From Chloroflexota bacterium (GTDB lineage Bacteria > Chloroflexota > Dehalococcoidia > CAUJGQ01): DNA of 62,303 nucleotides. Below, in pieces: positions 1-62,303 of the stretch (position 1 is the first letter of the stretch; every line of letters begins with the position of its first letter). The stretch spans positions 1 through 62,303 of the forward strand of contig CAUJGQ010000080.1 of NCBI GenBank assembly GCA_963170165.1. Reading direction: 5' to 3'. The position numbers and the translations under genes are program-made. The notes under the pieces are model-generated. The model ran no database searches. It was not told where the DNA came from and was given only the letters and a program-made list of their open reading frames with translations.

Positions 1-249
1 TGCCGCCCACCCGGCTGAGGACAGCCCAGTTGCCCAGATGCATGCGCCTTGCGCATAACCAATCTCCATTCGTGGCAGAGACATGCGCCCAAAGCATGCC
101 CCTAGCTCTCTCACGACTCCAAAGATGTGATGAATGATGAGGAGCAGGGGGGATGCCCGGAGGGCAGGGGGGTCCGGCTCCCTGGCACAGGAGAGAGGCC
201 GGCCCCCTGCAGGATGGCCGGAGGGTAGGGAAGCGCGTCTCGGTCGCCG
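1..249. other. Window edge, no gene recognised
   Basis: No coding region is supported before the flippase stop codon. The stretch holds a small inverted repeat (ATGCGC at 42-47 and GCGCAT at 51-56, 3-nt loop) and one copy of an intergenic hairpin-like motif at 152-172 that recurs at 8829, 30791 and 30822. It may be the downstream region of the minus-strand flippase gene. Confidence 0.5.
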
Positions 250-1557
250 TCACCCTTCATCCTTCCTGCGCGCGATGGCGTAGGCGGCCAGGGCGACGTA
301 GAACAGCGCGGCGGTGGCGGCAGCGGCGCTCAGCAGAGCAACGGCCACGGCGGGTCGCACGGCCAGCACGCTAGCAACGCCGATCGCGGTGGCCAGCAGC
401 GCCAGCCGGGCCAGCTCGCGCATCAGGTTCAGGTCTTGGCGCTGCAGCAGGTCGAGCGTACCGGCCGTGGGGCTAGCGAGGGCATGACCGGTGTACATCA
501 CCGCCAGCAGCGCCATATACGTGGCCGCCTCGGCCCAGGCATCGCCGAAGATAACCGGCACCAGCCAGTGCGCCGCCACAGACAAGCCGGCGACGTACGG
601 CACGCTCAGCGCCAGCATCGTCCAGGAGACCCGCTGAAACAGCCCCATCAGCCGCTCGGGCGCATCGACAGCGGCGCGGGCGATGTTGGCGTTGTATACC
701 TGGCACACCGCCGCGGCCAGCAGTTCCACCGGCCGCGCCAGCAGCCGTTGGGCCAGCACGTATAGCCCCACCACATGCGGGTCATACAGCACGGCCAGCG
801 CCAGCATCGGCAGGGATAGGCTGAAGCTGTCTGTCAGCGCAGCGGGGAAGCTGAGCAGCGGGAAGCGGCGGTATCCCCCCGCCACCACGCGCACAGCGGC
901 GGCAGGCATGACCAGCAGCCGGCGCGCTTCGCCGCTGCGCAAGAGCAGCAGCGCCAGCGTCGCCGTGGCCGCTGCCTGGCCGAGCGTTACCCCCGCCAGC
1001 AGGCCGATGGCGCTGGATCCCGCCAGCCCAAGCGCGACCTGCACCAGCACCATCACGCCGTTTTGGGCAAGGATCGCGCGGGCGATCCAGGGGAAGCGCT
1101 GCTCGCGCACAGCCCACGAGGCTGCAGACGCGTACCAGCCCGCCAGCAGCAACGTCAATGGTAGCAACCACAGGTGCGGCGTCAGCTCAGGTGTGTTGAG
1201 CAGCCCGGCCACGCGTTTGCCCGCCACCAGCACCAGCACCGTCACCGCCGCGGTGGTGAGCGTTACCACCGTGAGTGCCAGCCGGAGTAGCGCCGTGGCG
1301 TCCTCGCTATCGCGCGGGAGCGGAATGGCGATCTCGAAGCGCAGCGCCGAGATCACCGTGAGCACATACAACGAAGCAGTGAAGACGGCCAGTTCGCCGA
1401 AGGCCGCAGGCGCATATAGCCGGGTGAGCACCGGCGAGAACACCAGCACTAGCGCCTGGCCGAGCGCGCTGCCGCCCAGCAGCACGGCCACGGCGCGCAC
1501 AAACCGCCCGCCCGTCAGCCGCGCGGCCCACTGCCAGGATGGCGCCACATCCATCAT
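250..1557 (-). CDS. Lipopolysaccharide/polysaccharide flippase (Wzx-like, MATE-type fold)
   Basis: A polytopic membrane protein of 435 aa that probably translocates lipid-linked oligosaccharides across the cytoplasmic membrane. The N-terminal part reads as the oligosaccharide flippase family: a first hydrophobic helix is followed by 'LTRLYAPAAFGELAVFTA' and then a conserved stretch on a basic/aromatic background. Many hydrophobic segments follow through to a basic C-terminus (ARRKDEG), consistent with about 12 TM helices. The start is set at the ATG pair at 1557/1554, just after GGAGCGG; an upstream TTG at 1614 would add 19 non-hydrophobic residues and is less likely. It lies 109 nt downstream of the P-type ATPase on the same strand and may be co-transcribed. 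No glycosyltransferase or polymerase gene is adjacent, so the substrate is unknown. Confidence 0.8.
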   Translation of the reverse strand: MMDVAPSWQWAARLTGGRFVRAVAVLLGGSALGQALVLVFSPVLTRLYAPAAFGELAVFTASLYVLTVISALRFEIAIPLPRDSEDATALLRLALTVVTLTTAAVTVLVLVAGKRVAGLLNTPELTPHLWLLPLTLLLAGWYASAASWAVREQRFPWIARAILAQNGVMVLVQVALGLAGSSAIGLLAGVTLGQAAATATLALLLLRSGEARRLLVMPAAAVRVVAGGYRRFPLLSFPAALTDSFSLSLPMLALAVLYDPHVVGLYVLAQRLLARPVELLAAAVCQVYNANIARAAVDAPERLMGLFQRVSWTMLALSVPYVAGLSVAAHWLVPVIFGDAWAEAATYMALLAVMYTGHALASPTAGTLDLLQRQDLNLMRELARLALLATAIGVASVLAVRPAVAVALLSAAAATAALFYVALAAYAIARRKDEG

Positions 1558-1666
1558 CCGCTCCGTCTGCCCGGCGCAGACCTCTACCCTTTCATCATCG
1601 ACCAAAACCGCCAATGGCTGTACGGGGAGAACGGGGCAATGAGATTCCGTTGCCGGCCCTTATCCT

Positions 1667-3997
1667 TCACCCTGCAACCTGCTTCCAATCGCTCTGCCGC
1701 CGCCACAGCCAGCGCAGCGCTGCCGCCCAGCCGAGCACGGCGAAGCCGATGACGGCATAGGCGCTCCATGGCAGCCGCTCCAGCTCGTAGAACCGGCGCA
1801 GCGACGGGACAAAGAAGCTGATGGCCGCCAGCACCGCCAGCGCTGCCGCCAGTGCCAGCACCCGCCGGTCGCCCGCCAGCGGCACGCCGCCGGTCCACTC
1901 CGGCGCGGGTGGCCGCACGAACGGCACCAACAGCACGCCGCAGAGCACCGTCGTCACCGTCAGCGCCGTCCGCGCCGGTCCCAGCCCGCCGCCCAGCGCC
2001 AAGAACAGTTCGTACACGGCGATGGACAGCGCGGTCTGCGTCAACGCTGCCGGCAGCACGAAGTGAGCGGCGGCCGGGAGCAGTGCCCGCGGCGTTGCAC
2101 CAGGCCGTGCCCAGAGCGCCAGCACGAACGCCGGGATACCGGCCGTGATGAAGGCCAGGGCCGCGTTCTGCCGCGGCGTCAGCGGGAAGCGGCTACCTAA
2201 CAGCGAGGCAATCAGGATCACCAGCGCCACCGTCAGCGTCCGGGTCAGGAACAGGCGGATGACATCTTCCATGCCGCGCAGGATACGCTGTCCCTCGCGC
2301 AGCGCTGGCGGCAGCGCGGCGAAGGAATCGTTGAGCAACACGATATCGGCCACGCCGCGCGTCACCTGGCTGCCGGAACGCATCGCCACCGCCAGGTTGG
2401 CCTGCTTGAGCGCAGGGACATCATTCACACCATCGCCGGTCATTGCCACGTAGTGGCCGCGCCGGCGCAGCGCCGCCACGATCCGCGCCTTCTGCTCCGG
2501 GCCAATCCGTCCAAAGACCGCGGCACGCTCCACCGCTCCGGCCAGCGCCACGTCATCCAGCCGTTCCACCTCCGCCCCGGTGAGGGCGCCGCCATCGGCC
2601 GGCACGGCCAGTCCTACCTGCCGTGCCAGCGCCGCCACCGTATCCGGGCTGTCGCCGGAGATGATCTTGATGTGTACACCCAGTGCGGCGAATGCCGCCA
2701 GCACATCGCCCGCCTCCGGACGCAGTTCATCGCGCAGTGCCACCAGCGCCAGTGGCCGCAGCGCGCCCTGGCCGTCGGGCGCATCCGCTGCGCCGAACAG
2801 GAGCACGCGCAGTCCGCGCGCCGTCCAGGTCGCAGCCTGCGCGGGGATGGCGGCGGCGGGCAGCCGCGTGGCCAGGGCCTCTGGCGCGCCCAGGACGTAC
2901 GTGGTTGCCCCGGCGGGCATCGACAGTGTCAGGCTGCTCCACCGGCTGCCCGAGTCGAACGGTGTCTCCCCCAGCACGGCAGGCGGCGCGGGCGGGGCGG
3001 GCAGCGCGGCGGCGAGCGCGGCGGCCGTCTTGTTGGGCGTGGAGCCCAGATGGGCAAAGCAGGCCAGCGCCGCCCGCGCGTCCAGCTCCAGGGTACCGCC
3101 CAGCGGCCACACCGCCTCCAGCGCCAGGGCATTGGTGGTGAGCGTGCCGGTCTTGTCCAGGCACAGCACATCGACATGGCTGGTGGATTCCACCGCGTTC
3201 ATCCGCTGAATCAGCGCGCCATGCCCGGCCATCCGCACGGCGGCCATGGCATACGTGACGGTGATCATGAACGCCAGCCCCTGCGGCACCAGCGCTGCCA
3301 GCACTGCCGCCGCTCGCAGCCGGTCGGCCAGCGTCACACCCGGCTCGGCATCCCACGAGGCGGCCAATACCTGCACCGCCAGCGCCGCCACCAGCACTAC
3401 GATCACGCGGATGGTCAAGCCGATTTCCCGCTGCAGCGGCGTGAGCACCGTGCGTTCGACGCGGGCGCCTGCCGTCATGCGTCCGGCAAAGCTGGCCTCG
3501 CCCGTTTCGGTGGCGCGGATGCGGCCGCTGCCGGCCACGCAGAAGCTCCCGGAATACACTTCGTCTCCCGGCCGCTTGGCGACATGCTCGGACTCACCGG
3601 TGAGCAGCGATTCATCCATCTTCAGGCTGCCGCCGCTCAGTGCCACACCGTCTACCAGCGCCTGGTCACCAGGGCGCAGGATGATGATGTCGCCGGGCGC
3701 CAGCGCCTCGCGCGGCAGCGGCTGTTCTTTGCCGTCGCGCCACACGGTGGCCGTGGGGCGGGTGAGCAGGGCGATGCGGTCCAGCTGGCGCTTGGCGCGG
3801 GCTTCTTGCACCGTCCCCACCAGCGCGTTCGCCACCACCAGCCCGGCGGTCATCAGCGCGTCACCCGCCAGTCCCAACACCAGCAGCGCCGCAACGATAG
3901 CGAACAGCACCGTGTTGATTGGGGTAACGGTGTTCTGCAGGAGGATGCGGCGGTACGAGCGACCCGCCGGAGCCGGGCGCGGGGGCAGGCTGGTCAT
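1667..3997 (-). CDS. Cation-translocating P-type ATPase (CtpE-like)
   Basis: A P-type ATPase of 776 aa predicted to pump a cation across the membrane with an aspartyl-phosphate intermediate. The actuator loop carries TGES (about residues 133-136), the phosphorylation motif DKTGTLTT places the Asp at about residue 281, and the hinge motif TGDGVNDVPALKQ is present. There is no N-terminal metal-binding domain and no CPx motif, so it is not a heavy-metal (P1B) pump. TM4 reads LVPQGL where Ca2+/Mg2+-type pumps usually have PEGL, so the usual acidic/Gln position is Gln. Overall layout resembles mycobacterial CtpE (a calcium pump), but ion specificity cannot be read from sequence alone. Divergent from the glucan phosphorylase, with 85 nt between the starts. 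Confidence 0.88.
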   Translation of the reverse strand: MTSLPPRPAPAGRSYRRILLQNTVTPINTVLFAIVAALLVLGLAGDALMTAGLVVANALVGTVQEARAKRQLDRIALLTRPTATVWRDGKEQPLPREALAPGDIIILRPGDQALVDGVALSGGSLKMDESLLTGESEHVAKRPGDEVYSGSFCVAGSGRIRATETGEASFAGRMTAGARVERTVLTPLQREIGLTIRVIVVLVAALAVQVLAASWDAEPGVTLADRLRAAAVLAALVPQGLAFMITVTYAMAAVRMAGHGALIQRMNAVESTSHVDVLCLDKTGTLTTNALALEAVWPLGGTLELDARAALACFAHLGSTPNKTAAALAAALPAPPAPPAVLGETPFDSGSRWSSLTLSMPAGATTYVLGAPEALATRLPAAAIPAQAATWTARGLRVLLFGAADAPDGQGALRPLALVALRDELRPEAGDVLAAFAALGVHIKIISGDSPDTVAALARQVGLAVPADGGALTGAEVERLDDVALAGAVERAAVFGRIGPEQKARIVAALRRRGHYVAMTGDGVNDVPALKQANLAVAMRSGSQVTRGVADIVLLNDSFAALPPALREGQRILRGMEDVIRLFLTRTLTVALVILIASLLGSRFPLTPRQNAALAFITAGIPAFVLALWARPGATPRALLPAAAHFVLPAALTQTALSIAVYELFLALGGGLGPARTALTVTTVLCGVLLVPFVRPPAPEWTGGVPLAGDRRVLALAAALAVLAAISFFVPSLRRFYELERLPWSAYAVIGFAVLGWAAALRWLWRRQSDWKQVAG

Positions 3998-4082
3998 CGT
4001 TCACGGTCCGCCCTTCGTCCTCTACTATTGCTACCGGCGCACTCTGGCGCCACGCACGGCAGGCAGAAAGACGGTGGGGCAG

Positions 4083-6230
4083 ATGGTGAACGACGGCAGC
4101 CGCGACCTGCGACGGGCGGTGGAGATCCTGGCTTCGCAACTGCCCGGACCGCTGCGGCCACTGGCACGGCTGGCGTACAACTACCGCTGGACCTGGGCGC
4201 GAGGCGGCGCGGCTCTGTTCCAAGAGCTGGACCCGCACCGCTGGCCGTTCTCTGCCCACAATCCCGTGCGTTACCTGGATGACATCGCCCCACCACGCCT
4301 GGCCGCGCTGGCGGGCGATGCGGTGCTGGTGGACCGCATCCGCGACCTGGCCGGGGAGCAGGATACGGATTTCGCCCGCCCGCCTGCGGCCATCCCCGGG
4401 CTGCCGGATGCCTCCGCCCAGCATCCCATCGTCTTTCTGTGCGCCGAGTTCGGCCTGCATGCCTCGCTGCCGCTGTACGCCGGTGGCCTGGGTGTGCTCG
4501 CGGGGGACATCCTCAAAGAGGCGTCTGACCGGGCGTATCCGATGGCTGGAGTAGGGCTGCTGTATGGGGAGGGGTCGTTTCACCAGCGGGTAGACGCCGG
4601 TGGCTGGCAGCACGAGTACTGGCTGCCGGTTGACCCGGAGCGGCTGCCGATGGCGCTGGTGACAGGCGAGGACCGCCACCCGCTGACGGTGACGGTGCCG
4701 GTACGCGACCGCAACGTCACGCTGCAAATCTGGCGGGTGGATGTGGGGCGCACGCCGCTGTACCTGCTGGACAGCAACCGGCTGGATAATGTCCCTGCCG
4801 ACCGCTGGATCACCGCCCGCCTGTACGCTGGTGACCGCGAGACGCGGCTCGCGCAATACGTTGTGCTGGGGCTGGGCAGTATCCGCGCGCTGCGGGCGAT
4901 GGGTATTACCCCAGCACTGGTGCACTTGAACGAAGGGCATCCGGCCTTCGCCGCGCTGGAGCTGATCGGCGGCGGAGTGGCCCGCGGCCTGTCGTACCCA
5001 GAGGCGCTGGCCGCTGCCCGCGAGCGGACCGTCTTCACCACGCACACGCCGGTGGCCGCCGGCAACGAGCTGTACGGCTTCCACGAGGTGCGCCACGCCC
5101 TGGATGACACGCCGCTGCGGCTGGGCATGACGTGGGAGCAGTTCAAAGAACTGGGGCACTGCGGCGGCGGGCCGGAGGGGGAGTGCTTCGGCATGACCCA
5201 GTTTGCCCTGCGCACCAGCGGCGCCGCCAACGCCGTCTCCCGCCGCCACGGCGAGGTGGCCCGTGAGATGTGGCGGGAGGTGTTCCCCGGGCGCGCCGCT
5301 GCCGAGGTGCCGGTCGGCCATGTCACCAACGGCGTCCACCTGCCTACCTGGATGCACCCGGCGATGCGCGCGCTGCTGGACCGCCACCTGGGCGCCGGTT
5401 GGGAGGAGCACACCGACGAGCCGGGGATGTGGGACCCGGTGGCCGGCATTCCTGATGAGGATCTATGGGAGCTGCGCACGCGGATGCGCGCTGATCTGGT
5501 GGCGTTCGTGCGGGAGCGCAGCGTGCTCAACCGGCTGGGACGTGGCAACCCTGCCGCCTTCGCCGAGGCGGCTGCCCGCTCATGGAACGCCGACACCCTC
5601 ACCATCGGCTTTGCCCGCCGCATCGCCACGTACAAGCGGCTGTACCTGCTGTCGCTGGACCCGGCGCGGGCGCTGGCGCTGGTGCAGGGGACGTATCCGC
5701 TCCAGGTGGTGCTGGCCGGCCGTGCCCACCCGAGCGACGAGGAGGCCAAGCGCAGCGTTCAGCGGCTGTTCCCCCTGGCAGAGAACCCGAGCGTGCCGGG
5801 ACGAGCGGTGTTCCTGGAGGACTACGATATGGACCTGGCTCAACGGCTGGTGCGCGGTTGCGACCTGTGGGTTAACCTCCCCCGCCCGCCGATGGAAGCC
5901 TCCGGCACCAGCGGCATGAAGTCCGCCCTCAACGGTGGCCTGCAACTGAGCGTGCTGGACGGCTGGTGGCGGGAGGCGTACGACGGCACGAACGGCTGGG
6001 GCATCGAGCCGCCGCCGGGGCTGGACGCCGCCGCCCAGGACGCCCACGACGCCGATGCGTTGTTCACCCTGCTAGAGCGAGCGGTGCTACCCCTGTTCTA
6101 CGAGCGCGATGCCCGCGGCATCCCTCACCGCTGGCTGACGATGGTAAAGGCGTCGCTGCGGACGGCAGGCGCCGGCTTCACCGCCAGCCGCATGGTGGCG
6201 GACTACATGCGCCGCGCCGGGGTACGCTGA
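4083..6230 (+). CDS. glgP: Alpha-glucan phosphorylase (GT35, DUF3417-type)
   Basis: Phosphorolyses terminal alpha-1,4-glucosyl units of glycogen or maltodextrin to glucose-1-phosphate in the cytoplasm. 715 aa, the short 'alpha-glucan family phosphorylase' type rather than the roughly 830-aa E. coli form. It begins with a DUF3417-like segment (AYNYRWTWARGG). The pyridoxal-phosphate region reads EASGTSGMKSALNGG, with the Schiff-base lysine at residue 613, followed by the conserved LDGWW. HLNEGHPAFAALE and TTHTPVAAGNE are further family motifs. The open frame extends upstream to 3246 but that part is antisense to the ATPase gene; the ATG at 4083 is preceded by GGTGGGG and begins the recognisable domain. 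Other glycogen genes are not in the window. Confidence 0.93.
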   Translation: MVNDGSRDLRRAVEILASQLPGPLRPLARLAYNYRWTWARGGAALFQELDPHRWPFSAHNPVRYLDDIAPPRLAALAGDAVLVDRIRDLAGEQDTDFARPPAAIPGLPDASAQHPIVFLCAEFGLHASLPLYAGGLGVLAGDILKEASDRAYPMAGVGLLYGEGSFHQRVDAGGWQHEYWLPVDPERLPMALVTGEDRHPLTVTVPVRDRNVTLQIWRVDVGRTPLYLLDSNRLDNVPADRWITARLYAGDRETRLAQYVVLGLGSIRALRAMGITPALVHLNEGHPAFAALELIGGGVARGLSYPEALAAARERTVFTTHTPVAAGNELYGFHEVRHALDDTPLRLGMTWEQFKELGHCGGGPEGECFGMTQFALRTSGAANAVSRRHGEVAREMWREVFPGRAAAEVPVGHVTNGVHLPTWMHPAMRALLDRHLGAGWEEHTDEPGMWDPVAGIPDEDLWELRTRMRADLVAFVRERSVLNRLGRGNPAAFAEAAARSWNADTLTIGFARRIATYKRLYLLSLDPARALALVQGTYPLQVVLAGRAHPSDEEAKRSVQRLFPLAENPSVPGRAVFLEDYDMDLAQRLVRGCDLWVNLPRPPMEASGTSGMKSALNGGLQLSVLDGWWREAYDGTNGWGIEPPPGLDAAAQDAHDADALFTLLERAVLPLFYERDARGIPHRWLTMVKASLRTAGAGFTASRMVADYMRRAGVR

Positions 6231-6293
6231 GCCGCCGCTGCCACCGCGGCTGGCGGTGCGCTCTTGGGGCCAGGTGGCAGGGGGAGACAGGGG

Positions 6294-6327
6294 TGACCGG
6301 TCCTGCGCCGCCGGCGCCTGCCGGTCA
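6294..6327 (+). terminator. Hairpin after glgP
   Basis: Nested inverted repeat: TGACCGG (6294-6300) pairs with CCGGTCA (6321-6327), and inside it GCGCC (6305-6309) pairs with GGCGC (6313-6317). It lies 63 nt after the glgP stop and touches the stop of the convergent minus-strand gene, so it could end both transcripts. No U-tract follows, so Rho-independent function is uncertain. Confidence 0.4.
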
Positions 6328-6717
6328 GCGGCGTCCCGCCGCCTTCGGCAACCTTCCGGCAAGGCGCTGGGCAGCGCGCCCCGCATTCCTGACGGCCCGC
6401 TGCCCGCTCCTACCCATTCGCACCTGCTCGGCAGCCTGGCGGCTACCCTGGAGCGCGCGGGTGAGTAGTGGCTCAGCGGTGGCACGTAGCCGCTCTGGAG
6501 TGATTCCGACCCGGAGCGCGCGTGTGCGGGTGGTGGCCGCAAGGGCGCCGGCGGCGGCCACGCCCGTGACGCCCAGCTCGCGCCCCTTGCGATAGGCTTT
6601 GCCTGCCCCGCGCGCCGCGCCTTCCGCCAGTACGGGCGCATGACCCGCGAGTTCCAACGCGCCGTCGATCACGGTCTCCAGGACGCCTTCTACCAGCCCG
6701 TCCAGCAGGTCACTCAT
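6325..6717 (-). CDS. Conserved hypothetical small Ala/Arg-rich protein
   Basis: Unrecognised 130-aa protein. The N-terminus (MSDLLDGLVEGVLETVIDGA) looks like an amphipathic helix; the middle is Ala/Gly-rich and the C-terminus is very basic (GRAAQRLAGRLPKAAGRR). The start is chosen at 6717 because GGGGAGG lies 7 nt upstream; an upstream start at 6762 lacks such a site. It follows the 146-aa membrane protein gene on the same strand at about 190 nt, so the operon link is unclear. High Arg and Ala content could reflect GC-driven composition; the good ribosome binding site is the main reason to call it a gene. Confidence 0.55.
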   Translation of the reverse strand: MSDLLDGLVEGVLETVIDGALELAGHAPVLAEGAARGAGKAYRKGRELGVTGVAAAGALAATTRTRALRVGITPERLRATAEPLLTRALQGSRQAAEQVRMGRSGQRAVRNAGRAAQRLAGRLPKAAGRR

Positions 6718-6905
6718 CGCCCGTCCTCCCCTGGCCGGCACGCCTGCCCGTGTATCCGGCACGGCAGGAGGCCGTCTCCAGTCTGCCCGCGCGCTCTTGT
6801 CGGGGCATGTGTGCCCCCAGCGCGGGGCTGCGCTGCACCCTCACCCATCTGTTCCACGTTGCCAGGCGATTGGCCGGGCATGCGGGGGTGGCGGTGTGGC
6901 CGCCG

Positions 6906-7346
6906 TTAGCAGCGGCAGCGGAAGGCCTCGCCGGTGGCCTCGCGCAGGTCTTGAAGAATGCGGGTGGTGTGGGTACCAAAGAAGGCGTGAGCTGGCTCAA
7001 GCTCCGCGGCGCGAGTGCGTAGTTCGGCCAGGCGGGAAGGGTGAATCTCTGCGGCGTGCCGCTCGACGAGCTGGAGCGTCTCCCGGTGCATGGCGGCGGT
7101 GGCAGGCGGGCCGGCGCCTAACCAGGCCTGGCCGGTGAGCACCGCGCCGGCAGCCAGCGCCCAACCCACCATGACAAGCGCGGTGATGGGCCCGGCCCAC
7201 ACCAGCGCCACTGCCGCCGCTCCCAGCACCAGCCCCATGGCGATCAGGGCCGGCAGCCGCTCCGTCAGGCCGTCCCAGAACAGCCGCCGCTGCAGCGCCA
7301 GCCGCAGCCCGCCCGCATCACACGGAATCGTGCATCCCCGCGCCAT
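6906..7346 (-). CDS. Small membrane protein with two TM helices and a cytoplasmic tail
   Basis: Unrecognised 146-aa protein. Residues around 30-75 form two hydrophobic helices (LPALIAMGLVLGAAAVALVW, then ITALVMVGWALAAGAVLTG), followed by an 70-residue charged helical tail ending in CRC. The ATG at 7346 has GAGGGAA 8 nt upstream. It overlaps the end of the DUF402 gene by 29 nt, which indicates translational coupling. It may act with that protein, but no function can be assigned. Confidence 0.65.
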   Translation of the reverse strand: MARGCTIPCDAGGLRLALQRRLFWDGLTERLPALIAMGLVLGAAAVALVWAGPITALVMVGWALAAGAVLTGQAWLGAGPPATAAMHRETLQLVERHAAEIHPSRLAELRTRAAELEPAHAFFGTHTTRILQDLREATGEAFRCRC

Positions 7347-7941
7347 CGCTCGTTTCCCTCAGCCCTTCACCGCCGCCCGCCGGCAGCGGTGTCTGAGCCA
7401 AGCATAGGCAAGCTGCGCCGTTGGAACAATCGGGCTCCAGCCGCCGTAATTCAGCCTCGGCCTCGGCGATGATCCGCCCGTGCGCGCGTTCCAGCAGGCG
7501 GCGGGTGGAAGCGATGATGTGGCGGCGGCGGGGCGAGAGCAGGCCGGCAGCCACGGCGGCCGTCACCTCCTCCTCATCTTCCACGCGCAGCGGGTCCCCC
7601 GCCGCCGGGCCGCGCCAGGCATCCAACAGCAGATCGGTAAACCGCACCAGTCCGGGGCGGATGCGCACGCCGTCTACCACGTCGAACCGGTAGCCGATGA
7701 CGGCGCCGTCCGCCGCGGTGAACCGGTACAGATTGTAGTGGCGGCTCGCCCAGAACAGCCCGAGTGTGTAGGAGCCCGCCGGGAGCTGAAAGCCGCCGGC
7801 GGTTCGCGCTACCGCCAGGTCAAACCGCACGATCACCAACCGCGGCGTGTGCGCCACCAGCCGGCAGTCAAACCGCTGCACGGCGCCGCTGAGCAGGTGC
7901 TTGTGCTCGCGGATGGTTGCGGGTTGCTCAACCATCGCCAC
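7318..7941 (-). CDS. DUF402-domain protein
   Basis: 207 aa. The central part matches the DUF402 layout: an aromatic/acidic beta segment (ASRHYNLYRFTAADGAVIGYRFDVVDGV), then a conserved Asp-containing strand (DLLLDAWRG), an acidic linker (VEDEEEVTAAVAAGLLS) and a helix (ASTRRLLER). Characterised DUF402 members include FomD, a nucleotidyl-phosphonate hydrolase, and nucleoside phosphatases that bind divalent metal through Asp residues; a phosphohydrolase role is therefore possible. The C-terminal extension CSNGAACLCLA holds three Cys and is not part of the usual domain. It is first of a coupled pair with the small membrane protein and lies 11 nt after the LppP/LprE-like gene. Confidence 0.75.
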   Translation of the reverse strand: MAMVEQPATIREHKHLLSGAVQRFDCRLVAHTPRLVIVRFDLAVARTAGGFQLPAGSYTLGLFWASRHYNLYRFTAADGAVIGYRFDVVDGVRIRPGLVRFTDLLLDAWRGPAAGDPLRVEDEEEVTAAVAAGLLSPRRRHIIASTRRLLERAHGRIIAEAEAELRRLEPDCSNGAACLCLAQTPLPAGGGEGLRETSDGAGMHDSV

Positions 7942-7952
7942 CTCCGGTATCG

Positions 7953-8546
7953 CTACGGCGCGAGAGCCTCGGTGGTGACGTTCTCCGGCCGGACGAGCGG
8001 CGCGCCTGTCTCATTCGTGATGGAGAACATGACGGCGCTGCGGCCGGAGGGGCAGCACAGCGGGTCGCTGGCCGTATAGCGCCGGTACGTGACGCGGATC
8101 CGCTCGCGCCCCAGCAGCATCATGTCGTCGGCGGCGCCGTCCGTGCGGCTGTCCATTGGCTGGGGCGCGAGTGTCCCGGCAAAGAGGCCATTCTGAAAGA
8201 CGAAGTAGTTGTAGCCCCAGTAACGGCACATACCGTCGAAGCCGCTCAGCCCCAGGATCACCTTCGTCCCCCAGCCCGCCTCATAGGCGCCCGCCAGCAC
8301 CCAGCCGGCCTGCACCAGCGCCTCATCTTCGTCTGTCTCCGGCATCCGCACACCCAGATCGAGACAGCGCGGGTTGGCGTCGGGGTCGAACGTCCGGGGC
8401 GGCGCGGGGATCGCCATCCGCTCCTGATTCCAGTTCGCCGGCGGCTGCGGGCTGTCCAGCCAGGCGCCGTCCGCCCGCGCGCTCCCCTGCCCGACCGTCG
8501 CCACCGTTAGCGCTGCCAGCGCCAGCGCCACTATTAGCCGCTGCAT
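7953..8546 (-). CDS. Secreted LppP/LprE-like protein
   Basis: 197 aa with a cleavable signal peptide (MQRLIVALALAALTVATVGQGSARA, likely cut after SARA). No lipobox Cys is present, unlike the mycobacterial lipoproteins of this family. The mature part has the LppP/LprE signature: GYNYFVFQNGLFAGTLAP, then PMDSRTDGA, and the end block VTYRRYTASDPLCCPSGRS with the typical Cys pair. Family function is unclear; mycobacterial members are cell-envelope proteins. First gene of a short minus-strand run with DUF402 and the membrane protein. Confidence 0.78.
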   Translation of the reverse strand: MQRLIVALALAALTVATVGQGSARADGAWLDSPQPPANWNQERMAIPAPPRTFDPDANPRCLDLGVRMPETDEDEALVQAGWVLAGAYEAGWGTKVILGLSGFDGMCRYWGYNYFVFQNGLFAGTLAPQPMDSRTDGAADDMMLLGRERIRVTYRRYTASDPLCCPSGRSAVMFSITNETGAPLVRPENVTTEALAP

Positions 8547-8913
8547 TCGCTACTCCTCACCGGCTGCCCGCGGGGAGAGCCGCCGCCTGTCATGAACCCA
8601 TCCTGCCAGCCCGCGCGGATCTCGCGCCACCCGCGGAGCGAGGTATCTGACGAGACCAGGGCCATGCCCGCCGCGCGCTGCGCTCGCGACCCGCCGGCGG
8701 CGGCCCCCCGCTCGCGCGGCTCGCGAGCCCCTGCTAGGGGTCTAGTGCGAGGGGGCGCTGCCTCCCGGCATCTCCCCTGATGGGGGTCCAGTCTGTCCGC
8801 GGCGGCCGCGTGATCCCCGTGGCCGTGGGATGCCCGCGGGGCAGGGCCACCGGTGCCCCGGTCACCTCTCCTCGCTACCCCCGGCTATACTTCGAGCGAG
8901 GAGCCGAAGCCGT
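8547..8913. other. 367-bp intergenic region with palindromes and repeats, no gene
   Basis: Divergent intergenic region between the LppP/LprE-like gene (-) and the formate dehydrogenase NuoEF-like gene (+). It holds a perfect 12-bp palindrome GGCTCGCGAGCC (8718-8729), two copies of a 19-nt motif (8728-8746 and 8774-8792), and one copy of the dispersed hairpin motif (8829-8848). No ORF with coding character is seen. Confidence 0.6.
8728..8792. repeat. Two copies of a 19-nt palindromic motif
   Basis: CCCCTGCTAGGGGTCTAGT at 8728-8746 and CCCCTGATGGGGGTCCAGT at 8774-8792 match at 16 of 19 positions and are spaced 46 bp apart. The 13-bp core CCCCTGCTAGGGG occurs again, exactly, at 28706-28718 in another intergenic gap. 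It can form a 5-bp stem with a 3-nt loop. Confidence 0.55.
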
Positions 8914-10872
8914 ATGGAGCCGTCGCCGTATGCCGCCGCACTGGCGGCGCTGCCCCGCCGCCGTGACCAGCTGCTACCCGCGTTGCTCGCCGTGCAGGCG
9001 GTAGCGGGCTGGCTGCCAGAGGCAGCGATTACCGCCGCTGCCCGCCATGTCTACGTGCCGCTGTCCGAGGTGTACGGCACGGTTACCGGCTACAGCGAAC
9101 TACGGCTGAGCGCGCCACAGCCGGGGCGCATCGAGCTGTGTACCGGCCTCTCCTGTCGGGTGGCGGGGGCAGACGCCGTGCGGGAGGCGTTGCCCGCCGG
9201 TACGCATGTTGAGCCGGTTTCCTGCCGCTTTCTGTGCGGGGTGGCGCCAGTGGCCGAGCAGCACGGCATCTATCATGGGCGGCTGGCGCCGGGCTGGGCC
9301 GGAGCAACGCCGGCTCCGCCACAGCGCCGGAGCACGCTGCCGGCTGCTACCGGGCTGGACGGCGCCATGCCCGCGCGCCGTGCTGCCGCCGTGGAGCGGG
9401 CTCAGATGCTGGCCGCCCGCGTGCGCATCGCCGTCGCTGATGCGCTGTGCGCCCGTGCGGCCGGCACGGCGGCCGCCGAGGTGGCGTTGCTGGCCGCCGC
9501 CCAGGCCGCCGGCGCCGGCCCGCTGCTGATCCGTACCGGCTGTGACGGTAACTGCCACGCCCATGGCAGCATCACCGTCCGCGCCGCTGACGGTAGCGAG
9601 GGGCGGTTTGCCCGCGTGAAGCGGGCGGACGCCGGCCGGGTGGTGGCGGCCTTACGTGGCGGTCTCGCCCCGGAGGCGGAACCATACCCCGGCCAGGTGC
9701 GGCGCGTGCTGCGCAACTGCGGCGTGATCGACCCGGAGAGTCTCGATGAAGCGCTGGCCGCCGGGGCATATCTGGGACTGGAGCAGGCGCGGGCGCTGCC
9801 CCCGGCCGGGGTGGTGGAGCGGGTGCGCGCCGCCGGGCTACGCGGGCGGGGCGGCGCGTACTTCCCCACGGCTGTCAAGTGGGCCACGGCGCTGGCGTTG
9901 CCCGCCCCCCGCTATCTCGTCGTCAACGCCGAGGAGGGGGAGCCGGGCGTCTTCAAAGACCGCCACCTGATGGAGAGCGACCCGCATGCCCTGCTGGAAG
10001 GGATGCTCATCGCAGCGCACGCGCTGGAGGTGGAGCGCATCTTCCTCTATATCAACGGCCAGGCGGCGCTGGCGGCGGCGCGGATGGAGCAGGCGCTGAC
10101 CGAAGGCGGCGCAGCCGGGCTGCTGGGCTCGGTCGGGATCGAGGTGTATCGCAGTGCGGGAGGCTATGTCTGCGGCGAGGAGTCGGTGATCCTCAACAGC
10201 ATCGAGGGGGAGCGGCCGGTACCGCGCCCGCGACCGCCGCTACCGGTGGAGGCGGGGCTGTGGGGCCGGCCTACCGTCATCAACAACGTCGAGACGCTCG
10301 CCGGCCTGCCGTTGATCCTGACCGAAGGGCCCGAAGCCTTCCGCCAGGCAGGCACGGCGGATTTCCCCGGCACCAAGCTGATCTCCCTCAGCGGTGCGGT
10401 GCAGCGCCCCGGCTTGTACGAGGTGGCGCTCGGCACGCCTGTCCGTCGGGTGATCGAGCTATGCGGCGGCGGCGTGCAGCCAGGACAGACGCTTACGGCA
10501 GCAATTCTCGGCGGTCCCTCCGGCGGCTTCCTTCCGGCCGAGCTGCTCGATGCGCCGCTGGTACCGGGGACGATGCACCCCAGCGGCGCGGTGCTGGGCG
10601 CGGGCGGCATCGTCGTGCTGGATGAGCGCACGCCGGTGGCGACAGCGCTGCGGGAATTGACGGCCTACAACGCCACCGAGTCCTGTGGCAAATGTACCCC
10701 CTGCCGTGAGGGCACGGCCCGCGCGCTGGCGCTGCTGGAGAGCGGCCCGCTTACCCCAGAGCGCCGCGCGGAGCTGCTCGCCCTGTGCGAGGTGATGCAA
10801 ACGGCGTCCCTGTGCGGCCTCGGCCAGATGGCTCCCGGTCCGATCCGCTCGGCGCTGCAACTGTTCGCGTAG
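8914..10872 (+). CDS. Formate dehydrogenase beta subunit: NuoE-NuoF-like fusion (diaphorase)
   Basis: 652 aa. Passes electrons from the molybdopterin subunit to NAD+. Residues 1-110 are NuoE-like with the [2Fe-2S] pattern C-x4-C (CTGLSC) and C-x3-C (CRFLC). A second thioredoxin-fold segment follows with CDGNC. From about residue 250 it is NuoF-like: the NADH glycine loop GRGGAYFPTAVKW, FMN-site NAEEGEPGVFKDRHLM, and the [4Fe-4S] ligands ESCGKCTPCREGT plus SLCGLG near the C-terminus. Fusion of the E and F modules is known in FdsB-type formate dehydrogenases and hydrogenase diaphorases. The start at ATG 8914 follows GAGGAG and begins the NuoE domain; 28 more residues upstream are possible. It is separated from the alpha subunit by an opposite-strand gene. 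Confidence 0.9.
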   Translation: MEPSPYAAALAALPRRRDQLLPALLAVQAVAGWLPEAAITAAARHVYVPLSEVYGTVTGYSELRLSAPQPGRIELCTGLSCRVAGADAVREALPAGTHVEPVSCRFLCGVAPVAEQHGIYHGRLAPGWAGATPAPPQRRSTLPAATGLDGAMPARRAAAVERAQMLAARVRIAVADALCARAAGTAAAEVALLAAAQAAGAGPLLIRTGCDGNCHAHGSITVRAADGSEGRFARVKRADAGRVVAALRGGLAPEAEPYPGQVRRVLRNCGVIDPESLDEALAAGAYLGLEQARALPPAGVVERVRAAGLRGRGGAYFPTAVKWATALALPAPRYLVVNAEEGEPGVFKDRHLMESDPHALLEGMLIAAHALEVERIFLYINGQAALAAARMEQALTEGGAAGLLGSVGIEVYRSAGGYVCGEESVILNSIEGERPVPRPRPPLPVEAGLWGRPTVINNVETLAGLPLILTEGPEAFRQAGTADFPGTKLISLSGAVQRPGLYEVALGTPVRRVIELCGGGVQPGQTLTAAILGGPSGGFLPAELLDAPLVPGTMHPSGAVLGAGGIVVLDERTPVATALRELTAYNATESCGKCTPCREGTARALALLESGPLTPERRAELLALCEVMQTASLCGLGQMAPGPIRSALQLFA

Positions 10873-10876
10873 GGGG

Positions 10877-10904
10877 AGCGGTGAGCGGGCGGCCCCTCAC
10901 CGCT
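10877..10904. terminator. Bidirectional hairpin between convergent genes
   Basis: AGCGGTGAG (10877-10885) pairs perfectly with CTCACCGCT (10896-10904) across a 10-nt loop. It lies 4 nt after the NuoEF-like stop and 5 nt before the stop of the convergent SnoaL-like gene, the expected place for a shared terminator. There is no U-tract. Confidence 0.5.
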
Positions 10905-10909
10905 GTGCC

Positions 10910-11350
10910 CTACATGACCGCCGGCTCGGGCATGGGGATGACGCCGAGCTGCTGGAGCAGGCTGAGGCGGTCGATGTTCAGCCAGGCTTCAGCGATCTTG
11001 CCGTCACGGAGGCGGTAGATCTGCCAGGCCGGCACCCGCGCCGCCTTGCCGGTGGCGGGCATCCCAAACAAAGGTCCGGTGTTGGTCCCGGCCAGCTCGC
11101 CACGCAGCGCTACCCGGTCACCCTCAGCGATCAACTCGTGGGCGGTGACGCGCATGTCTGGGAAGGCAGTGTGGAACACCGCCACCTCGGCCCGTGCCCC
11201 ATCCACCCCGGACAACCGCCCGTCCGGGTCGTCGGCGTCGTGGTCGATGAAGTCCTCGGTGAACAGATCCGCAGCAACCTCCAGGTCCTGCTGCGTCAGC
11301 ATCTCCTCGATGAACCGGCGTACGACCTGTTTGTTTGCCTCTACAGACAT
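10910..11350 (-). CDS. SnoaL-like ester cyclase / NTF2-fold protein
   Basis: 146 aa, the usual length of the SnoaL-like family. It opens with the classic helix NKQVVRRFIEEMLTQQDLEVAADLFTEDFIDHD, followed by the Asp/His core and the FHTAFPDMRVTAHELIAEGDRVALRGELAGTNTG block and the terminal strands VPAWQIYRLRDGKIAEAWLNID. Family members are polyketide cyclases or small-molecule isomerases/hydrolases, and the substrate here is unknown. It sits between the two formate dehydrogenase subunit genes on the opposite strand, which splits what is usually one operon. Confidence 0.85.
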   Translation of the reverse strand: MSVEANKQVVRRFIEEMLTQQDLEVAADLFTEDFIDHDADDPDGRLSGVDGARAEVAVFHTAFPDMRVTAHELIAEGDRVALRGELAGTNTGPLFGMPATGKAARVPAWQIYRLRDGKIAEAWLNIDRLSLLQQLGVIPMPEPAVM

Positions 11351-11497
11351 TGCTCCTCCCTGGTATCAGCGGGGAATGCGACCTGGCTGTTCACCCGTAC
11401 GGCTGCCGGATGCGGGGGGATCACGGTGTTCCCTCCTTCGCTTCGCGCTCCCCTAAAATGGGCATGCAGGGCGCGGTGTCCTCCGGGGAGGCGGGTG

Positions 11498-14386
11498 ATG
11501 GCGGTTTCGCTAACGGTTGATGGCCAGGCGGTGACGGTGGCAGAGGGGGCGTCGGTGCTGGAGGCGGTGCGGGCCGCCGGGGCGGTGTTGCCGTCGCTGT
11601 GCAAAGACAAGGACCAGGGCATCATCGGCGCCTGCCGCACCTGTATCGTTGATATTACCGGCATGCGCCCCTACCCCGCCTCCTGCCACACCCCGGCGCG
11701 CGAGGGGATGGAGGTGCGCACCGACAGCCCCGGCGTCGCCCAGGTTCGCCGCACGGTGTTGGAGCTCACTTGGGGCATGGGCGCCCCCGACCACAGCCCG
11801 ATTGCCACCCCCGGCCCCAGCGAGCTGCTGACCGCGGTGCGGGAACAAGGCGCGGGCCCGCGGTTCCCAGCGCGCGGCGCACGGCCGGCGGACCGGTCGA
11901 ACCCGTTCTTTACGCTGAACCACGATGACTGCATTCTCTGCGGGCGGTGTGTGGTGGCCTGCCAGGATGTACAGCACATCGGCGCGATTGCCGTGCTGGG
12001 CCGGGGGACCGGGGCGCACATCGGCACGTTCATGGACCGTCCGGTGCTGGAATCGATCTGTACCTCCTGCGGGCAATGCGTTTCCGTCTGCCCCACCGGC
12101 GCGATCCTGCCGAACGATGTGCGGTCCGGTATTCGCCCGCCCGCTGCCACCACCGGCGAGGGCGCGGGTATCGATGTGCCGCTGGTGGCTGGGAGCGCCA
12201 ATGGCGGGGGACAGACGGCGCTTCCGCTCCTGGCAAACGTCACGCGCACCGTAGACACCACCTGCCCGTACTGCGGTGTGGGCTGCGGCGTGGGGCTGCG
12301 CATTGACGGTGAGGACATCATCCGCTTTGTCGATGATCAGCCGGCCAACCGCTCCAGCGACGGGATGCTGTGCGTCAAGGGCCGGTTCGGCACGACGTAC
12401 GTCCACCACCCAGACCGGCTGACGGCGCCGCTCATCCGCCGGAATGGCGAGCTGGTCCCCTGCTCGTGGGATGAGGCGCTGGACTACACCGCCGAGCGGC
12501 TGGTGGCGCTGCGCGGCGGCTTCGCCTCACTGGCGTCGGCTAAGGGCACCAACGAGGACGGCTACGTGCAGCAGAAGTTCGTGCGGATGCTGATGGGCAC
12601 GAACAACATCGACCACTGCACGCGGCTGTGCCATTCACCGTCCGTGGAGGCGATGCTGCAACAGCTGGGCTCTGGCGCCACCTCCAACAGCTACGAGGAC
12701 TATGAACAGGCGGGGGCGCTGATGGTGATCGGCTGCGACCCGTCCTCCAACCACCCCGTGATCGCCGCCCGCATCCGCCGCGGCGTCGAGGAGCACGGCG
12801 CCAAGCTGATCGTCGTCAACCCGCGCCGCATCGACCTGTGCAACTACACCGACCTGTGGCTGCGGCCTTTCCCCGGCACCGATGTGGCGCTGTTCAACGC
12901 CCTGGCCAAGGTCATCCTCGAAGAAGGGCTGGAGGACCGTCCCTTCATCGCCGCCCGCACCGAGAACTACGACACCTGGCGGGCTGCCATGGACACGGTG
13001 GATGTGGCCGGGTGCGCCCGCATCACCGGCGTCGATGAAGCCCTCATCCGTCGCGCCGCCCGCCTGTACGCCGCACCGGGCGGCAGCGCCGCGGCGCGCA
13101 AGGGCTCCTGCCTGATCTGGGGGATGGGGGTGACGCAGCACACCAACGGCACGGACAACGCTCACGCCATCCTCAACCTGGCACTGGTCACCGGGCAGCT
13201 CGGCTTCCCCGGCTCGGGGGTGTCGCCGTTGCGGGGGCAGAACAACGTGCAGGGCTGCGGCGATGCCGGCTGCATTCCGGATTCGTTGCCCGGCTATCAG
13301 CGGTTGGGGGCGGAGGCGCGGGCCAAGTTCGAGGCGGCCTGGGGCGGCGCGTCGCTGCCCGCCGGCGAGGGCATGCGCGCCACCGATATGATCGAGCGGG
13401 CGGTGACGGGGGAGATCCGGGCGATGTACATCGTCGGCGAGAACCCGCTCTTGTCCGAGCCGAACATCGCCCACGCCCGCGAGGGCATCGAGCGGCTTGA
13501 TTTCCTGGTGGTGCAGGATATCTTTCTGCACGAGACGGCGCAGCTGGCGGATGTGGTGCTACCCGCCGCTGCCTTCGCTGAGAAGGATGGCACCTTCACC
13601 AACTCCGAGCGGCGGGTACAGCGGGTGCGCGCCGCCATCCCCGCCCCCGGCGCGGCGCGGCCGGACTGGGCGATCGTCTGCGACCTGGCCCGGCGCGTCG
13701 CTATCCGCCTCGACCGCGACCCCGAAGCGTTCAACTACCGCCACCCGTCCGCGATTTTCGCCGAGCTGGGGCGCGTGTGGCCGAACGTGGCCGGCATCTC
13801 TTACGAGCGGCTGGACGCCGAGGGCGGGCTGCAGTGGCCCTGCCCCACGCCGGATCATCCCGGCACGGCGCGGATGTACGGCGAGAGTTTCCCGCGTGGT
13901 TTGGGCAGGTTCGCGCCGGTGACGCAGGGCGAGCCGGCGGCGGAGCTGCCGAGCAAACGCTTCCCGCTGATCCTCAACACCGGGCGGATGCTCTATCACT
14001 GGCACGGCGGCACCATCACCCGCCGCGTCCCCGGTCTGGTGAAGCGGGCGCCGGTGGTGCCGGTGGCCGTCCATCCGCAGGATGCCGCCGCGCTGGAGCT
14101 GGCCGACGGAGCGGAGGTGGTGATCTCCTCCCGCCGCGGCGAGATGACGGCAACCGTCAACGTCACCGATGTGGTGCGCAAGGGGGAGGTGTTCGTGCCG
14201 TTCGTGCGGCTGGCCGAGCATGCCGCCAACTGGCTGACGAACAACGTCTACGACCAGACCTCGCGCATCCCCGAGTACAAGGTCTGTGCCGTCCGGCTGG
14301 ACACCCCCGCCGCTGCCGCCGAATGGCGCCGGGGCCGCGGCCGGATGACCGCCAGTGGTGGGGGAGGCCGCGAGGCGCAGCATTGA
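11498..14386 (+). CDS. Formate dehydrogenase alpha subunit, molybdopterin and Fe-S (Cys type)
   Basis: 962 aa, cytoplasmic NAD-linked formate dehydrogenase catalytic subunit (FdhF/FdsA class). Domains in order: NuoG-like [2Fe-2S] ferredoxin with Cys at about 35, 46, 49 and 63; a two-cluster ferredoxin segment (CILCGRCVVAC and CTSCGQCVSVCPTG); the [4Fe-4S] of the catalytic domain (CPYCGVGC...GMLCVKGRFG); and the molybdopterin domains with HCTRLCHSPSV. In that last motif Cys378 takes the place of the selenocysteine Mo ligand of E. coli FdhF, and the following His is conserved. GENPLLSEPN and the C-terminal dinucleotide-binding domain (LILNTGRMLYHWHGGTITRR) complete the fold. Start ATG 11498 follows GGGGAGG. 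FdhD and a gamma subunit are not in the window. Confidence 0.94.
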   Translation: MAVSLTVDGQAVTVAEGASVLEAVRAAGAVLPSLCKDKDQGIIGACRTCIVDITGMRPYPASCHTPAREGMEVRTDSPGVAQVRRTVLELTWGMGAPDHSPIATPGPSELLTAVREQGAGPRFPARGARPADRSNPFFTLNHDDCILCGRCVVACQDVQHIGAIAVLGRGTGAHIGTFMDRPVLESICTSCGQCVSVCPTGAILPNDVRSGIRPPAATTGEGAGIDVPLVAGSANGGGQTALPLLANVTRTVDTTCPYCGVGCGVGLRIDGEDIIRFVDDQPANRSSDGMLCVKGRFGTTYVHHPDRLTAPLIRRNGELVPCSWDEALDYTAERLVALRGGFASLASAKGTNEDGYVQQKFVRMLMGTNNIDHCTRLCHSPSVEAMLQQLGSGATSNSYEDYEQAGALMVIGCDPSSNHPVIAARIRRGVEEHGAKLIVVNPRRIDLCNYTDLWLRPFPGTDVALFNALAKVILEEGLEDRPFIAARTENYDTWRAAMDTVDVAGCARITGVDEALIRRAARLYAAPGGSAAARKGSCLIWGMGVTQHTNGTDNAHAILNLALVTGQLGFPGSGVSPLRGQNNVQGCGDAGCIPDSLPGYQRLGAEARAKFEAAWGGASLPAGEGMRATDMIERAVTGEIRAMYIVGENPLLSEPNIAHAREGIERLDFLVVQDIFLHETAQLADVVLPAAAFAEKDGTFTNSERRVQRVRAAIPAPGAARPDWAIVCDLARRVAIRLDRDPEAFNYRHPSAIFAELGRVWPNVAGISYERLDAEGGLQWPCPTPDHPGTARMYGESFPRGLGRFAPVTQGEPAAELPSKRFPLILNTGRMLYHWHGGTITRRVPGLVKRAPVVPVAVHPQDAAALELADGAEVVISSRRGEMTATVNVTDVVRKGEVFVPFVRLAEHAANWLTNNVYDQTSRIPEYKVCAVRLDTPAAAAEWRRGRGRMTASGGGGREAQH

Positions 14387-14499
14387 GCCCACCCTCACCG
14401 TCAGCAGGGATGGGCGCATCGCCGGCCCGGTGGCTGCGGGGCTGCCGCCGGGCTGCTGCCGCACCGTGCTCGTGCTGCAGCCCGCGCCCGCAGTGACAA

Positions 14500-14544
14500 A
14501 GCGCGGGGGCGGAGAGCAGCCCCCTCGCTCCCCGCCCCCGCGCT
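14500..14544. terminator. Strong hairpin between convergent genes
   Basis: A perfect 13-bp inverted repeat: AGCGCGGGGGCGG (14500-14512) and its complement at 14532-14544, with a 19-nt loop. It is 114 nt after the formate dehydrogenase alpha stop and 14 nt before the stop of the convergent lipoprotein gene, so it may terminate both. Confidence 0.55.
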
Positions 14545-14557
14545 GCTCGCGCCCCGC

Positions 14558-15262
14558 CTACGCCGGGCAGGCGTTCAGGCGCTTGGAGACGTCCGGGTAC
14601 TTGGTTTCGATCTTCTCGAAGCGGGTGCCGACATCCTCGCTGACGACGCTGAGGATCTCAATCACCTTCTGGAAGTCGCCCTTCTCCGCTGCAGCCAGCG
14701 CTTCCGGCATCTTCTTGCGGAAGTCATCAATCGCTACCGCCATTTCGTCGTTGACACGCTTGAGGTCGCCATCAACATTGAGGGCGCGCAGATCGCTCGC
14801 GAGCTTACCCAGTTCGGTATCGAGCGCCACCACCAGCTGTTTGATCTGGTTGGTGGCCTGGGACGCGTTGGCAGGGGTGGACTTGGTGATATCCGTGACC
14901 TGCTTCTCGACGTTCTTCTGGAACTGCTCGGTGATCTGCTCGACGCGCTTCTTGTAGTCACAATCGCTCAGCCGGCCGCTGCCGGTGGTGGGCGAGCTGG
15001 TGCGGGCTGGGCTGGCGGCTGCGGTGCCGGTGCGGGCCGGACTGGCGGCCGCGGTGCCGGTGCGGGCGGCGGTAGCCGTGGCGGAGGCCGCGGGAGATGC
15101 CTCGCGCGCAGGGCTGGCCGTGGCGGCCTGGGTGGCCTGCGCCTGCGAGCCGCCCACCGGGAAGGCACTGCCTTTGTCGTCGCCGCCGCAGGCCGCTGCC
15201 AGCGCCAGCCCCGCCGCCAGCACCAGCCCCGCCGTGCGCTGCCCCAACCGTCCGTATCGCAT
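14558..15262 (-). CDS. Putative lipoprotein with Ala/Ser/Thr/Pro linker and helical domain
   Basis: 234 aa. The signal peptide ends in a lipobox (LALAAACGG), so the protein is probably lipid-anchored outside the membrane. A low-complexity linker (about residues 35-100) contains a tandem ARTGTAAASP decapeptide, then comes a charged helical domain (RVEQITEQFQKNVEKQVTDI and onward) with one Cys before it (SDCDYKKR) and one at the end (LNACPA), possibly disulphide-linked. No family recognised. The start at 15262 follows AAGGAGGGGCAC, an excellent ribosome binding site; the upstream 66 codons of open frame are unsupported. Confidence 0.72.
   Translation of the reverse strand: MRYGRLGQRTAGLVLAAGLALAAACGGDDKGSAFPVGGSQAQATQAATASPAREASPAASATATAARTGTAAASPARTGTAAASPARTSSPTTGSGRLSDCDYKKRVEQITEQFQKNVEKQVTDITKSTPANASQATNQIKQLVVALDTELGKLASDLRALNVDGDLKRVNDEMAVAIDDFRKKMPEALAAAEKGDFQKVIEILSVVSEDVGTRFEKIETKYPDVSKRLNACPA
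15001..15070. repeat. 30-bp tandem repeat inside the lipoprotein linker
   Basis: Two adjacent 30-bp units (15001-15030 and 15031-15060) match at 27 of 30 positions and a third starts at 15061. They encode the decapeptide ARTGTAAASP on the minus strand. Copy number in such linkers often varies between strains. Confidence 0.8.
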
Positions 15263-15729
15263 GTGCCCCTCCTTCATGTTGCGCCGGCCCGGCGCCTGGT
15301 CATCTTCCTGGCCTTGGGGAGCACCGGCCCGTGATCCCCGCCACAGGTATCGCCGTTGCGCCGCCCCGGCAATAGCCGGGCAGCCACCGCATCGCACCGT
15401 ACCGGCTTGCCTGTCCTCGGGACAAGGAGCGCACGGAGTACGCGCACACCACTCCTGCACCGTACTCCCTCCCTGTCACCGCCGTCCCTTCCCGGCCGCT
15501 GACAGCTCCCTGACGGACTGCGGCCACTGAAGCGCTACCACCCCCAACACATCGGCATGCCGGCCGGTAAGATATCCAGACAACAATGACGTATCATTGC
15601 ATCATTCGATATCGTGTCGGTACAATTGGACCGAAGGACCGCGGCAAGGCGTGGATAACGCGAGAAAGGAAGGGGCTGGTAGGCCCTAAAACCCCACACA
15701 TTTCGTTCGATACTTGTAACGAGGGTGGA
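15263..15729. other. 467-bp divergent intergenic region
   Basis: Between the lipoprotein gene (-) and the diguanylate cyclase gene (+). The right half is AT-richer than its surroundings and holds an inverted repeat CAATGA-N4-TCATTG (15584-15599), the palindrome CGATATCG (15608-15615) and a probable promoter. The left half shows no gene. The 5' leader before the cyclase has a short GC hairpin (GGGC...GCCC near 15675) but no riboswitch I recognise. Confidence 0.55.
15597..15626 (+). promoter_or_regulatory. Probable promoter of the diguanylate cyclase gene, with flanking palindrome
   Basis: -10 candidate TACAAT (15621-15626, five of six to TATAAT) with a weak -35 TTGCAT (15597-15602) at 18 bp. 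The inverted repeat CAATGA/TCATTG (15584-15599) overlaps the -35 and could be an operator. Transcription would start near 15633, about 100-165 nt before the candidate start codons. Confidence 0.45.
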
Positions 15730-16815
15730 ATGGGGGCAGTGTGCATGAGTGCCCAGAGTGCTCGGCGCTGGGGATCAGCAGCCAGCCGTGTTTACGCCAT
15801 GAACGACAATGAGCCATTGCACGACGCGTTACGGCGGGCGGCAGTGATCAATGCCGCGCTGCTGAAGATGAGCGCCATAGACTTGGACGACCTGGACACC
15901 TCCGCCTTTCGCGCGGCGCTCGACGCGGCCATCGGCGTGCTGGAGAAGACCACCAGCGCGTTGTCGGTGCGGATGGTGGAACGGCAGGTGGCGGAGGAGA
16001 CACGCCGCCATCTCACCGCCCAAGAAGCGCTGCTCCGCCGCCGGGAAGAGGAGTTCACCAACACCGTTACGCTGCTGACCGATGCCGTGGTGCAACTGCA
16101 CGACGCCAACACCACCTTCACCAGCGAGCTCTTTGACCGCAGTGACCGGCTAGAGGGCCTGAAGCGGATTGACGACATCCGCACGTTGCGCAGCAAGCTG
16201 GAGTCAGAGATTACAGGGCTGCGCGCTGTCGCGGTCGCCAAGCAGGAAGCGGACAGCCAGCGTGTCACCGTGCTCTCGTCGCGCATCGAGTCGCTGGAAG
16301 CGCGGCTAGCAGTGGCGGTGGCGCAGGGCGCGCGCGATCAGCTCACCGGCCTCAATAACCGCGCCGCCTGGGACAACCGTATGGAGCAGCTAGACCTGCA
16401 ACTGGCCAGCGGCGATCACGCCGTGGCGATGGCGGTCATCGACCTCGACCGTTTCAAGCAGATCAATGACCGCTTTGGCCACAAGGCGGGCGATGCGGCG
16501 CTGGTGGAGTTCGCCGCGCTGTGCGGCCGCGCCTTCGATGCGGATGACTTTGTCGCCCGTTTCGGCGGCGATGAGTTCGCCGTGCTGCTGGCCGCGCCCG
16601 ACCGCCAGCACGCCGCCGACCACGTGCTGCGGCTCATCGCCCACCTGCGACGCGGCAATCCCGAGCGCATCAACCAGGGCCAGCCGCCGCTTACTCTCAG
16701 CGCCGGTCTTGCTCTTGCCCGCCCCGGCGATACCAGCCATACCCTGTTCGAGCGTGCCGACCAGGCCCTCTACGCCGCCAAGGAAGCCGGCCGCGACGGC
16801 ATGGTGACGGCGTAG
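15730..16815 (+). CDS. GGDEF diguanylate cyclase
   Basis: Makes cyclic di-GMP from two GTP. The C-terminal 165 residues are a complete GGDEF domain: DQLTGLNNRAAWDNRM, DLDRFKQINDRFGHKAGD, and the intact active-site RFGGDEFAVLL. The product-inhibition site (RxxD, five residues before the motif) reads DADD, so it lacks the Arg and feedback inhibition is unlikely. The N-terminal 200 residues are helical and coiled-coil-like (EETRRHLTAQEALLRRREEEF), with no TM helix, so the protein is probably cytoplasmic. Starts at 15730 (GAGGG upstream), 15745 or 15799 are all possible; only the N-terminal 23 residues differ. No phosphodiesterase gene is nearby. Confidence 0.88.
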   Translation: MGAVCMSAQSARRWGSAASRVYAMNDNEPLHDALRRAAVINAALLKMSAIDLDDLDTSAFRAALDAAIGVLEKTTSALSVRMVERQVAEETRRHLTAQEALLRRREEEFTNTVTLLTDAVVQLHDANTTFTSELFDRSDRLEGLKRIDDIRTLRSKLESEITGLRAVAVAKQEADSQRVTVLSSRIESLEARLAVAVAQGARDQLTGLNNRAAWDNRMEQLDLQLASGDHAVAMAVIDLDRFKQINDRFGHKAGDAALVEFAALCGRAFDADDFVARFGGDEFAVLLAAPDRQHAADHVLRLIAHLRRGNPERINQGQPPLTLSAGLALARPGDTSHTLFERADQALYAAKEAGRDGMVTA

Positions 16816-16923
16816 ACGTGGCAGCTGGCCCCCGCAGACGGGCGACGTTCCGGCGCAGCCGGCCGGTCTTCGTCATCGCTGTGCAAGCCGCGTTGCCGGC
16901 GGATGCCGGCTGCCCGCACGCCG

Positions 16924-19419
16924 CTACTGATGCACCGACATATTGGGTGTGTCGCCGGTGATACCCGCTGCCTCCAGCGATTCCAGCGTCGCGGAGGGGA
17001 GACCCAGCAGGTGGCCGAGCGCCCAGGCGGTGTGCTCGCCGAAGCGGGGGGCATTGATGCGGATATGGGCCGGGCCCGGGCTGAGCCGGTAGATGGGGCC
17101 CTCCATATCCCAGGTGCCGGCGTCGGGATGGGTCACGCGCTCGAAGAAGCCACGAGCACGCAGGTGCGGCTCAATCATCAGTTCGGCGGCGGTGAGCACG
17201 GGACCGCAGGGGACGCCCGCCGCTTGCAGCGTGTGGAAGGCGGCCATCTTGTCTTGCGCCGCCGTCCACGCTGCGATCACGCCATCCAGCTCCTCCTGGC
17301 GGGCATACCGCTGCGGCTCGGTAGCGTAGCGCAGGTCCGCCGCCAGTTCCGGCCGGCCGATGACGCGGCACAGCGCGGCAAACTGGGCGTCCGTCTCGCA
17401 GGCGATGGCGATCCACGGCTCCTCCGCCGGTGGGTTGGGGTTGGGTTCTGGCGGAGGTGGCACGTATGCCGCGGCGTCGCCCCGGCTGCCGTAGGGCTGT
17501 GTCTGCACCGGATAGACGCCGTGGGGGGCGTGGAATGGGTGGCGGTTGCCGAGCGGCGGCGGCTGGCTGCCGTTCATGCTGTGCGCGACGACGTACTCGC
17601 CGATCAGGCTGGTGAGCAGCTCGCGCTGCGCCAGCTCCACATACTGGCCGCGGCCGGTGCGGTCACGATGCAGCAGCGCGGCGGCCACCGCGCCGGCCAT
17701 CGCGGTGCCGGACATCGGGTCGCCGTAGGAAATGCCGGAGGCCTGGGGTCCGCCGTCCACGTAGCCGGAGAGCGACACCAGGCCGGATAGTTGCTCGATG
17801 TTGGTGCCGTAGGCCACATAGTCACGCTCAGGGCCGCTCTTACCGTGACCGGGCATCGACACCAGGATGATGGCGGGATTGACCGCCCGCAGCGCTTCGT
17901 AGCCCAGACCCAGCCGGTCCATCACCTCGGCGCGGTAGTTCTCGATCACGACATCCGCGATCTTGGTCAGCTCCAGCAGCAGGTCGCGGCCCGCCTCGCC
18001 GGCCAGGTCCAGCGTCACGCCGTACTTGTTGCGGCTGTTGTGGTTGAAGTAGGCGGCCTTGTTCCAGCGCTGCTCGGTATCGGGCGCGGCAAAGCCGAGA
18101 TTGCGGATCTGATCGTAGAAGTTGACTGCCTCGACCTTCAGCACTTCTGCACCCATATCCGCCAGCAGGCGGGTGCCGTATGGCCCGGCCCAGACCATCG
18201 TCAGATCCAGCACGCGCACACCGGACAGCGGCAGCGGCGGCACCGCGCCGGTGGCAGCGGGCATGGCCAGCACGGGCGTCTCCCGTGCCGGGAACCCCTC
18301 CTCCCCGGCGTCGCCCAGCAGCGGCGCGGGCGCCAGCCGCCAGGGAGTATCGCTCATCTGGAAGGGCGGGCCGGGGTACGTCTGCGTTCCGGCGGCGGGG
18401 TGATCACAGGTCCGCCAGTATTCACGCGCCGCCAGTTGGGGGGAGGCGCGCAGGTCGTCGAGGGTGTGGACGTAGGCCACGGGGGCGCGCATCTGTCCGG
18501 CGCGGGCGTACGTCGCCTTCTTCCGCTGACCCAGCGCCCAGCCCATGTAGATGGCGATCAGCTCGTCGTTGTGGGCCAGCCGGGCGGCGGGAGTGCTGAA
18601 CCGTTCGTCACGCATTAGGTCGGGCAGGCCCATCAGCTCTAGCAGGAAGGGCAGGTTGCGCGGCATGGCGTGGACGCCCAGGTGACCGTCTTCACACTCG
18701 TAGACGGCGATGGTGGAGGAGCGGATGTTGCCGCGACGGGTACCGAGCGAGCGGCCGGTGTAGGCGAAGGTGTTGAGCGAGGCCTCCAGCACCGAAGCCA
18801 TGCACTCCACGCCGGCGATGTCGATCTGCCGTCCCCAGCCGCTGTGGCGGGCGCCGAAGACGCCGATGGCGGCGGCGGCAAAGCCGTTGAGTCCTAGCTG
18901 ATAGTCTGCCTGATAGCCGGCGTTCTTCAGCGGCTCGCGGCCGGGGTCGCCGGTGATGGCCATCTGCCCGCCCATGGCAAAGGCTGTCAGGTTGGTGGCG
19001 GCGTAGCGGCTGTATGGCCCCGTTTGGCCGAAGGCCGTCAGCGAGACGAGCGTGAGGGCCGGATTGACGGCGTGTAGGGCCTCCCAGCCCAGGCCCAGCG
19101 CCGCCGGTGTGCCCGCCGGCAGGTCTTCGATCACGATATCGGCGGAGGTAACCAGTGCGAGGAAGGCGGCCCGGCCGGCAGGGGTGGCCAGATCCAGCAC
19201 GCGGCTGCGCTTGCCGGTATTGAGATAGAGGAACAAGGCGCTGGTTTCCGGGTGGGGGATGTCATTGAGGAAGGGGCCGTGACGGCGGGCTGGGTCGCCT
19301 TCCGGCGGCTCGACTTTCAGCACGTCTGCGCCGTAGTCTGCCAGCAGCTTGGCCGCGAAGGGCGCCGCGACCCCGCCCCCGAGCTCCAGCACCCGCACCC
19401 CCGCCAGCGCACCCGCCAT
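16924..19419 (-). CDS. Tandem-fused family III CoA-transferase (CaiB/BaiF)
   Basis: 831 aa, twice the usual length, with two complete CoA-transferase family III domains. Domain 1 (about 1-385) opens with LAGVRVLELGGGVAAPFAAKLLADYGADVLKVE and has a candidate catalytic Asp in NAGYQADYQLG. Domain 2 (about 405-831) repeats the opening (LSGVRVLDLTMVWAGPYGTRLLADMGAEVLKVE) and has its candidate Asp in GISYGDPMSG. A Pro-rich insert (PPPPEPNPNPP) lies in domain 2. Family members transfer CoA between carboxylates through an aspartyl-CoA thioester and form interlocked dimers; a fusion would make an obligate pseudo-dimer. ATG 19419 follows GAGG. Divergent from mprF. Substrate unknown. Confidence 0.9.
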   Translation of the reverse strand: MAGALAGVRVLELGGGVAAPFAAKLLADYGADVLKVEPPEGDPARRHGPFLNDIPHPETSALFLYLNTGKRSRVLDLATPAGRAAFLALVTSADIVIEDLPAGTPAALGLGWEALHAVNPALTLVSLTAFGQTGPYSRYAATNLTAFAMGGQMAITGDPGREPLKNAGYQADYQLGLNGFAAAAIGVFGARHSGWGRQIDIAGVECMASVLEASLNTFAYTGRSLGTRRGNIRSSTIAVYECEDGHLGVHAMPRNLPFLLELMGLPDLMRDERFSTPAARLAHNDELIAIYMGWALGQRKKATYARAGQMRAPVAYVHTLDDLRASPQLAAREYWRTCDHPAAGTQTYPGPPFQMSDTPWRLAPAPLLGDAGEEGFPARETPVLAMPAATGAVPPLPLSGVRVLDLTMVWAGPYGTRLLADMGAEVLKVEAVNFYDQIRNLGFAAPDTEQRWNKAAYFNHNSRNKYGVTLDLAGEAGRDLLLELTKIADVVIENYRAEVMDRLGLGYEALRAVNPAIILVSMPGHGKSGPERDYVAYGTNIEQLSGLVSLSGYVDGGPQASGISYGDPMSGTAMAGAVAAALLHRDRTGRGQYVELAQRELLTSLIGEYVVAHSMNGSQPPPLGNRHPFHAPHGVYPVQTQPYGSRGDAAAYVPPPPEPNPNPPAEEPWIAIACETDAQFAALCRVIGRPELAADLRYATEPQRYARQEELDGVIAAWTAAQDKMAAFHTLQAAGVPCGPVLTAAELMIEPHLRARGFFERVTHPDAGTWDMEGPIYRLSPGPAHIRINAPRFGEHTAWALGHLLGLPSATLESLEAAGITGDTPNMSVHQ

Positions 19420-19509
19420 CACCGTGCCTCACCTGTGAGCCGTGTCTCGCAGCGCAGTCTGGCACGACGGCCGGTGAGAGGGAAGGCTGCCGCGCGGAGG
19501 CGCCGGCGG

Positions 19510-19538
19510 CTGACGGTGCTGCCGGTGCGGCGTATGCT
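19510..19538 (+). promoter_or_regulatory. Candidate promoter for the mprF-like gene
   Basis: CTGACG (19510-19515) and TATGCT (19533-19538) are spaced by exactly 17 bp, a fair sigma-70-type match. Transcription would begin near 19545, giving a leader of about 53 nt. Confidence 0.4.
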
Positions 19539-19597
19539 CGGTCCAGAGGCACACCGCCGCGGCCCGCCGCGCTGTACATCGGACAGGTGCCCGCATC

Positions 19598-22381
19598 ATG
19601 GTCACAACGGCGCCGCATCCAGAGCCATCCTCCCCGGCAGCCGGCAGAGGGGGGCTGCGCCTGCGGCAGGCCGGTATGGCGGTGCTGCTGCTGCTGGCCG
19701 CGTGGTTCCTGCTCGCCAATCGGGCAGAGATCCCGCGGACGCTGGCCGCCGCCCGTGATGCCGACCCGTGGTTCCTGCTGTGCGGCGTGCTGTTCAGCGC
19801 CGCCTTCCTGCTGAACCAGGCGGCGTTTTACCAGGCGGCCTATCGGGCCCTGGGTTTGGCCGCGCCATTTCGCCGGATGCTGCGGTTGGCGGCGGCGGGC
19901 TACGTCCTCAACACGCTGGCATCCGCTGGCGGTGTGGCCGGTGTCGCCGTGCACCTGCAAGAAGCCGGCCGCCGCCGCCAGCCACGCGGACCGGTGACGG
20001 CGGCCTACCTGCTGTGCGGCCTGCTCGGGCACATCGCCTTCGCACTGCTGCTGGCGGCCGGGCTGGTCATCGTCTGGGTGGACGCCCGGCTGACGTTGAC
20101 GGAGGCGCTGGCATCCGCCGTCTTCGCCGTGTACACGGCCGGCTATGCCGCACTGGTCGTGACCGCCGCCGTCAGCCGGCCGGCCCTGCGGGCGTTGTAT
20201 GCGCTGCCGGGGCGCCTGACTGCCGCTGCGCGCCGTCTCGCCCGCCGGCCGGCTACCACCCCACTCACCGCCAGCGCTGCCGCCGACGAGCTGTACGACG
20301 CCATCCGCCTGCTGCGTCGCCGGCCGGCGGCTCTGGTGCGTCCGGCAGCGCACGCCCTCGTCGTGGAGGTGCTGGGGGTGGCGATGCTATGGGCGGCGCT
20401 GCGGGCCTTCGGTCAGCACGCCGGCGTCTCCTTGCCGGTGATCGGCTACGCCATCTCGGTGCTGTTCGGCATCGTCTGGGTGCTGCCGGCCGGACTGGGC
20501 GCCGTCGAACTGTCGCTGGGCGCCGTGCTGCTGTCGTTCAACGTGACGCCGGCGGCGACGGCGCTGGTGGTGCTGACCTACCGCCTGTTCGAGCTGTGGC
20601 TGCCGCTGGCGGCCGGCGCCTGGAGCGCCCGCAGCCTGATCTTTTCGCCGGAAGCGCGGGCGACGCCGGTCCGTCGCCGGCCGGGGCTGAAAGGCAGAAC
20701 GCCCCGGCGGGCGGTGGCGGCGCTGGCGGTGGCGGTCGGTCTGCTGAACGTGGCGCTGGTGCTGATCAAGCACCCGCCGCTCCGGCTGGCGGCGCTGCAC
20801 GGCCTGATCCCCCATGCCGCCGTCTCCACCTCCCGCTATGTGGTGCTGCTCAGCGGGCTGGCGCTGCTGGCGGCGGCGCCGGCTCTGGCCCACGGCAAGC
20901 GGCAGGCCTGGCGGATTGCCGTGGCGGCGGCGCTCGCCTCGGCGCTGGCCCACCCGTTCAAGCGCACCGACGTGCTGGGGAGCAGCGCCGGTCTGGTGAC
21001 GCTGGCAGTGCTGCTGGCCGGTGGGCGGCGGTTTCCGGCGCGCAGCGACCCGTTGCGGGTGCGACAGGGCGTCTGGTGGCTGCTGGCCGGCGGGGCCGGT
21101 GTGCTGGCCTACGGCTTTGCCGGCCTGTACCTGCTCGATGCCGAGTTCCGGCGGCCGGTTCACCTCGGTGAGGCGCTGGAGAACGCCGTTCGGCTGCTGT
21201 TTCTGCTGCCATCGACCACGATCGAGCCGCTCACCCGGCACGGCGCCTGGTTCATCGATTCGGTGCGGGTGCTGACGGTGGTGGTGCTGGCCGTGGCGAT
21301 GCGCTACCTGCTCCATCCGGTGATCCACCGGGCCACGGCGGCGACGGCCGAGCGGGAGCGAGTCCGCGCCGTGCTGGAGGAGTACGCGAGGACCTCGCTC
21401 GCCTATTTCCACCTGCTGGAGGATAAGTCGTACTTCTTCGCCGGCGACGGCCGCGCCTTCATCGGCTACACGATGGTAGAGCATGTGGCCGTGGCGCTGG
21501 GTGAGCCTGTCGGCGCACCGGATGCCTGTCAGGCCGTGGCCCGCGACTTTGCTGAGTACTGCGACCTCAATGGCTGGGGGTTCTGTTTCTACCAAGTCAC
21601 CCTGGCCGGGGCGGAGATGCTGGCCGCGGCGGGCCTGCGGGCGCTGAAGATCGGCGAGGAGGCGGTGGTGCCAGTGCAGCAGTTCACGCTCAGCGGGCGT
21701 GCCGCCAAGAGCATTCGTGCTGCCGTCAACCGGCTGGAGCGAGAAGGATACCGGGTGGAGGCGCTGCCGCGGCCGTTGGAGGACACGACCTACCGCGAAC
21801 TGGCCGCCGTGTCGGATGCCTGGCTGGCGCATGGCGGGCATCGTGAGCGGGCCTTTACCCTCGGCGCGTTTGACCGCGACTACCTCGACGCTACTGGCGT
21901 GGTGGCTGTGCGGGCGCCGGACGGCCGGATCGAGGCCTTCGCCAATCTGCTGCCATCGTTCCGCTCGGCCGATGGCAACTTCGACCTGATGCGCCGCCGG
22001 CCGGACGCGCCCAACGGGGTGATTGAATACCTGTTCGTGTGGCTGATCGATGCGTTTCGGCAGCGCGGCTGTACGGGGATGAGCCTGGGGCTGGCGCCGC
22101 TGGCCGGTATCGAGGGCAACGACCTGAAGGCGCGGGCGCTGCGGCTGTTGTATCAGCGGGGCGAGCGGGCCTTCCGGTTTCAAGGGCTGCGCACGTTCAA
22201 GGAAAAGTGGCAGCCGCGCTGGGAGCCGCGCTATCTGGTGTACCGCGGCGATCTGCAGTTGCCGCGGCTGGCGCTGGCGGTGGCCCGGGCCGGCGAACGC
22301 GGCCCGCACAGCCTGCGCGCCTGGCTGCGACAGAACCTGCCCGCCCGCCACCACGGCAGCTCGCCTGCGGCGTCGCTCTGA
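19598..22381 (+). CDS. mprF: MprF-like lysyl-phosphatidylglycerol synthase and flippase
   Basis: 927 aa, full two-domain architecture. The N-terminal half (to about residue 590) is polytopic and matches the lysylphosphatidylglycerol synthase TM/flippase region (VLPAGLGAVELSLGAVLLSFNVTPAATALVVLTYRLFELWLP). The C-terminal half is the DUF2156 aminoacyltransferase: ARTSLAYFHLLEDKSYFFAGDGRAFIGYTM, WGFCFYQV, a Lys/Glu-rich core (KIGEEAVV), and the closing block FRFQGLRTFKEKWQPRWEPRYLVY. Uses aminoacyl-tRNA to modify phosphatidylglycerol and moves the product to the outer leaflet, giving resistance to cationic peptides. The exact amino acid is not decided by sequence here. Divergent from the CoA-transferase. 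Confidence 0.9.
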   Translation: MVTTAPHPEPSSPAAGRGGLRLRQAGMAVLLLLAAWFLLANRAEIPRTLAAARDADPWFLLCGVLFSAAFLLNQAAFYQAAYRALGLAAPFRRMLRLAAAGYVLNTLASAGGVAGVAVHLQEAGRRRQPRGPVTAAYLLCGLLGHIAFALLLAAGLVIVWVDARLTLTEALASAVFAVYTAGYAALVVTAAVSRPALRALYALPGRLTAAARRLARRPATTPLTASAAADELYDAIRLLRRRPAALVRPAAHALVVEVLGVAMLWAALRAFGQHAGVSLPVIGYAISVLFGIVWVLPAGLGAVELSLGAVLLSFNVTPAATALVVLTYRLFELWLPLAAGAWSARSLIFSPEARATPVRRRPGLKGRTPRRAVAALAVAVGLLNVALVLIKHPPLRLAALHGLIPHAAVSTSRYVVLLSGLALLAAAPALAHGKRQAWRIAVAAALASALAHPFKRTDVLGSSAGLVTLAVLLAGGRRFPARSDPLRVRQGVWWLLAGGAGVLAYGFAGLYLLDAEFRRPVHLGEALENAVRLLFLLPSTTIEPLTRHGAWFIDSVRVLTVVVLAVAMRYLLHPVIHRATAATAERERVRAVLEEYARTSLAYFHLLEDKSYFFAGDGRAFIGYTMVEHVAVALGEPVGAPDACQAVARDFAEYCDLNGWGFCFYQVTLAGAEMLAAAGLRALKIGEEAVVPVQQFTLSGRAAKSIRAAVNRLEREGYRVEALPRPLEDTTYRELAAVSDAWLAHGGHRERAFTLGAFDRDYLDATGVVAVRAPDGRIEAFANLLPSFRSADGNFDLMRRRPDAPNGVIEYLFVWLIDAFRQRGCTGMSLGLAPLAGIEGNDLKARALRLLYQRGERAFRFQGLRTFKEKWQPRWEPRYLVYRGDLQLPRLALAVARAGERGPHSLRAWLRQNLPARHHGSSPAASL

Positions 22382-22390
22382 CCGATGGTT

Positions 22391-22490
22391 CTTACTAAAG
22401 GTAAGACCGTATACGGTGGGCGTGCGCCGTATACGGGTGTCAGGCAATACCCCCATCTGGCAACGGGGTATTACCCGGCAGACGTCGGGT
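22391..22490. promoter_or_regulatory. Dense inverted repeats upstream of the ferritin-like pair
   Basis: The 163-nt gap before the first ferritin-like gene holds: CTTAC-N5-GTAAG (22391-22405); the perfect palindrome CCGTATACGG twice (22407-22416 and 22427-22436), centre-to-centre 20 bp, i.e. about two helical turns; AATACCCC/GGGGTATT (22446-22453 and 22465-22472, 11-nt loop); and ACCCG/CGGGT (22473-22477 and 22486-22490). The two identical palindromes at 20-bp phasing look like tandem binding sites for a dimeric regulator; the downstream pair may be a leader hairpin. Confidence 0.6.
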
Positions 22491-22544
22491 GGTTCCGCAA
22501 GTAGCCTTTGCGCAATCTACCGACACTGGGAGGATGTCCCGCTC

Positions 22545-23615
22545 ATGGCTGTGCGCGAAGAAGTGCTACAGATGCTCAAGACCGAGCCGGACGCGCCCCT
22601 GAGCCTGGAATGGCTCAACCCGGGCACGGAATGGGGCGTACGCGCGCAGCCTGGCCGTCGCGGCCTGCGCATGGACGATATCCAGCTCGGTTCCTACGGC
22701 GATGTCCCCACCGTCACCCAGAACTTCACCGTCCGCCCCCGCGGCGCTGCCAAGCGCGCCGATTCCGCCCGCTACGGCCTGCGCTACTCGCACAAGTCCG
22801 ACGTGTGGGACTCCACCATCGGCCTGCTCTACGAAGAGGCCGTCGCCCGCCAGTGGTCCTCCGCCACAGACGTCCCCTGGGAGAAGCTGACCCAGCTGCC
22901 GGATGACATGGAACTGGCCATGTCTCAGCTTTGCACCTTCCTCACCCAGGTCGAGTTTATCGCGGGTGACCTGCCCGGCCGCTGGGTGCAGTACATCTCC
23001 GCCGACCATGCAGAGGTCGGTCTGTTCCTCGCCACCCAGGTCATGGACGAGGCACGGCACGAAGACGTCTTCCGCAAGCGCGCTCTGGCCAACGGCTGTG
23101 GCCTGCTCCAGGCCGGCGCCGGCGCCGTCTCCCTGCTGCAGGTGGCGGACTTCGCCGAGATGACCACGCTGTTGCACGTCGTCGCCGAGGGCTTCATCCA
23201 GTCGCTGTTCCGCATGGGTGAGCTGCTGGCGCAGAACGAGGCCGAAAAGAAGATCTTCCGGCTGGCGGCGCAGGACGAGTCCCGCCACGTCGCCTTCGGC
23301 GTCACCCACATGAAGTACCTGATGGAGACGGAGCCGGAGCGGCGCGAGGAGATCCACCACTACCTGGACCGCAACGAGGGCCTGCTCGGCACGACGCAGG
23401 CCGGTCTCACCGCCGGCGGCGCCTCCGCTGAGTCGCTCGCCATCCTGCTGGGCGGCGGCGTGGACAAGGTGGACCTGGGCTACCAGAAGCTGCTGGCTAT
23501 CCGCAAGCGCCAGATCAACGAGTACATGCACCGGCTCGAGGTCATGGGCCTGGGCGACCGCCGCGAGCGCATGAACCCCGACCTCAAGCAGTTCCTCAAC
23601 CCGCCGCGGGAGTAA
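22545..23615 (+). CDS. Ferritin-like di-metal carboxylate protein (R2/BMM-like)
   Basis: 356 aa, all-helical, no signal peptide. It shows the four-helix carboxylate ligand pattern of ribonucleotide reductase R2 and bacterial multicomponent monooxygenase subunits: Glu137 (QVEFIAGD), Glu169/His172 (MDEARHEDVF), Glu215 (VVAEGFIQ) and Glu245/His248 (QDESRHVAFG), with spacings 32-46-30 that fit the superfamily. An N-terminal motif RQWSSATDVPW is shared with its neighbour. Whether it is an oxygenase, an N-oxygenase (AurF-like) or a ligand-binding oxidase cannot be told; the radical Tyr of R2 is not obvious. ATG 22545 follows GGGAGG. It is 56 nt upstream of a paralogue that lacks the ligands. Confidence 0.82.
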   Translation: MAVREEVLQMLKTEPDAPLSLEWLNPGTEWGVRAQPGRRGLRMDDIQLGSYGDVPTVTQNFTVRPRGAAKRADSARYGLRYSHKSDVWDSTIGLLYEEAVARQWSSATDVPWEKLTQLPDDMELAMSQLCTFLTQVEFIAGDLPGRWVQYISADHAEVGLFLATQVMDEARHEDVFRKRALANGCGLLQAGAGAVSLLQVADFAEMTTLLHVVAEGFIQSLFRMGELLAQNEAEKKIFRLAAQDESRHVAFGVTHMKYLMETEPERREEIHHYLDRNEGLLGTTQAGLTAGGASAESLAILLGGGVDKVDLGYQKLLAIRKRQINEYMHRLEVMGLGDRRERMNPDLKQFLNPPRE

Positions 23616-23671
23616 CGCGCCCTTCTTGCTCCGCCATCTACCCAACGACCTACACGAGGACGCTTACACCC

Positions 23672-24769
23672 ATGACGACCAACGCCGAGAACCCCCAGAC
23701 CCCACCCGTGCCGGACTTCCCCTGGATGCGGGTGCCCACCGAGCGCGGCATGAAGCCCGCCGTCGGCCCCCAGGGGCTGCTGCTGGAAGATGTCGACGTC
23801 CGCTCCTACGGCGATGTGCCGGACGTGTGGCCCTACAAGAGCGACATGCCCCGCGGCGCCTATCCGCCGCCGCCCCACCTCGCCCTGACCGGCTCCTACT
23901 CCATCTTCGAGAAAGTGGAGGTCTGGTCCGACAACGTCCGTACCCTGTACGAGGACGCCATCCGTGACCGCTGGACCTCCGCCGCTGATATCCCCTGGGA
24001 GACGCTGACCGAGAACCCAGAGCACATCGAGCGCGCCATCTGCCAGGTGTGCACCAGCTTCTCCGAGCAGGGATACCTGACGGCGCAGGTGATCTCCTCG
24101 TGGTTCGAGAAGATCGCCTACGGCTTCCACGAGGTCAAGAACTTCCTCGCCACCCAGGTGTACGACACCGCCCGCCATCACGAGGCCTTCCGCAAGCGCG
24201 CCCTCGCCAACGGCGGCGGCCTTGGTATCGAGGGCCCAGGCATCTTCAACCGCGTGATCGCCACCTCTATGACCTTCACCGAGCTGGTGGTGAACCTTCA
24301 CGTCATCCGCGGCACCCAAACCCTGGTGACGTTGGAGGCGCTGCGCCGCCGTGCCGTCACCGAGGCCGACCGCGCCCTGATCGCTCTCACCCTCAAGGAT
24401 ATCAAGCGGCACATGGCCTACGGTGTCGGCCATATCGCCTACTACCTCAGCCGCCAGCCGCGCATGCTGGACCAGGTACACAACTGGCTGAGCCGCGCCG
24501 AGCTGTTCCTTGTCGCCGATCAGCGCAAGGACACCCCGGTCAACGAGGCGCTCATCATCCTGCTGGGCGACACTGCTGCCGAAGGCCGCGCCGCCCTGGA
24601 GGAAATGCGCCGTACCTTCGTCGCCTACTACCTCAACCGCCTGGCCGACGCCCGCGTGCCGGACCGCGCCGCCCGCCTCTCTGCTGAGCTGGCGCGCTTC
24701 GCCCCGGCCAACCGCGCCACGCCATCCAGCGTCCTGCTTCGGCCCGCCGCCGAAGATCCCGCCATCTAG
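23672..24769 (+). CDS. Ferritin-like paralogue with all carboxylate ligands lost
   Basis: 365 aa, clear paralogue of the preceding protein (shared SYGDVP, LYE-A----W-SA-DIPWE-LT, NFLATQV-D-ARH--FRKRALANG-GL, MAYGVGHI). Aligned by eye, the four Glu ligands are replaced: E137 by Gly134, E169 by Thr166, E215 by Gly214 and E245 by Ile244, while both His (169, 247) remain. It therefore should not bind a di-iron centre in the usual way. A structural or regulatory partner is likely, as with the beta subunit of methane monooxygenase hydroxylase or the inactive R2 of some eukaryotes. The pair is followed by two large hairpins, so the two genes seem to form a complete transcription unit. Confidence 0.8.
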   Translation: MTTNAENPQTPPVPDFPWMRVPTERGMKPAVGPQGLLLEDVDVRSYGDVPDVWPYKSDMPRGAYPPPPHLALTGSYSIFEKVEVWSDNVRTLYEDAIRDRWTSAADIPWETLTENPEHIERAICQVCTSFSEQGYLTAQVISSWFEKIAYGFHEVKNFLATQVYDTARHHEAFRKRALANGGGLGIEGPGIFNRVIATSMTFTELVVNLHVIRGTQTLVTLEALRRRAVTEADRALIALTLKDIKRHMAYGVGHIAYYLSRQPRMLDQVHNWLSRAELFLVADQRKDTPVNEALIILLGDTAAEGRAALEEMRRTFVAYYLNRLADARVPDRAARLSAELARFAPANRATPSSVLLRPAAEDPAI

Positions 24770-24783
24770 GCGCGCCCCCCGCG

Positions 24784-24841
24784 CCACGCATCAGCGGCCA
24801 GCACCGGTTCCCCGCCACCCGTGCTGGCCGCTGATGCGTGG
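24784..24841. terminator. Very long perfect hairpin between convergent genes
   Basis: A perfect 21-bp inverted repeat, arms at 24784-24804 and 24821-24841, with a 16-nt loop. It begins 14 nt after the stop of the second ferritin-like gene. Stem this long without a U-tract would stop or stabilise transcripts from either side. Confidence 0.6.
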
Positions 24842-24844
24842 GTG

Positions 24845-24885
24845 CGCGCGGTCCGCACCGCGCCACCCCCGGTGCGGACCGTGCG
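24845..24885. terminator. Second large hairpin next to the YbaK stop
   Basis: Arms 24845-24860 and 24870-24885 form a 16-bp stem (12 bp perfect, CGGTCCGCACCG in the core, one G-U) with a 9-nt loop. It is 3 nt after the first hairpin and ends just before the stop of the convergent YbaK gene, so each hairpin may serve one of the two facing transcription units. Confidence 0.55.
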
Positions 24886-24886
24886 A

Positions 24887-25399
24887 TCAGCTGTGCTCAG
24901 CCGTTTGCGAACGCTCCTGCGGAGCGCCGGTCCACCGGCCGCCGGTGATGGCCAGCAGATCGGCCGGGCGAATGCGGAGATTCAGCCCGCGCTGGCCGCC
25001 GCTGACATAGATGCCGTCCTCGGCATACGTCTCGGCAGCGCGGTCCAAGAGCGTCTCGAACCCTTTTCCGATCAGCGCTAGGGCGCTAATGCCGCCCACC
25101 TGTAGCTTGGTCAGCGCCTCCGCCTCGCGGTGAGCGGCGACGTGCAGCTTCTTCTCACCCAGCGCCGCCGCCAGCCCCTTGAGATTGACTTCCTGCTCTG
25201 CGGGCAGGATCACCAGCAGCGGCCGGTGGCCTCGTCCCTCGCGCAGCACGACGATGGTCTTGAACACCTGGGCGGCGGGCACACCCAGCAGCGCCGCGAC
25301 CTCCCCGGCTGAGTGAAAGCGGCTGGGATCGTACTCCACCGGCGTGTATGCCACCTTCCGCGCATCCAGCATCCGGGTGACGTTGTTGCGGACGGCCAT
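24887..25399 (-). CDS. YbaK/EbsC-family aminoacyl-tRNA deacylase
   Basis: 170 aa. The fold and motifs match YbaK/ProX domain proteins that hydrolyse mischarged aminoacyl-tRNA: SAGEVAALLGVPAAQVFKTIVV, LLVILPAEQEVNLKGLAAALGEKK, then TKLQVGGISALAL (usual G-V-S-P loop replaced by GGISA) and YVSGGQRGLNLRI (GxxG type). The catalytic Lys of YbaK is probably the Lys of QVFKT. Start ATG overlaps the DUF4126 stop (TGATG), so it is translationally coupled to it; GGAGGGG lies 9 nt upstream. The substrate tRNA is not assigned. Confidence 0.85.
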   Translation of the reverse strand: MAVRNNVTRMLDARKVAYTPVEYDPSRFHSAGEVAALLGVPAAQVFKTIVVLREGRGHRPLLVILPAEQEVNLKGLAAALGEKKLHVAAHREAEALTKLQVGGISALALIGKGFETLLDRAAETYAEDGIYVSGGQRGLNLRIRPADLLAITGGRWTGAPQERSQTAEHS

Positions 25400-25968
25400 C
25401 AGCCGGCGCCCCTCCTGCGGCTTCGCCGCCGGCGTGACAGCCGCCACCCGGCATAGGCGATGATACCGAACAGTGCCACCAGCAGCAGCAATGCCAGCAG
25501 CGGCGCCGCAATCGCTGCCCCCGCCAGCGAGGCGCTGTACAAATCTTCGGTCGCCGAGACCGCGGGATTGCCCGCGCCGCCGGTAAACAGGGTGACCAGC
25601 GGCCGCACCGCCATCCGCGCCGTGTGCACCCCGCCGCCGGTGAGCAACCCCAACACCAACAGCAGTTCGGGCGATATCCAGGAGATTGCCCCCTGCTGCG
25701 CCGCGAACAGCACCGCCCCGGCGGCTGCCGAGGCCGGCCATTGGACGGCCTGCACCGCCGAGTCCACCGCGGGGATCTTGTCGCCCGCGAACTCCACCAC
25801 CGCCAACAGCGCCAGGGCCGCCAGCACCAGCGGCGAGGCCAGACCGTCGTACGGCGCCGCCAGCTCCAGCCAGCCCAGCCGGTGGCACAACCCGGCCAGC
25901 AACAGCGGGATGGTGGTGTTCAGCCCGGCCGCGGCGGAGAGGCCAAAGGCGGTGAGGATGGCATCCAT
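25399..25968 (-). CDS. DUF4126-domain membrane protein
   Basis: 189 aa, polytopic with about five hydrophobic helices and a basic tail (RRRRSRRRGAG). The Gly/Ala-rich start (LTAFGLSAAAGLNTTIPLLLAGL), the acid/Pro motif EFAGDKIPAVDSAVQAVQW and the GGGVHTARMAVRPLVTLFTGG block are typical of DUF4126. Function unknown; family members resemble small transporters or channel-like proteins. Lies 27 nt after the phosphatase gene and overlaps YbaK by one base. Confidence 0.8.
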   Translation of the reverse strand: MDAILTAFGLSAAAGLNTTIPLLLAGLCHRLGWLELAAPYDGLASPLVLAALALLAVVEFAGDKIPAVDSAVQAVQWPASAAAGAVLFAAQQGAISWISPELLLVLGLLTGGGVHTARMAVRPLVTLFTGGAGNPAVSATEDLYSASLAGAAIAAPLLALLLLVALFGIIAYAGWRLSRRRRSRRRGAG

Positions 25969-25995
25969 GAACCGCAGTCCTCCGGCGGGGCGCCG

Positions 25996-26514
25996 TCAGA
26001 CCGGGGCGCGCACCAGGGCAGCGAAGGTGAGGTTGTTCAGCGCGCCGGGACGGGAGCGGGTGATCGCCGCCAGTGCCTCGTCGGCGGGCAGGCCCAGATG
26101 GCGGAGGATGCGCCCCATCATCAGCCCGGAGCGGTTCAACCCCTGCTTGCACAGCACATACAGCCGGGCGGGCGGCTCAGGGGGGTGCTGCCAGCCGTGG
26201 CCGCCCGGCTCTCCGCGCAGGCAGCGGGCAATGCTCTCTGCCAGCGTCTCCATCCGGCCGTAGCCGTGCGGCGCCTCCTCGATATCGGCGAAGACGCGGT
26301 ACAGCCAGAGCCCGGCGGCGTCGCGGTGGGCGGCGGGCATATCGTTGGCGCAATCCACCACCCAGGCGCTGAGCAGGTGCACCGGCTCCAGCGGCTCACC
26401 CAGCGCGGTGTCGGCGCCGCCCATCCACAACTGCGTGGCCGGCGCGGCGGCGGCCGGCAGGTGGATACGGCTGGCGCGGGGCTCATGAATCAACGGTGGT
26501 GGTGGACCCAGCAT
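25996..26514 (-). CDS. Dual-specificity/tyrosine phosphatase-like protein
   Basis: 172 aa. A C-x5-R phosphate loop is present (VLCKQGLNRSG, Cys122 and Arg128) followed by the typical helix GLMMGRILRHLGLPADEALAAI. The general acid is probably the Asp of WVVDCANDMP or RVFADIEE, two or more beta strands upstream. Likely a cytoplasmic protein-tyrosine or phosphoinositide phosphatase. First gene of a three-gene minus-strand operon with DUF4126 and YbaK. ATG 26514 is chosen as the first that precedes the recognisable domain; much longer upstream frame overlaps unrelated sequence. Confidence 0.8.
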   Translation of the reverse strand: MLGPPPPLIHEPRASRIHLPAAAAPATQLWMGGADTALGEPLEPVHLLSAWVVDCANDMPAAHRDAAGLWLYRVFADIEEAPHGYGRMETLAESIARCLRGEPGGHGWQHPPEPPARLYVLCKQGLNRSGLMMGRILRHLGLPADEALAAITRSRPGALNNLTFAALVRAPV

Positions 26515-26875
26515 GTAGCCATCAGTGTAGCAGAGCCGTCCGGCGCTGCACCGCAGGGCTGTCCGGCGCCAGGCGGTGGCGCCGTCCGTGGCTACCGGGC
26601 AGCCAAGCGATAACCCGTCTGGTAGTATCATGCCGGATGCGCGGCCAGGGCTAAAGCACTGCCGGCCATCGCTCGAGATCTCGGGCAGAGGTCTCGGGCC
26701 GCGGGGACGGTGGAGGACGGACCCGCGATCACCGGCATGCCCGGGCCCAGCGATCCCCGTGCTCCCGTCCACGAGTGGGTGGGCACGCGCCGGTGCATGG
26801 GGCAGACTCGGAGTCGCAGGAGTCGAGCAGGTGGGGCCCGGCACGGCCTCCCCACACCAAGCCAAGGGAGGGCAC
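26515..26875. other. 361-bp divergent intergenic region with possible long leader
   Basis: Between the phosphatase gene (-) and the PKD-domain gene (+). A -10-like TATCAT lies at 26626-26631, without a clear -35. The following 238 nt would be an unusually long leader; it contains the palindrome CGAGATCTCG (26674-26683) and a 13-nt near repeat (GAGATCTCGGGCA, GAGGTCTCGGGCC). I looked for GEMM (c-di-GMP) and ydaO (c-di-AMP) consensus blocks and found none. Confidence 0.4.
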
Positions 26876-27457
26876 ATGTACCGCAAACTCGCAGTGATAA
26901 TGGTGGTCGTCGCGACTATGGCTGCCGCCGTGGGGCTGGGCACCCGCGGCGCGCAGGCGGGCACCCCCGTGGCCCACGCCGGCGGCCCGTACTCCGGTGT
27001 GGTAGGCGCACCGGTCCAGTTCAATGGATCAGCCAGCACCGGTATCGGCCTGGTCTACACCTGGTACTTCGGCGATAACACCACCGGCGCCGGCATCACC
27101 CCCACCCACGTCTACGCCGCTCCCGGGACGTACTTCGCTACGCTCGTCGTGACAGACATCGATGGCGCGGTGGCGCAGCATACGGCAACGGTGCAGATCA
27201 GCGGCGCAGCCTGGCCGGGCGCCGGCTGCTACTGGACGGTGGCAGGTTGGAGCTGCGCCGGCGCGGCGCCCTACTACGGCGCCGGTGTGAACTGCGCCGG
27301 GCCCTGGGGCTGGACACATCCCTTCTGCGCGGGCTTCATCTACGCGCCGGCGCTGGTCTCCAGCACCAGCAGCGCCACGCTCGCCCAGATGTGCAATAAC
27401 TATCCGTGGTTCCTCGCCGAGTATTACCGGATGTGCAGCCAGTTCTTCCCCCGCTAG
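26876..27457 (+). CDS. Secreted PKD-domain protein
   Basis: 193 aa. A Sec signal peptide (MYRKLAVIMVVVATMAAAVGLGTRGAQA) is followed by a single PKD domain (about residues 32-105) with the standard core: AHAGGPYSGVVGAPVQFNGSAS, WYFGD, HVYAAPGTYFATLVVTD. The C-terminal 85 residues are rich in Cys, Trp and aromatic residues (GCYWTVAGWSCAG, NCAGPWGW) with six Cys, and are not recognised. PKD domains mediate surface protein and carbohydrate contact. ATG 26876 follows AAGGGAGGGCAC. Confidence 0.85.
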   Translation: MYRKLAVIMVVVATMAAAVGLGTRGAQAGTPVAHAGGPYSGVVGAPVQFNGSASTGIGLVYTWYFGDNTTGAGITPTHVYAAPGTYFATLVVTDIDGAVAQHTATVQISGAAWPGAGCYWTVAGWSCAGAAPYYGAGVNCAGPWGWTHPFCAGFIYAPALVSSTSSATLAQMCNNYPWFLAEYYRMCSQFFPR

Positions 27458-27482
27458 CCGGTCCGATCCGCCGGAACAACAG

Positions 27483-27525
27483 GCGCCCGCGCCGTCTCCG
27501 CATCCTGCGGCAGATGGGCGGGCGC
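27483..27525. terminator. Hairpin between convergent PKD and GT4 genes
   Basis: GCGCCCGC (27483-27490) pairs with GCGGGCGC (27518-27525), enclosing an inner hairpin CCGCA-TCC-TGCGG (27498-27510). It ends directly against the stop codon of the minus-strand glycosyltransferase, so it probably serves both transcripts. Confidence 0.45.
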
Positions 27526-28653
27526 TCAGCGTGTTTGCGCCTCCCGGCGGCGGATCGCCTGCTCGTAGAAGCGGGCGACACGGGCAGCGACGTGAGGCCA
27601 GTCAAACTCGCGGGCGCGGCCGGGACCGCAGGCGGCCAGCGCGCGGGCACGGGCGGGGTCAGCCAGCAGCTGCGCTAGTGTCTCCGCCAGCGCCGCCGGG
27701 TCCTCTGGCGGGACCAGCAGCCCATCACGGCCATCCCGCACCACCGCCCGAAAGCCCTCGATGTCGGAGGCTACCAGCGGCGCGCCGGCCGCCATCGCCT
27801 CCAGCAGCACAATGCCAAACGACTCGTTGCCGGTGTTGGGAGCGCAGTAGACGGCGGCGTGCTGGTAGTAGGCGGGCAACTGCGCGTCCGGCACGTAGCC
27901 GGCGAAGTGGACATCAGGCAGGCCGCGTTCTTGTACCCACGCTTCGTGCATCGCCCGCCGCTTGCCCGCACCTACCACCACCAGCCTGGTTTCCGGACGC
28001 TGCGGCTTGAGGCGGGCGTACGCCTCCAGCAGCACCTCTAGCCCCTTGCGCGGCTCGAACCGGCCGACAAACAGGATGCAGGGGCGGCCGTCGCGCATCG
28101 GCGGCGGCGGCGGCAGCGGCCGGCCGAAGCGCTCGGCGTCGACACCGTTGGGGATGATCTCCAGCTTGATGCCGACGTAGCGATTGACCAGCCCTGCCGC
28201 GGCCGGCGAGACAGCAATCGCCCCGTGCAGGCGGCGGGCGCCCATCGTCAGCAGCCCGCGAAACAGCGCATAGCGCCAGTCACCGCCGTCATGCGCCGCA
28301 TGAAAGGTGCCGACGGTGGTGGTACGGGATAGCCGCAGGAAATGAATGGGCAACGCCGGCACGAACGGCTCATGCAGGTGGACGATATCGAACCGGCCGT
28401 GCTCCAGCAGCGGGCCGACGGTGCGCCCCAGCCACGGTGAAACGGTCATCCGTGCCAGCGATCCGCCGGAGGGGATCGGAATTGACCGGCCGATGAGCGT
28501 GGTGTCCGGCGGGGTGTGCGGCCCCGGCATCCCCGGCGCCACGATGCGCACCCGGTGACCGGTACGGCGCAGCTCCTGTGCCAGGTGGGCGATATGAGCG
28601 TTGACCCCACCGGGCACCGTGATGTCGTAGGGCGAAATCAGCGCAATCCGCAT
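27526..28653 (-). CDS. GT4 glycosyltransferase, PimA-like
   Basis: 375 aa, GT-B fold. The N-terminal donor-side loop (ISPYDITVPGGVNAHIAHLAQELRRTGHRVRIVAP) closely follows phosphatidylinositol alpha-mannosyltransferase PimA, as do HLHEPFVPALP and GTFHAAHDG. The C-terminal half carries the GT4 donor motif E-x7-E (NESFGIVLLEA) and LFVGRFEPRKGLEVLLEA. Likely adds mannose to a phosphoinositol-type lipid or a related glycolipid at the inner membrane. Divergence from true PimA is possible since Chloroflexota glycolipids are poorly known. It lies 119 nt from the DUF4097 gene on the same strand. Confidence 0.85.
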   Translation of the reverse strand: MRIALISPYDITVPGGVNAHIAHLAQELRRTGHRVRIVAPGMPGPHTPPDTTLIGRSIPIPSGGSLARMTVSPWLGRTVGPLLEHGRFDIVHLHEPFVPALPIHFLRLSRTTTVGTFHAAHDGGDWRYALFRGLLTMGARRLHGAIAVSPAAAGLVNRYVGIKLEIIPNGVDAERFGRPLPPPPPMRDGRPCILFVGRFEPRKGLEVLLEAYARLKPQRPETRLVVVGAGKRRAMHEAWVQERGLPDVHFAGYVPDAQLPAYYQHAAVYCAPNTGNESFGIVLLEAMAAGAPLVASDIEGFRAVVRDGRDGLLVPPEDPAALAETLAQLLADPARARALAACGPGRAREFDWPHVAARVARFYEQAIRRREAQTR

Positions 28654-28705
28654 ACGACATCCACCCTAACCCACCAGCAGGGGGAAGGGGAAAGGGGAAC
28701 GGTGG

Positions 28706-28718
28706 CCCCTGCTAGGGG
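28706..28718. repeat. Palindromic 13-mer seen elsewhere in the window
   Basis: CCCCTGCTAGGGG, identical to 8728-8740. It sits in the gap between the GT4 and DUF4097 genes and here is extended to a GGCC-flanked stem. Confidence 0.5.
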
Positions 28719-28772
28719 GGCCGTCAGCCGTTCGGGATGCATGCATTCGCTGGGGGGCCGGTGCGTACCCAT

Positions 28773-29777
28773 TCAGCCGGTGAAGCGGGTGAGGCGGACA
28801 CCGCCGCTGATGGTGCGGACGTGGACACGGGGGGCATCCTCGCGCGGGGGGCTGCCGGAGCGGGGCGGCAACTCGGAGTGGAGGCCGCCACTGACGGTCT
28901 CCGCATCGAAGAAGAAGGGGAAGTCCGGGTCCACCTCGAGACGGACGCTACCTGAGGCGGTCTGAATATCCATGTTGCCTCGCAGCGCGCCGCGGACGGT
29001 GACGGAGCCGGAGGCAGAGCGGATGCGCGCCCCGGCGCCGGGCTCAGCCAGCAGGACCGAGCCGGAGCGGGCATCGAGCCGGGCGGGACCGGCGATGCCG
29101 GCGGCGTGCAGGCGGCCGCTGCTGGTGGCTGCTTTGAGCGCGCCCTCTACCTGGCTGATAGAGAGCGAACCGCTGTGCGCCTGTACCTCCACCACGCCGC
29201 CGATCTGCTCCAGGTGGACCGAGCCGGAGTGGGTCGAGACGCGGACATCACCGCGCACGTCCCGCACACTGACCTTGCCGGAATGGGCGGAGACGGCGAC
29301 CCGCCCGCCGGCGCCGTCCACCTCGGTGGCGCCGCTGCGGGTGGCAATGGTGATATCGGCGCCGATATCGCGCACGCTCACCTTGCCAGAGCGCTGGCCG
29401 ACATCCAGCGGGCCGATGATGCGCCACACCTCCACCCGGCCACTGGTGCTGGCGATACGGCACTCGGTCAGACGGGGGACGGTGATGGTGTAATCAACCC
29501 GGCGGCCGTGGCCGAAGACGAAGCCGAAACGGGCGCCGCCGTACTCCGGGGTGACGATGCGCACGGCGTTGCCCTGCTGCTGCATCCCTTCCAGGATGCG
29601 CCGGAGTGCCTCGTCGGCAGCGCCGGCGCTATCTTCGCTCAGTTGCGCCAGCACCTGCACCGTCACTCGGTCAGTCTCTTGCCCTTCCACCACCACGCTG
29701 CCCGAGCGTCCCTCGACATACAGCGACGCTTCCTGGCCGGTGATGAACTGGCGGGTGACCGTGCGTACGTAGTCCAT
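28773..29777 (-). CDS. DUF4097-type beta-strand repeat protein
   Basis: 334 aa, no signal peptide seen. From residue 100 onward it is built of repeated short beta-strand turns of the form SGxVxVxxxxGDVxxxTxSGxVxV, typical of DUF4097 adhesin-like beta helices. The N-terminal 95 residues are an alpha/beta segment (SVVVEGQETDRVTVQVLAQL) with a helix. Family function is unknown; some members are paired with anti-sigma or transcription factors. It is the last gene of a likely operon with a ribbon-helix-helix regulator and a 75-aa protein, and starts at ATG 29777 with AGGAG 6 nt upstream. Confidence 0.85.
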   Translation of the reverse strand: MDYVRTVTRQFITGQEASLYVEGRSGSVVVEGQETDRVTVQVLAQLSEDSAGAADEALRRILEGMQQQGNAVRIVTPEYGGARFGFVFGHGRRVDYTITVPRLTECRIASTSGRVEVWRIIGPLDVGQRSGKVSVRDIGADITIATRSGATEVDGAGGRVAVSAHSGKVSVRDVRGDVRVSTHSGSVHLEQIGGVVEVQAHSGSLSISQVEGALKAATSSGRLHAAGIAGPARLDARSGSVLLAEPGAGARIRSASGSVTVRGALRGNMDIQTASGSVRLEVDPDFPFFFDAETVSGGLHSELPPRSGSPPREDAPRVHVRTISGGVRLTRFTG

Positions 29778-29855
29778 GGCTGGCTCCTGGGGTGAGGCGG
29801 TAGGCGGCGGCGAGACACGACGGTGCGTGTGCCGGCGCCGTGTCTCGCCCTCGCG

Positions 29856-30083
29856 TTAGTGTCCGGCGGCGAGGACGCTGCGGCGGTCAAGGCGGAGGGC
29901 GAGGGCGACCAGGGTGCCGGCCAGGCGGGTGCGGGGGCCGCGGCCGGCGGGGGTGACCGGCGGCAGGTCGAAGTAGCCGAGTTTCTTGCGGTGCTCATAG
30001 TCCGCGATCATCTTGGCGCGCTCCAGCCGCTGGGCGATGATGATGGCCTCAAGATTGCTCAGGTTCACGGTCTTCCTCTCCAT
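29856..30083 (-). CDS. Small helical protein coupled to the RHH regulator
   Basis: 75 aa, not recognised. An amphipathic N-terminal helix (MERKTVNLSNLEAIIIAQRLERAKMIADYEHRK) carries most of the information; the C-terminal part is basic. Its ATG overlaps the stop of the RHH gene by one base (TGATG), so it is translated by coupling and probably works with it. Could be a toxin-like partner, but the sequence does not prove this. Confidence 0.6.
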   Translation of the reverse strand: MERKTVNLSNLEAIIIAQRLERAKMIADYEHRKKLGYFDLPPVTPAGRGPRTRLAGTLVALALRLDRRSVLAAGH

Positions 30084-30619
30084 CACTCGGTGCCAATCCA
30101 GCCGCTCATCCGCCGGCTTGACCGGCCGGGACGGTCGCGCTCCGGCTCCGGTGGTGGTGGCGGCTCCCCCCAACCGAAGCTCTCGGAACGGCGCAGCGCG
30201 GCGCGAGCGGCGCCGGCCAGCGCGCGTACGTACCAGGAGTTGAGCGAGATACCGGCGCCCCCCGCGGCCTGGGCGGCCAGGTCTTTGAGCTCGGCCGGGA
30301 TGCGGATGGTGACCTTCTCCATCTCACCATCCGGGCGCGCGAACTCGACATCAGCGAGGGTGTAGGGCTCGGCGGCGGCCTGCTCCTCCAGCTCCAGCTC
30401 CAGCGCGCCGGGCCGGTAGGCCAGCCGCACGCGCAGGCGGGGAGCGGCCTTGGCATCGACGGCGGCCGCCAGCCCGGCCATCAGGTCAAACACCGCCCGC
30501 TCCAGCGGCAACCGCGCCGCCTCCAGGTAGCGTTCGATGGCCTGGCGGCGGCCGTCATCCTCTACCAGCGCCAGCGGCGCGCGCAGCGCCTCGAACACCG
30601 CATCTGTCCGCAACTCCAT
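30083..30619 (-). CDS. Ribbon-helix-helix (HicB-like) DNA-binding protein
   Basis: 178 aa. The C-terminal third contains an RHH domain: strand KVTIRIPAELKDLAA, then a helix-turn-helix with the conserved LNSWYVRALAGAARAALRR. The N-terminal 90 residues are an alpha/beta domain like the HicB N-terminal half (RLRVRLAYRPGALELELEEQ). It probably represses its own operon with DUF4097 and the 75-aa protein; four GATGGC half-sites lie immediately upstream. ATG 30619 follows AAGGG. The tail (EPERDRPGRSSRRMSGWIGTE) is disordered. Confidence 0.78.
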   Translation of the reverse strand: MELRTDAVFEALRAPLALVEDDGRRQAIERYLEAARLPLERAVFDLMAGLAAAVDAKAAPRLRVRLAYRPGALELELEEQAAAEPYTLADVEFARPDGEMEKVTIRIPAELKDLAAQAAGGAGISLNSWYVRALAGAARAALRRSESFGWGEPPPPPEPERDRPGRSSRRMSGWIGTE

Positions 30620-30643
30620 GCCGCCCAACCCTTCTTACATAGC

Positions 30644-30693
30644 GCCATCGCTTCGATGGCTCTATGATGGCATTATGCCATCATTGGCGTCAA
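30644..30693 (-). promoter_or_regulatory. RHH operon promoter with four phased half-sites
   Basis: Half-sites GCCATC (30644-30649), GATGGC (30655-30660), GATGGC (30666-30671) and GCCATC (30677-30682) start at exactly 11-bp intervals, alternating in orientation as outer-in/inner-out pairs. The two outer ones frame a 9-bp perfect palindrome pair around TTA (30664-30684). Reading the minus strand, a -35 TTGACG (30688-30693) and a -10 CATCAT (30664-30669) are spaced by 18 bp, so the repeats cover the promoter. They start 25 nt before the RHH start codon. Confidence 0.65.
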
Positions 30694-30790
30694 GCCTGAT
30701 CGTTAGGCCAGGTTGCACCTGGTGGACCGGCGGTCACCCCGCGCGGTGGTCCCCCGACGCGCAGGGGCAGGCCGGCCAGCGGCAGCCTGC

Positions 30791-30846
30791 GATGCCCGCA
30801 GGGCAGGGGGCGGCTCTCCTCGATGCCCGCAGGGCCAGGGGGCGGC
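30791..30846. repeat. Near-perfect direct repeat pair
   Basis: Two copies starting with GATGCCCGCAGGGC (30791-30814 and 30822-30846) differ by a single inserted C. The core TGCCC-GCA-GGGCA is a small hairpin. Related copies, less exact, occur at 152-172 and 8829-8848, all in intergenic DNA. Confidence 0.65.
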
Positions 30847-30956
30847 GGTCTTACTGCGTCGCGTCCTGGGCAGCTGTCCCTGCGGCGCGCGTGCCGCTCC
30901 GCGTTATCGGCGCGGAGATGCGACAATCCGCCCGATGGCGAGATGGAGGCAGCGGA

Positions 30957-31898
30957 ATGGGCATGATCGTGGTAGCCAGCGCCAACGGCCGGGTGGGCAT
31001 TGGCCGGGCGATGGAGATTCTCAGGGCCGGTGGCTCGGCGCTGGACGCGGTGGAGGCGGGCACGCGGCTGGTGGAGGACAATCTCGAGGATAGCAGCGTC
31101 GGCACCGGCGGCCTGCCCAACCTGCTGGGAGACGTGGAGCTCGATGCCTCGATCATGGAGGGCAAGGGGCTGCGCTCCGGCGCCGTGGCCGGCGTCAAGG
31201 GCTACCCCAACCCGATCTCCATCGCCCGGCGGGTAATGACGGACCTGCCCCACGTGCTGTTGGTGGGCGCGGGGGCGGAGCGGTTCGCCCGCGAGTCCGG
31301 CTTCCACACGGCCGAGCTGCTGACCGAGGCGTCACGCCAGGTGTGGGAGTCGCGGCTGGCCGGCGTGCTGCCGGGGTGGGCCACACCCGCCGACGTGCGC
31401 TACTTCGACGAAATGCGCAAGTGGTCTCAACTGGCGACAGACCCGGAGAAGGCGGGCGGTACCGTCAACTTCCTGGCCAAGGACCGTGACGGCACCATCG
31501 CCTCCGCCGTCTCCACCTCCGGGTGGGCGTGGAAGTATCCGGGGCGGGCGGGCGATTCGCCGATCATCGGCGCCGGTAACTACTGCGACAACCGCTATGG
31601 CGCCGCTGCCTGCACCGGTCGTGGCGAGATGGCGATCCGCGCTGCCACCGCCCGCAGCGTGGTGCTGTACATGAAGCTGGGGATGTCGCTGGCGGAGGCG
31701 CTGGCGGAGGCGATGCGCGACCTGGAGGCGCTGGAAGACCCATTTTGGGGCCGGATGAACATCGTCGCCCTGGACAGAGACGGCAACCCCGCCGCGGCCA
31801 GCAATTACCCGGATACGACGTACATCTACCAGACCGACGGCATGGATCGCTACGCGGAGGAGCCCCGGCTCGTTGTGACGCGCAACGGTCAGGGATGA
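30957..31898 (+). CDS. Isoaspartyl peptidase/L-asparaginase (N4-(beta-N-acetylglucosaminyl)asparaginase family)
   Basis: 313 aa, Ntn-hydrolase. It should autocleave at the Thr nucleophile, here Thr169 in AGGTVNFLAKD; the usual HDT(I/V)G before it reads GGTVN, so the residues flanking the nucleophile differ from the textbook motif. The downstream ASAVSTSGWAWKYPGRAGDSPIIGAGNYCDN block, including GRxGDSP, is well conserved, as is GGS(A)LDAVEAG near the N-terminus. ATG 30957 follows GGAGGC. It stands just upstream of the LacI gene, so it may be part of the same regulon. Confidence 0.85.
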   Translation: MGMIVVASANGRVGIGRAMEILRAGGSALDAVEAGTRLVEDNLEDSSVGTGGLPNLLGDVELDASIMEGKGLRSGAVAGVKGYPNPISIARRVMTDLPHVLLVGAGAERFARESGFHTAELLTEASRQVWESRLAGVLPGWATPADVRYFDEMRKWSQLATDPEKAGGTVNFLAKDRDGTIASAVSTSGWAWKYPGRAGDSPIIGAGNYCDNRYGAAACTGRGEMAIRAATARSVVLYMKLGMSLAEALAEAMRDLEALEDPFWGRMNIVALDRDGNPAAASNYPDTTYIYQTDGMDRYAEEPRLVVTRNGQG

Positions 31899-31926
31899 GG
31901 AGCGGGGGGCGGCAGCGGCGCCGCCA

Positions 31927-31978
31927 TTGACACAGACGCTGCCTGCTCTCAGAATACCTCTGGCAGAAAAGCTTTTCT
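31927..31978 (+). promoter_or_regulatory. LacI-gene promoter with a 14-bp operator
   Basis: Consensus -35 TTGACA (31927-31932), 17-bp spacer, -10 CAGAAT (31950-31955, four of six). A perfect 14-bp palindrome AGAAAAGCTTTTCT (31965-31978) covers the expected transcription start and has the central GC step typical of LacI-family operators. It lies 23 nt before the regulator's ATG, consistent with autorepression. Confidence 0.65.
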
Positions 31979-32000
31979 CGCTGACAAGGTTTACTCGTCC

Positions 32001-33041
32001 ATGCCGAACATCCATGACGTCGCACGGGAGGCGGGCGTCTCCATCGCCACCGTCTCCCGCGTGATGAACGGCGACAGCTCCGTGCACCCGGCCCTGCGCC
32101 ACGTGGTCGAAGCGGCGGTGCGCCGCACGGGCTACCGGCCGAATGCTGCTGCCCGCAGCCTGCGGATGGCCAAGAGCAACACCGTCGGCGTGATCGTCGC
32201 CGAGATGCTCAACCCGCCGTTCACCTCGATTGTGCATGGCATCGCCGTCGCTGCCGCCGAGCGGGGCGTTTCCATGTTCCTCAGCGACGCCGGCGGTTCC
32301 TTCGCTTTGCAGGCGGCGCATCTGGAGCGGCTGCACGAGCGGCGGGTAGACGGCGTGATCATCCACCCGATCGGCCCCTATCATTCCCAGGTCGCCACCC
32401 TGCGTGAGGACGGTATCCCTGTGGTGATCATGGGCCAGCGTGCTCCCTCCGGCGGCTTTACCGAGATCGTCGTCGATGAGGACGCCGCCTCGGTCGCTGC
32501 GATTCGCCACCTGATCGCCGTTGGTCACCGGCGCATCCTCTTTCTACCTCGGCGGTGGGATGTCCCCAGCAATCCGGGGTTCGCCACTCACCAATCGCGC
32601 TTGAGCATATACCGCCAGGTGCTGGCCGAATTCGGTATCCCGGTGGAGGAGCGGTTGATCATCCCAACCTCAGGCGGCCGTGTGACCTACGAGCGCGTGC
32701 GGCAAATGCTGGCAGAAGCGGAGCGGCCGGCCGCCGTGATCTGCGGCATCCACTCCGACGCGCCCGAGGTGCTGCTCGCGGCTCGGGAGTTGGGATTGCG
32801 TGTTCCGGAGGATCTCTCGCTGGTGACGTACGGTGATTCGCGCTGGGCGGAGGCGGGCAACCCGCCGATCAACGTGGTCGCAAATGCCTACGACGAATAC
32901 GGGCGGCGGGCGGCAGATCTGCTGTTTTCACTGATCGGTGGCGCCAGCGGGCCGGTCGTGCAGCACCACCCTGCCCGCTATGTGGCGCGCGGCTCTGTCG
33001 TATCGCCGCGCTCCGCGCAGGGCCACGCAGCGGCCAAGTAA
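32001..33041 (+). CDS. LacI-family transcriptional regulator
   Basis: 346 aa. N-terminal helix-turn-helix and hinge (NIHDVAREAGVSIATVSRVMNGDSSVHPALRHVVEAAVRRTGYRPNAAARSLR) followed by the periplasmic-binding-like effector domain (TVGVIVAEMLNPPFTSIVHGIAVAAAERG, DGVIIHPIGP, AEAGNPPINVVANAYDEYGRRAADLL). It probably controls the following transport and catabolic genes, and itself through the palindrome upstream. The effector is likely a carbohydrate or small acid; the binding pocket cannot be read. Confidence 0.9.
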   Translation: MPNIHDVAREAGVSIATVSRVMNGDSSVHPALRHVVEAAVRRTGYRPNAAARSLRMAKSNTVGVIVAEMLNPPFTSIVHGIAVAAAERGVSMFLSDAGGSFALQAAHLERLHERRVDGVIIHPIGPYHSQVATLREDGIPVVIMGQRAPSGGFTEIVVDEDAASVAAIRHLIAVGHRRILFLPRRWDVPSNPGFATHQSRLSIYRQVLAEFGIPVEERLIIPTSGGRVTYERVRQMLAEAERPAAVICGIHSDAPEVLLAARELGLRVPEDLSLVTYGDSRWAEAGNPPINVVANAYDEYGRRAADLLFSLIGGASGPVVQHHPARYVARGSVVSPRSAQGHAAAK

Positions 33042-33130
33042 CCGTCGATCAGGAGCGGGCAGATCACAGCACGGCGGCGACGCTGGCAAGGAGTGGTGTC
33101 CCTCTCCTGGCTGCGGGAGCAGCAGTGAGG

Positions 33131-33178
33131 GGTGAAGGGACGGCCTTCACCGGACCGGCTGACCAGCTTTCACGAAAG
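33131..33178. promoter_or_regulatory. Two inverted repeats before the solute-binding protein gene
   Basis: GGTGAAGG (33131-33138) pairs with CCTTCACC (33144-33151) over a 5-nt loop, and CTTTC-AC-GAAAG (33167-33178) overlaps the ribosome binding site. They may be a hairpin or binding sites; neither matches the LacI palindrome upstream exactly. Confidence 0.4.
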
Positions 33179-33186
33179 GACCGGAG

Positions 33187-34827
33187 ATGGAACGGGGGAA
33201 GACAACGCGGCGGACGCTGTTGGGCGGGGCGCTGGCCACGGGCGTGGCGGCGTTCCTGGCGGCCTGTGGTGGCTCGGATGACAAGGAGTCCGGTGGGGCA
33301 ACGGGCGGCGGCCAGGCGGCGGCTACCACCGCAGCCGGTGGCAGTCCCGCGGCGGGTGGCCAGCAGGCCGCAGCGGCGCCCAAGAAGGGCGGCACGCTGA
33401 AGGTGTCGCAGCCGCAGGACCTGGCGCCGGCCGGCATCCCATACGTGCTCAGCCCCACCAACTATCACCTGTACAATCTGGTCTATGACCGGCTGGTGAG
33501 TTACGACACCAAGCTCAACGTCGTGCCGCGCATGGCGCAAAGCTGGGAGTGGTCGCCGGACTTCCTCCAGCTCACCTTCAAGCTGCGGCCGGGGATCAAA
33601 TTCCACAGCGGCCGGGCCTTCACCAGCGAAGACGCCAAGTTCAACCTGGACCGCATCAAGGACCCGGCGCTCAACTCCCAGTGGCGCAACTACGCCGCGC
33701 TGTTCAAGTTCGAGACGCCGGACGCGCAGACGCTGGTGATCAAATTCGACGCGCCGCGCAAGTCCGCCTTTGACGCCATCCCCGGTACCTTCATGGCCGA
33801 CCGCGAGACCATCGACCAGGTGAAGGATGGCAAGGCGTTTGTCGGCACCGGTCCGTTCAAGTTCAAGGAATGGCAGCCCAACGACCACTTCACCGTGGTG
33901 CGCAATCCCGACTACTGGCAGGCGGGCAAGCCGTACCTGGACCAGGTAGATGTCAAGATCACGCCCGATGCTCAGGCAGCCGTGCTGGCGCTGGAGTCCG
34001 GCGGTATCGACTGGCTGACGGGCGCGGAGCCGCAGGACGCCCGCCGGCTGGAGAAGGACAAGAAGTACCAGCTGCTGGTAGCCGACACCGGCGGTGGCTT
34101 CTGGTATGTCGGCATGGATGTCAAGGCGCCGGCGCTGGCGGATAAGCGCGTGCGCCAGGCGCTCGGTTACCTCATCGACCGCAAGCGGCTGATCGATACG
34201 GCGCTGTTCGGCTTTGGCACCCCTGCCTCGGCCCTGTGGCCGGAGTCCTCACCCGCCTTTGACAAGGGGCAGAACGAGTTCTACAGCTACGACCCGGCCA
34301 AGGCGCGGCAGTTGCTCCAGGCCGCCGGATACGACACCAACCAGACGGTGAGTTTTACCCTGTCTAACGCCTATCCGCCCACCCACCCGATGACCGAGGT
34401 CTACCAGCAGGACCTGGCTAAGGCGGGAATAAAGATCAACATCCAGAAGTACGAGCACCCCGTCTACCTGCCCAAGCTCCAGCGCGGTGAGTTTGGCGGC
34501 GCGTGGATGAGCACCATCGGCTTCATGAACTTCCACCCGGCGACGTTCTTCATCTCCGCCTTCCCGGTGCGCATCCCCAACGCCTCCAACTATGTCTCCG
34601 ACCGCTACAAGCAACTGATCGACCTGACCTACGCCGAGACGGACGACACCAAGCTGAAGGCGCAGCTCAAGGAGCTGACCCAGATCATGCTGGATGAGGC
34701 GTTCGTCGTCGCCATTGCCAAGCAGATCGGCGGCGCCTCCGGCCAGACCGTCACCACCACCAAGGTCAAGGGCCTCACCTACGACATGGCCGGCTGGATC
34801 GCGTATGAGGAAGTGTCACTGGGGTAG
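33187..34827 (+). CDS. Family-5 extracellular solute-binding protein (Dpp/Opp-type)
   Basis: 546 aa, lipid-anchored. The N-terminus has a Tat-like RR (TTRRTLLGG) and a lipobox with Cys27 (FLAAC), followed by a Ser/Gly/Ala linker. The mature protein is the SBP_bac_5 fold: WSPDFLQLTFKLRPGIKFHSGRAFTSEDAKFNLDRI, FKEWQPNDHFTVVRNPDYWQAGKPYLDQVDVKI, VRQALGYLIDRKRLI. Family members bind peptides, nickel or other small solutes; the ligand is not known here. It begins the transporter part of the LacI-controlled cluster, 145 nt after the LacI gene. Confidence 0.9.
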   Translation: MERGKTTRRTLLGGALATGVAAFLAACGGSDDKESGGATGGGQAAATTAAGGSPAAGGQQAAAAPKKGGTLKVSQPQDLAPAGIPYVLSPTNYHLYNLVYDRLVSYDTKLNVVPRMAQSWEWSPDFLQLTFKLRPGIKFHSGRAFTSEDAKFNLDRIKDPALNSQWRNYAALFKFETPDAQTLVIKFDAPRKSAFDAIPGTFMADRETIDQVKDGKAFVGTGPFKFKEWQPNDHFTVVRNPDYWQAGKPYLDQVDVKITPDAQAAVLALESGGIDWLTGAEPQDARRLEKDKKYQLLVADTGGGFWYVGMDVKAPALADKRVRQALGYLIDRKRLIDTALFGFGTPASALWPESSPAFDKGQNEFYSYDPAKARQLLQAAGYDTNQTVSFTLSNAYPPTHPMTEVYQQDLAKAGIKINIQKYEHPVYLPKLQRGEFGGAWMSTIGFMNFHPATFFISAFPVRIPNASNYVSDRYKQLIDLTYAETDDTKLKAQLKELTQIMLDEAFVVAIAKQIGGASGQTVTTTKVKGLTYDMAGWIAYEEVSLG

Positions 34828-34889
34828 GTACAGGGAACCATCCGCTGCTCCCCCTCGCCCGCTTCTGTCCCCACATTCGGAGAACGACC

Positions 34890-35837
34890 ATGGGCCGTTA
34901 TCTGGTGCAACGGTTGATGCAGCTGGTGCCGGTGGTGGTGATCACCTCGTTTGTGGTGTTCCTGCTGCTGCGGCTGGTACCGGGTGATCCGGCACGGCTG
35001 CTGGCGGGGGCAGACGCCACCGAAGAGCAGATCACGGCGCTGCGCAAGGACCTGGGGTTGGATGCGCCGCTGCCGGTGCAATATGTGCGCTGGGCTGGCG
35101 ACGTCCTCACCGGCGACCTGGGGCGCAGCTATATCAAGCGCCGCACCGTGACCGAACTGGTGGGCAATGCCCTACCCGCCACCCTGGAACTAACCATCGC
35201 CGCGATGCTGTTAGCAGGGCTGATCGGCGTGCCGTTCGGCATCTTGGCGGGGTTGCGGCCCAACTCGCCCTTTGACCTGGCGCTAGCCGGCTACTCCTCG
35301 CTGGCGCTGGGCATCCCCAACTTTCTGCTGGCGATCATCTTTCTGCTGGTGTTCTCCCTCAATCTCGGCTGGTTCCCGGCGGGCGGGAGGATTGAATTCC
35401 TTGAGGATCCGTTCCGGGCCTGGAAGCATCTGGTGTTGCCCGCCACCGTTCTCGGCATCACCTCCGCTGCCGTCTACTCGCGCTTCGTGCGCTCGGCGAT
35501 GGTGGAGGTGTACAGCATGGATTACATCCGCACGGCCCGGGCCAAAGGGCTGGCGGGCCGCACCATCGTCCTGCGCCACGCCCTGCGCAATGCGCTGCTG
35601 CCGCTGGTTACCGTGCTCGGCATCCAGTTTGGGCGGCTGTTGGGCGGCACGGTCGTCGTGGAGAGCATCTTTGCCTGGCCGGGGATGGGCAGGCTGGCGC
35701 TGGACGCCATCCGTGGTCGCGACTACGTCGTCTTTCAGGCGGTGATCCTGCTGTTGGTGATGGCCTCGGTGGTGATCAACCTGCTGACAGACCTGCTGTA
35801 CGGCGCGCTGGACCCGCGCATCCGGCTGGGGAGGTGA
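34890..35837 (+). CDS. ABC transporter permease (DppB-like)
   Basis: 315 aa, six hydrophobic segments. First permease of a Dpp/Opp-type importer: conserved start MGRYLVQRLMQLVPVVVITSFVVFLLLRLVPGDPARLLAG, and the cytoplasmic EAA-type loop YIRTARAKGLAGRTIVLRHALRNALLPLVT that contacts the ATPase. ATG 34890 is 62 nt after the solute-binding gene. Confidence 0.9.
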   Translation: MGRYLVQRLMQLVPVVVITSFVVFLLLRLVPGDPARLLAGADATEEQITALRKDLGLDAPLPVQYVRWAGDVLTGDLGRSYIKRRTVTELVGNALPATLELTIAAMLLAGLIGVPFGILAGLRPNSPFDLALAGYSSLALGIPNFLLAIIFLLVFSLNLGWFPAGGRIEFLEDPFRAWKHLVLPATVLGITSAAVYSRFVRSAMVEVYSMDYIRTARAKGLAGRTIVLRHALRNALLPLVTVLGIQFGRLLGGTVVVESIFAWPGMGRLALDAIRGRDYVVFQAVILLLVMASVVINLLTDLLYGALDPRIRLGR

Positions 35838-35841
35838 GGCG

Positions 35842-36747
35842 ATGGCCCAGGTGAGCGCTCCCACCCAGCCCGCCGGTGGGCTGGTACGGCGCGGGGACCG
35901 CTGGTCCAAGAACCCATACGTGGAGGCGCTGCGCCGTGCGGCGCGCAAACCGCTCGGCCTGCTCTCGATGACGGTGCTGGGCGCGTTGATCCTGATCGCG
36001 CTGGCGGCGCCGCTGATCGTGCGCGCATCGCCAACCGAGCAGGTCCGCGGTCAGGAGCTGCAATCCCCCTCGGTCAATCACCCCTTTGGCACGGACGAGC
36101 TGGGACGCGACCTGCTGGCGCGCACCGTCTACGGCCTGCGCATCTCCCTGATCGCCGGGGTGTTTGCGGCGGCGGCGGGCGGGGCGCTGGGTGCGGTGCT
36201 GGGAATGCTGGCCGGCTATGCCGGTGGTGTGGTGGATGCCGTGATTATGCGCGTGGTGGATGGGCTGATCGCCTTTCCCACGATTTTGTTCGGCATCGCG
36301 CTGGTGGCAGCCTTCGGTCCGGGGCTCTCCAATATCATGCTGGCGATCGTGATCGTGCAGATCCCCGTCTTTGCCCGCATTGCTCGGGCGGTGACGCTAG
36401 GGGAGAAGAACAAGGACTACGTGACGGCGGCACAATCGCTGGGCGCGGGAGGCGGGCGCATCATCTTCGGCCACATCCTGATCAATGCCCTGCCGCCGCT
36501 GACCGTGCAACTGGCGCTGACCATGGGCTTCTCGGTGTTGCTGGAGTCCAGCCTCAGCTTCCTGGGGATCGGTATTCGTCCGCCCAACCCCAGCCTGGGC
36601 AGTATCCTCGATACCAGCCGCCGCTTCATGCGCGACCACAACTACTATCCGCTCTTCCCCGGCGCCATCCTGACCCTCCTGATCCTGGGCCTCAACTCCC
36701 TGGCCGACACCCTGAACGAAGCGTTGAACCCGAGGAGCAGGAAGTAG
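35842..36747 (+). CDS. ABC transporter permease (DppC-like)
   Basis: 301 aa, partner of the preceding permease (4-nt gap). It has the N-terminal leader typical of DppC (RRAARKPLGLLSMTVLGALILIALAAPLI), the HPFGTDELGRDLLARTVYGLRISL motif, and the coupling loop KDYVTAAQSLGAGGGRIIFGHILINALPPLTVQ. No ATP-binding subunit follows; the next gene is an acyl-CoA dehydrogenase. Confidence 0.9.
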   Translation: MAQVSAPTQPAGGLVRRGDRWSKNPYVEALRRAARKPLGLLSMTVLGALILIALAAPLIVRASPTEQVRGQELQSPSVNHPFGTDELGRDLLARTVYGLRISLIAGVFAAAAGGALGAVLGMLAGYAGGVVDAVIMRVVDGLIAFPTILFGIALVAAFGPGLSNIMLAIVIVQIPVFARIARAVTLGEKNKDYVTAAQSLGAGGGRIIFGHILINALPPLTVQLALTMGFSVLLESSLSFLGIGIRPPNPSLGSILDTSRRFMRDHNYYPLFPGAILTLLILGLNSLADTLNEALNPRSRK

Positions 36748-36792
36748 GGGACAGGGTCACTCCCCGCCTGCCCGCGACTGAAAGGAGCGCCC

Positions 36793-38004
36793 ATGGACTT
36801 TCGTTTCACGCCCGAGCAGGAGGCGTTCCGCGCCGAGGTGCGGGCATTTCTCGACGAGACGTTGACGCCTGCCTTCTGGGCGCACCACGCCGCCCACCGC
36901 GAGCCGGGCTGGTCGCCGGAGTTCTCTATGGCGGCGGCGGCGCGCGGCTGGCTGGGTATCGCCTGGCCCAAGCAGTACGGTGGCCAGGGGCGCGGCACCA
37001 TCGAGCAGATGATCTACATGGAGGAGATGGCCCGCGCCGGCGCGCCCCAGGAGCACCACCGCCGCGCCGTCCAGCAGGTGGGGCCGAGCATCATGCTGTT
37101 CGGCAGCGAGCAGCAGAAGGCGGAGTATCTGCCCGGCATCACTGCTGCTCGTATCTCCTTTGCCATGGGCCTCTCCGAACCGGACGCCGGCTCCGACCTG
37201 GCCAATGTCCAGACCCGCGCCGTGCGCGATGGCGATGAGTACGTCATCACCGGCCAGAAGCGCTTCACCAGCGGCGCCCATTACTCGGACTACCTGTGGA
37301 CGGTGGCCCGCACCGACCCCGACGCCCCCAAGCACCGTGGCATCTCGATGATCATCGTGCCGCTGGACGCTCCCGGCGTCACCGTCCGGCCGCTGATCGA
37401 CCCGATGGGCCGCTATCACTTCAACGAGGTGTACTTGGAAGGGGTGCGGGTGCCGGCCTCCAACCGCGTGGGCGAGGAGAACCGCGGCTGGTACGTCAAC
37501 GCTGCCACGATGGACTTCGAGCGTTCCGGCATCGCCCGTATCGCCTCGCTGCGGAGGTTACTGGACCGTGTGCTCGAGGCGATGCGCGCGGCTCCGGCCT
37601 GGCGATGCGGCACACCGGCACACCACCGCGCCCGCGCGCAACTGGCGGAGCTGGCGGTGGCGGTGGAGACGGTGACACTGCTTGCCTATCGCGTCGGCTG
37701 GTTGCAGGCGGCGGGTAAGGTGCCGAACTACGAGGTGTCGATGGTGAAGAACCTGGCGGCGGAGACGCACCAGCGCCTGATCAACTTTGCCGTCAACTAC
37801 CACGGCCTCGCCGGGCTGTTCGCGATGCAGGGGACGGACCCTGGCTCGTCTGCGGGCGGCGGCGGTGGCGGCGACGACGACGGCGCGGACGGCGGCTGGG
37901 GTCCAGCTTACGTCGCTGCCATCCCGGCCACCATCGCCCAGGGCTCCAGCGAAATCAACCGTAACGTCATCGCCACCCGCGGCCTGGGACTGCCGCTGGG
38001 ATGA
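36793..38004 (+). CDS. Acyl-CoA dehydrogenase with Gly/Asp insertion
   Basis: 403 aa flavoprotein, FAD and ETF dependent. Conserved pieces: MGLSEPDAGSDLANVQTRAV (FAD/acyl-site loop), the GAHYSDYLW strand, and GSSEINRNVIATRGLGLP near the C-terminus. The MCAD catalytic Glu position (YEGT) is QGSS here, while a Glu is present in the helix FERSGIAR, where isovaleryl-CoA dehydrogenase has its base; this points to the latter type of active site. A low-complexity run GSSAGGGGGGDDDGADGG (near residue 355-370) interrupts the C-terminal helical domain and is unusual. Substrate unknown; sits in the catabolic cluster. Confidence 0.85.
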   Translation: MDFRFTPEQEAFRAEVRAFLDETLTPAFWAHHAAHREPGWSPEFSMAAAARGWLGIAWPKQYGGQGRGTIEQMIYMEEMARAGAPQEHHRRAVQQVGPSIMLFGSEQQKAEYLPGITAARISFAMGLSEPDAGSDLANVQTRAVRDGDEYVITGQKRFTSGAHYSDYLWTVARTDPDAPKHRGISMIIVPLDAPGVTVRPLIDPMGRYHFNEVYLEGVRVPASNRVGEENRGWYVNAATMDFERSGIARIASLRRLLDRVLEAMRAAPAWRCGTPAHHRARAQLAELAVAVETVTLLAYRVGWLQAAGKVPNYEVSMVKNLAAETHQRLINFAVNYHGLAGLFAMQGTDPGSSAGGGGGGDDDGADGGWGPAYVAAIPATIAQGSSEINRNVIATRGLGLPLG

Positions 38005-38068
38005 CGGCGGATGAGGCTACCGGCCCGGATGGCGGATACGGGTTCACGCGAACGAAGGGAGCACATGC

Positions 38069-39331
38069 ATGACACTCGCCGCGGGTCCGTTTGCCGGGTT
38101 GCGCGTGGTGGAGTTTGGCCAATACATCGCCGCGCCGTACTGCGCGCAGCTGCTGGCGGACGGCGGCGCCGATGTGATCAAGGTCGAGCCGCTTGAGGGC
38201 GACCCCAACCGCCGCAACGGCCAGATCATTCCCGGCGAGTCGCGCCAGTATCTCAACAAGAATCGGGGCAAGCGATCGCTGTCTGTCAACCTGGCAGACC
38301 CAGAGGTGCTGGCGGCGGTGCAGGCGCTGGTGCACGGGGCAGATATCGTGCTGGTTAACTTCCGCCCCGGGCAGGGGGAGCGGTTGGGGCTGGACTATGC
38401 CACCGTCAGTGCTGCCAACCCGTGCATCATCTACGCCGAGAACACCGCCTTTGGCACGAGGGGACCGATGGCCGGGGCGCTGGGCATGGACATGATGCTT
38501 CAGGCCTTCAGCGGCGTCGCGCACTTGTCTGAGTTGGGGCCACAGCCGCTGCAGGACCCGATCATCGACTACGCCGCCGGGATGCTGCTGGCCTGGGGTA
38601 TCTCCACGGCGCTCTACCACCGGGAGCGCACCGGCGAAGGGCAGAAGATCAACGTTGCCCTGCTCCAGGCGGCGCTGATGTTGCAGAACAACCACCTGAC
38701 CCACGTGGATGCCGTGGACGGCTGGCGCACGCAGTTCCTGGAGTACTATCACCAGGCCAAGGCCGAGCGCCGCCCCTGGTCCGAGGTGATGGCCAAGCGC
38801 GAGTCGATGTTGCCCCACGTCTTCATCCGCTCCTACTACGGCTTTCTGCCCACGGGGGACGGCACGCTCGCCATCTCCGCCGGCGGCCGGCCGATGCAGC
38901 TCCGGCTGATCAAGGTGCTGGGCATCGACGACCCATGGGTCACGCAGCCCGGCTGGATGCCCGATGACGGCCCGGCCCACGCCGCCCGCATCTACGCCGA
39001 GGTGACGGCCAAGCTGGCCCAGCACAGCGCCGAGCACTGGGCGCGCGTCCTCACCGAGGCCGGAGTGCCCGCTGCTGCCGTCAACATCAAAGACGAGATG
39101 CTGGATAACGAGCAGGCCTGGGCCAATGACTTCCTCGTGCGGCTGGAGCACGATGTCGTCGGCGGCCATACCGTCGTCGCCCCGCCCGTGCAGTTCAGCA
39201 AGTCACCGCTGCGTGCCGAACGCGCCGCCCCCCCGCTCGGCCGCGACACCCGCTCGGTGCTGCGCGATGCTGGGCTTGATGAGGAGACCATCGACCGGCT
39301 GGCGGCGGCTGGAGTGGTGCGATCGAGGTGA
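38069..39331 (+). CDS. Family III CoA-transferase (CaiB/BaiF)
   Basis: 420 aa, single-domain. FAGLRVVEFGQYIAAPYCAQLLADGGADVIKVEPLEGDPNRR is the family start; the catalytic Asp is in DPIIDYAAGMLLAWG, and RTGEGQKINVALLQAALMLQNN follows. Likely activates a carboxylic acid substrate with CoA before oxidation by the neighbouring dehydrogenase. The 64-nt gap suggests one transcript. Paralogous to each half of the 831-aa protein at 16.9-19.4 kb. Confidence 0.9.
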   Translation: MTLAAGPFAGLRVVEFGQYIAAPYCAQLLADGGADVIKVEPLEGDPNRRNGQIIPGESRQYLNKNRGKRSLSVNLADPEVLAAVQALVHGADIVLVNFRPGQGERLGLDYATVSAANPCIIYAENTAFGTRGPMAGALGMDMMLQAFSGVAHLSELGPQPLQDPIIDYAAGMLLAWGISTALYHRERTGEGQKINVALLQAALMLQNNHLTHVDAVDGWRTQFLEYYHQAKAERRPWSEVMAKRESMLPHVFIRSYYGFLPTGDGTLAISAGGRPMQLRLIKVLGIDDPWVTQPGWMPDDGPAHAARIYAEVTAKLAQHSAEHWARVLTEAGVPAAAVNIKDEMLDNEQAWANDFLVRLEHDVVGGHTVVAPPVQFSKSPLRAERAAPPLGRDTRSVLRDAGLDEETIDRLAAAGVVRSR

Positions 39332-39464
39332 ACGCGGCATCCCAGGTCCAGCAGCGGACCGCCGGTGGTGAACCGCGACGGATCACCCCGGCCGGTTGTC
39401 CATCCGCCTGCGGCGCCCAGCGCGCACCGGAAGCCGGATCACGAGCCCAGAAAGGAGCGCTCCC

Positions 39465-40508
39465 ATGCCAGCACGCACTGTCCTGATCGTTGGTGGCACG
39501 GGGCCCACCGGCGTACCCATCGTCAATGCCTTCCTGCGCGCCGGGGATGCGGTGGCGATCTATCACACCGGCCGGCACGAGGCGGTGTTTGCCGGGGAGG
39601 TGGAACACCTGCACGGCGACCCGCGCGACACGGCGGATATCACCGAGCAGCTGGGCGGGCGGCGATGGGATATCGCCGTGTGCACCTCTGGGCGGCTGCG
39701 AGCGCTGGCGGAGACGCTCAGCGGCCGCACCGGGCGGCTGGTGGGTATCACCGGCCAGCCGGTGTACCGCGGCTCATTGCGCCCCACACCGGAGGGGCGG
39801 CTGCCGCTGCCGGTGCCGGAGCATGCCGAGCGCCAGCGTGACGCTCAGAACTACACGGGCAAGGTGGCCGAAGGGGAAGACCAACTGCTGGAGCAGCACG
39901 GCCGCCGCGAGTTCGAGGCGGTGATCGTCCGCTATCCCGGCATCTTCGGCCCGCGCGCCCCCATCAACCACGAGTGGGCGGTCGTCAAGCGCGTGCTGGA
40001 TGGCCGGCCGGCGCTGATCCTGCCGCACGACGGCATCACCCACTTTCAGCGCGGCTACATCGACAACGTCGCCCACCTGGTTTACCTGGCCGCCACCCGG
40101 CCGGAAGCGGCGGGGCAGGCCTTCAACAGCGGTGACGAGCGCGTGCTCTCTGCCCGCCGGGTGGCAGAGCTGATCATCGAGGAGCTGGGCAGCGGCATGG
40201 AGCTGGTGGGCGTGCCCGCGCCCTTCTGCCGCGGTGTGTACCCGCTGGCGGAGAAGTCCAACATGATTCTGGACATGTCCAAGGCGCGGAACCTGCTCGG
40301 CTACCGCGACGTGGTGGATGTCGAGACCGCGACCCGCATCACCGCCCGCTGGCTGGCGGACAACCCCATGACCGATGCCGATCTCAATCAAGGGGCGGTG
40401 GCAGGCGCCGGCGCCTTCGATTACGCCCGGGAAGACCGCATCCTTGCCGCTTGGCGGCGGGCGGCGGCGGCGCTGCAGGCAGAGCTGGCGGCGGAGGCGC
40501 GGGCATGA
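39465..40508 (+). CDS. NAD-dependent epimerase/dehydratase-family protein
   Basis: 347 aa, Rossmann start VLIVGGTGPTGVPIVNAF (GxxGxxG). Substrate-binding part resembles extended SDR epimerases/isoflavone-reductase-like proteins (GYIDNVAHLVYLAATRPEAAGQAFNSGDERVLSARRVAELI). A Tyr-x3-Lys pair is seen in NYTGKVAEGE, offset from the usual position, so activity is uncertain. ATG 39465 follows AAAGGAG. The stop overlaps the next start by 4 nt (ATGA). Confidence 0.78.
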   Translation: MPARTVLIVGGTGPTGVPIVNAFLRAGDAVAIYHTGRHEAVFAGEVEHLHGDPRDTADITEQLGGRRWDIAVCTSGRLRALAETLSGRTGRLVGITGQPVYRGSLRPTPEGRLPLPVPEHAERQRDAQNYTGKVAEGEDQLLEQHGRREFEAVIVRYPGIFGPRAPINHEWAVVKRVLDGRPALILPHDGITHFQRGYIDNVAHLVYLAATRPEAAGQAFNSGDERVLSARRVAELIIEELGSGMELVGVPAPFCRGVYPLAEKSNMILDMSKARNLLGYRDVVDVETATRITARWLADNPMTDADLNQGAVAGAGAFDYAREDRILAAWRRAAAALQAELAAEARA

Positions 40509-41308
40509 CGGCAGAGATCCTGGCAGAGCGTGACGGCGGCATCCTCCGGCTGACACTGGCCCGGCCCGAGGCCGGCAACGCCCTCACCTATCCGATGATG
40601 ACAGCGCTGACTGCGCACCTCGCTGCCGCCGGTGATGGCCCCGAGGTGCGCTGCGTGGTGGTGTGCGGCCAGGGGGCGGACTTCTGCACCGGCGAGAGCC
40701 CGCTGGCGGAGGAGCGGGGAGCATGGCCCGCGGCGCTGGCGCACCGCCGTCCGGGAGGCGCCCACGGCGCCGCGCCGCTGCCGGAACAGGTGCTGGTGCG
40801 CACGCTGCGGGCGCTGCCCAAACCGGTGATCGCCGTCGTACAGGGCCGGGCGCTGGGGCTGGGGCTCGACATCGCCTGCGCCTGCGATATCCGCCTGGTG
40901 GCCGCCGATGCGAGCTTCGGCGACCCGCGGGTGACACAGGGCCGCCACGCCGCCACCGGCATCACCTACGTGCTGCCGCGGCTGATTGGCCTGTCACAGG
41001 CGATGCGGCTGTCGCTTCTGGGCGAGCAGATTGATGGCGCGGAGGCGGAGCGCATCGGGCTGGCCTACCGCGCCGTGCCACCCGCTGAGCTGGAGGCCGA
41101 GGCCGGGAAGCTGGCACAGACCGTGGCAGCGATGGCGACCCGCTCGTACGCCGTTATCAAGCAGCAGATTCGTGAGCAACTGGACCTGCCCTACGAGATG
41201 GCGTTGCTGCACTCGCTCGCTGTCCGCCAGACCAACGTAATTGAGGATCGGGCGGAAGGGCAGCGCGCCTTCGCCGAGAAGCGCGCGCCGCGTTATACCG
41301 GCCGCTAG
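40505..41308 (+). CDS. Crotonase-fold protein (enoyl-CoA hydratase/isomerase family)
   Basis: 267 aa. The N-terminal strands and the oxyanion-hole loop (GRALGLGLDIACACDIRLVA) place it in the crotonase superfamily. The two catalytic Glu of crotonase (Glu144 in GGGCE and Glu164 in QPE) are Asp and Arg here (GLGLD, GDPR), so a simple hydratase reaction is doubtful; it may be an isomerase, hydrolase or decarboxylase. Start overlaps the epimerase stop. Confidence 0.82.
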   Translation: MTAEILAERDGGILRLTLARPEAGNALTYPMMTALTAHLAAAGDGPEVRCVVVCGQGADFCTGESPLAEERGAWPAALAHRRPGGAHGAAPLPEQVLVRTLRALPKPVIAVVQGRALGLGLDIACACDIRLVAADASFGDPRVTQGRHAATGITYVLPRLIGLSQAMRLSLLGEQIDGAEAERIGLAYRAVPPAELEAEAGKLAQTVAAMATRSYAVIKQQIREQLDLPYEMALLHSLAVRQTNVIEDRAEGQRAFAEKRAPRYTGR

Positions 41309-41324
41309 CAGGAAGGAGAGGCCC

Positions 41325-42035
41325 ATGACTGCTGCGCCCCCTGCCCTGCTCATCAGCCGCGATGGCGCCGTGCTGCACATCCGCTTCAACCGGCCGGAGC
41401 GGCTGAACGCCCTTGATCCGGAGATGCATGAGCAGGTGATTGACACGCTGCGCGCGGCGGCCACCGACCCTGCCGTCCGCACCGTGGCCTTCTCCGGCGA
41501 GGGGCGGGCCTTCTGTGCCGGGGAGAATCTGGCCGGTGGCGGTCGTGCCGTCCCCGAGCGGCTGCGTCCGCGGATGGTGCCCCTGGAGATCGGTTCGGGA
41601 CCGGTGCTGCTGCATGAGGTGACCACGGCGATCCGCAACTGGCCGGGGCCGGTAGTGGCGTTGCTGCACGGCCACGCCCTCGGCGCCGGCTACGACTACG
41701 CCACCAGTTGTGACTTCCGTGTGGTGACCGAGGATTGCCGCCTGGGCGACCCGCGCGTCCATCGGGCGCTGTGGGCGGCGGAGGGCTGGTCATACAAGAT
41801 CACGCGTCTGCTGGCGGCGGGGTACACCACAAAGCTCCATCTGCTGGGGGAGCCGCTCACCGGAGCTGAGGCGTACCGCATCGGGCTGGCGCACCGGCTG
41901 TACCCAGCGGGGAGCGACCTGCGCATCATTGCCGGAGAGTTTGTCCAGCGCCTCGCTGCCCTGCCCGCAGAGGCGTATGCCGCCACCAAAGCGGCGATGC
42001 TGGGCGAGCTGGACCGGCGCTGGCCGGTGCCGTGA
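41325..42035 (+). CDS. Short crotonase-fold protein, paralogue of the previous
   Basis: 236 aa, somewhat shorter than the usual 255-260 because the C-terminal helix is missing. Reads LLISRDGAVLHIRFNRPERLNALDPEMHEQV, then FSGEGRAFCAGENLAGGG and HGHALGAGYDYATSCDFRVV. As in its neighbour the Glu144 equivalent is Asp and Glu164 is Arg (LGDPRV), so the pair share an altered active site. 16 nt after it, with GGAAGGAG before the ATG. Confidence 0.82.
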   Translation: MTAAPPALLISRDGAVLHIRFNRPERLNALDPEMHEQVIDTLRAAATDPAVRTVAFSGEGRAFCAGENLAGGGRAVPERLRPRMVPLEIGSGPVLLHEVTTAIRNWPGPVVALLHGHALGAGYDYATSCDFRVVTEDCRLGDPRVHRALWAAEGWSYKITRLLAAGYTTKLHLLGEPLTGAEAYRIGLAHRLYPAGSDLRIIAGEFVQRLAALPAEAYAATKAAMLGELDRRWPVP

Positions 42036-42050
42036 CGCAACGGAGCTGCC

Positions 42051-42564
42051 ATGGCTACGGTCCGGCCGTTTGCCGAAGCTGACTGCGCGGGCTGTGCGGC
42101 GGCGCTGCCGCGCTGGTTCGGCTTCGCCGAGGCCAACGCCGCCTCCATCGCCGCCCTCGCGCCGGAGACGGCGTTTGTGGCGCTGGAGGACGGCAATATC
42201 ACCGGCTTTGTCGCAGTAGCGGACCGCACGGAGGAGGTGGCGGAGATCCCGGTACTGGCCGTGGCGCCCGCCCATCACCGGCAGGGCGCAGGCGCGCGGA
42301 CGGACGCTCGTCTACGCCCTCACGCTTGGCCCCAGCCACCCGGACGCAGGGTACATCCGCCCCCGCGCCTGCTGGCGGGCGATGGGCTACCCGCCCCTGT
42401 TCGAAACCCCGGCCCTGTGGGGCGCCGAGCAACCAGCGCTGGTCATGGTCAAGGTTGGGAGCGGGGACGAGGGAACAGGCGCCAGGCATCCCCAAAGCTG
42501 CCGGGTGCCGGACAACGCGATGATAAGGAGCAATCATGAGCGCGCTACACACATCGATCTGTGA
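42051..42564 (+). pseudogene. GNAT acetyltransferase broken by a frameshift
   Basis: The first part (MATVRPFAEADCAGCAAALPRWFG and onward to PVLAVAPAHHRQGAG) is a normal GNAT start with the acetyl-CoA loop. After about 42295 the frame is lost, and the expected continuation (GRTLVYALTLGPSHPDAGYIRPRACWRAMGYPP and on) is found in the +1 frame up to 42564. The sequence around 42297 has a CGGACGGACG duplication; removing 4 nt restores an open frame. Either a real loss or an assembly error. Restored end would overlap the next gene by about 29 nt. Confidence 0.75.
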
Positions 42565-43618
42565 CCGGTTCGGCGTGGAGTACCCCATCTTCGGGTTTTG
42601 CCACTCGGTAGAAGTGACGGTGGCGGTGTGCCGGGCCGGAGGTATCGGCATCTTCGGCGGTACGCGCAACACGCCGGAGGAGATCCGCGCGGCGCTGAAG
42701 GCAATCCGCGCCGGTGTGGGGGACCGCCCGTTCGGTATCGACCTGGTCCTTCCCAAGGGGATGCCGCAGCACGACAACCGCGAGGAGATTGAGGCGCAGT
42801 TGCCTGCCCCGCATCGCGCCTTCGTCGAGCATCTCCAGCAGAAGTATCAGGTGCCGCAGGACGGCGGCGCGGGGATGCGCTCGCGCTTCGTCCGCTCCGA
42901 GGAGATGGCTGCCCGCCAGATTGACGTCATCCTTGCGTCAGACGTAGACATCTTCGCCATGGGCGTCGGCAGCCCGGAGGAGGCGGTGACGCGGGCCAAG
43001 CAGGCGGGCAAAACGATCATCTCGCTGGTTGGCACCCCCAAGCATGCCCGCCGCGCCATCGACGCTGGCGCCGATGTGCTGGTGGCGCAGGGCTACGACG
43101 CCGGCGCGCACACCGGCGCCATCGGCACCTTCTCGCTGGTGCCGCAGGTGGTGGATATCGCCGGCGATGTGCCGGTGCTGGCGGCGGGTGGCGTGGCCAC
43201 CGGGCGGCATATCGCGGCGGCGCTGGCGATGGGCGCGGCCGGTGTGTGGACCGGTACCGCCTGGCTGTTCACCAGCGAGAACCACACCGACCCGGTCATC
43301 ATGCAGAAGCTGATCGCCGCCGGGCCAGAGGACACCGTCATTTCTCGCGCAGATTCCGGCAAGACGCTGCGCCAGATCCGCACCGCCTGGAGTGAGGAAT
43401 GGGCGGCCCCCAGTGCGCCCGTGCCGCTGAAGATGCCGTATCAGGACATCCTCATCGGTGACTTGCTGGGCGCGGTGGAGCGCCACCAGGTCGTGCCGCT
43501 GATGCACTCGCCCGCCGGGCAAGGTGTCGCTTACTTCAACGAACAGACAACCGTGGCGGACGTCATGTCCGGCTGGGTGCGTGACGCCGAGATTGCACTG
43601 TCCCGGTTACAGCGGTAG
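42536..43618 (+). CDS. Nitronate monooxygenase-family flavoprotein
   Basis: 360 aa, FMN-binding TIM barrel of the 2-nitropropane dioxygenase/nitronate monooxygenase family. Characteristic pieces: GVEYPIFGFCHSVEVTVAVCRAGGIGIFGG, the AGADVLVAQGYDAGAHTGAIGTF loop with the catalytic His, and PVLAAGGVATGRHIAAALAMGAAGVWTGTAWL. Might oxidise nitronates or, like some family members, act as an enoyl reductase; the neighbourhood is fatty acid-like. ATG 42536 follows AAGGAG. Confidence 0.87.
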   Translation: MSALHTSICDRFGVEYPIFGFCHSVEVTVAVCRAGGIGIFGGTRNTPEEIRAALKAIRAGVGDRPFGIDLVLPKGMPQHDNREEIEAQLPAPHRAFVEHLQQKYQVPQDGGAGMRSRFVRSEEMAARQIDVILASDVDIFAMGVGSPEEAVTRAKQAGKTIISLVGTPKHARRAIDAGADVLVAQGYDAGAHTGAIGTFSLVPQVVDIAGDVPVLAAGGVATGRHIAAALAMGAAGVWTGTAWLFTSENHTDPVIMQKLIAAGPEDTVISRADSGKTLRQIRTAWSEEWAAPSAPVPLKMPYQDILIGDLLGAVERHQVVPLMHSPAGQGVAYFNEQTTVADVMSGWVRDAEIALSRLQR

Positions 43619-43638
43619 GCGGCGCCCGTGTCACGATA

Positions 43639-43680
43639 CCGCAGCGATGGCCGGCCGAGGGGTGCTGGGCATCGCTGCGG
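43639..43680. terminator. Hairpin after the nitronate monooxygenase gene
   Basis: CCGCAGCGATG (43639-43649) and CATCGCTGCGG (43670-43680) form a perfect 11-bp stem with a 20-nt loop, in the 86-nt gap between two convergent genes. Confidence 0.55.
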
Positions 43681-43704
43681 ACGAGACGCGCGGCCGGCCG
43701 CTGG

Positions 43705-44889
43705 TTACCCCCAGCGTGGCTCTTCACCGAGGACGCCGAGGCCGGTCTTGCCGACGATTTCGTGGACAATGGCGGAGTTGGCCGGGTGGAAGCCGCCGCA
43801 GCGCACGTCGCGGTACAGGCGCTCCAGCTCGTTCGTCTTGAACATCCCCGTGCCGCCGGAGACATCCATCGCCAGATCCACCACGCGTTTGGCGCTCTCG
43901 ACGCAGTGATACTTGAGTGCCACCAGCTTGGCCGGCCACAGGCCGCCGTGGTCGATACCCATTTCCCAGTCCTGGGACACACGGTCTGCGTGCGCACCGA
44001 TCGCTTCCAGCTCGATGATCATCTCCGCGATGGTGTACTGGAGCATCGGGTGATACGCCATCGAGCGGCCGTTCATCGCCACCGAGGTCTTCTTCTTCAC
44101 CCCGGCCGCCGCCAGGTCCAGCGCTCGTTGGGCCAGGCCGATGTAGATGTTGCTGAACAGCGTCTCCGCCCAGGCGAAGATGGCGAGCACGAACAGGTCC
44201 GCACCCGCCAGGCCGGCGGGCAGCACGCGTGCGATGTACTGGTCCGGCACGAACGCGCCGTCTAAGATCGTGTCGTCGCTGCGGGTGGCGCGCATCCCGA
44301 GCGTGTCCCACGTCTCCTTGATGGTGTACCCCGGCGTGTCGCGCGGCATAAAGGCGTGGACCACCCTGGGGCTGGCAGGGTCGGAGGTATCCATGGCGTG
44401 GATACCGAGCCGCGTCCACACCGGCGTCAGCGAACCGAAGATCTTGTGCCCCCAGAACGTGTAGCCGCCGTCGCCCCGCTCGGCCCGGGCGCTGGAGGCC
44501 AGCAGCGGGAAGTCGTTGCCGGATTCGCCATGGCCGGCGGCGAACACCTCGCCCCGGGCGGCCTCTTCCAGCATCCAACGGCACGAGTCATCCCCGGCGC
44601 GCAGCAGGTCAGCCGCCACGCCGGTCCAGTACAGGTGCATATTGGTGGCCAGCGCCGTGGCCGGTGCGTACATTGCCAGCCGCTGCTGCTCACGGCAGAT
44701 CGCGGACAGGGGCATCCCCAGGCCGCCTATCTCCCGTGGCACCGCCATCAGCAGGTATCCTGCCTGCTTCAGCTCCTCCCAATCCTCCGTGAAGAACCGG
44801 TTCTCCCGATCATATCCCGCCGCCCGCTGCCGGAACCGTTCCAGCATGTCCTCGGATAGCACCGCCTGTGGTATCTGTACAGCCGTCAC
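43705..44889 (-). CDS. Acyl-CoA dehydrogenase-like flavoprotein (DszC/hydroxylase type)
   Basis: 394 aa. The first part has the ACAD fold (LLMAVPREIGGLGMPLSAICREQQRLAMYAPATALATNMHLYWTG, GHGESGNDFPLL). The C-terminal half ends SGGTGMFKTNELERLYRDVRCGGFHPAN, the pattern of the ACAD type 2/flavin monooxygenase (DszC, HpaH) branch, and the dehydrogenase Glu motif YEGT is absent. It may therefore be an FMN- or FAD-dependent hydroxylase. A GTG start at 44889 with GGGGGAG upstream is preferred to an ATG at 45006. Divergent from the SDR. Confidence 0.8.
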   Translation of the reverse strand: MTAVQIPQAVLSEDMLERFRQRAAGYDRENRFFTEDWEELKQAGYLLMAVPREIGGLGMPLSAICREQQRLAMYAPATALATNMHLYWTGVAADLLRAGDDSCRWMLEEAARGEVFAAGHGESGNDFPLLASSARAERGDGGYTFWGHKIFGSLTPVWTRLGIHAMDTSDPASPRVVHAFMPRDTPGYTIKETWDTLGMRATRSDDTILDGAFVPDQYIARVLPAGLAGADLFVLAIFAWAETLFSNIYIGLAQRALDLAAAGVKKKTSVAMNGRSMAYHPMLQYTIAEMIIELEAIGAHADRVSQDWEMGIDHGGLWPAKLVALKYHCVESAKRVVDLAMDVSGGTGMFKTNELERLYRDVRCGGFHPANSAIVHEIVGKTGLGVLGEEPRWG

Positions 44890-45081
44890 CCCAATCTCCC
44901 CCTGTGCCGACGGACGCGCGGGGCAGATCGTACTCTGCTCTCCCGATATTGGATTGTCAATATCCGTGTGCTGGCGATAGACCGCCGGTTTGCGGCCCGC
45001 CCGCACGGCGCCGAGATACGGGACCGGCGGCGTCTTCGCCTGAACGCTATGCTGTGCCCGAGCGCTGAGGAGGGGAAGCAG

Positions 45082-45867
45082 ATGGCATCACTCGAGGGAA
45101 CGGTCGCGCTGGTAACGGGGGCGGCCAGCGGCATCGGCCGGGCCTGCGCCCAGCGATTCGCCGCCAAGGGGGCGCGCGTGGTGCTGGCCGATATCCACAC
45201 CGCGCCGCTGGAAGAGCTGGCGGCGGCTCTGGGGCAGGATCAGGCGCTGGCGGTCACCTGTGACGTGACCGACGCGGGACAGGTGCAAGCGCTGATCACG
45301 CGCACCGTGGCGGCCTTCGGCGGCATCGACACCGGGCTGTTCGCGGCGGGTACCGGCGGCGCCGGGCCGGTGCACCAGCTGGAGAGCGCGGTCTTTGACC
45401 GGGTGCTGAAGCTCAATGTCTACGGCGTGTTCTACTGCCTCAAGCACGTGGCCGGGCAGATGATCAGCCAGGGACGGGGCGGCTCGCTGATCGCCATTGC
45501 CAGCCTCAACGCCCGCCAGCCCGCGGAAGGGCTGGCCGCTTACACCACCAGCAAGGCAGCGGTGGCGATGCTGATGCAAAACGCCGCGCTGGAGTTGGGC
45601 CGCCACGGCATCCGCGCCAACGCCATCGGCCCCGGCCTGGTGGAGACGCCGCTGTCGGCGTCGCTGTGGCAGCACCCGGGCATCCGCGAGGCGTTCATGG
45701 CTGAGACCCCATTGGGCCGCTACGCTCAGCCGGCCGAGGTGGCGGCGCTGGCACACTTTCTGGCTGGGGACGAGAGTGGCTTTCTCACCGGCCAGACGAT
45801 CTATCTCGATGGTGGCCAGAGCCTGAAGAAGTACCCAGAGCTGTTCCGGTTCTGGGGCGGCGGCTAA
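45082..45867 (+). CDS. SDR-family oxidoreductase
   Basis: 261 aa classical short-chain dehydrogenase. Rossmann TGAASGIG, NADP/NAD Asp at VVLADIHT, the Ser-Tyr-x3-Lys catalytic triad (ASLNARQPAEGLAAYTTSK) and the C-terminal FLAGDESGFLTGQTIYLDGG. Asp after strand 2 suggests NAD preference. ATG 45082 follows GAGGAGGGG. Its stop overlaps the stop of the convergent minus-strand gene. Confidence 0.9.
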   Translation: MASLEGTVALVTGAASGIGRACAQRFAAKGARVVLADIHTAPLEELAAALGQDQALAVTCDVTDAGQVQALITRTVAAFGGIDTGLFAAGTGGAGPVHQLESAVFDRVLKLNVYGVFYCLKHVAGQMISQGRGGSLIAIASLNARQPAEGLAAYTTSKAAVAMLMQNAALELGRHGIRANAIGPGLVETPLSASLWQHPGIREAFMAETPLGRYAQPAEVAALAHFLAGDESGFLTGQTIYLDGGQSLKKYPELFRFWGGG

Positions 45868-46283
45868 GGGCCACCGGGAGCCGCCCGGTGAGCGCTTGCC
45901 TGGCGGCGCGTGCGTAGTTCCTGCAGCGAGTAGATGAACGCGCCGTGGGTGAGGATGCCCGCCGCCGCCGGTGAGCCGAGCAGATACGGCCGCTGCTCCG
46001 GCAGGTCATCGATCACCGCGGCGATGGAGGGGACCACCGAGATATCTGCCAGGTGCAGGCTGAGCGGCGGACGGGCGCTGATCAACAGTTCATCGAGGTG
46101 CGTGTAGGCCGCCAGTGGACCAGTGGCGGCCACCGAGGGCATCTCCACCAGGAGCTGCCACGCACCACCGGGGAGGCGCTGATACCACAGGGCGCTGGTG
46201 AAGCCGCCGCCGCTCTCGTGCAGCTGCCGCAGTAACCGGCCGCCGTCACGGATGGCGGCATCTACCAATACCGCTTGACCCAC
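45864..46283 (-). CDS. Partner protein of the HEPN gene
   Basis: 139 aa, not recognised as a named family. It has a short alpha/beta start (AVLVDAAIRDGGRLLRQLHESGGGFTSALWYQRLPGGAWQLLVEMPSV) and a later LSLHLADISVVPS block. A GTG start at 46283 has GGAG upstream and overlaps the end of the HEPN gene by 22 nt, so the two are translationally coupled. There is no nucleotidyltransferase GSxxxG motif, so it is not the MNT antitoxin of classical HEPN/MNT pairs. Confidence 0.62.
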   Translation of the reverse strand: MGQAVLVDAAIRDGGRLLRQLHESGGGFTSALWYQRLPGGAWQLLVEMPSVAATGPLAAYTHLDELLISARPPLSLHLADISVVPSIAAVIDDLPEQRPYLLGSPAAAGILTHGAFIYSLQELRTRRQASAHRAAPGGP

Positions 46284-46660
46284 GGCAGCACTCCGCTGTG
46301 CATGTCCGCCACCGCCTGGAACAGGTCGGCGGTCTCCGCGGCGGAGCGTTGCTGATAGCGGCTGAGCGGAGTCCAGTCCTTGACTACCGCCCAGTGCCGG
46401 CGAAAGCGCAGGTTGCTGCGGGCGAGATGGTGCAGATCCTCGCCCAGGCCGGCCGCCTGCACCAGTGCCGAGAGGTCATCCGTCTGCGGCTCGACCTCGG
46501 CGTGCAGGCAGGCAGCGCGCAGGCCACATTCCACGGCCGACCCGCACAGGAAGTACGCCGCGGCATAGCGGCGGGCCGCCAGCAGCACGCGCGCGTCAGC
46601 CAGCCGCGCATCAGCCAGTGTCCGCAGGCTCGCCCGGCTCATCGGAGGTGACGCAGGCAC
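46262..46660 (-). CDS. HEPN-domain protein
   Basis: 132 aa, all-helical. The repeated helices ADARLADARVLLAARRYAAAYFLCGSAVECGLRAACLH and the end RFRRHWAVVKDWTPLSRYQQ fit the HEPN superfamily. The RNase motif Rx4-6H is not seen, so it may belong to the non-nuclease kind. A GTG start at 46660 is preferred because GGGAGG precedes it; the ATG at 46642 has none. A -10-like TATGAT lies 33 nt upstream on the minus strand (46693-46698). Confidence 0.68.
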   Translation of the reverse strand: MPASPPMSRASLRTLADARLADARVLLAARRYAAAYFLCGSAVECGLRAACLHAEVEPQTDDLSALVQAAGLGEDLHHLARSNLRFRRHWAVVKDWTPLSRYQQRSAAETADLFQAVADMHSGVLPWVKRYW

Positions 46661-46692
46661 CCGCGTCCTCCCGTAATTGTTGAACCGAGCGT

Positions 46693-46698
46693 ATCATA
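46693..46698 (-). promoter_or_regulatory. -10-like element of the HEPN pair
   Basis: TATGAT on the minus strand (five of six to TATAAT), 33 nt before the HEPN GTG. No clear -35 is present. Confidence 0.3.
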
Positions 46699-46791
46699 TC
46701 GAGCGATCAGCTATCAGCCGCCAGCTGTCAGCAGCCGGGGAGATACCTCCTTACCGATGTCCCCAGGGATGGGAATCCTGTGCGCTGCCCC

Positions 46792-47022
46792 TCAGCGGGG
46801 CGGCGTGAGCCGGGCAATGCGCAGGAGCTCGTAGTCGGTCGCGCAGCCGTTACAGAGGAGGCTACCGTCGTAGCGGATGGCGCCCGCGGCCGGGCGGTCG
46901 CGGTTGCAGGTGGTGCAGTGTACCTGGGCGGCCGGGTGCAGGCCGCGGCTGCGGTCGTCCTCGCGCAGGATGCGCATCACCTCAAACACCGCCCGTACCT
47001 GCGCCCGTGTTGGCCCGTGCAT
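46792..47022 (-). CDS. Small zinc-ribbon protein
   Basis: 76 aa. Two CxxC knuckles (CTTCNRD and CNGCATDY) spaced by about 20 residues form a likely zinc ribbon. The N-terminal part is a helix (TRAQVRAVFEVMRILRED). Function unknown. The ATG at 47022 has GGAG 8 nt upstream; longer starts are possible but lack this. Confidence 0.65.
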   Translation of the reverse strand: MHGPTRAQVRAVFEVMRILREDDRSRGLHPAAQVHCTTCNRDRPAAGAIRYDGSLLCNGCATDYELLRIARLTPPR

Positions 47023-47164
47023 CGCCATCGCTCCTGTCGCGGGCATGGCCCGCTTGCCCGTGCCCGCACCGGCAGCGTAGCGACGTGGGGTTGCCGGCAC
47101 GTTACAAGTGTGTCAGCGTTGCGTGAACAGTTCCGCCGATCTGATGTCAACCGTGGGAGGCGCC

Positions 47165-48229
47165 ATGCTGCTCACCTCACTCACTGTGGATCTGCCGGCG
47201 CTGGCGGCGCGCACCGGCTGGGAGATGAAGCCCGAGGGCGCCTGCAAAGGCGATGTCTGTGTGCCGCTGGCGGGCACGGACCCGACGAATGCCCGCGCAC
47301 TGGCGGCCCGCCTGGGGATGCCGCTGGTGGAGGATGCGGCGCATGGCCTGTGGGCGCTCGGTCCGGAGGTAGGGGGACGTGCCCTCACCACCGCCCGCGC
47401 GCCAGAGATCGCGCTGCCCAACCTCGAGGGCCAGCCGTTCCATCTCTCCTCATTGCATGGCCGGAAGGTACTGCTGGTGGCCTGGGCCTCCTGGTGAGGC
47501 TGCCGGATGGACCTGCCCGTGTGGCAGGCACTCCGCGCCGAGCTGGCGCCTCACGGACTGGAGGTCGTCACCGTCGCCCTCGATATCGACCCAGAGCGCG
47601 CCCGTCCCTGGATTGAACGCGCCCAGCCGCAACATCCCTCGCTGATCGATAGCGCTCACGTGCTCGATGAGGTGCTGGGCGTGGTCAATGTGCCCAACGG
47701 TATCTGGATTGATGAGGACGGGATGATCGTGCGCCCGGCGGAACCGGCCTTCCCGGAGCGGCCCGCCGGCACGGTGTCTGGCCCCCGGCCCGCATCCGCC
47801 GCGCCTGTGCCCGATCTGTCTGACCATCAGCGGGCCGTGCTGGCGGAAGCGCGTAAGATCCGCGTGGAGCGGGAGAAGTACACCGCTGCCCTGCGCGACT
47901 GGGTGGCACACGGCGCGGCCAGCCGCTTCGTCCTCGGGCCGGACGAGGTGATCGAGCGCAGCCGGCCGCGCGGCGTGGAGCAGGCCACCGCCGCGGCCCA
48001 CTTCGAGATCGGACAGCACCTTCATCGGAGTGGTGACGCCGCGGCGGCCATCGCGCACTTTCGCCAGGCCCACCGCCTGGACCCGGACAACTGGACGTAC
48101 AAGCGCCAGGCGTGGATCCTCGTCCACCCAGAGCAGGGACCGACCGAGCACTACGACTCGGACTGGCTGCGCGACGTCCAGCGCCTTGGCGCTGAGCGCT
48201 ACTATCCGCCGCTGCAGATGCCGGAGTGA
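47165..48229 (+). CDS. TlpA-like redoxin with in-frame UGA (candidate selenoprotein)
   Basis: The reading frame passes through a UGA at 47495-47497, inside WASW-(UGA)-GCRMDLPVWQALR, exactly where a thioredoxin-like redoxin has its first active-site Cys. Reading through gives 354 aa: residues 1-70 novel, 75-190 a redoxin (PNLEGQPFHLSSLHGRKVLLVAWASW, then VTVALDIDPE and VNVPNGIWIDEDG), and a C-terminal TPR-like helical part (HFEIGQHLHRSGDAAAAIAHFRQAHRLDPDN). The motif would be U111-G-C113. A hairpin (47512-47528) with a G in its apical loop begins 15 nt downstream. The second half alone has no ribosome binding site. A nonsense mutation or base error is the alternative. Start ATG 47165 follows GGGAGG. 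Confidence 0.7.
47512..47528 (+). promoter_or_regulatory. SECIS-like hairpin after the in-frame UGA
   Basis: CCTGCC (47512-47517) pairs with GGCAGG (47523-47528) leaving the 5-nt apical loop CGTGT. The loop starts 21 nt after the UGA and its second base is G, meeting the published bacterial SECIS rules (stem of at least 3 bp, loop 16-37 nt away, G among the first two loop bases). Being in coding sequence, chance formation in GC-rich DNA is possible. Confidence 0.5.
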
Positions 48230-48726
48230 GGGCTGAGGTGAACGACCGCGACCCCGGCCCGGTGACCGTTCATCTCCTGGCAGATATCCCGCGGCACATC
48301 GCGGCCGTGGGCCACATGCGCTGGCAGGAGTGGGGCCGGCCACCCGAGCCGGTGGAGGAGGCCTTCTGGGTCGAGGTTACCGCCCGCGAAGCCGGCCGCG
48401 GTGGCCTGCCGATCACCTGGGTCGCGGTCGATGCGGCCGGCGAAGCGCTGGGCGCGGTGGCGCTGATCGCGTATGACATCGCCGAGCGGCGCGACCGCTC
48501 GCCCTGGCTGGCGGGCATGATCGTGCGGGCAGACCGCCGCAGGCAAGGCACCGGCCGCCGGCTGGTAGCCCGGCTGGAGGACTGGGCCCGGGCGCAGGGA
48601 TATCAGCGGCTGTGGGTCGCGACGGGTCCGGCCGCACCCTTTTACCAGGCGTGCGGGTGGGAGTTGAGCGAGCGGCTGTCGCTGGCCTCAGGCGAGGAGG
48701 CGACGGTACTGAGCAGGCAACTGTGA
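48226..48726 (+). CDS. GNAT-family N-acetyltransferase
   Basis: 166 aa. GNAT fold with the acetyl-CoA loop RADRRRQGTGRRLVARLEDWARAQGY (Q/RxxGxG) and the final strand ATGPAAPFYQACGWELSERL. The GTG at 48226 overlaps the stop of the redoxin frame by 4 nt (GTGA); a second GTG at 48238 has GAGGG at a better distance. Substrate unknown. Confidence 0.83.
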   Translation: MRAEVNDRDPGPVTVHLLADIPRHIAAVGHMRWQEWGRPPEPVEEAFWVEVTAREAGRGGLPITWVAVDAAGEALGAVALIAYDIAERRDRSPWLAGMIVRADRRRQGTGRRLVARLEDWARAQGYQRLWVATGPAAPFYQACGWELSERLSLASGEEATVLSRQL

Positions 48727-48820
48727 CCGGCGGCGGCGAACCTTAGTTGCGGCTTAACACTCCGCGATCTGGTGCGCCGGTACGCTGTGGACATCACAGC
48801 AGAGAAGCGGGAGGGCCCCC

Positions 48821-49336
48821 ATGGCCCGCAAGTTGAACAAGAACCTGGTGGCGCTCGGCTCGGCCGCCATTGTCACCGTTTACAGTATTGGCCTGGCACG
48901 GACGCACTCGGCCGGCTCGGGTGCGGCGGTGGCGCCGCCGGTTGATGCCGCCACCGCCATCGCCCAGGCGCTCGCCACCGCCACCCCGGCCGCCGCGATT
49001 CAGGTACGCGACACCGCCACCGCTACCCCGGTGCTGACGGCCGCGCCGATCACGAGCGCGCCGGTCTCCTACCGCGACGGGGTCTTCACCGGCGCCGGCA
49101 CCAGCCGCTTCGGCGGCTTCGAGGTGGCAGTCACCATTGTCGACGGCCGCATCACCGGTGTGGAGCTGACCAGGGTCACCACCCGCTACCCGGCGTCGCG
49201 CGTCTCACGGCTGCCGGCCCAGGTGGTCGAGCGGCAGAGCGCCAATGTCGATATGGTCACTGGCGCCACCGCCAGCGCCCGCGCCTTCCGGGATGCCGTC
49301 GCCCAGGCGCTGGCGCAAGCCGCGGCCCAGGGATAA
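48821..49336 (+). CDS. FMN-binding domain protein (flavinylated, secreted)
   Basis: 171 aa. N-terminal signal/anchor helix, an Ala/Thr/Pro linker, then an FMN_bind domain (about 82-170): YRDGVFTGAGTSRFGGFEVAVTIVDGRITGVEL and the attachment motif VTGATAS, with Thr150 the site of covalent phosphoester-FMN. It should hold FMN outside the membrane and pass electrons. It precedes ApbE, the enzyme that attaches FMN, by 4 nt. ATG 48821 follows GGGAGGG. Confidence 0.9.
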   Translation: MARKLNKNLVALGSAAIVTVYSIGLARTHSAGSGAAVAPPVDAATAIAQALATATPAAAIQVRDTATATPVLTAAPITSAPVSYRDGVFTGAGTSRFGGFEVAVTIVDGRITGVELTRVTTRYPASRVSRLPAQVVERQSANVDMVTGATASARAFRDAVAQALAQAAAQG

Positions 49337-49340
49337 CGCC

Positions 49341-50297
49341 ATGTCCCCCCTCACCCCGCCCCGCACGGCCAGCCGCTCGCTGGTGGCAATGGATACCCTC
49401 GTCACCGCGCGGGCCGAAGGGCCTGACGCTGGTGACGTGCTGGATGCAGCGTTGCGACGGGCGCTCGCCTGGTTTCCGGAGGTCGAGCGCGTGTGCAGCC
49501 GTTTCGACCCAGACAGCGAGTTGTCGCGGTTGTGCGCCCGGCCGGGAGAGACCATCGCCGCCGGTCCCCTCTTGTTCGAGGCGCTGGCCTTTGCCCTTGA
49601 CGTTGCGGCGGTCACCGGTGGCGCCTTTGACCCCACGGCCGGCGCGGCTCAGCAGGCGCGCGGCTTTCGCCGGAACTACCGGGATGGACAGCAGACACCG
49701 GACAGCGGGCAGGGCGAGCAGACGGCAGCGCGTGCCGCGGGATATCGTGCGGTGCGGCTGGACCGCCGGCGCCGAACGGTGACGCTGGCCCGGCCGCTGC
49801 TGCTTGATCTAGGCGCGGTGGCCAAGGGGCTGGCGGTGGATCTGGCGGCGCGCGAGCTGGCAGGGATGGAGCGGTACGCGGTGGAGGCGGGCGGGGATCT
49901 GTTCGCCGGGGCCGCGCCGGGGGCGGAGCCATGGCGGATTGGCGTGCGCGATCCACGTGGCGATGGGCTGCTGGGCACGCTCTCGCTGCGCAACCTGGCC
50001 GTGTGCAGCTCCGGCGGCGATGAGCGCCCCGCGCCGGCGGCTACGGACGGCGAACATCACATCATTGATCCGCGCTCCGGCCGCTCTCCCCGTGCCGTCA
50101 GCGGGGTGACGGTGATCGCCCCCGCCGCCATGACGGCCGATGCGCTGGCCACAGCGGCGATGGTGCTCGGCCCGGTGCGCGGGGTGCACCTTCTCGATGA
50201 ACAAGGCGTGGCAGGGATCGTCGTGCCCCGGCAGGGGGTGGTGCGGTTCACGCGGGCCTTTCCAGGAGCAATGCAATGGTCACCAATATTGGCGTGA
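49341..50297 (+). CDS. apbE: FAD:protein FMN transferase (ApbE)
   Basis: 318 aa. Transfers FMN from FAD to Thr in [S/T]GAT motifs. ApbE landmarks: MDTLVTARA start, FDPDSELSRLC, GAVAKGLAVDLAA, EAGGDLFAGAAPG, and the metal/FAD site DGEHHIIDPRSGRSP with the later VIAPAAMTADALATAAMVLG. No signal peptide is obvious, so location (cytoplasm or exported) is not clear. Overlaps the next gene by 22 nt. Confidence 0.92.
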   Translation: MSPLTPPRTASRSLVAMDTLVTARAEGPDAGDVLDAALRRALAWFPEVERVCSRFDPDSELSRLCARPGETIAAGPLLFEALAFALDVAAVTGGAFDPTAGAAQQARGFRRNYRDGQQTPDSGQGEQTAARAAGYRAVRLDRRRRTVTLARPLLLDLGAVAKGLAVDLAARELAGMERYAVEAGGDLFAGAAPGAEPWRIGVRDPRGDGLLGTLSLRNLAVCSSGGDERPAPAATDGEHHIIDPRSGRSPRAVSGVTVIAPAAMTADALATAAMVLGPVRGVHLLDEQGVAGIVVPRQGVVRFTRAFPGAMQWSPILA

Positions 50298-51124
50298 CGC
50301 GCGCCGTTTTGCCCCCGGTGTGGGACCGGCAACTGAAGAAGGCACGGCGCTTTGTCCGCTCACCCAAGGGCTACCTGTTGGTAGCGCTGGTGGCGCTGGC
50401 TATTCCCGGTGTCGTGCAGGCGGGCAGCGGCGCGCTGTCCATGCTCGTGTGGGCAGCGGCGGGCGCTGCCGGTATGGAAGTGGTGCTGGTGCGGCTGCGC
50501 GGCAGCGGCTGGCGTATCCCCAGCAGCGCCCTGCTCACCGGGCTGATCACCGGTATGGTGTTGGGCGCCGCCGAACCCTGGTACGCCGCGCTGGGGGCGG
50601 GGGTGCTGGCTACCGATGCCAAGCACCTGCTGCGCTCTGGGCGGGCGCACATCTTCAATCCGGCGGCGGCTGGCCTGGTGGCCGTGTATTTCCTGTTTGG
50701 CACCGGCCATAGCTGGTGGGGGGCGCTCGCCGAGCTGCCCGCCTGGGTCAACCTGGTGGCGCTGGTCCCCTATGTGCTGGTGGCGGAGCGCGCCAATAAG
50801 CTGCCCGCCGCGCTCAGCTTCCTGCTGGCGTACTTCGGCCTGCTCACCGCCGCTGCCTTCGTGCAGCCGGAGACGGTGGCGGAGCTGTACCGCCAGCCGT
50901 TCCTGGCGGCGACGCTGTACTTTGCCTTCTTCATGGTCACCGACCCGCCGACCTCTCCGGTGCCGTTCCGCGATCAGTTGTGGTTCGGGCTGCTGACCGC
51001 GGCCGCCACCTTCGCCCTGTTCGAGACCACCGGCGCTGTGTACTTCTTGCCCGCGGGGCTGCTGGTGGCGAACGCCGCCTATGCCGCCTGGCGCATCGCG
51101 CGGCAGCCCGGCCGGGGGCGCTGA
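50276..51124 (+). CDS. RnfD/NqrB-like membrane protein
   Basis: 282 aa, about nine hydrophobic helices. The RnfD/NqrB signature loops GRAHIFNPAAAGLVAVYF and FFMVTDPPTSPVPF are present. It lacks the [S/T]GAT flavin motif, so it is not itself flavinylated by that rule. With the FMN-binding protein and ApbE it forms a compact extracytosolic electron-transfer module of the type described in flavinylation surveys. Confidence 0.85.
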   Translation: MVTNIGVTRAVLPPVWDRQLKKARRFVRSPKGYLLVALVALAIPGVVQAGSGALSMLVWAAAGAAGMEVVLVRLRGSGWRIPSSALLTGLITGMVLGAAEPWYAALGAGVLATDAKHLLRSGRAHIFNPAAAGLVAVYFLFGTGHSWWGALAELPAWVNLVALVPYVLVAERANKLPAALSFLLAYFGLLTAAAFVQPETVAELYRQPFLAATLYFAFFMVTDPPTSPVPFRDQLWFGLLTAAATFALFETTGAVYFLPAGLLVANAAYAAWRIARQPGRGR

Positions 51125-51132
51125 GGCGGCGC

Positions 51133-53439
51133 TCAGTCCGCGGAGGTGGCTACCGGCAGCGCTCCCTGGGCCAGCGCCTCCAGTACTGCGCCCGGCTTCA
51201 TCGGCAGGTGGACAGGCCGGACGCCGGTGGCGCGGGCGATGGCATTGGCCACGGCAGCGGCCGGCGGCACCAACGGGACCTCGGCCACGCCGCGCACACC
51301 GAACGGATGGCGTGGGTTGGGAATCTCCAGCAGCACGGTGTCGATCATCGGCACGTCGAGCGTGGTGGGCAGGCGGTAGTCGAGCAGGCTCGCGTTGCGC
51401 ATCACGCCATCATCCCCGACGAAGTACTCCTCATGCAGCGCCCAGCCGATGCCCTGCACCGCCGCGCCCTGCACCTGCCCGGCCACGTAGTCCGGGTGCA
51501 GCGCCCGGCCTGCGTCGATGAAGGCGGTGCAGCGCAGGACATCAACCTTACCCGTCTCGGCATCGACCTCGACATCGACGATATTGCCGCCGAAGATCGG
51601 CCCAACGGCGTTGTTGTCGTTGATAGCAGAGGCGACCACCGGTCCGCCTGTTGCCAGCAGCCGCCGGGCCAGGTCCTTGAAGCCGATGGACTTGGCGCCT
51701 TCGGCTGTTTCGGCGGAGAAGACGCCACCTGCGAACTGTACCGCTTCCGGCTCTACTTCCCACAGCAGGGCGGCACGGCGCGTCATCTGCTGCTTGATCG
51801 CCTGGGCGGCATGATAGATGGCCAGCGTCGTGTCATAGGTCGTGCGGCTGCCGGCCGTGGCGCCTGTCCAGCCGATGGAGTCCGTGTCGGTGACCGATGG
51901 ATGGACATCGGCGGCGGCTAGCCCCAGCGCCTCCGCGGCGGCCATGGCGGAGGTGGCGCGGCTGCCCCCAATATCAACGGCGCCGGTGACGCAGTTGACG
52001 GTTCCGTCTGCGTTGACGGACAGCTGCACCGAGGAGCGGTTGCCGCCGTTGTGGCGATAGGCAACGGCCACGCCGCGACCGCGGTTCGGCCCCTCCAGCG
52101 GGGCGCGGTAGTGCGGGTGGTCACGCATCGCCTCCAACAGCTCGACATAGCCGATCGGGGCGAAGCGGTTGCCGTTGGGGTCGCGGTCGCCCTCGCGGAC
52201 GGCGTTCTTCAGCCGCAGTTCCAGCGGGTCCATTCCCAGCCGCTCCGCCAGATCATCGATCACGCTGTCCACGGCGAAGGTGGCCTGCGGCTGGCCGGGG
52301 GCGCGGTAGGAGGCCGTCTTGGGCCGGTTGACGACGACGTCGTAGCCATCTACCTGCACGTTCTCGACGTTGTAGCAGGCGGTGCAGGTGACCACGCCGC
52401 CGCCGACCGGCGAGCCAGGGTAGGCGCCGGCGTCATATGCCAGGTAGACCTTCAGCGCCGTGATGCGGCCGTCGCGCGTGGCGCCGGCGGTACAGCGCAT
52501 GTAGCTGCCCGAGGCCGGGCCGGCCGTCTCCAGCACCTCCTTGCGCGTGAGCGACAGCTTGACCGGGCGGCCGCTCATGCGCGAGAGCACGGCGCAGATT
52601 GGGTCGGTGTACGTGATGTTCTTGCCGCCGAAGCCGCCGCCGATCTCCATGGGAATGACCTTCACCGAGGACTCGGGCACACCGAGCATGGCGGCGGTGC
52701 TGGTGCGGATGTTGAAGGTGCTCTGGGTGCTGGTCCAGATCGTGATCTTGCCGTCCGGCTGCCATAGCACCGTCGAGGAAGGGGGCTCGATGTAGCCCTG
52801 GTGCACAGGCGAGGTGGTGAACTCGCGCTCCACCACCACATCGGCGGCAGCGAGCGCCGCCTCCACATCGCCCCGCCGAATCTGCTGGTGACTGGCGACG
52901 TTGCCGTGCTGGCCGGTGTCGGTGCCCCGGTCGAAGCGTGCGACCTTGTAATGGGACGTCAGGCGTTCATGGAGGATCGGCGCATCGGGGCGCATGGCGT
53001 CACGGACATCGAAGACGGCCGGCAGCGGCTCGTACTCCACCTCCACCAGGCGGGCAGCCTCTTCGGCAGTGTGCACATCGGTGGCGGCGACGGCGGCGAC
53101 CGCGTGCCCGACATACAGCACCTTGGTGCTGGCGAGCAGGTTCTCGGCCAGCATCCGGGCGTTGGCCTGCGTCTCGGCCAGATCAAGGATGCGGTCCTCA
53201 ATGATCGGCAGACCGGCCGCGGTCATCACGGCGACCACGCCGGGCAGTGCGGCGGCTTTGCTGGTATCGATGCGCAGGATGCGGGCGTGGGCATAGGGGC
53301 TGCGCACCAGCTTGGCGTATGCCGTACGCGGTAGCCGTACATCCGCGGCGTAGCGCGCGCGGCCGGTGACCTTATCCACGCCGTCATGCCGTACCGGGGT
53401 GGTACCCAGCACGCGAAATCCAGCTGCGCTCTCTGCCAT
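51133..53439 (-). CDS. Xanthine dehydrogenase-family molybdopterin subunit (orphan)
   Basis: 768 aa large subunit. Two-domain aldehyde oxidase/xanthine dehydrogenase fold: GRARYAADVRLPRTAYAKLVRSPYAHARI, IEIGGGFGGK loop (GGGFGGK), YRAPGQPQATFAVDSVIDDLAERLG and a C-terminal GVRGVAEVPLVPPAAAVANAI with the catalytic Glu. The CO-dehydrogenase loop AYRCSFR is absent. The small [2Fe-2S] and FAD subunits that usually accompany it are not next to it. Convergent with the flavin electron-transfer module (8 bp between stops). ATG 53439 follows GGGAGGG. Confidence 0.9.
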   Translation of the reverse strand: MAESAAGFRVLGTTPVRHDGVDKVTGRARYAADVRLPRTAYAKLVRSPYAHARILRIDTSKAAALPGVVAVMTAAGLPIIEDRILDLAETQANARMLAENLLASTKVLYVGHAVAAVAATDVHTAEEAARLVEVEYEPLPAVFDVRDAMRPDAPILHERLTSHYKVARFDRGTDTGQHGNVASHQQIRRGDVEAALAAADVVVEREFTTSPVHQGYIEPPSSTVLWQPDGKITIWTSTQSTFNIRTSTAAMLGVPESSVKVIPMEIGGGFGGKNITYTDPICAVLSRMSGRPVKLSLTRKEVLETAGPASGSYMRCTAGATRDGRITALKVYLAYDAGAYPGSPVGGGVVTCTACYNVENVQVDGYDVVVNRPKTASYRAPGQPQATFAVDSVIDDLAERLGMDPLELRLKNAVREGDRDPNGNRFAPIGYVELLEAMRDHPHYRAPLEGPNRGRGVAVAYRHNGGNRSSVQLSVNADGTVNCVTGAVDIGGSRATSAMAAAEALGLAAADVHPSVTDTDSIGWTGATAGSRTTYDTTLAIYHAAQAIKQQMTRRAALLWEVEPEAVQFAGGVFSAETAEGAKSIGFKDLARRLLATGGPVVASAINDNNAVGPIFGGNIVDVEVDAETGKVDVLRCTAFIDAGRALHPDYVAGQVQGAAVQGIGWALHEEYFVGDDGVMRNASLLDYRLPTTLDVPMIDTVLLEIPNPRHPFGVRGVAEVPLVPPAAAVANAIARATGVRPVHLPMKPGAVLEALAQGALPVATSAD

Positions 53440-53708
53440 CGTCTCGGCCCTCCCGCAGGGGAGTATACCGCAGCAGCGGGACAGCCGGGCCGCACTCCCT
53501 TCGTAACTAGATTGATACGCTGTGGCCGCTGAGGGTCCCCGGCGGCCGTGGCATGATGGGGGAAACGGGCATCCGGCAGCCGGGGTGCGGTCTCTCCCGG
53601 CAGCTGCGGACGGGGCAGCGCGCACTGAGCAACACGGAGGGGACGCAGACCCCGGTATGGCAGCGCTCCTCGTTCTCTCCGGATGCCGCGCGACCGAAGG
53701 AAGCGCTC

Positions 53709-55472
53709 ATGATCGGACCGGACCGGCCCCGGGCACACGGGACGGCGCTGCTGTGGCAGCGGCCTGGGGTGCGGCTGATCGCCCTCGTGACCATTGCCGT
53801 GCTGCTGCTGGGCGCGGTGGGGGCGGTGCTGGCGTGGCGCAACTACCAGTCGGCGCGCGCCCGCGTGATGGATGAGACCGGCGCCATCGCCCGCGCCGCC
53901 GCCGCCGAGACCGACCGGCTGCTGCGCGACCGGCTTGACCTGCTGGCCAGCGTCGCCGCGGCGCCGGCCGTGCGCTCCGGCGATCCGGCAACGATGGAGA
54001 TCTATTTCACCTATCTGGCGGCCAACCAGCGCAGCCTGGAGCGTATCGGCTGGATTGATGCGGCCGGCTTCCGGCGGGCGGGCGCACGGCCCGGACCTCC
54101 GGGAGCGCTGCTCAATCTGGCTGACCACGACTTCCACCAGGCGGTGATGCAGAGCGGCCAGCCGTTTGCCGGCGCGGGGGTGATCTCGCCGGTGGATGGC
54201 GCGCCCCACCTGCCATTGGCGGTGCCGACGCAGAACCTCAATGGCAGTGCCAATGGCGTGCTGGAGGGCGGGCTGACGGTGGCGCAGTTGCGGCGCTCGC
54301 TGGCCGGATTCCGGCTGGATCCAGGGGGAGCGGTCCTGCTGGTGGACCGTGCCGGGCGGATCACGACGGATGGAGAGGACAGCGGCGGCGAGCCGGTGCC
54401 TGGTGATGCCGCGGTGGTGGAGCAGGCGCGGGCCGCCGGACGCGGCGTGATGGCCGAGGCACGCGATCCGCGGGGCAATAGTGGCCGGCTGGTGGCCTTT
54501 GCCCCGGTGCCGGTGGCGGGTGGCGTGCTGTTTGTCACCCGTCCGGCGGGGGAGGCCTTTGCCCCGGCGCGAGGCACGTTGCTGACGGAGGCAGCGGTGC
54601 TGGTGGCGGTGGCGCTGGCCGGGCTGCTGGGCGGGGTCTCCGCCGGCCGGCGGCTGGACCGGCTCTCGACCGCGCAGCAGCGGGCCATCGAAGAGGCCGA
54701 GACGCTGGCGGCGGAGAACGAGCGGCTGTATCTGGAGGCGCGCGATGCCGTCCAGGCGCGCGATGAGGTGCTGGCCTCGGTCTCCCACGATCTGAAGACG
54801 CCGATTACGGTGGTCAAGACCCAGGCCCAGCTGCTGCAGCGGCAGCTGCGACGGCTGGAGCTGAAGGAGGTGGACTTCGCCCAGGAGAGCTTGTCCGCCA
54901 TCGATGCCACTACCACCCGGCTGACCGGCATGATCAACGAGCTGCTGGACGTGGCCAAGCTCCAGATCGGCCAGCCGCTGGACCTGCATACCCGGCCGGT
55001 TGACCTGGTGCTGCTGGCCCGCGCGCGTGTGGAGGCGCTCGAAGCGACCACACCGCACCACCAGGTGCAGCTGGCCGCGGCCGCAGAGCGCGTGGTCGGG
55101 CAGTGGGACCCCGTCCGCCTGGAGCGGGTGATCGACAACCTGCTGTCCAATGCCATCAAGTACAGCCCCAGTGGCGGCCCGGTGACGGTAGCGGTACGGA
55201 GCACGGACGGTGAGGCGCTGCTGAGTGTGCGCGACCGCGGCATGGGCATCCCCGCCGAGGACCTGGTGCAGATCTTCGAGCGGTTTCACCGCGCCGGGAA
55301 TGTCGGCCGGGTGACGGGCAGCGGCATCGGCCTGGCCGGCGTCAAGCAGATCGTGGAACAGCACGGCGGCAGCATCCGCGCCGAGTCCCGGGAAGGTGAG
55401 GGCGCGACGTTTACCGTCTGCCTGCCGCTAGAGCCGCCGCCCACCAATGGCCACCGGCCGGTCGTGGACTGA
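53709..55472 (+). CDS. Membrane sensor histidine kinase
   Basis: 587 aa. TM helix near 22-42, an extracytoplasmic Cache-like sensor (about 45-290), second TM helix near 295-315, coiled linker, HisKA with the phosphorylated His360 (SVSHDLKTPITV) and a HATPase domain (N box NLLSNAIKYS, G1 DRGMGIP, G2 GSGIGLAGVKQIVEQHGG). Its response regulator is not adjacent. ATG 53709 follows AAGGAAGCG; longer upstream frame is unsupported. Confidence 0.9.
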   Translation: MIGPDRPRAHGTALLWQRPGVRLIALVTIAVLLLGAVGAVLAWRNYQSARARVMDETGAIARAAAAETDRLLRDRLDLLASVAAAPAVRSGDPATMEIYFTYLAANQRSLERIGWIDAAGFRRAGARPGPPGALLNLADHDFHQAVMQSGQPFAGAGVISPVDGAPHLPLAVPTQNLNGSANGVLEGGLTVAQLRRSLAGFRLDPGGAVLLVDRAGRITTDGEDSGGEPVPGDAAVVEQARAAGRGVMAEARDPRGNSGRLVAFAPVPVAGGVLFVTRPAGEAFAPARGTLLTEAAVLVAVALAGLLGGVSAGRRLDRLSTAQQRAIEEAETLAAENERLYLEARDAVQARDEVLASVSHDLKTPITVVKTQAQLLQRQLRRLELKEVDFAQESLSAIDATTTRLTGMINELLDVAKLQIGQPLDLHTRPVDLVLLARARVEALEATTPHHQVQLAAAAERVVGQWDPVRLERVIDNLLSNAIKYSPSGGPVTVAVRSTDGEALLSVRDRGMGIPAEDLVQIFERFHRAGNVGRVTGSGIGLAGVKQIVEQHGGSIRAESREGEGATFTVCLPLEPPPTNGHRPVVD

Positions 55473-55481
55473 CCGGCGCGG

Positions 55482-56462
55482 TTACCGCTGAAACGGGCCG
55501 AAGCTGGCGCCCACCTCCGCGGCGGCGGCGTCGCAGGCGGCCAGGGCAGCGGGGGGCAGGCGCACGCCGGCGGCAGCGAGCGTGTCTTCCAGTTGCTCCG
55601 GACGCGATGCGCCGACAATGGCGGCTGTCACCCCCGGTTGGGCCAGCGTCCAGGCGACGGCGAAGGTGGCCGGCGCCTGGCCATGCTCGGCAGCGATGGC
55701 GGCGTAACGCTCAACCGCGTCGAAGTTGCGGTCGTTCCAGTAGCGCTGGGCATACATCTCGGACAGGCCGAAGCGCGTGCCAGGCGTGGGCGTGCCGCGG
55801 ACGTGCTTGCCGGTGAGCAGCCCGCCCGCCAGCGGGTTGTGGACGATAACCCCTACCTCCTGGTCCTGGCATAGCGGCAGGATCTCCCGCTCAATCTCGC
55901 GGAACAGCAGGTTGTAGCGCGGCTGGATGCTGTCGAACCGGGTAATGCGCAGCCGGTCGCTGGTCCACAGCGCCTTGGCCAGTTGCCAGGCGGCGAAGTT
56001 GGAGCAGCCGATATAGCGCACCAGCCCGCCGCGCACCAGGTCTTCCAGCGCGCGCAGCGTCTCATCGATGGGCGTGGTCGTATCCCAACTGTGCACTTGA
56101 TACAGGTCGATGTAATCGGTGCGCAGCCGCCGCAGACTGGCGTGGACGGCGGCCAGCACGTGCCGCCGGTTCGTCCCGACGTCGTTGGCGCCGGGGCCCA
56201 TCCTTCCGGCGCACTTGGTGGCCAGGATGATCCGCTCACGATGACGCGGCAGCCACGTGCCGATCACGGCTTCGGTGGCGCCGGTCTCGTCAGCGCCCTG
56301 CGGGTAGACATCAGCGGTGTCAAAGAAGTTCACGCCGGCGTCCATCGCCCGGTCCATGATGGCGTGCGCGGCGGCCTCGTCTGCCTGGCGGCCAAAGGTC
56401 ATGGTGCCCAGGCAGATGGTGGAAACCTTGAGGCCCGTCCGGCCGAGGCGAGTGATCTTCAC
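55482..56462 (-). CDS. Aldo/keto reductase
   Basis: 326 aa TIM-barrel oxidoreductase. Catalytic tetrad members Asp (FFDTADVYPQG), Tyr of the same motif, Lys (ILATKCAGRMG) and His (YQVHSWD) are visible, and the NADPH loop IVGASRPEQLEDT is present. GTG start 56462 is preceded by AGGAG. Likely reduces aldehydes or ketones with NADPH. Confidence 0.92.
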   Translation of the reverse strand: MKITRLGRTGLKVSTICLGTMTFGRQADEAAAHAIMDRAMDAGVNFFDTADVYPQGADETGATEAVIGTWLPRHRERIILATKCAGRMGPGANDVGTNRRHVLAAVHASLRRLRTDYIDLYQVHSWDTTTPIDETLRALEDLVRGGLVRYIGCSNFAAWQLAKALWTSDRLRITRFDSIQPRYNLLFREIEREILPLCQDQEVGVIVHNPLAGGLLTGKHVRGTPTPGTRFGLSEMYAQRYWNDRNFDAVERYAAIAAEHGQAPATFAVAWTLAQPGVTAAIVGASRPEQLEDTLAAAGVRLPPAALAACDAAAAEVGASFGPFQR

Positions 56463-56558
56463 GGCGATGCGCTCCTGTCCGCCGTTGTGGCCTCCGGCAG
56501 CCACACGGCCCGCCCATGCTAGCGCGGGCGGCTGAGCGGGGAAAGCGCGCAGCGGCGG

Positions 56559-59414
56559 TCAGGGTGGCGGTCCCCCAGCCACCCGCGCGATGACGGCTAC
56601 GAGGCCGGCCGGGTGCATCGGCTTGGCGACATGCGCCTGGAAGCCGGCAGACAGTGCGTGCCGCCGGTCCTCTTCCGCCGCGTACGCGGTGAGCGCCACT
56701 GCGGGGAGGTTCTGCAGCCCGCGCTGTGCGCGCAAATCATGCAGGAGCGCGTAGCCGTCTTCCCCGGGCAGGCCGATATCGGCAATCAGCACGTGCGGGT
56801 CGCAGCGTGCCGCCAGCGCCCGTGCCTCCGGCGCCGAGGTGGCGGTGTGGACGGTGGCGCCTTCGCTGGTCAGCAGCAGATCCAGCAGGCGCAGCGTATC
56901 GATGTCGTCATCGACGGCGAGCAGGCGCAGGCCGGCCAGTGCCCCGGTCGCCCGGCCCGTGGCGCCCTCATCCGGGGAGGTGGCCGGACGCACCGGCGCG
57001 ACCGTGCACGGTAGCCGGACCGTGAAGCTGGCGCCCTGACCCGGCCCGCCACTGGCCGCTGCCACGCGGCCGCCGTGCAGCTCCACCAGGTGACTGACAA
57101 TCGCCAGCCCCAGTCCCAGCCCGCCCCGCCGGCGGGTGTGGGTGCTGTCTTCCTGGCGGAAGCGGTCAAAGACGAACGGTAGGAAGGCGGGGGCGATACC
57201 GGCGCCGGTGTCGCGCACGGTCAGCACGGCATCGGGCCCTTCCTGGTCCAACGTCACCTTGACGCGGCCGGCTGCGGGCGTGAACTTGATGGCGTTGGTG
57301 AGCAGGTTGGCGATCACCTGTTGCAGCCGGGCGGAGTCACCGTTGACGATCAGCGTTCCCGCGGGGGCCGTCCATTCCAGCGCCACGCCGGCGGCCTCGG
57401 CGGCGGGGGCAGCGGCGCTGACGGCGGCGGCGATGGCGGTGGCCATGTTCAGCGGCTCCCGCACGATTGTCAGCTTGCCGGTGATGATGCGTGAGGCGTC
57501 TAGCAGGTCTTCTACCAGCCGCGCTTCCACGCGGGCGTTGCGCTCAATCGCCGCCAACGCCTCGGAGGCACGAGCGCCGGATAGGCGGCCGCCGCGCAGC
57601 AGCTCGGCGTAGGCGGCGATCGGCGTCAGTGGGGTGCGCAGCTCGTGGGAGATGACGGAGAGGAACTCGTCTTTGGCGCGGCTGGCGGCCTCGGCGGCGG
57701 CGCGGGCGCGGCCGGTGGCGTCATACAGCTGCGCTCGTTCCAGGGCCGCGCCGCACAGCCCGGCGACCGCCTGAAAGAACGACTGCTCCTCCGGGGTAAA
57801 CGGCGGCCGGACGCCAAAGCTCAGGCTCATGCCGCCGATGGTCGCATCCCGCACAGTCAGCGGCGCTGCCACGATGGCGTGGATATCCCGGCCGCTGACA
57901 GTCTCCTGCAAGGTGGGGAACCGGCTCATGATCGCGCCTTGCTGTTCGATCATCACCACCGCGCCGGTGTGAATCGCCTCGGTCAGCGGGCTGGGGGTGG
58001 CCAGCGATACCCGCTGTAGCGCACTGACCGTCTCCGGTGCGTAGCCCTCGGCGCGTACCAGCATGATCACCTGGTTGTCGTCTTCGGCGCGCAGGCAGAT
58101 CAGTCCGCAGATCGCGCCCAGGCCGGTCATGCCCTCTTCCAGAATGGCGCGGGCCACGCTGTCGACGGTGGCGGAGGCAGCCAGCGCCGCGGTCAGCCGC
58201 TGGAGCCGCACCAGCCGCTGCCGTTCGCGCTCCAACTCGGCACGGGCGGCGCGCTCCCGTGCGAGGGTGGCCTCGCGCTCCACCTCTGCCCGTTTGCGCG
58301 CGTCGATATCGATGGCAACGCTGATGCGCTCGTCGCCGTGCGTGCCGGCGCTCAGCAGACCCATCATTACCCACACGCGTGAGCCGTCTGGGCGGAGCAG
58401 CTGCTGCTCGTAGGGCGTGCTGCGGCCGTGGAGCGTGGCCTCGGCGATGGCGTGCCGGTCGCGCTCGTGGTGCTCGGGTGGGGTGATGTCGGTCCAGCGC
58501 AGGCCGGCTTGCACCTGCTCGCGGGTGCGGCCGGTGATCCGCAGCAGCTCGTCGTTGATCTCGTGGATCATCCCCTGGCTGTCACCAACGGCGATGCCGA
58601 GCAGGCCGGCCTCGAACAGCCGCTGCATGTGCGCGCGGCTGGCGGCGAGCTCGAGCTCAGCCCGGCGCTGCTCGGTAATATCCTCGTTGATGGCGATGAT
58701 GCCGGTCAGGGTGCCCTGCGGATCACGGATCGGCACGGCGGCGTTGCGGATCGTCTTGCGCGTGCCATCGAACGCCTGAATGTCAATGACTTCGCCGAGG
58801 ATGCTCTGACCGCTCCTGAGCACGCGCGCCATTGCCCAGTCCTCGGGTGCGAGCGGTACGCCGCTTTCCGGCCACCAGCCCTGGTAGACGCCATACTGCT
58901 CGGGGCCGACGTCCCGCTCGCCCGCCCAGATGCGGCTGCCGGCCGGATTGGCGGAGAGGATGGTGCCCTGGGCATCGGCGACCCACACCCCCACCGGCAG
59001 GCTATCGAGCACCTGGCGCAGGCGGCGCTCGCTGTCGCGCAGGGCGGCCTCGGCCTCGTGCCGGGTCGTGACCTCCCGGAAAAAGACCGACAGCCCGCTG
59101 TCATCCGGGAAGATGCGCACCTCGAACCACTGCCCGAAGGGCTCGTACCGGGCCTCGAAGGCGGCCGGCTCACCGGTGGCCACGGCGTGGCGGAAGCGCT
59201 GTTCGAAGGTCGTGCCCGTCACCTCGGGAAACGACTCCCACACCACGGTGCCAAGCAGGTCCGCCACGGTGCTGCCCATCTGCGTGGCCGCGACCGGATT
59301 GAGGTAGACGAACCGCCAGTCGCGGTCCAGCACGTAGAAGGCGTCACTCATGTGATCGAGGGCGGTTGCGGCGGCGTCGATGTCCCGGGGCATATCCGCG
59401 CTCTGCTCGGCCAT
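56559..59414 (-). CDS. PAS-PAS-PAS-GAF hybrid histidine kinase
   Basis: 951 aa, soluble. Three PAS domains (about 15-130, 135-260, 265-385; e.g. YVLDRDWRFVYLNPVAA), a GAF domain (about 410-555), HisKA with His590 (VISHELRTPLTP), HATPase (NLLTNAIKFTPAAGRV, RRRGGLGLGLAIVSHLVELHGG) and a C-terminal receiver with the phospho-acceptor Asp in HVLIADIGLPGEDGY. Cytoplasmic sensing, signal unknown. Start at 59414; the extension to 59531 overlaps the promoter region of the next gene. Divergent from an enoyl-CoA hydratase. Confidence 0.92.
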   Translation of the reverse strand: MAEQSADMPRDIDAAATALDHMSDAFYVLDRDWRFVYLNPVAATQMGSTVADLLGTVVWESFPEVTGTTFEQRFRHAVATGEPAAFEARYEPFGQWFEVRIFPDDSGLSVFFREVTTRHEAEAALRDSERRLRQVLDSLPVGVWVADAQGTILSANPAGSRIWAGERDVGPEQYGVYQGWWPESGVPLAPEDWAMARVLRSGQSILGEVIDIQAFDGTRKTIRNAAVPIRDPQGTLTGIIAINEDITEQRRAELELAASRAHMQRLFEAGLLGIAVGDSQGMIHEINDELLRITGRTREQVQAGLRWTDITPPEHHERDRHAIAEATLHGRSTPYEQQLLRPDGSRVWVMMGLLSAGTHGDERISVAIDIDARKRAEVEREATLARERAARAELERERQRLVRLQRLTAALAASATVDSVARAILEEGMTGLGAICGLICLRAEDDNQVIMLVRAEGYAPETVSALQRVSLATPSPLTEAIHTGAVVMIEQQGAIMSRFPTLQETVSGRDIHAIVAAPLTVRDATIGGMSLSFGVRPPFTPEEQSFFQAVAGLCGAALERAQLYDATGRARAAAEAASRAKDEFLSVISHELRTPLTPIAAYAELLRGGRLSGARASEALAAIERNARVEARLVEDLLDASRIITGKLTIVREPLNMATAIAAAVSAAAPAAEAAGVALEWTAPAGTLIVNGDSARLQQVIANLLTNAIKFTPAAGRVKVTLDQEGPDAVLTVRDTGAGIAPAFLPFVFDRFRQEDSTHTRRRGGLGLGLAIVSHLVELHGGRVAAASGGPGQGASFTVRLPCTVAPVRPATSPDEGATGRATGALAGLRLLAVDDDIDTLRLLDLLLTSEGATVHTATSAPEARALAARCDPHVLIADIGLPGEDGYALLHDLRAQRGLQNLPAVALTAYAAEEDRRHALSAGFQAHVAKPMHPAGLVAVIARVAGGPPP

Positions 59415-59566
59415 GTCGTGCTCGTGTACCTCGTGGTCGTATGGTAGCAAGTTGGACAGGCGTCTACCCGGCGATTGGCGTAACCGTGTCACGACTGTGA
59501 TAGCGCTTGCGCCTAGCGGTGAGAAGCGCACACTGCGGGGAAACGACGGCTGAGTAGGAGGAATCC

Positions 59567-60352
59567 ATGACCGCGCAGGTGACCCCAGCGCATGCGACCT
59601 TCGAGAAGCGGGGACGGGTGGGGCTGATTACGCTCAACCGGCCGGAGCGGCTCAATGCCTGGTCGATGGAGATGGCAGCGCAAGTCCGGGAGGGGATTGA
59701 AGAGAGCAACGCCGATGACGGCATCGGCGCCGTGGTGATCACCGGCGCTGGACGTGGCTTCTGCTCGGGCGCGGACCTCAAGCGCGAGCGGACCGCCACC
59801 CCCAGCGCCCGCCGCCGTGGCGAAGACGAGCCGCTGCCATTCTTCATGCAACGCTCTAAGCCGTTGATCGCCGCCATCAACGGCCCGGCCATCGGCGTAG
59901 GGTTGACGCTGACGTTGTGCTGCGATGTGCGCATCGCCTCCGAACAGGCGCGCCTGTCGGCCCGTTTTGTGCGCATCGGCCTGACACCGGAGCTGGGCTC
60001 GTCGTACTTCCTGCCGCAGATCACCGGCCTGGGAGCGGCACTGGACCTGATCCTCACCGGCCGCATCATCGATGCCGAGGAGGCAGGGCGGCTGGGCATG
60101 GTGAACCGGGTGGTGCCGCACGACCGGTTGCTGGATGAGGCGCTGGCCTACGCCGAGCTGGTTGCCTTCAACCCGACACAGCATGTGGCCTGGGCCAAAC
60201 GGCTGGTGTACAGCAACGCCGCCAACGATAACCTGCGTTCCGTGCTCCAGGCCGAGGATGAGATCTTCGGTCAGGCCACGCGCACGGCTGCCTTCGCCGA
60301 GGCGGGCCGCGCCTTCGTGGAGAAGCGCGAGCCGAACTTCCACGCCGGCTAA
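59567..60352 (+). CDS. Enoyl-CoA hydratase/isomerase-family protein
   Basis: 261 aa crotonase fold (GLITLNRPERLNAWSMEMAAQV, GRGFCSGADLKRE, NGPAIGVGLTLTLCCDVRIA). The positions of catalytic Glu144 and Glu164 are Thr and Val by eye (GVGLT, ARFVR), so it is not a canonical hydratase. GLTPELGSSYFLPQITG suggests an isomerase-like branch. ATG 59567 follows GTAGGAGG. Confidence 0.85.
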   Translation: MTAQVTPAHATFEKRGRVGLITLNRPERLNAWSMEMAAQVREGIEESNADDGIGAVVITGAGRGFCSGADLKRERTATPSARRRGEDEPLPFFMQRSKPLIAAINGPAIGVGLTLTLCCDVRIASEQARLSARFVRIGLTPELGSSYFLPQITGLGAALDLILTGRIIDAEEAGRLGMVNRVVPHDRLLDEALAYAELVAFNPTQHVAWAKRLVYSNAANDNLRSVLQAEDEIFGQATRTAAFAEAGRAFVEKREPNFHAG

Positions 60353-60505
60353 CCCATTCCGCCTGCCGTCTCTGTCGCGGCGCCTTCGCCTTGTGTCACA
60401 CCGTCCGCGGTGAGGCCGGGGCTGGGGGCGCCGTGGCCGCGTTGTCCGCTTGCGCCGCGCTGCCGCTACACTGGCCGGTGACAACAGCCACGAGGAGCGG
60501 CGGGC

Positions 60506-61276
60506 ATGACGGACTACGACGGGCGGGTGGCGCTGGTGACCGGAGGCAGCCGCGGGATCGGCGCGGCGATTGTGCGGGAGTTTGCCCGCCGCGGCGCCGA
60601 TGTCGCCATCAACTACCACAGCAACCGCGCGGCGGCCGAGGCCGTTGCCGCCGATGTACGGGCGCTGGGGCGAAAGGCCGGCATCTACCAGGCCGATGTC
60701 GCTGATGAGGCCGCCTGCAAGACGATGGTTGACGCCGTGCTGGCGGAGCTGGGACAGCCCGGGATCCTCATCAACAACGCCGGCATTGGCTCCGTGGCCG
60801 TGGGCCAGCCGCCCATCACCCAGATGCCCGATGCCGATCTGCGCCGCCTGCTCGATGCGCATGTCTATGGCCCGTTGCATCTGTGCCGGCTGGTGGTGCC
60901 GGGGATGCGCGCGCTCGGGCGAGGCGACGTGATCATGATCTCCTCCATCGCCGCCCAGTCGTTCGGGCCGCGGATGGGCGTATACGCGATGGCCAAATCG
61001 GCGATGGAGGCGATGGCCTACACGCTGGCCAAAGAGGAACGCGCTCACGGCATCCGCGTCAACATCGTCGCCCCCGGGCTGGTGGAGACCGACATGGGCA
61101 GGCGGCTGATGAGCTTCACCCGCGGCGTTGAAGACATGCGTACGCTCGATGCGGCTATGCCGTTCGGTTTCGTCTGCCAGCCGGAGGACATTGCCAGGGC
61201 TGTCGCCTTCCTCTGCTCCGAGGATGGCCGCTACATCACCAACCAGCGCCTGACGGTCAACGGCGGCGGGTTCTAG
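60506..61276 (+). CDS. SDR-family oxidoreductase (FabG-like)
   Basis: 256 aa. TGGSRGIG nucleotide loop, NNAG (INNAGIGS), the SYK triad (ISSIAAQSFGPRMGVYAMAK) and a C-terminal YITNQRLTVNGGGF. A 3-oxoacyl-ACP reductase-like fold, real substrate unknown. A TACACT -10-like element lies at 60467-60472. ATG 60506 follows GAGGAGCGG. Confidence 0.9.
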   Translation: MTDYDGRVALVTGGSRGIGAAIVREFARRGADVAINYHSNRAAAEAVAADVRALGRKAGIYQADVADEAACKTMVDAVLAELGQPGILINNAGIGSVAVGQPPITQMPDADLRRLLDAHVYGPLHLCRLVVPGMRALGRGDVIMISSIAAQSFGPRMGVYAMAKSAMEAMAYTLAKEERAHGIRVNIVAPGLVETDMGRRLMSFTRGVEDMRTLDAAMPFGFVCQPEDIARAVAFLCSEDGRYITNQRLTVNGGGF

Positions 61277-61290
61277 CCTGGATGCTGGAT

Positions 61291-61307
61291 GGACGGCCAC
61301 ACCGTCC
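61291..61307 (+). terminator. Small hairpin after the SDR gene
   Basis: GGACGG (61291-61296) pairs with CCGTCC (61302-61307) across CCACA, 15 nt after the stop. It is short and lacks a U-tract. Confidence 0.3.
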
Positions 61308-61429
61308 GGGTCGGGATCGCCGCAGGCCCGATGCCCAGGCCGGTGCGTGCGGCGCGTCACGCTGGGGCTCGTTGGCCCCGCATGCATCATCCGGGCTCAC
61401 GTTCGCTCGCCGCGCTGCTGAGCGCTCGC

Positions 61430-62303
61430 TTACCACCGGCTGGTGATCACCTTCTGCTCGGTGTAGAACTGCACACCATCTTTGCCGGTGGCGTGGAGGT
61501 CGCCGTAGAAGCTGTGCTTGTGGCCGGCGAAGGGGAAGAAGGCCATCGGCGCGGCGACACCGATATTGACGCCCAGCATCCCGGCCTGGATGCGCTGACG
61601 GAAGGCGCGGGCCGCGCCGCCGGACTGGGTGAAGATGCTGGCGGCGTTGCCGAAGCGGGAACGATTGGCCACCTCTAGCGCCTCATCCAGCGTTTCCACG
61701 CGGATGATGCTCAGCACCGGGCCGAAGATCTCCTCCTGGGCGATGGCCATTTCCGGGCGTACGCCGTCGAAGATCGCCGGCCGCAGGAAGAAGCCACCGG
61801 CGGGCACGCCCTCGCGCCCGTCATGCACCAGCTGCGCCCCTTCCGCCAGGCCGCGATCGATGGCGGCATGGATGCGCTGGCAGGCGGCGGCGCGGATCAC
61901 CGGCCCCATCTCCGTCTCGGGATCGGCGCCGTTGCCCACGCGCAGCGCCGCGCTGGCCTTGACCAATCGCTCGACCAGCGGCTCTGCCACCGCGCCCACC
62001 GCCAGCACCACCGAGCCGGCGAGGCAGCGCTCTCCCGCTGCGCCGAAGGCCGATGACATCACTGCCTCCACTGTGCGGTCGAGCTCCGCATCGGGCATGA
62101 CGATCAGGTGATTCTTGGCCCCGGCCAGCGCCTGGACGCGCTTGCCCGCCGCGGCGGCCGTACGATAGACGTGCTCCGCCACCGGCTGGGAACCGACGAA
62201 CGACACGGCCGCCACCTGCGGGTGGGTGAGCAGTGCGTCTACCGCCTCATGCGCGCCGTTGACCACGTTGCACACCCCCGGTGGCAGCCCGGCCTCAAGC
62301 AGC
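61430..62303 (-). CDS. mmsA: CoA-acylating methylmalonate-semialdehyde dehydrogenase, 5' end cut off
   Basis: The C-terminal 290 aa of an aldehyde dehydrogenase; the frame runs through the window end, reading LLEAGLPPGVCNVVNG at the break. The catalytic Cys lies in FGAAGERCLAGS, the MmsA-type Asn/Gly in VSFVGSQPVAEHVY and ALAGAKNHLIVMPDA, and the end is FFPFAGHKHSFYGDLHATGKDGVQFYTEQKV, characteristic of MmsA. It oxidises methylmalonate semialdehyde to propionyl-CoA in valine, pyrimidine or inositol breakdown. The partner genes lie outside the window. Confidence 0.88.
   Translation of the reverse strand, partial: LLEAGLPPGVCNVVNGAHEAVDALLTHPQVAAVSFVGSQPVAEHVYRTAAAAGKRVQALAGAKNHLIVMPDAELDRTVEAVMSSAFGAAGERCLAGSVVLAVGAVAEPLVERLVKASAALRVGNGADPETEMGPVIRAAACQRIHAAIDRGLAEGAQLVHDGREGVPAGGFFLRPAIFDGVRPEMAIAQEEIFGPVLSIIRVETLDEALEVANRSRFGNAASIFTQSGGAARAFRQRIQAGMLGVNIGVAAPMAFFPFAGHKHSFYGDLHATGKDGVQFYTEQKVITSRW

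Follow-up and report, generated by a model that had tools for sequence, protein, structure and literature searches.

The selenoprotein gene and its reading frame

The window analysed in this work is a stretch of 62,303 nucleotides from a Chloroflexota genome (contig CAUJGQ010000080.1 of GenBank assembly GCA_963170165.1). On its forward strand, two open frames in the same phase are split by a single TGA at 47495-47497. When this TGA is taken as a residue, the two halves join into one frame of 354 amino acids that ends in a TGA terminator at 48227-48229. The original prediction was that the adjacent frames would unite into one redoxin if the UGA were read, with the UGA falling in the active-site sequence W-UGA-G-C-R. 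Both points are borne out, as the joined frame contains a WAxxUGC motif with a UGA codon for U (WASW-TGA-GC, 47483-47503), and the homologues described below have TGA or TGC at this codon. The features of the locus are listed in Table 1.

The two halves of the frame have equally high GC contents at third codon positions (GC3 of 0.83 in the first and 0.84 in the second), therefore coding pressure extends beyond the UGA. Of the two candidate start sites, the upstream ATG at 47165 has the better motif, the Shine–Dalgarno-like GGGAGG. It had also been claimed that the second half has no ribosome-binding site of its own. This is nearly right: the ATG at 47507 is preceded, 7 nt upstream, by a weak GAGG that overlaps or is made by the UGA region itself. 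A standard gene finder would report the locus as two broken halves, of 110 and 240 amino acids, of one conserved selenoprotein.

Table 1. Features of the selenoprotein locus (positions in the window)
Feature	Position	Strand	Basis
Selenoprotein gene, Sec at residue 111	47165..48229	+	NF041054 WAxxUGC_long; GGGAGG before ATG 47165
N-terminal module, residues ~1-75, with invariant C27-x4-C32 and GW..KPEG	47165..47390	+	Alignment; confident model
Redoxin/TlpA-ResA thioredoxin-fold domain, residues ~77-197	47393..47755	+	Pfam; ResA/TlpA profile matches; Foldseek
In-frame UGA, U111 in WASW-U-G-C-R	47495..47497	+	TGA conservation in homologues; host Sec machinery
bSECIS hairpin, 6-bp stem, loop CGTGT	47512..47528	+	Same place in TGA homologues; rule in PMC13188914
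C-terminal all-helical TPR-like tail, residues ~220-342	47822..48190	+	Pfam TPR_2; helices in model
GNAT acetyltransferase, sharing GTGA with the end of the selenoprotein gene	48226..48726	+	Pfam Acetyltransf_1

Conservation of the UGA codon

As proposed with the original prediction, we compared the codon at the UGA position across homologues. The alignment holds 48 homologous sequences (two loci contribute two tandem copies each), drawn from independent assemblies, some belonging to the host's class and others recorded as Actinomycetota, Acidimicrobiia, Acidobacteria, Gammaproteobacteria and Alphaproteobacteria. These are approximately 30-61% identical, and the conserved sequence runs on beyond the TGA. 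The aligned codon is TGA in 45 sequences and TGC in the remaining 3, with no other codon found. An in-frame UGA is therefore aligned with cysteine, the pattern expected of a selenoprotein.

A less exotic reading is that a TGC or TGG codon has been mutated to, or miscalled as, TGA, splitting a cysteine-containing redoxin into a pseudogene or an assembly artefact. In favour of it, the assembly is in draft form, with 213 contigs. However, the same TGA recurs in 45 of the 48 sequences, across several phyla, and NCBI models the family with UGC. The recurrence in independent assemblies rules out a sequencing error or a recent pseudogene, and we regard this explanation as extremely improbable.

Some variation within the family deserves mention. 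Two loci (L021 and L022, from genomes G194 and G161) host two tandem copies each, and the TGA occupies the shared codon position in both copies. In another (L028), U-S-C replaces U-G-C. Two divergent relatives, L033 (192-902) and L034, have the TGA within U-K-C or U-A-C, not U-G-C. The first of these is seemingly shorter, with a frame of 237 amino acids, and in both the alignment with the query begins only near its residue 80; these could be a distinct subfamily or truncated sequences.

Selenocysteine machinery in the host and its relatives

The host genome (4.41 Mb, 97% complete) contains all of selA, selB, selC and selD, the genes that the original prediction pointed to as a check. The tRNA-Sec scores 70.1 bits and has the anticodon TCA (tRNA anticodon UCA; ARAGORN), while selA (503 bits), selB (318 bits) and selD (355 bits) all score above their cut-offs. 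The selD gene itself carries one in-frame TGA.

The frame at 47165-48229 would also be open if UGA had been reassigned throughout the genome to another amino acid, e.g. tryptophan. Yet the gene's own terminator is a TGA and TGA stops are found in normal genes, the homologues without TGA have cysteine and never tryptophan, and the genome has a complete Sec system. The probability of such a reassignment is next to negligible.

Across the family, the choice of codon appears to track the Sec machinery. Two of the TGC members come from genomes of the same class as the host (G043 and G156), in which neither selA nor selB exceeds its cut-off and no tRNA-Sec match scores above 47.0 bits, versus 65-74 bits in the TGA genomes. 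The third, Gordonia hydrophobica, uses TGC despite having selB and tRNA-Sec, so the correlation in these sequences is strong but not perfect. A complete selA was not found in three genomes with a TGA gene (G136, G024 and G157), whose assemblies are 81-92% complete. Setting the TGA members against the TGC members in genomes lacking selA and selB gives an elegant natural control on the use of Sec.

The hairpin after the UGA

The SECIS-like hairpin of the original prediction consists of CCTGCC (47512-47517), the loop CGTGT (47518-47522) and GGCAGG (47523-47528). Its stem starts 14 nt, and its loop 20 nt, from the UGA. The published rule for bacterial SECIS elements asks for a loop of 3-9 nt with a G in the first two positions and a stem of 4-16 bp, at 16-37 nt from the UGA (PMC13188914). 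As predicted, the hairpin fits in loop size, stem length, loop G and spacing.

The hairpin alone proves little. The energy of the 51-nt fold is -23.7 kcal/mol and its z-score a modest -1.49. Chance matches to the rule are frequent in the window, where a rule-fitting hairpin with a stem of 6 bp or more follows 170 of 1409 UGAs (12%), and also 4 of the 16 UGAs that lie between a pair of long frames. Furthermore, the stem sequence is in part set by the encoded peptide DLPxWQ. We rejected a statistical proof from the hairpin alone, because this constraint, the codon-constrained nulls and the in-window background together leave it weak by itself. A search of the region against Rfam gave no match to a SECIS family, which says little.

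The evidence that rises above the chance level comes from comparison with the homologues and the family model. Of the 45 TGA homologues, 36 have all six pairs of the stem; for these 36, random synonymous codons would already give approximately 21 complete stems. A rule-fitting hairpin is found in 40 of the 45, with 27.6 expected under the synonymous-codon null. As the sequences are related and hence not independent, these comparisons are indicative. In all 45, the Leu117 codon ends in G. The hairpin stays in register across the family, with an outer T-A pair in place of C-G in five TGA members. In all three TGC homologues the stem is broken or incomplete.

Protein family and architecture

The joined protein matches the NCBIfam family NF041054 with 535.7 bits (E-value 5.5e-161), residues 1-352 aligning with model positions 1-354. 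The equivalog cut-off of this model is 300 bits, and the match spans the whole protein. In Pfam, the AhpC-TSA/Redoxin domain lies at residues 77-197 and TPR_2 at 276-309, the latter just above its cut-off. An AlphaFold model for which 37 family members were used has high confidence (pLDDT 92.8, pTM 0.90), and its best solved matches in a Foldseek search are ResA, followed by DsbE/TlpA-type proteins. Profile matches to ResA and TlpA structures were also found. The prediction of a U-x-C redoxin with a TPR-like tail thus agrees with the family match, the modelled thioredoxin fold and the helical tail. Four residues are invariant in the alignment: C27, C32, U111 (Cys in the TGC member) and C113.

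These results bear on the possibility that the UGA simply ends a protein of 110 amino acids, and that the 240-residue frame from ATG 47507 encodes a separate, translationally coupled protein. The weak GAGG before this ATG would allow for such a start, but a stop at the UGA would cut the thioredoxin fold between the active-site strand and helix 1 (residues 112-130 in the model). In addition, the TGC homologues encode one uninterrupted protein, and the start residue, Met115, is not conserved, with F, Y, N and others at this position. We consider the two-protein arrangement very unlikely.

Interpretation and proposed mechanism

The comparisons of sequences establish the frame, the family, the conservation of the UGA and its co-occurrence with the Sec machinery, while the thioredoxin fold of ResA/TlpA type is a confident prediction of the model. 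It is very probable that 47165-48229 functions as a gene for a selenoprotein of an already known family, WAxxUGC_long (UGC-containing TlpA/Prx-like). The checks run from among those proposed with the original prediction, on the sel genes and on the codon in homologues, came out in its favour, as did the register of the hairpin across the family.

From what is known of selenoenzymes, SelB carrying Sec-tRNA(UCA) would recognize the hairpin just after the UGA. Selenocysteine would then be inserted at residue 111, and translation would run to residue 354 rather than stop at 110. In the product, a ResA/TlpA-type fold, the usual CxxC would be shortened to U-G-C. The Sec selenolate may attack a disulfide or a peroxide, with Cys113 resolving the intermediate as a selenenylsulfide. 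The protein most likely works as a redox enzyme of the thiol-disulfide or peroxide type that acts through its selenol. The N-terminus shows no evident signal peptide and the location is presumably cytoplasmic. The helical tail may have a role in protein interactions.

A more tentative idea, suggested by the conserved sequence, is that the C27-x4-C32 module passes electrons to or from the U-G-C within the same chain, while the helical tail docks a specific substrate. We think this rather unlikely; if it is correct, the family would be a self-contained three-part selenoenzyme.

Relation to known selenoproteins

The classical members of the fold, ResA and TlpA, are membrane-anchored proteins with a C-x-x-C active site instead of U-x-C, and host neither the N-terminal C-x4-C module nor the TPR-like tail. 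The protein described here shares the thioredoxin fold and the position of the active site with Bacillus ResA (PDB 1st9 and 2f9s) and Bradyrhizobium TlpA (1jfu); its U-G-C is one residue shorter than their motif.

The original prediction took a U-x-C redoxin fused to a TPR-like tail to be an unusual type of selenoprotein. This does not hold, as NF041054 ('ResA-like WAxxUGC motif-containing protein') is an equivalog family that already describes it. The two have in common the whole length (profile positions 1-354 of 354), WASWUGC and the Sec position; the score is far above the cut-off, and no difference was found in the features compared. The GOS survey of Zhang and Gladyshev from 2008 (PMC2398784) already gave counts of UGC-containing Prx-like selenoproteins, and UGC-containing Prx/TlpA-like selenoproteins appear in catalogues from 2022 (PMC9312934) and 2026 (PMC13188914). 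The catalogued UGC-containing Prx-like/TlpA disulfide reductase selenoproteins likewise have U-G-C in an AhpC-TSA/TlpA domain, a likeness drawn from their description, and the entry for the type may also cover shorter relatives. Given these catalogues and the family's own NCBIfam model, the finding is not new in kind. The gene is a real and well-supported new example of a catalogued kind, and adds a member to an uncharacterized family.

Genomic neighbourhood

The downstream GNAT gene is probably co-transcribed with the selenoprotein gene in the host genome. A by-eye comparison of part of the neighbours in 13 other loci found no conserved gene neighbourhood that could point to a substrate; the neighbours differ, which argues that the acetyltransferase is not a conserved partner. 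Among plasmid records, no full-length relative was found.

Upstream, and divergent from the selenoprotein gene, a frame of 102 amino acids (46792-47100, reverse strand) has two zinc-ribbon-like C-x-x-C motifs and no Pfam match. Downstream, the forward strand carries an FMN-binding domain protein, an ApbE flavin transferase and an RnfD/NqrB-like membrane protein in a row (48821-51124), possibly a small flavin electron-transfer unit beside the selenoprotein gene.
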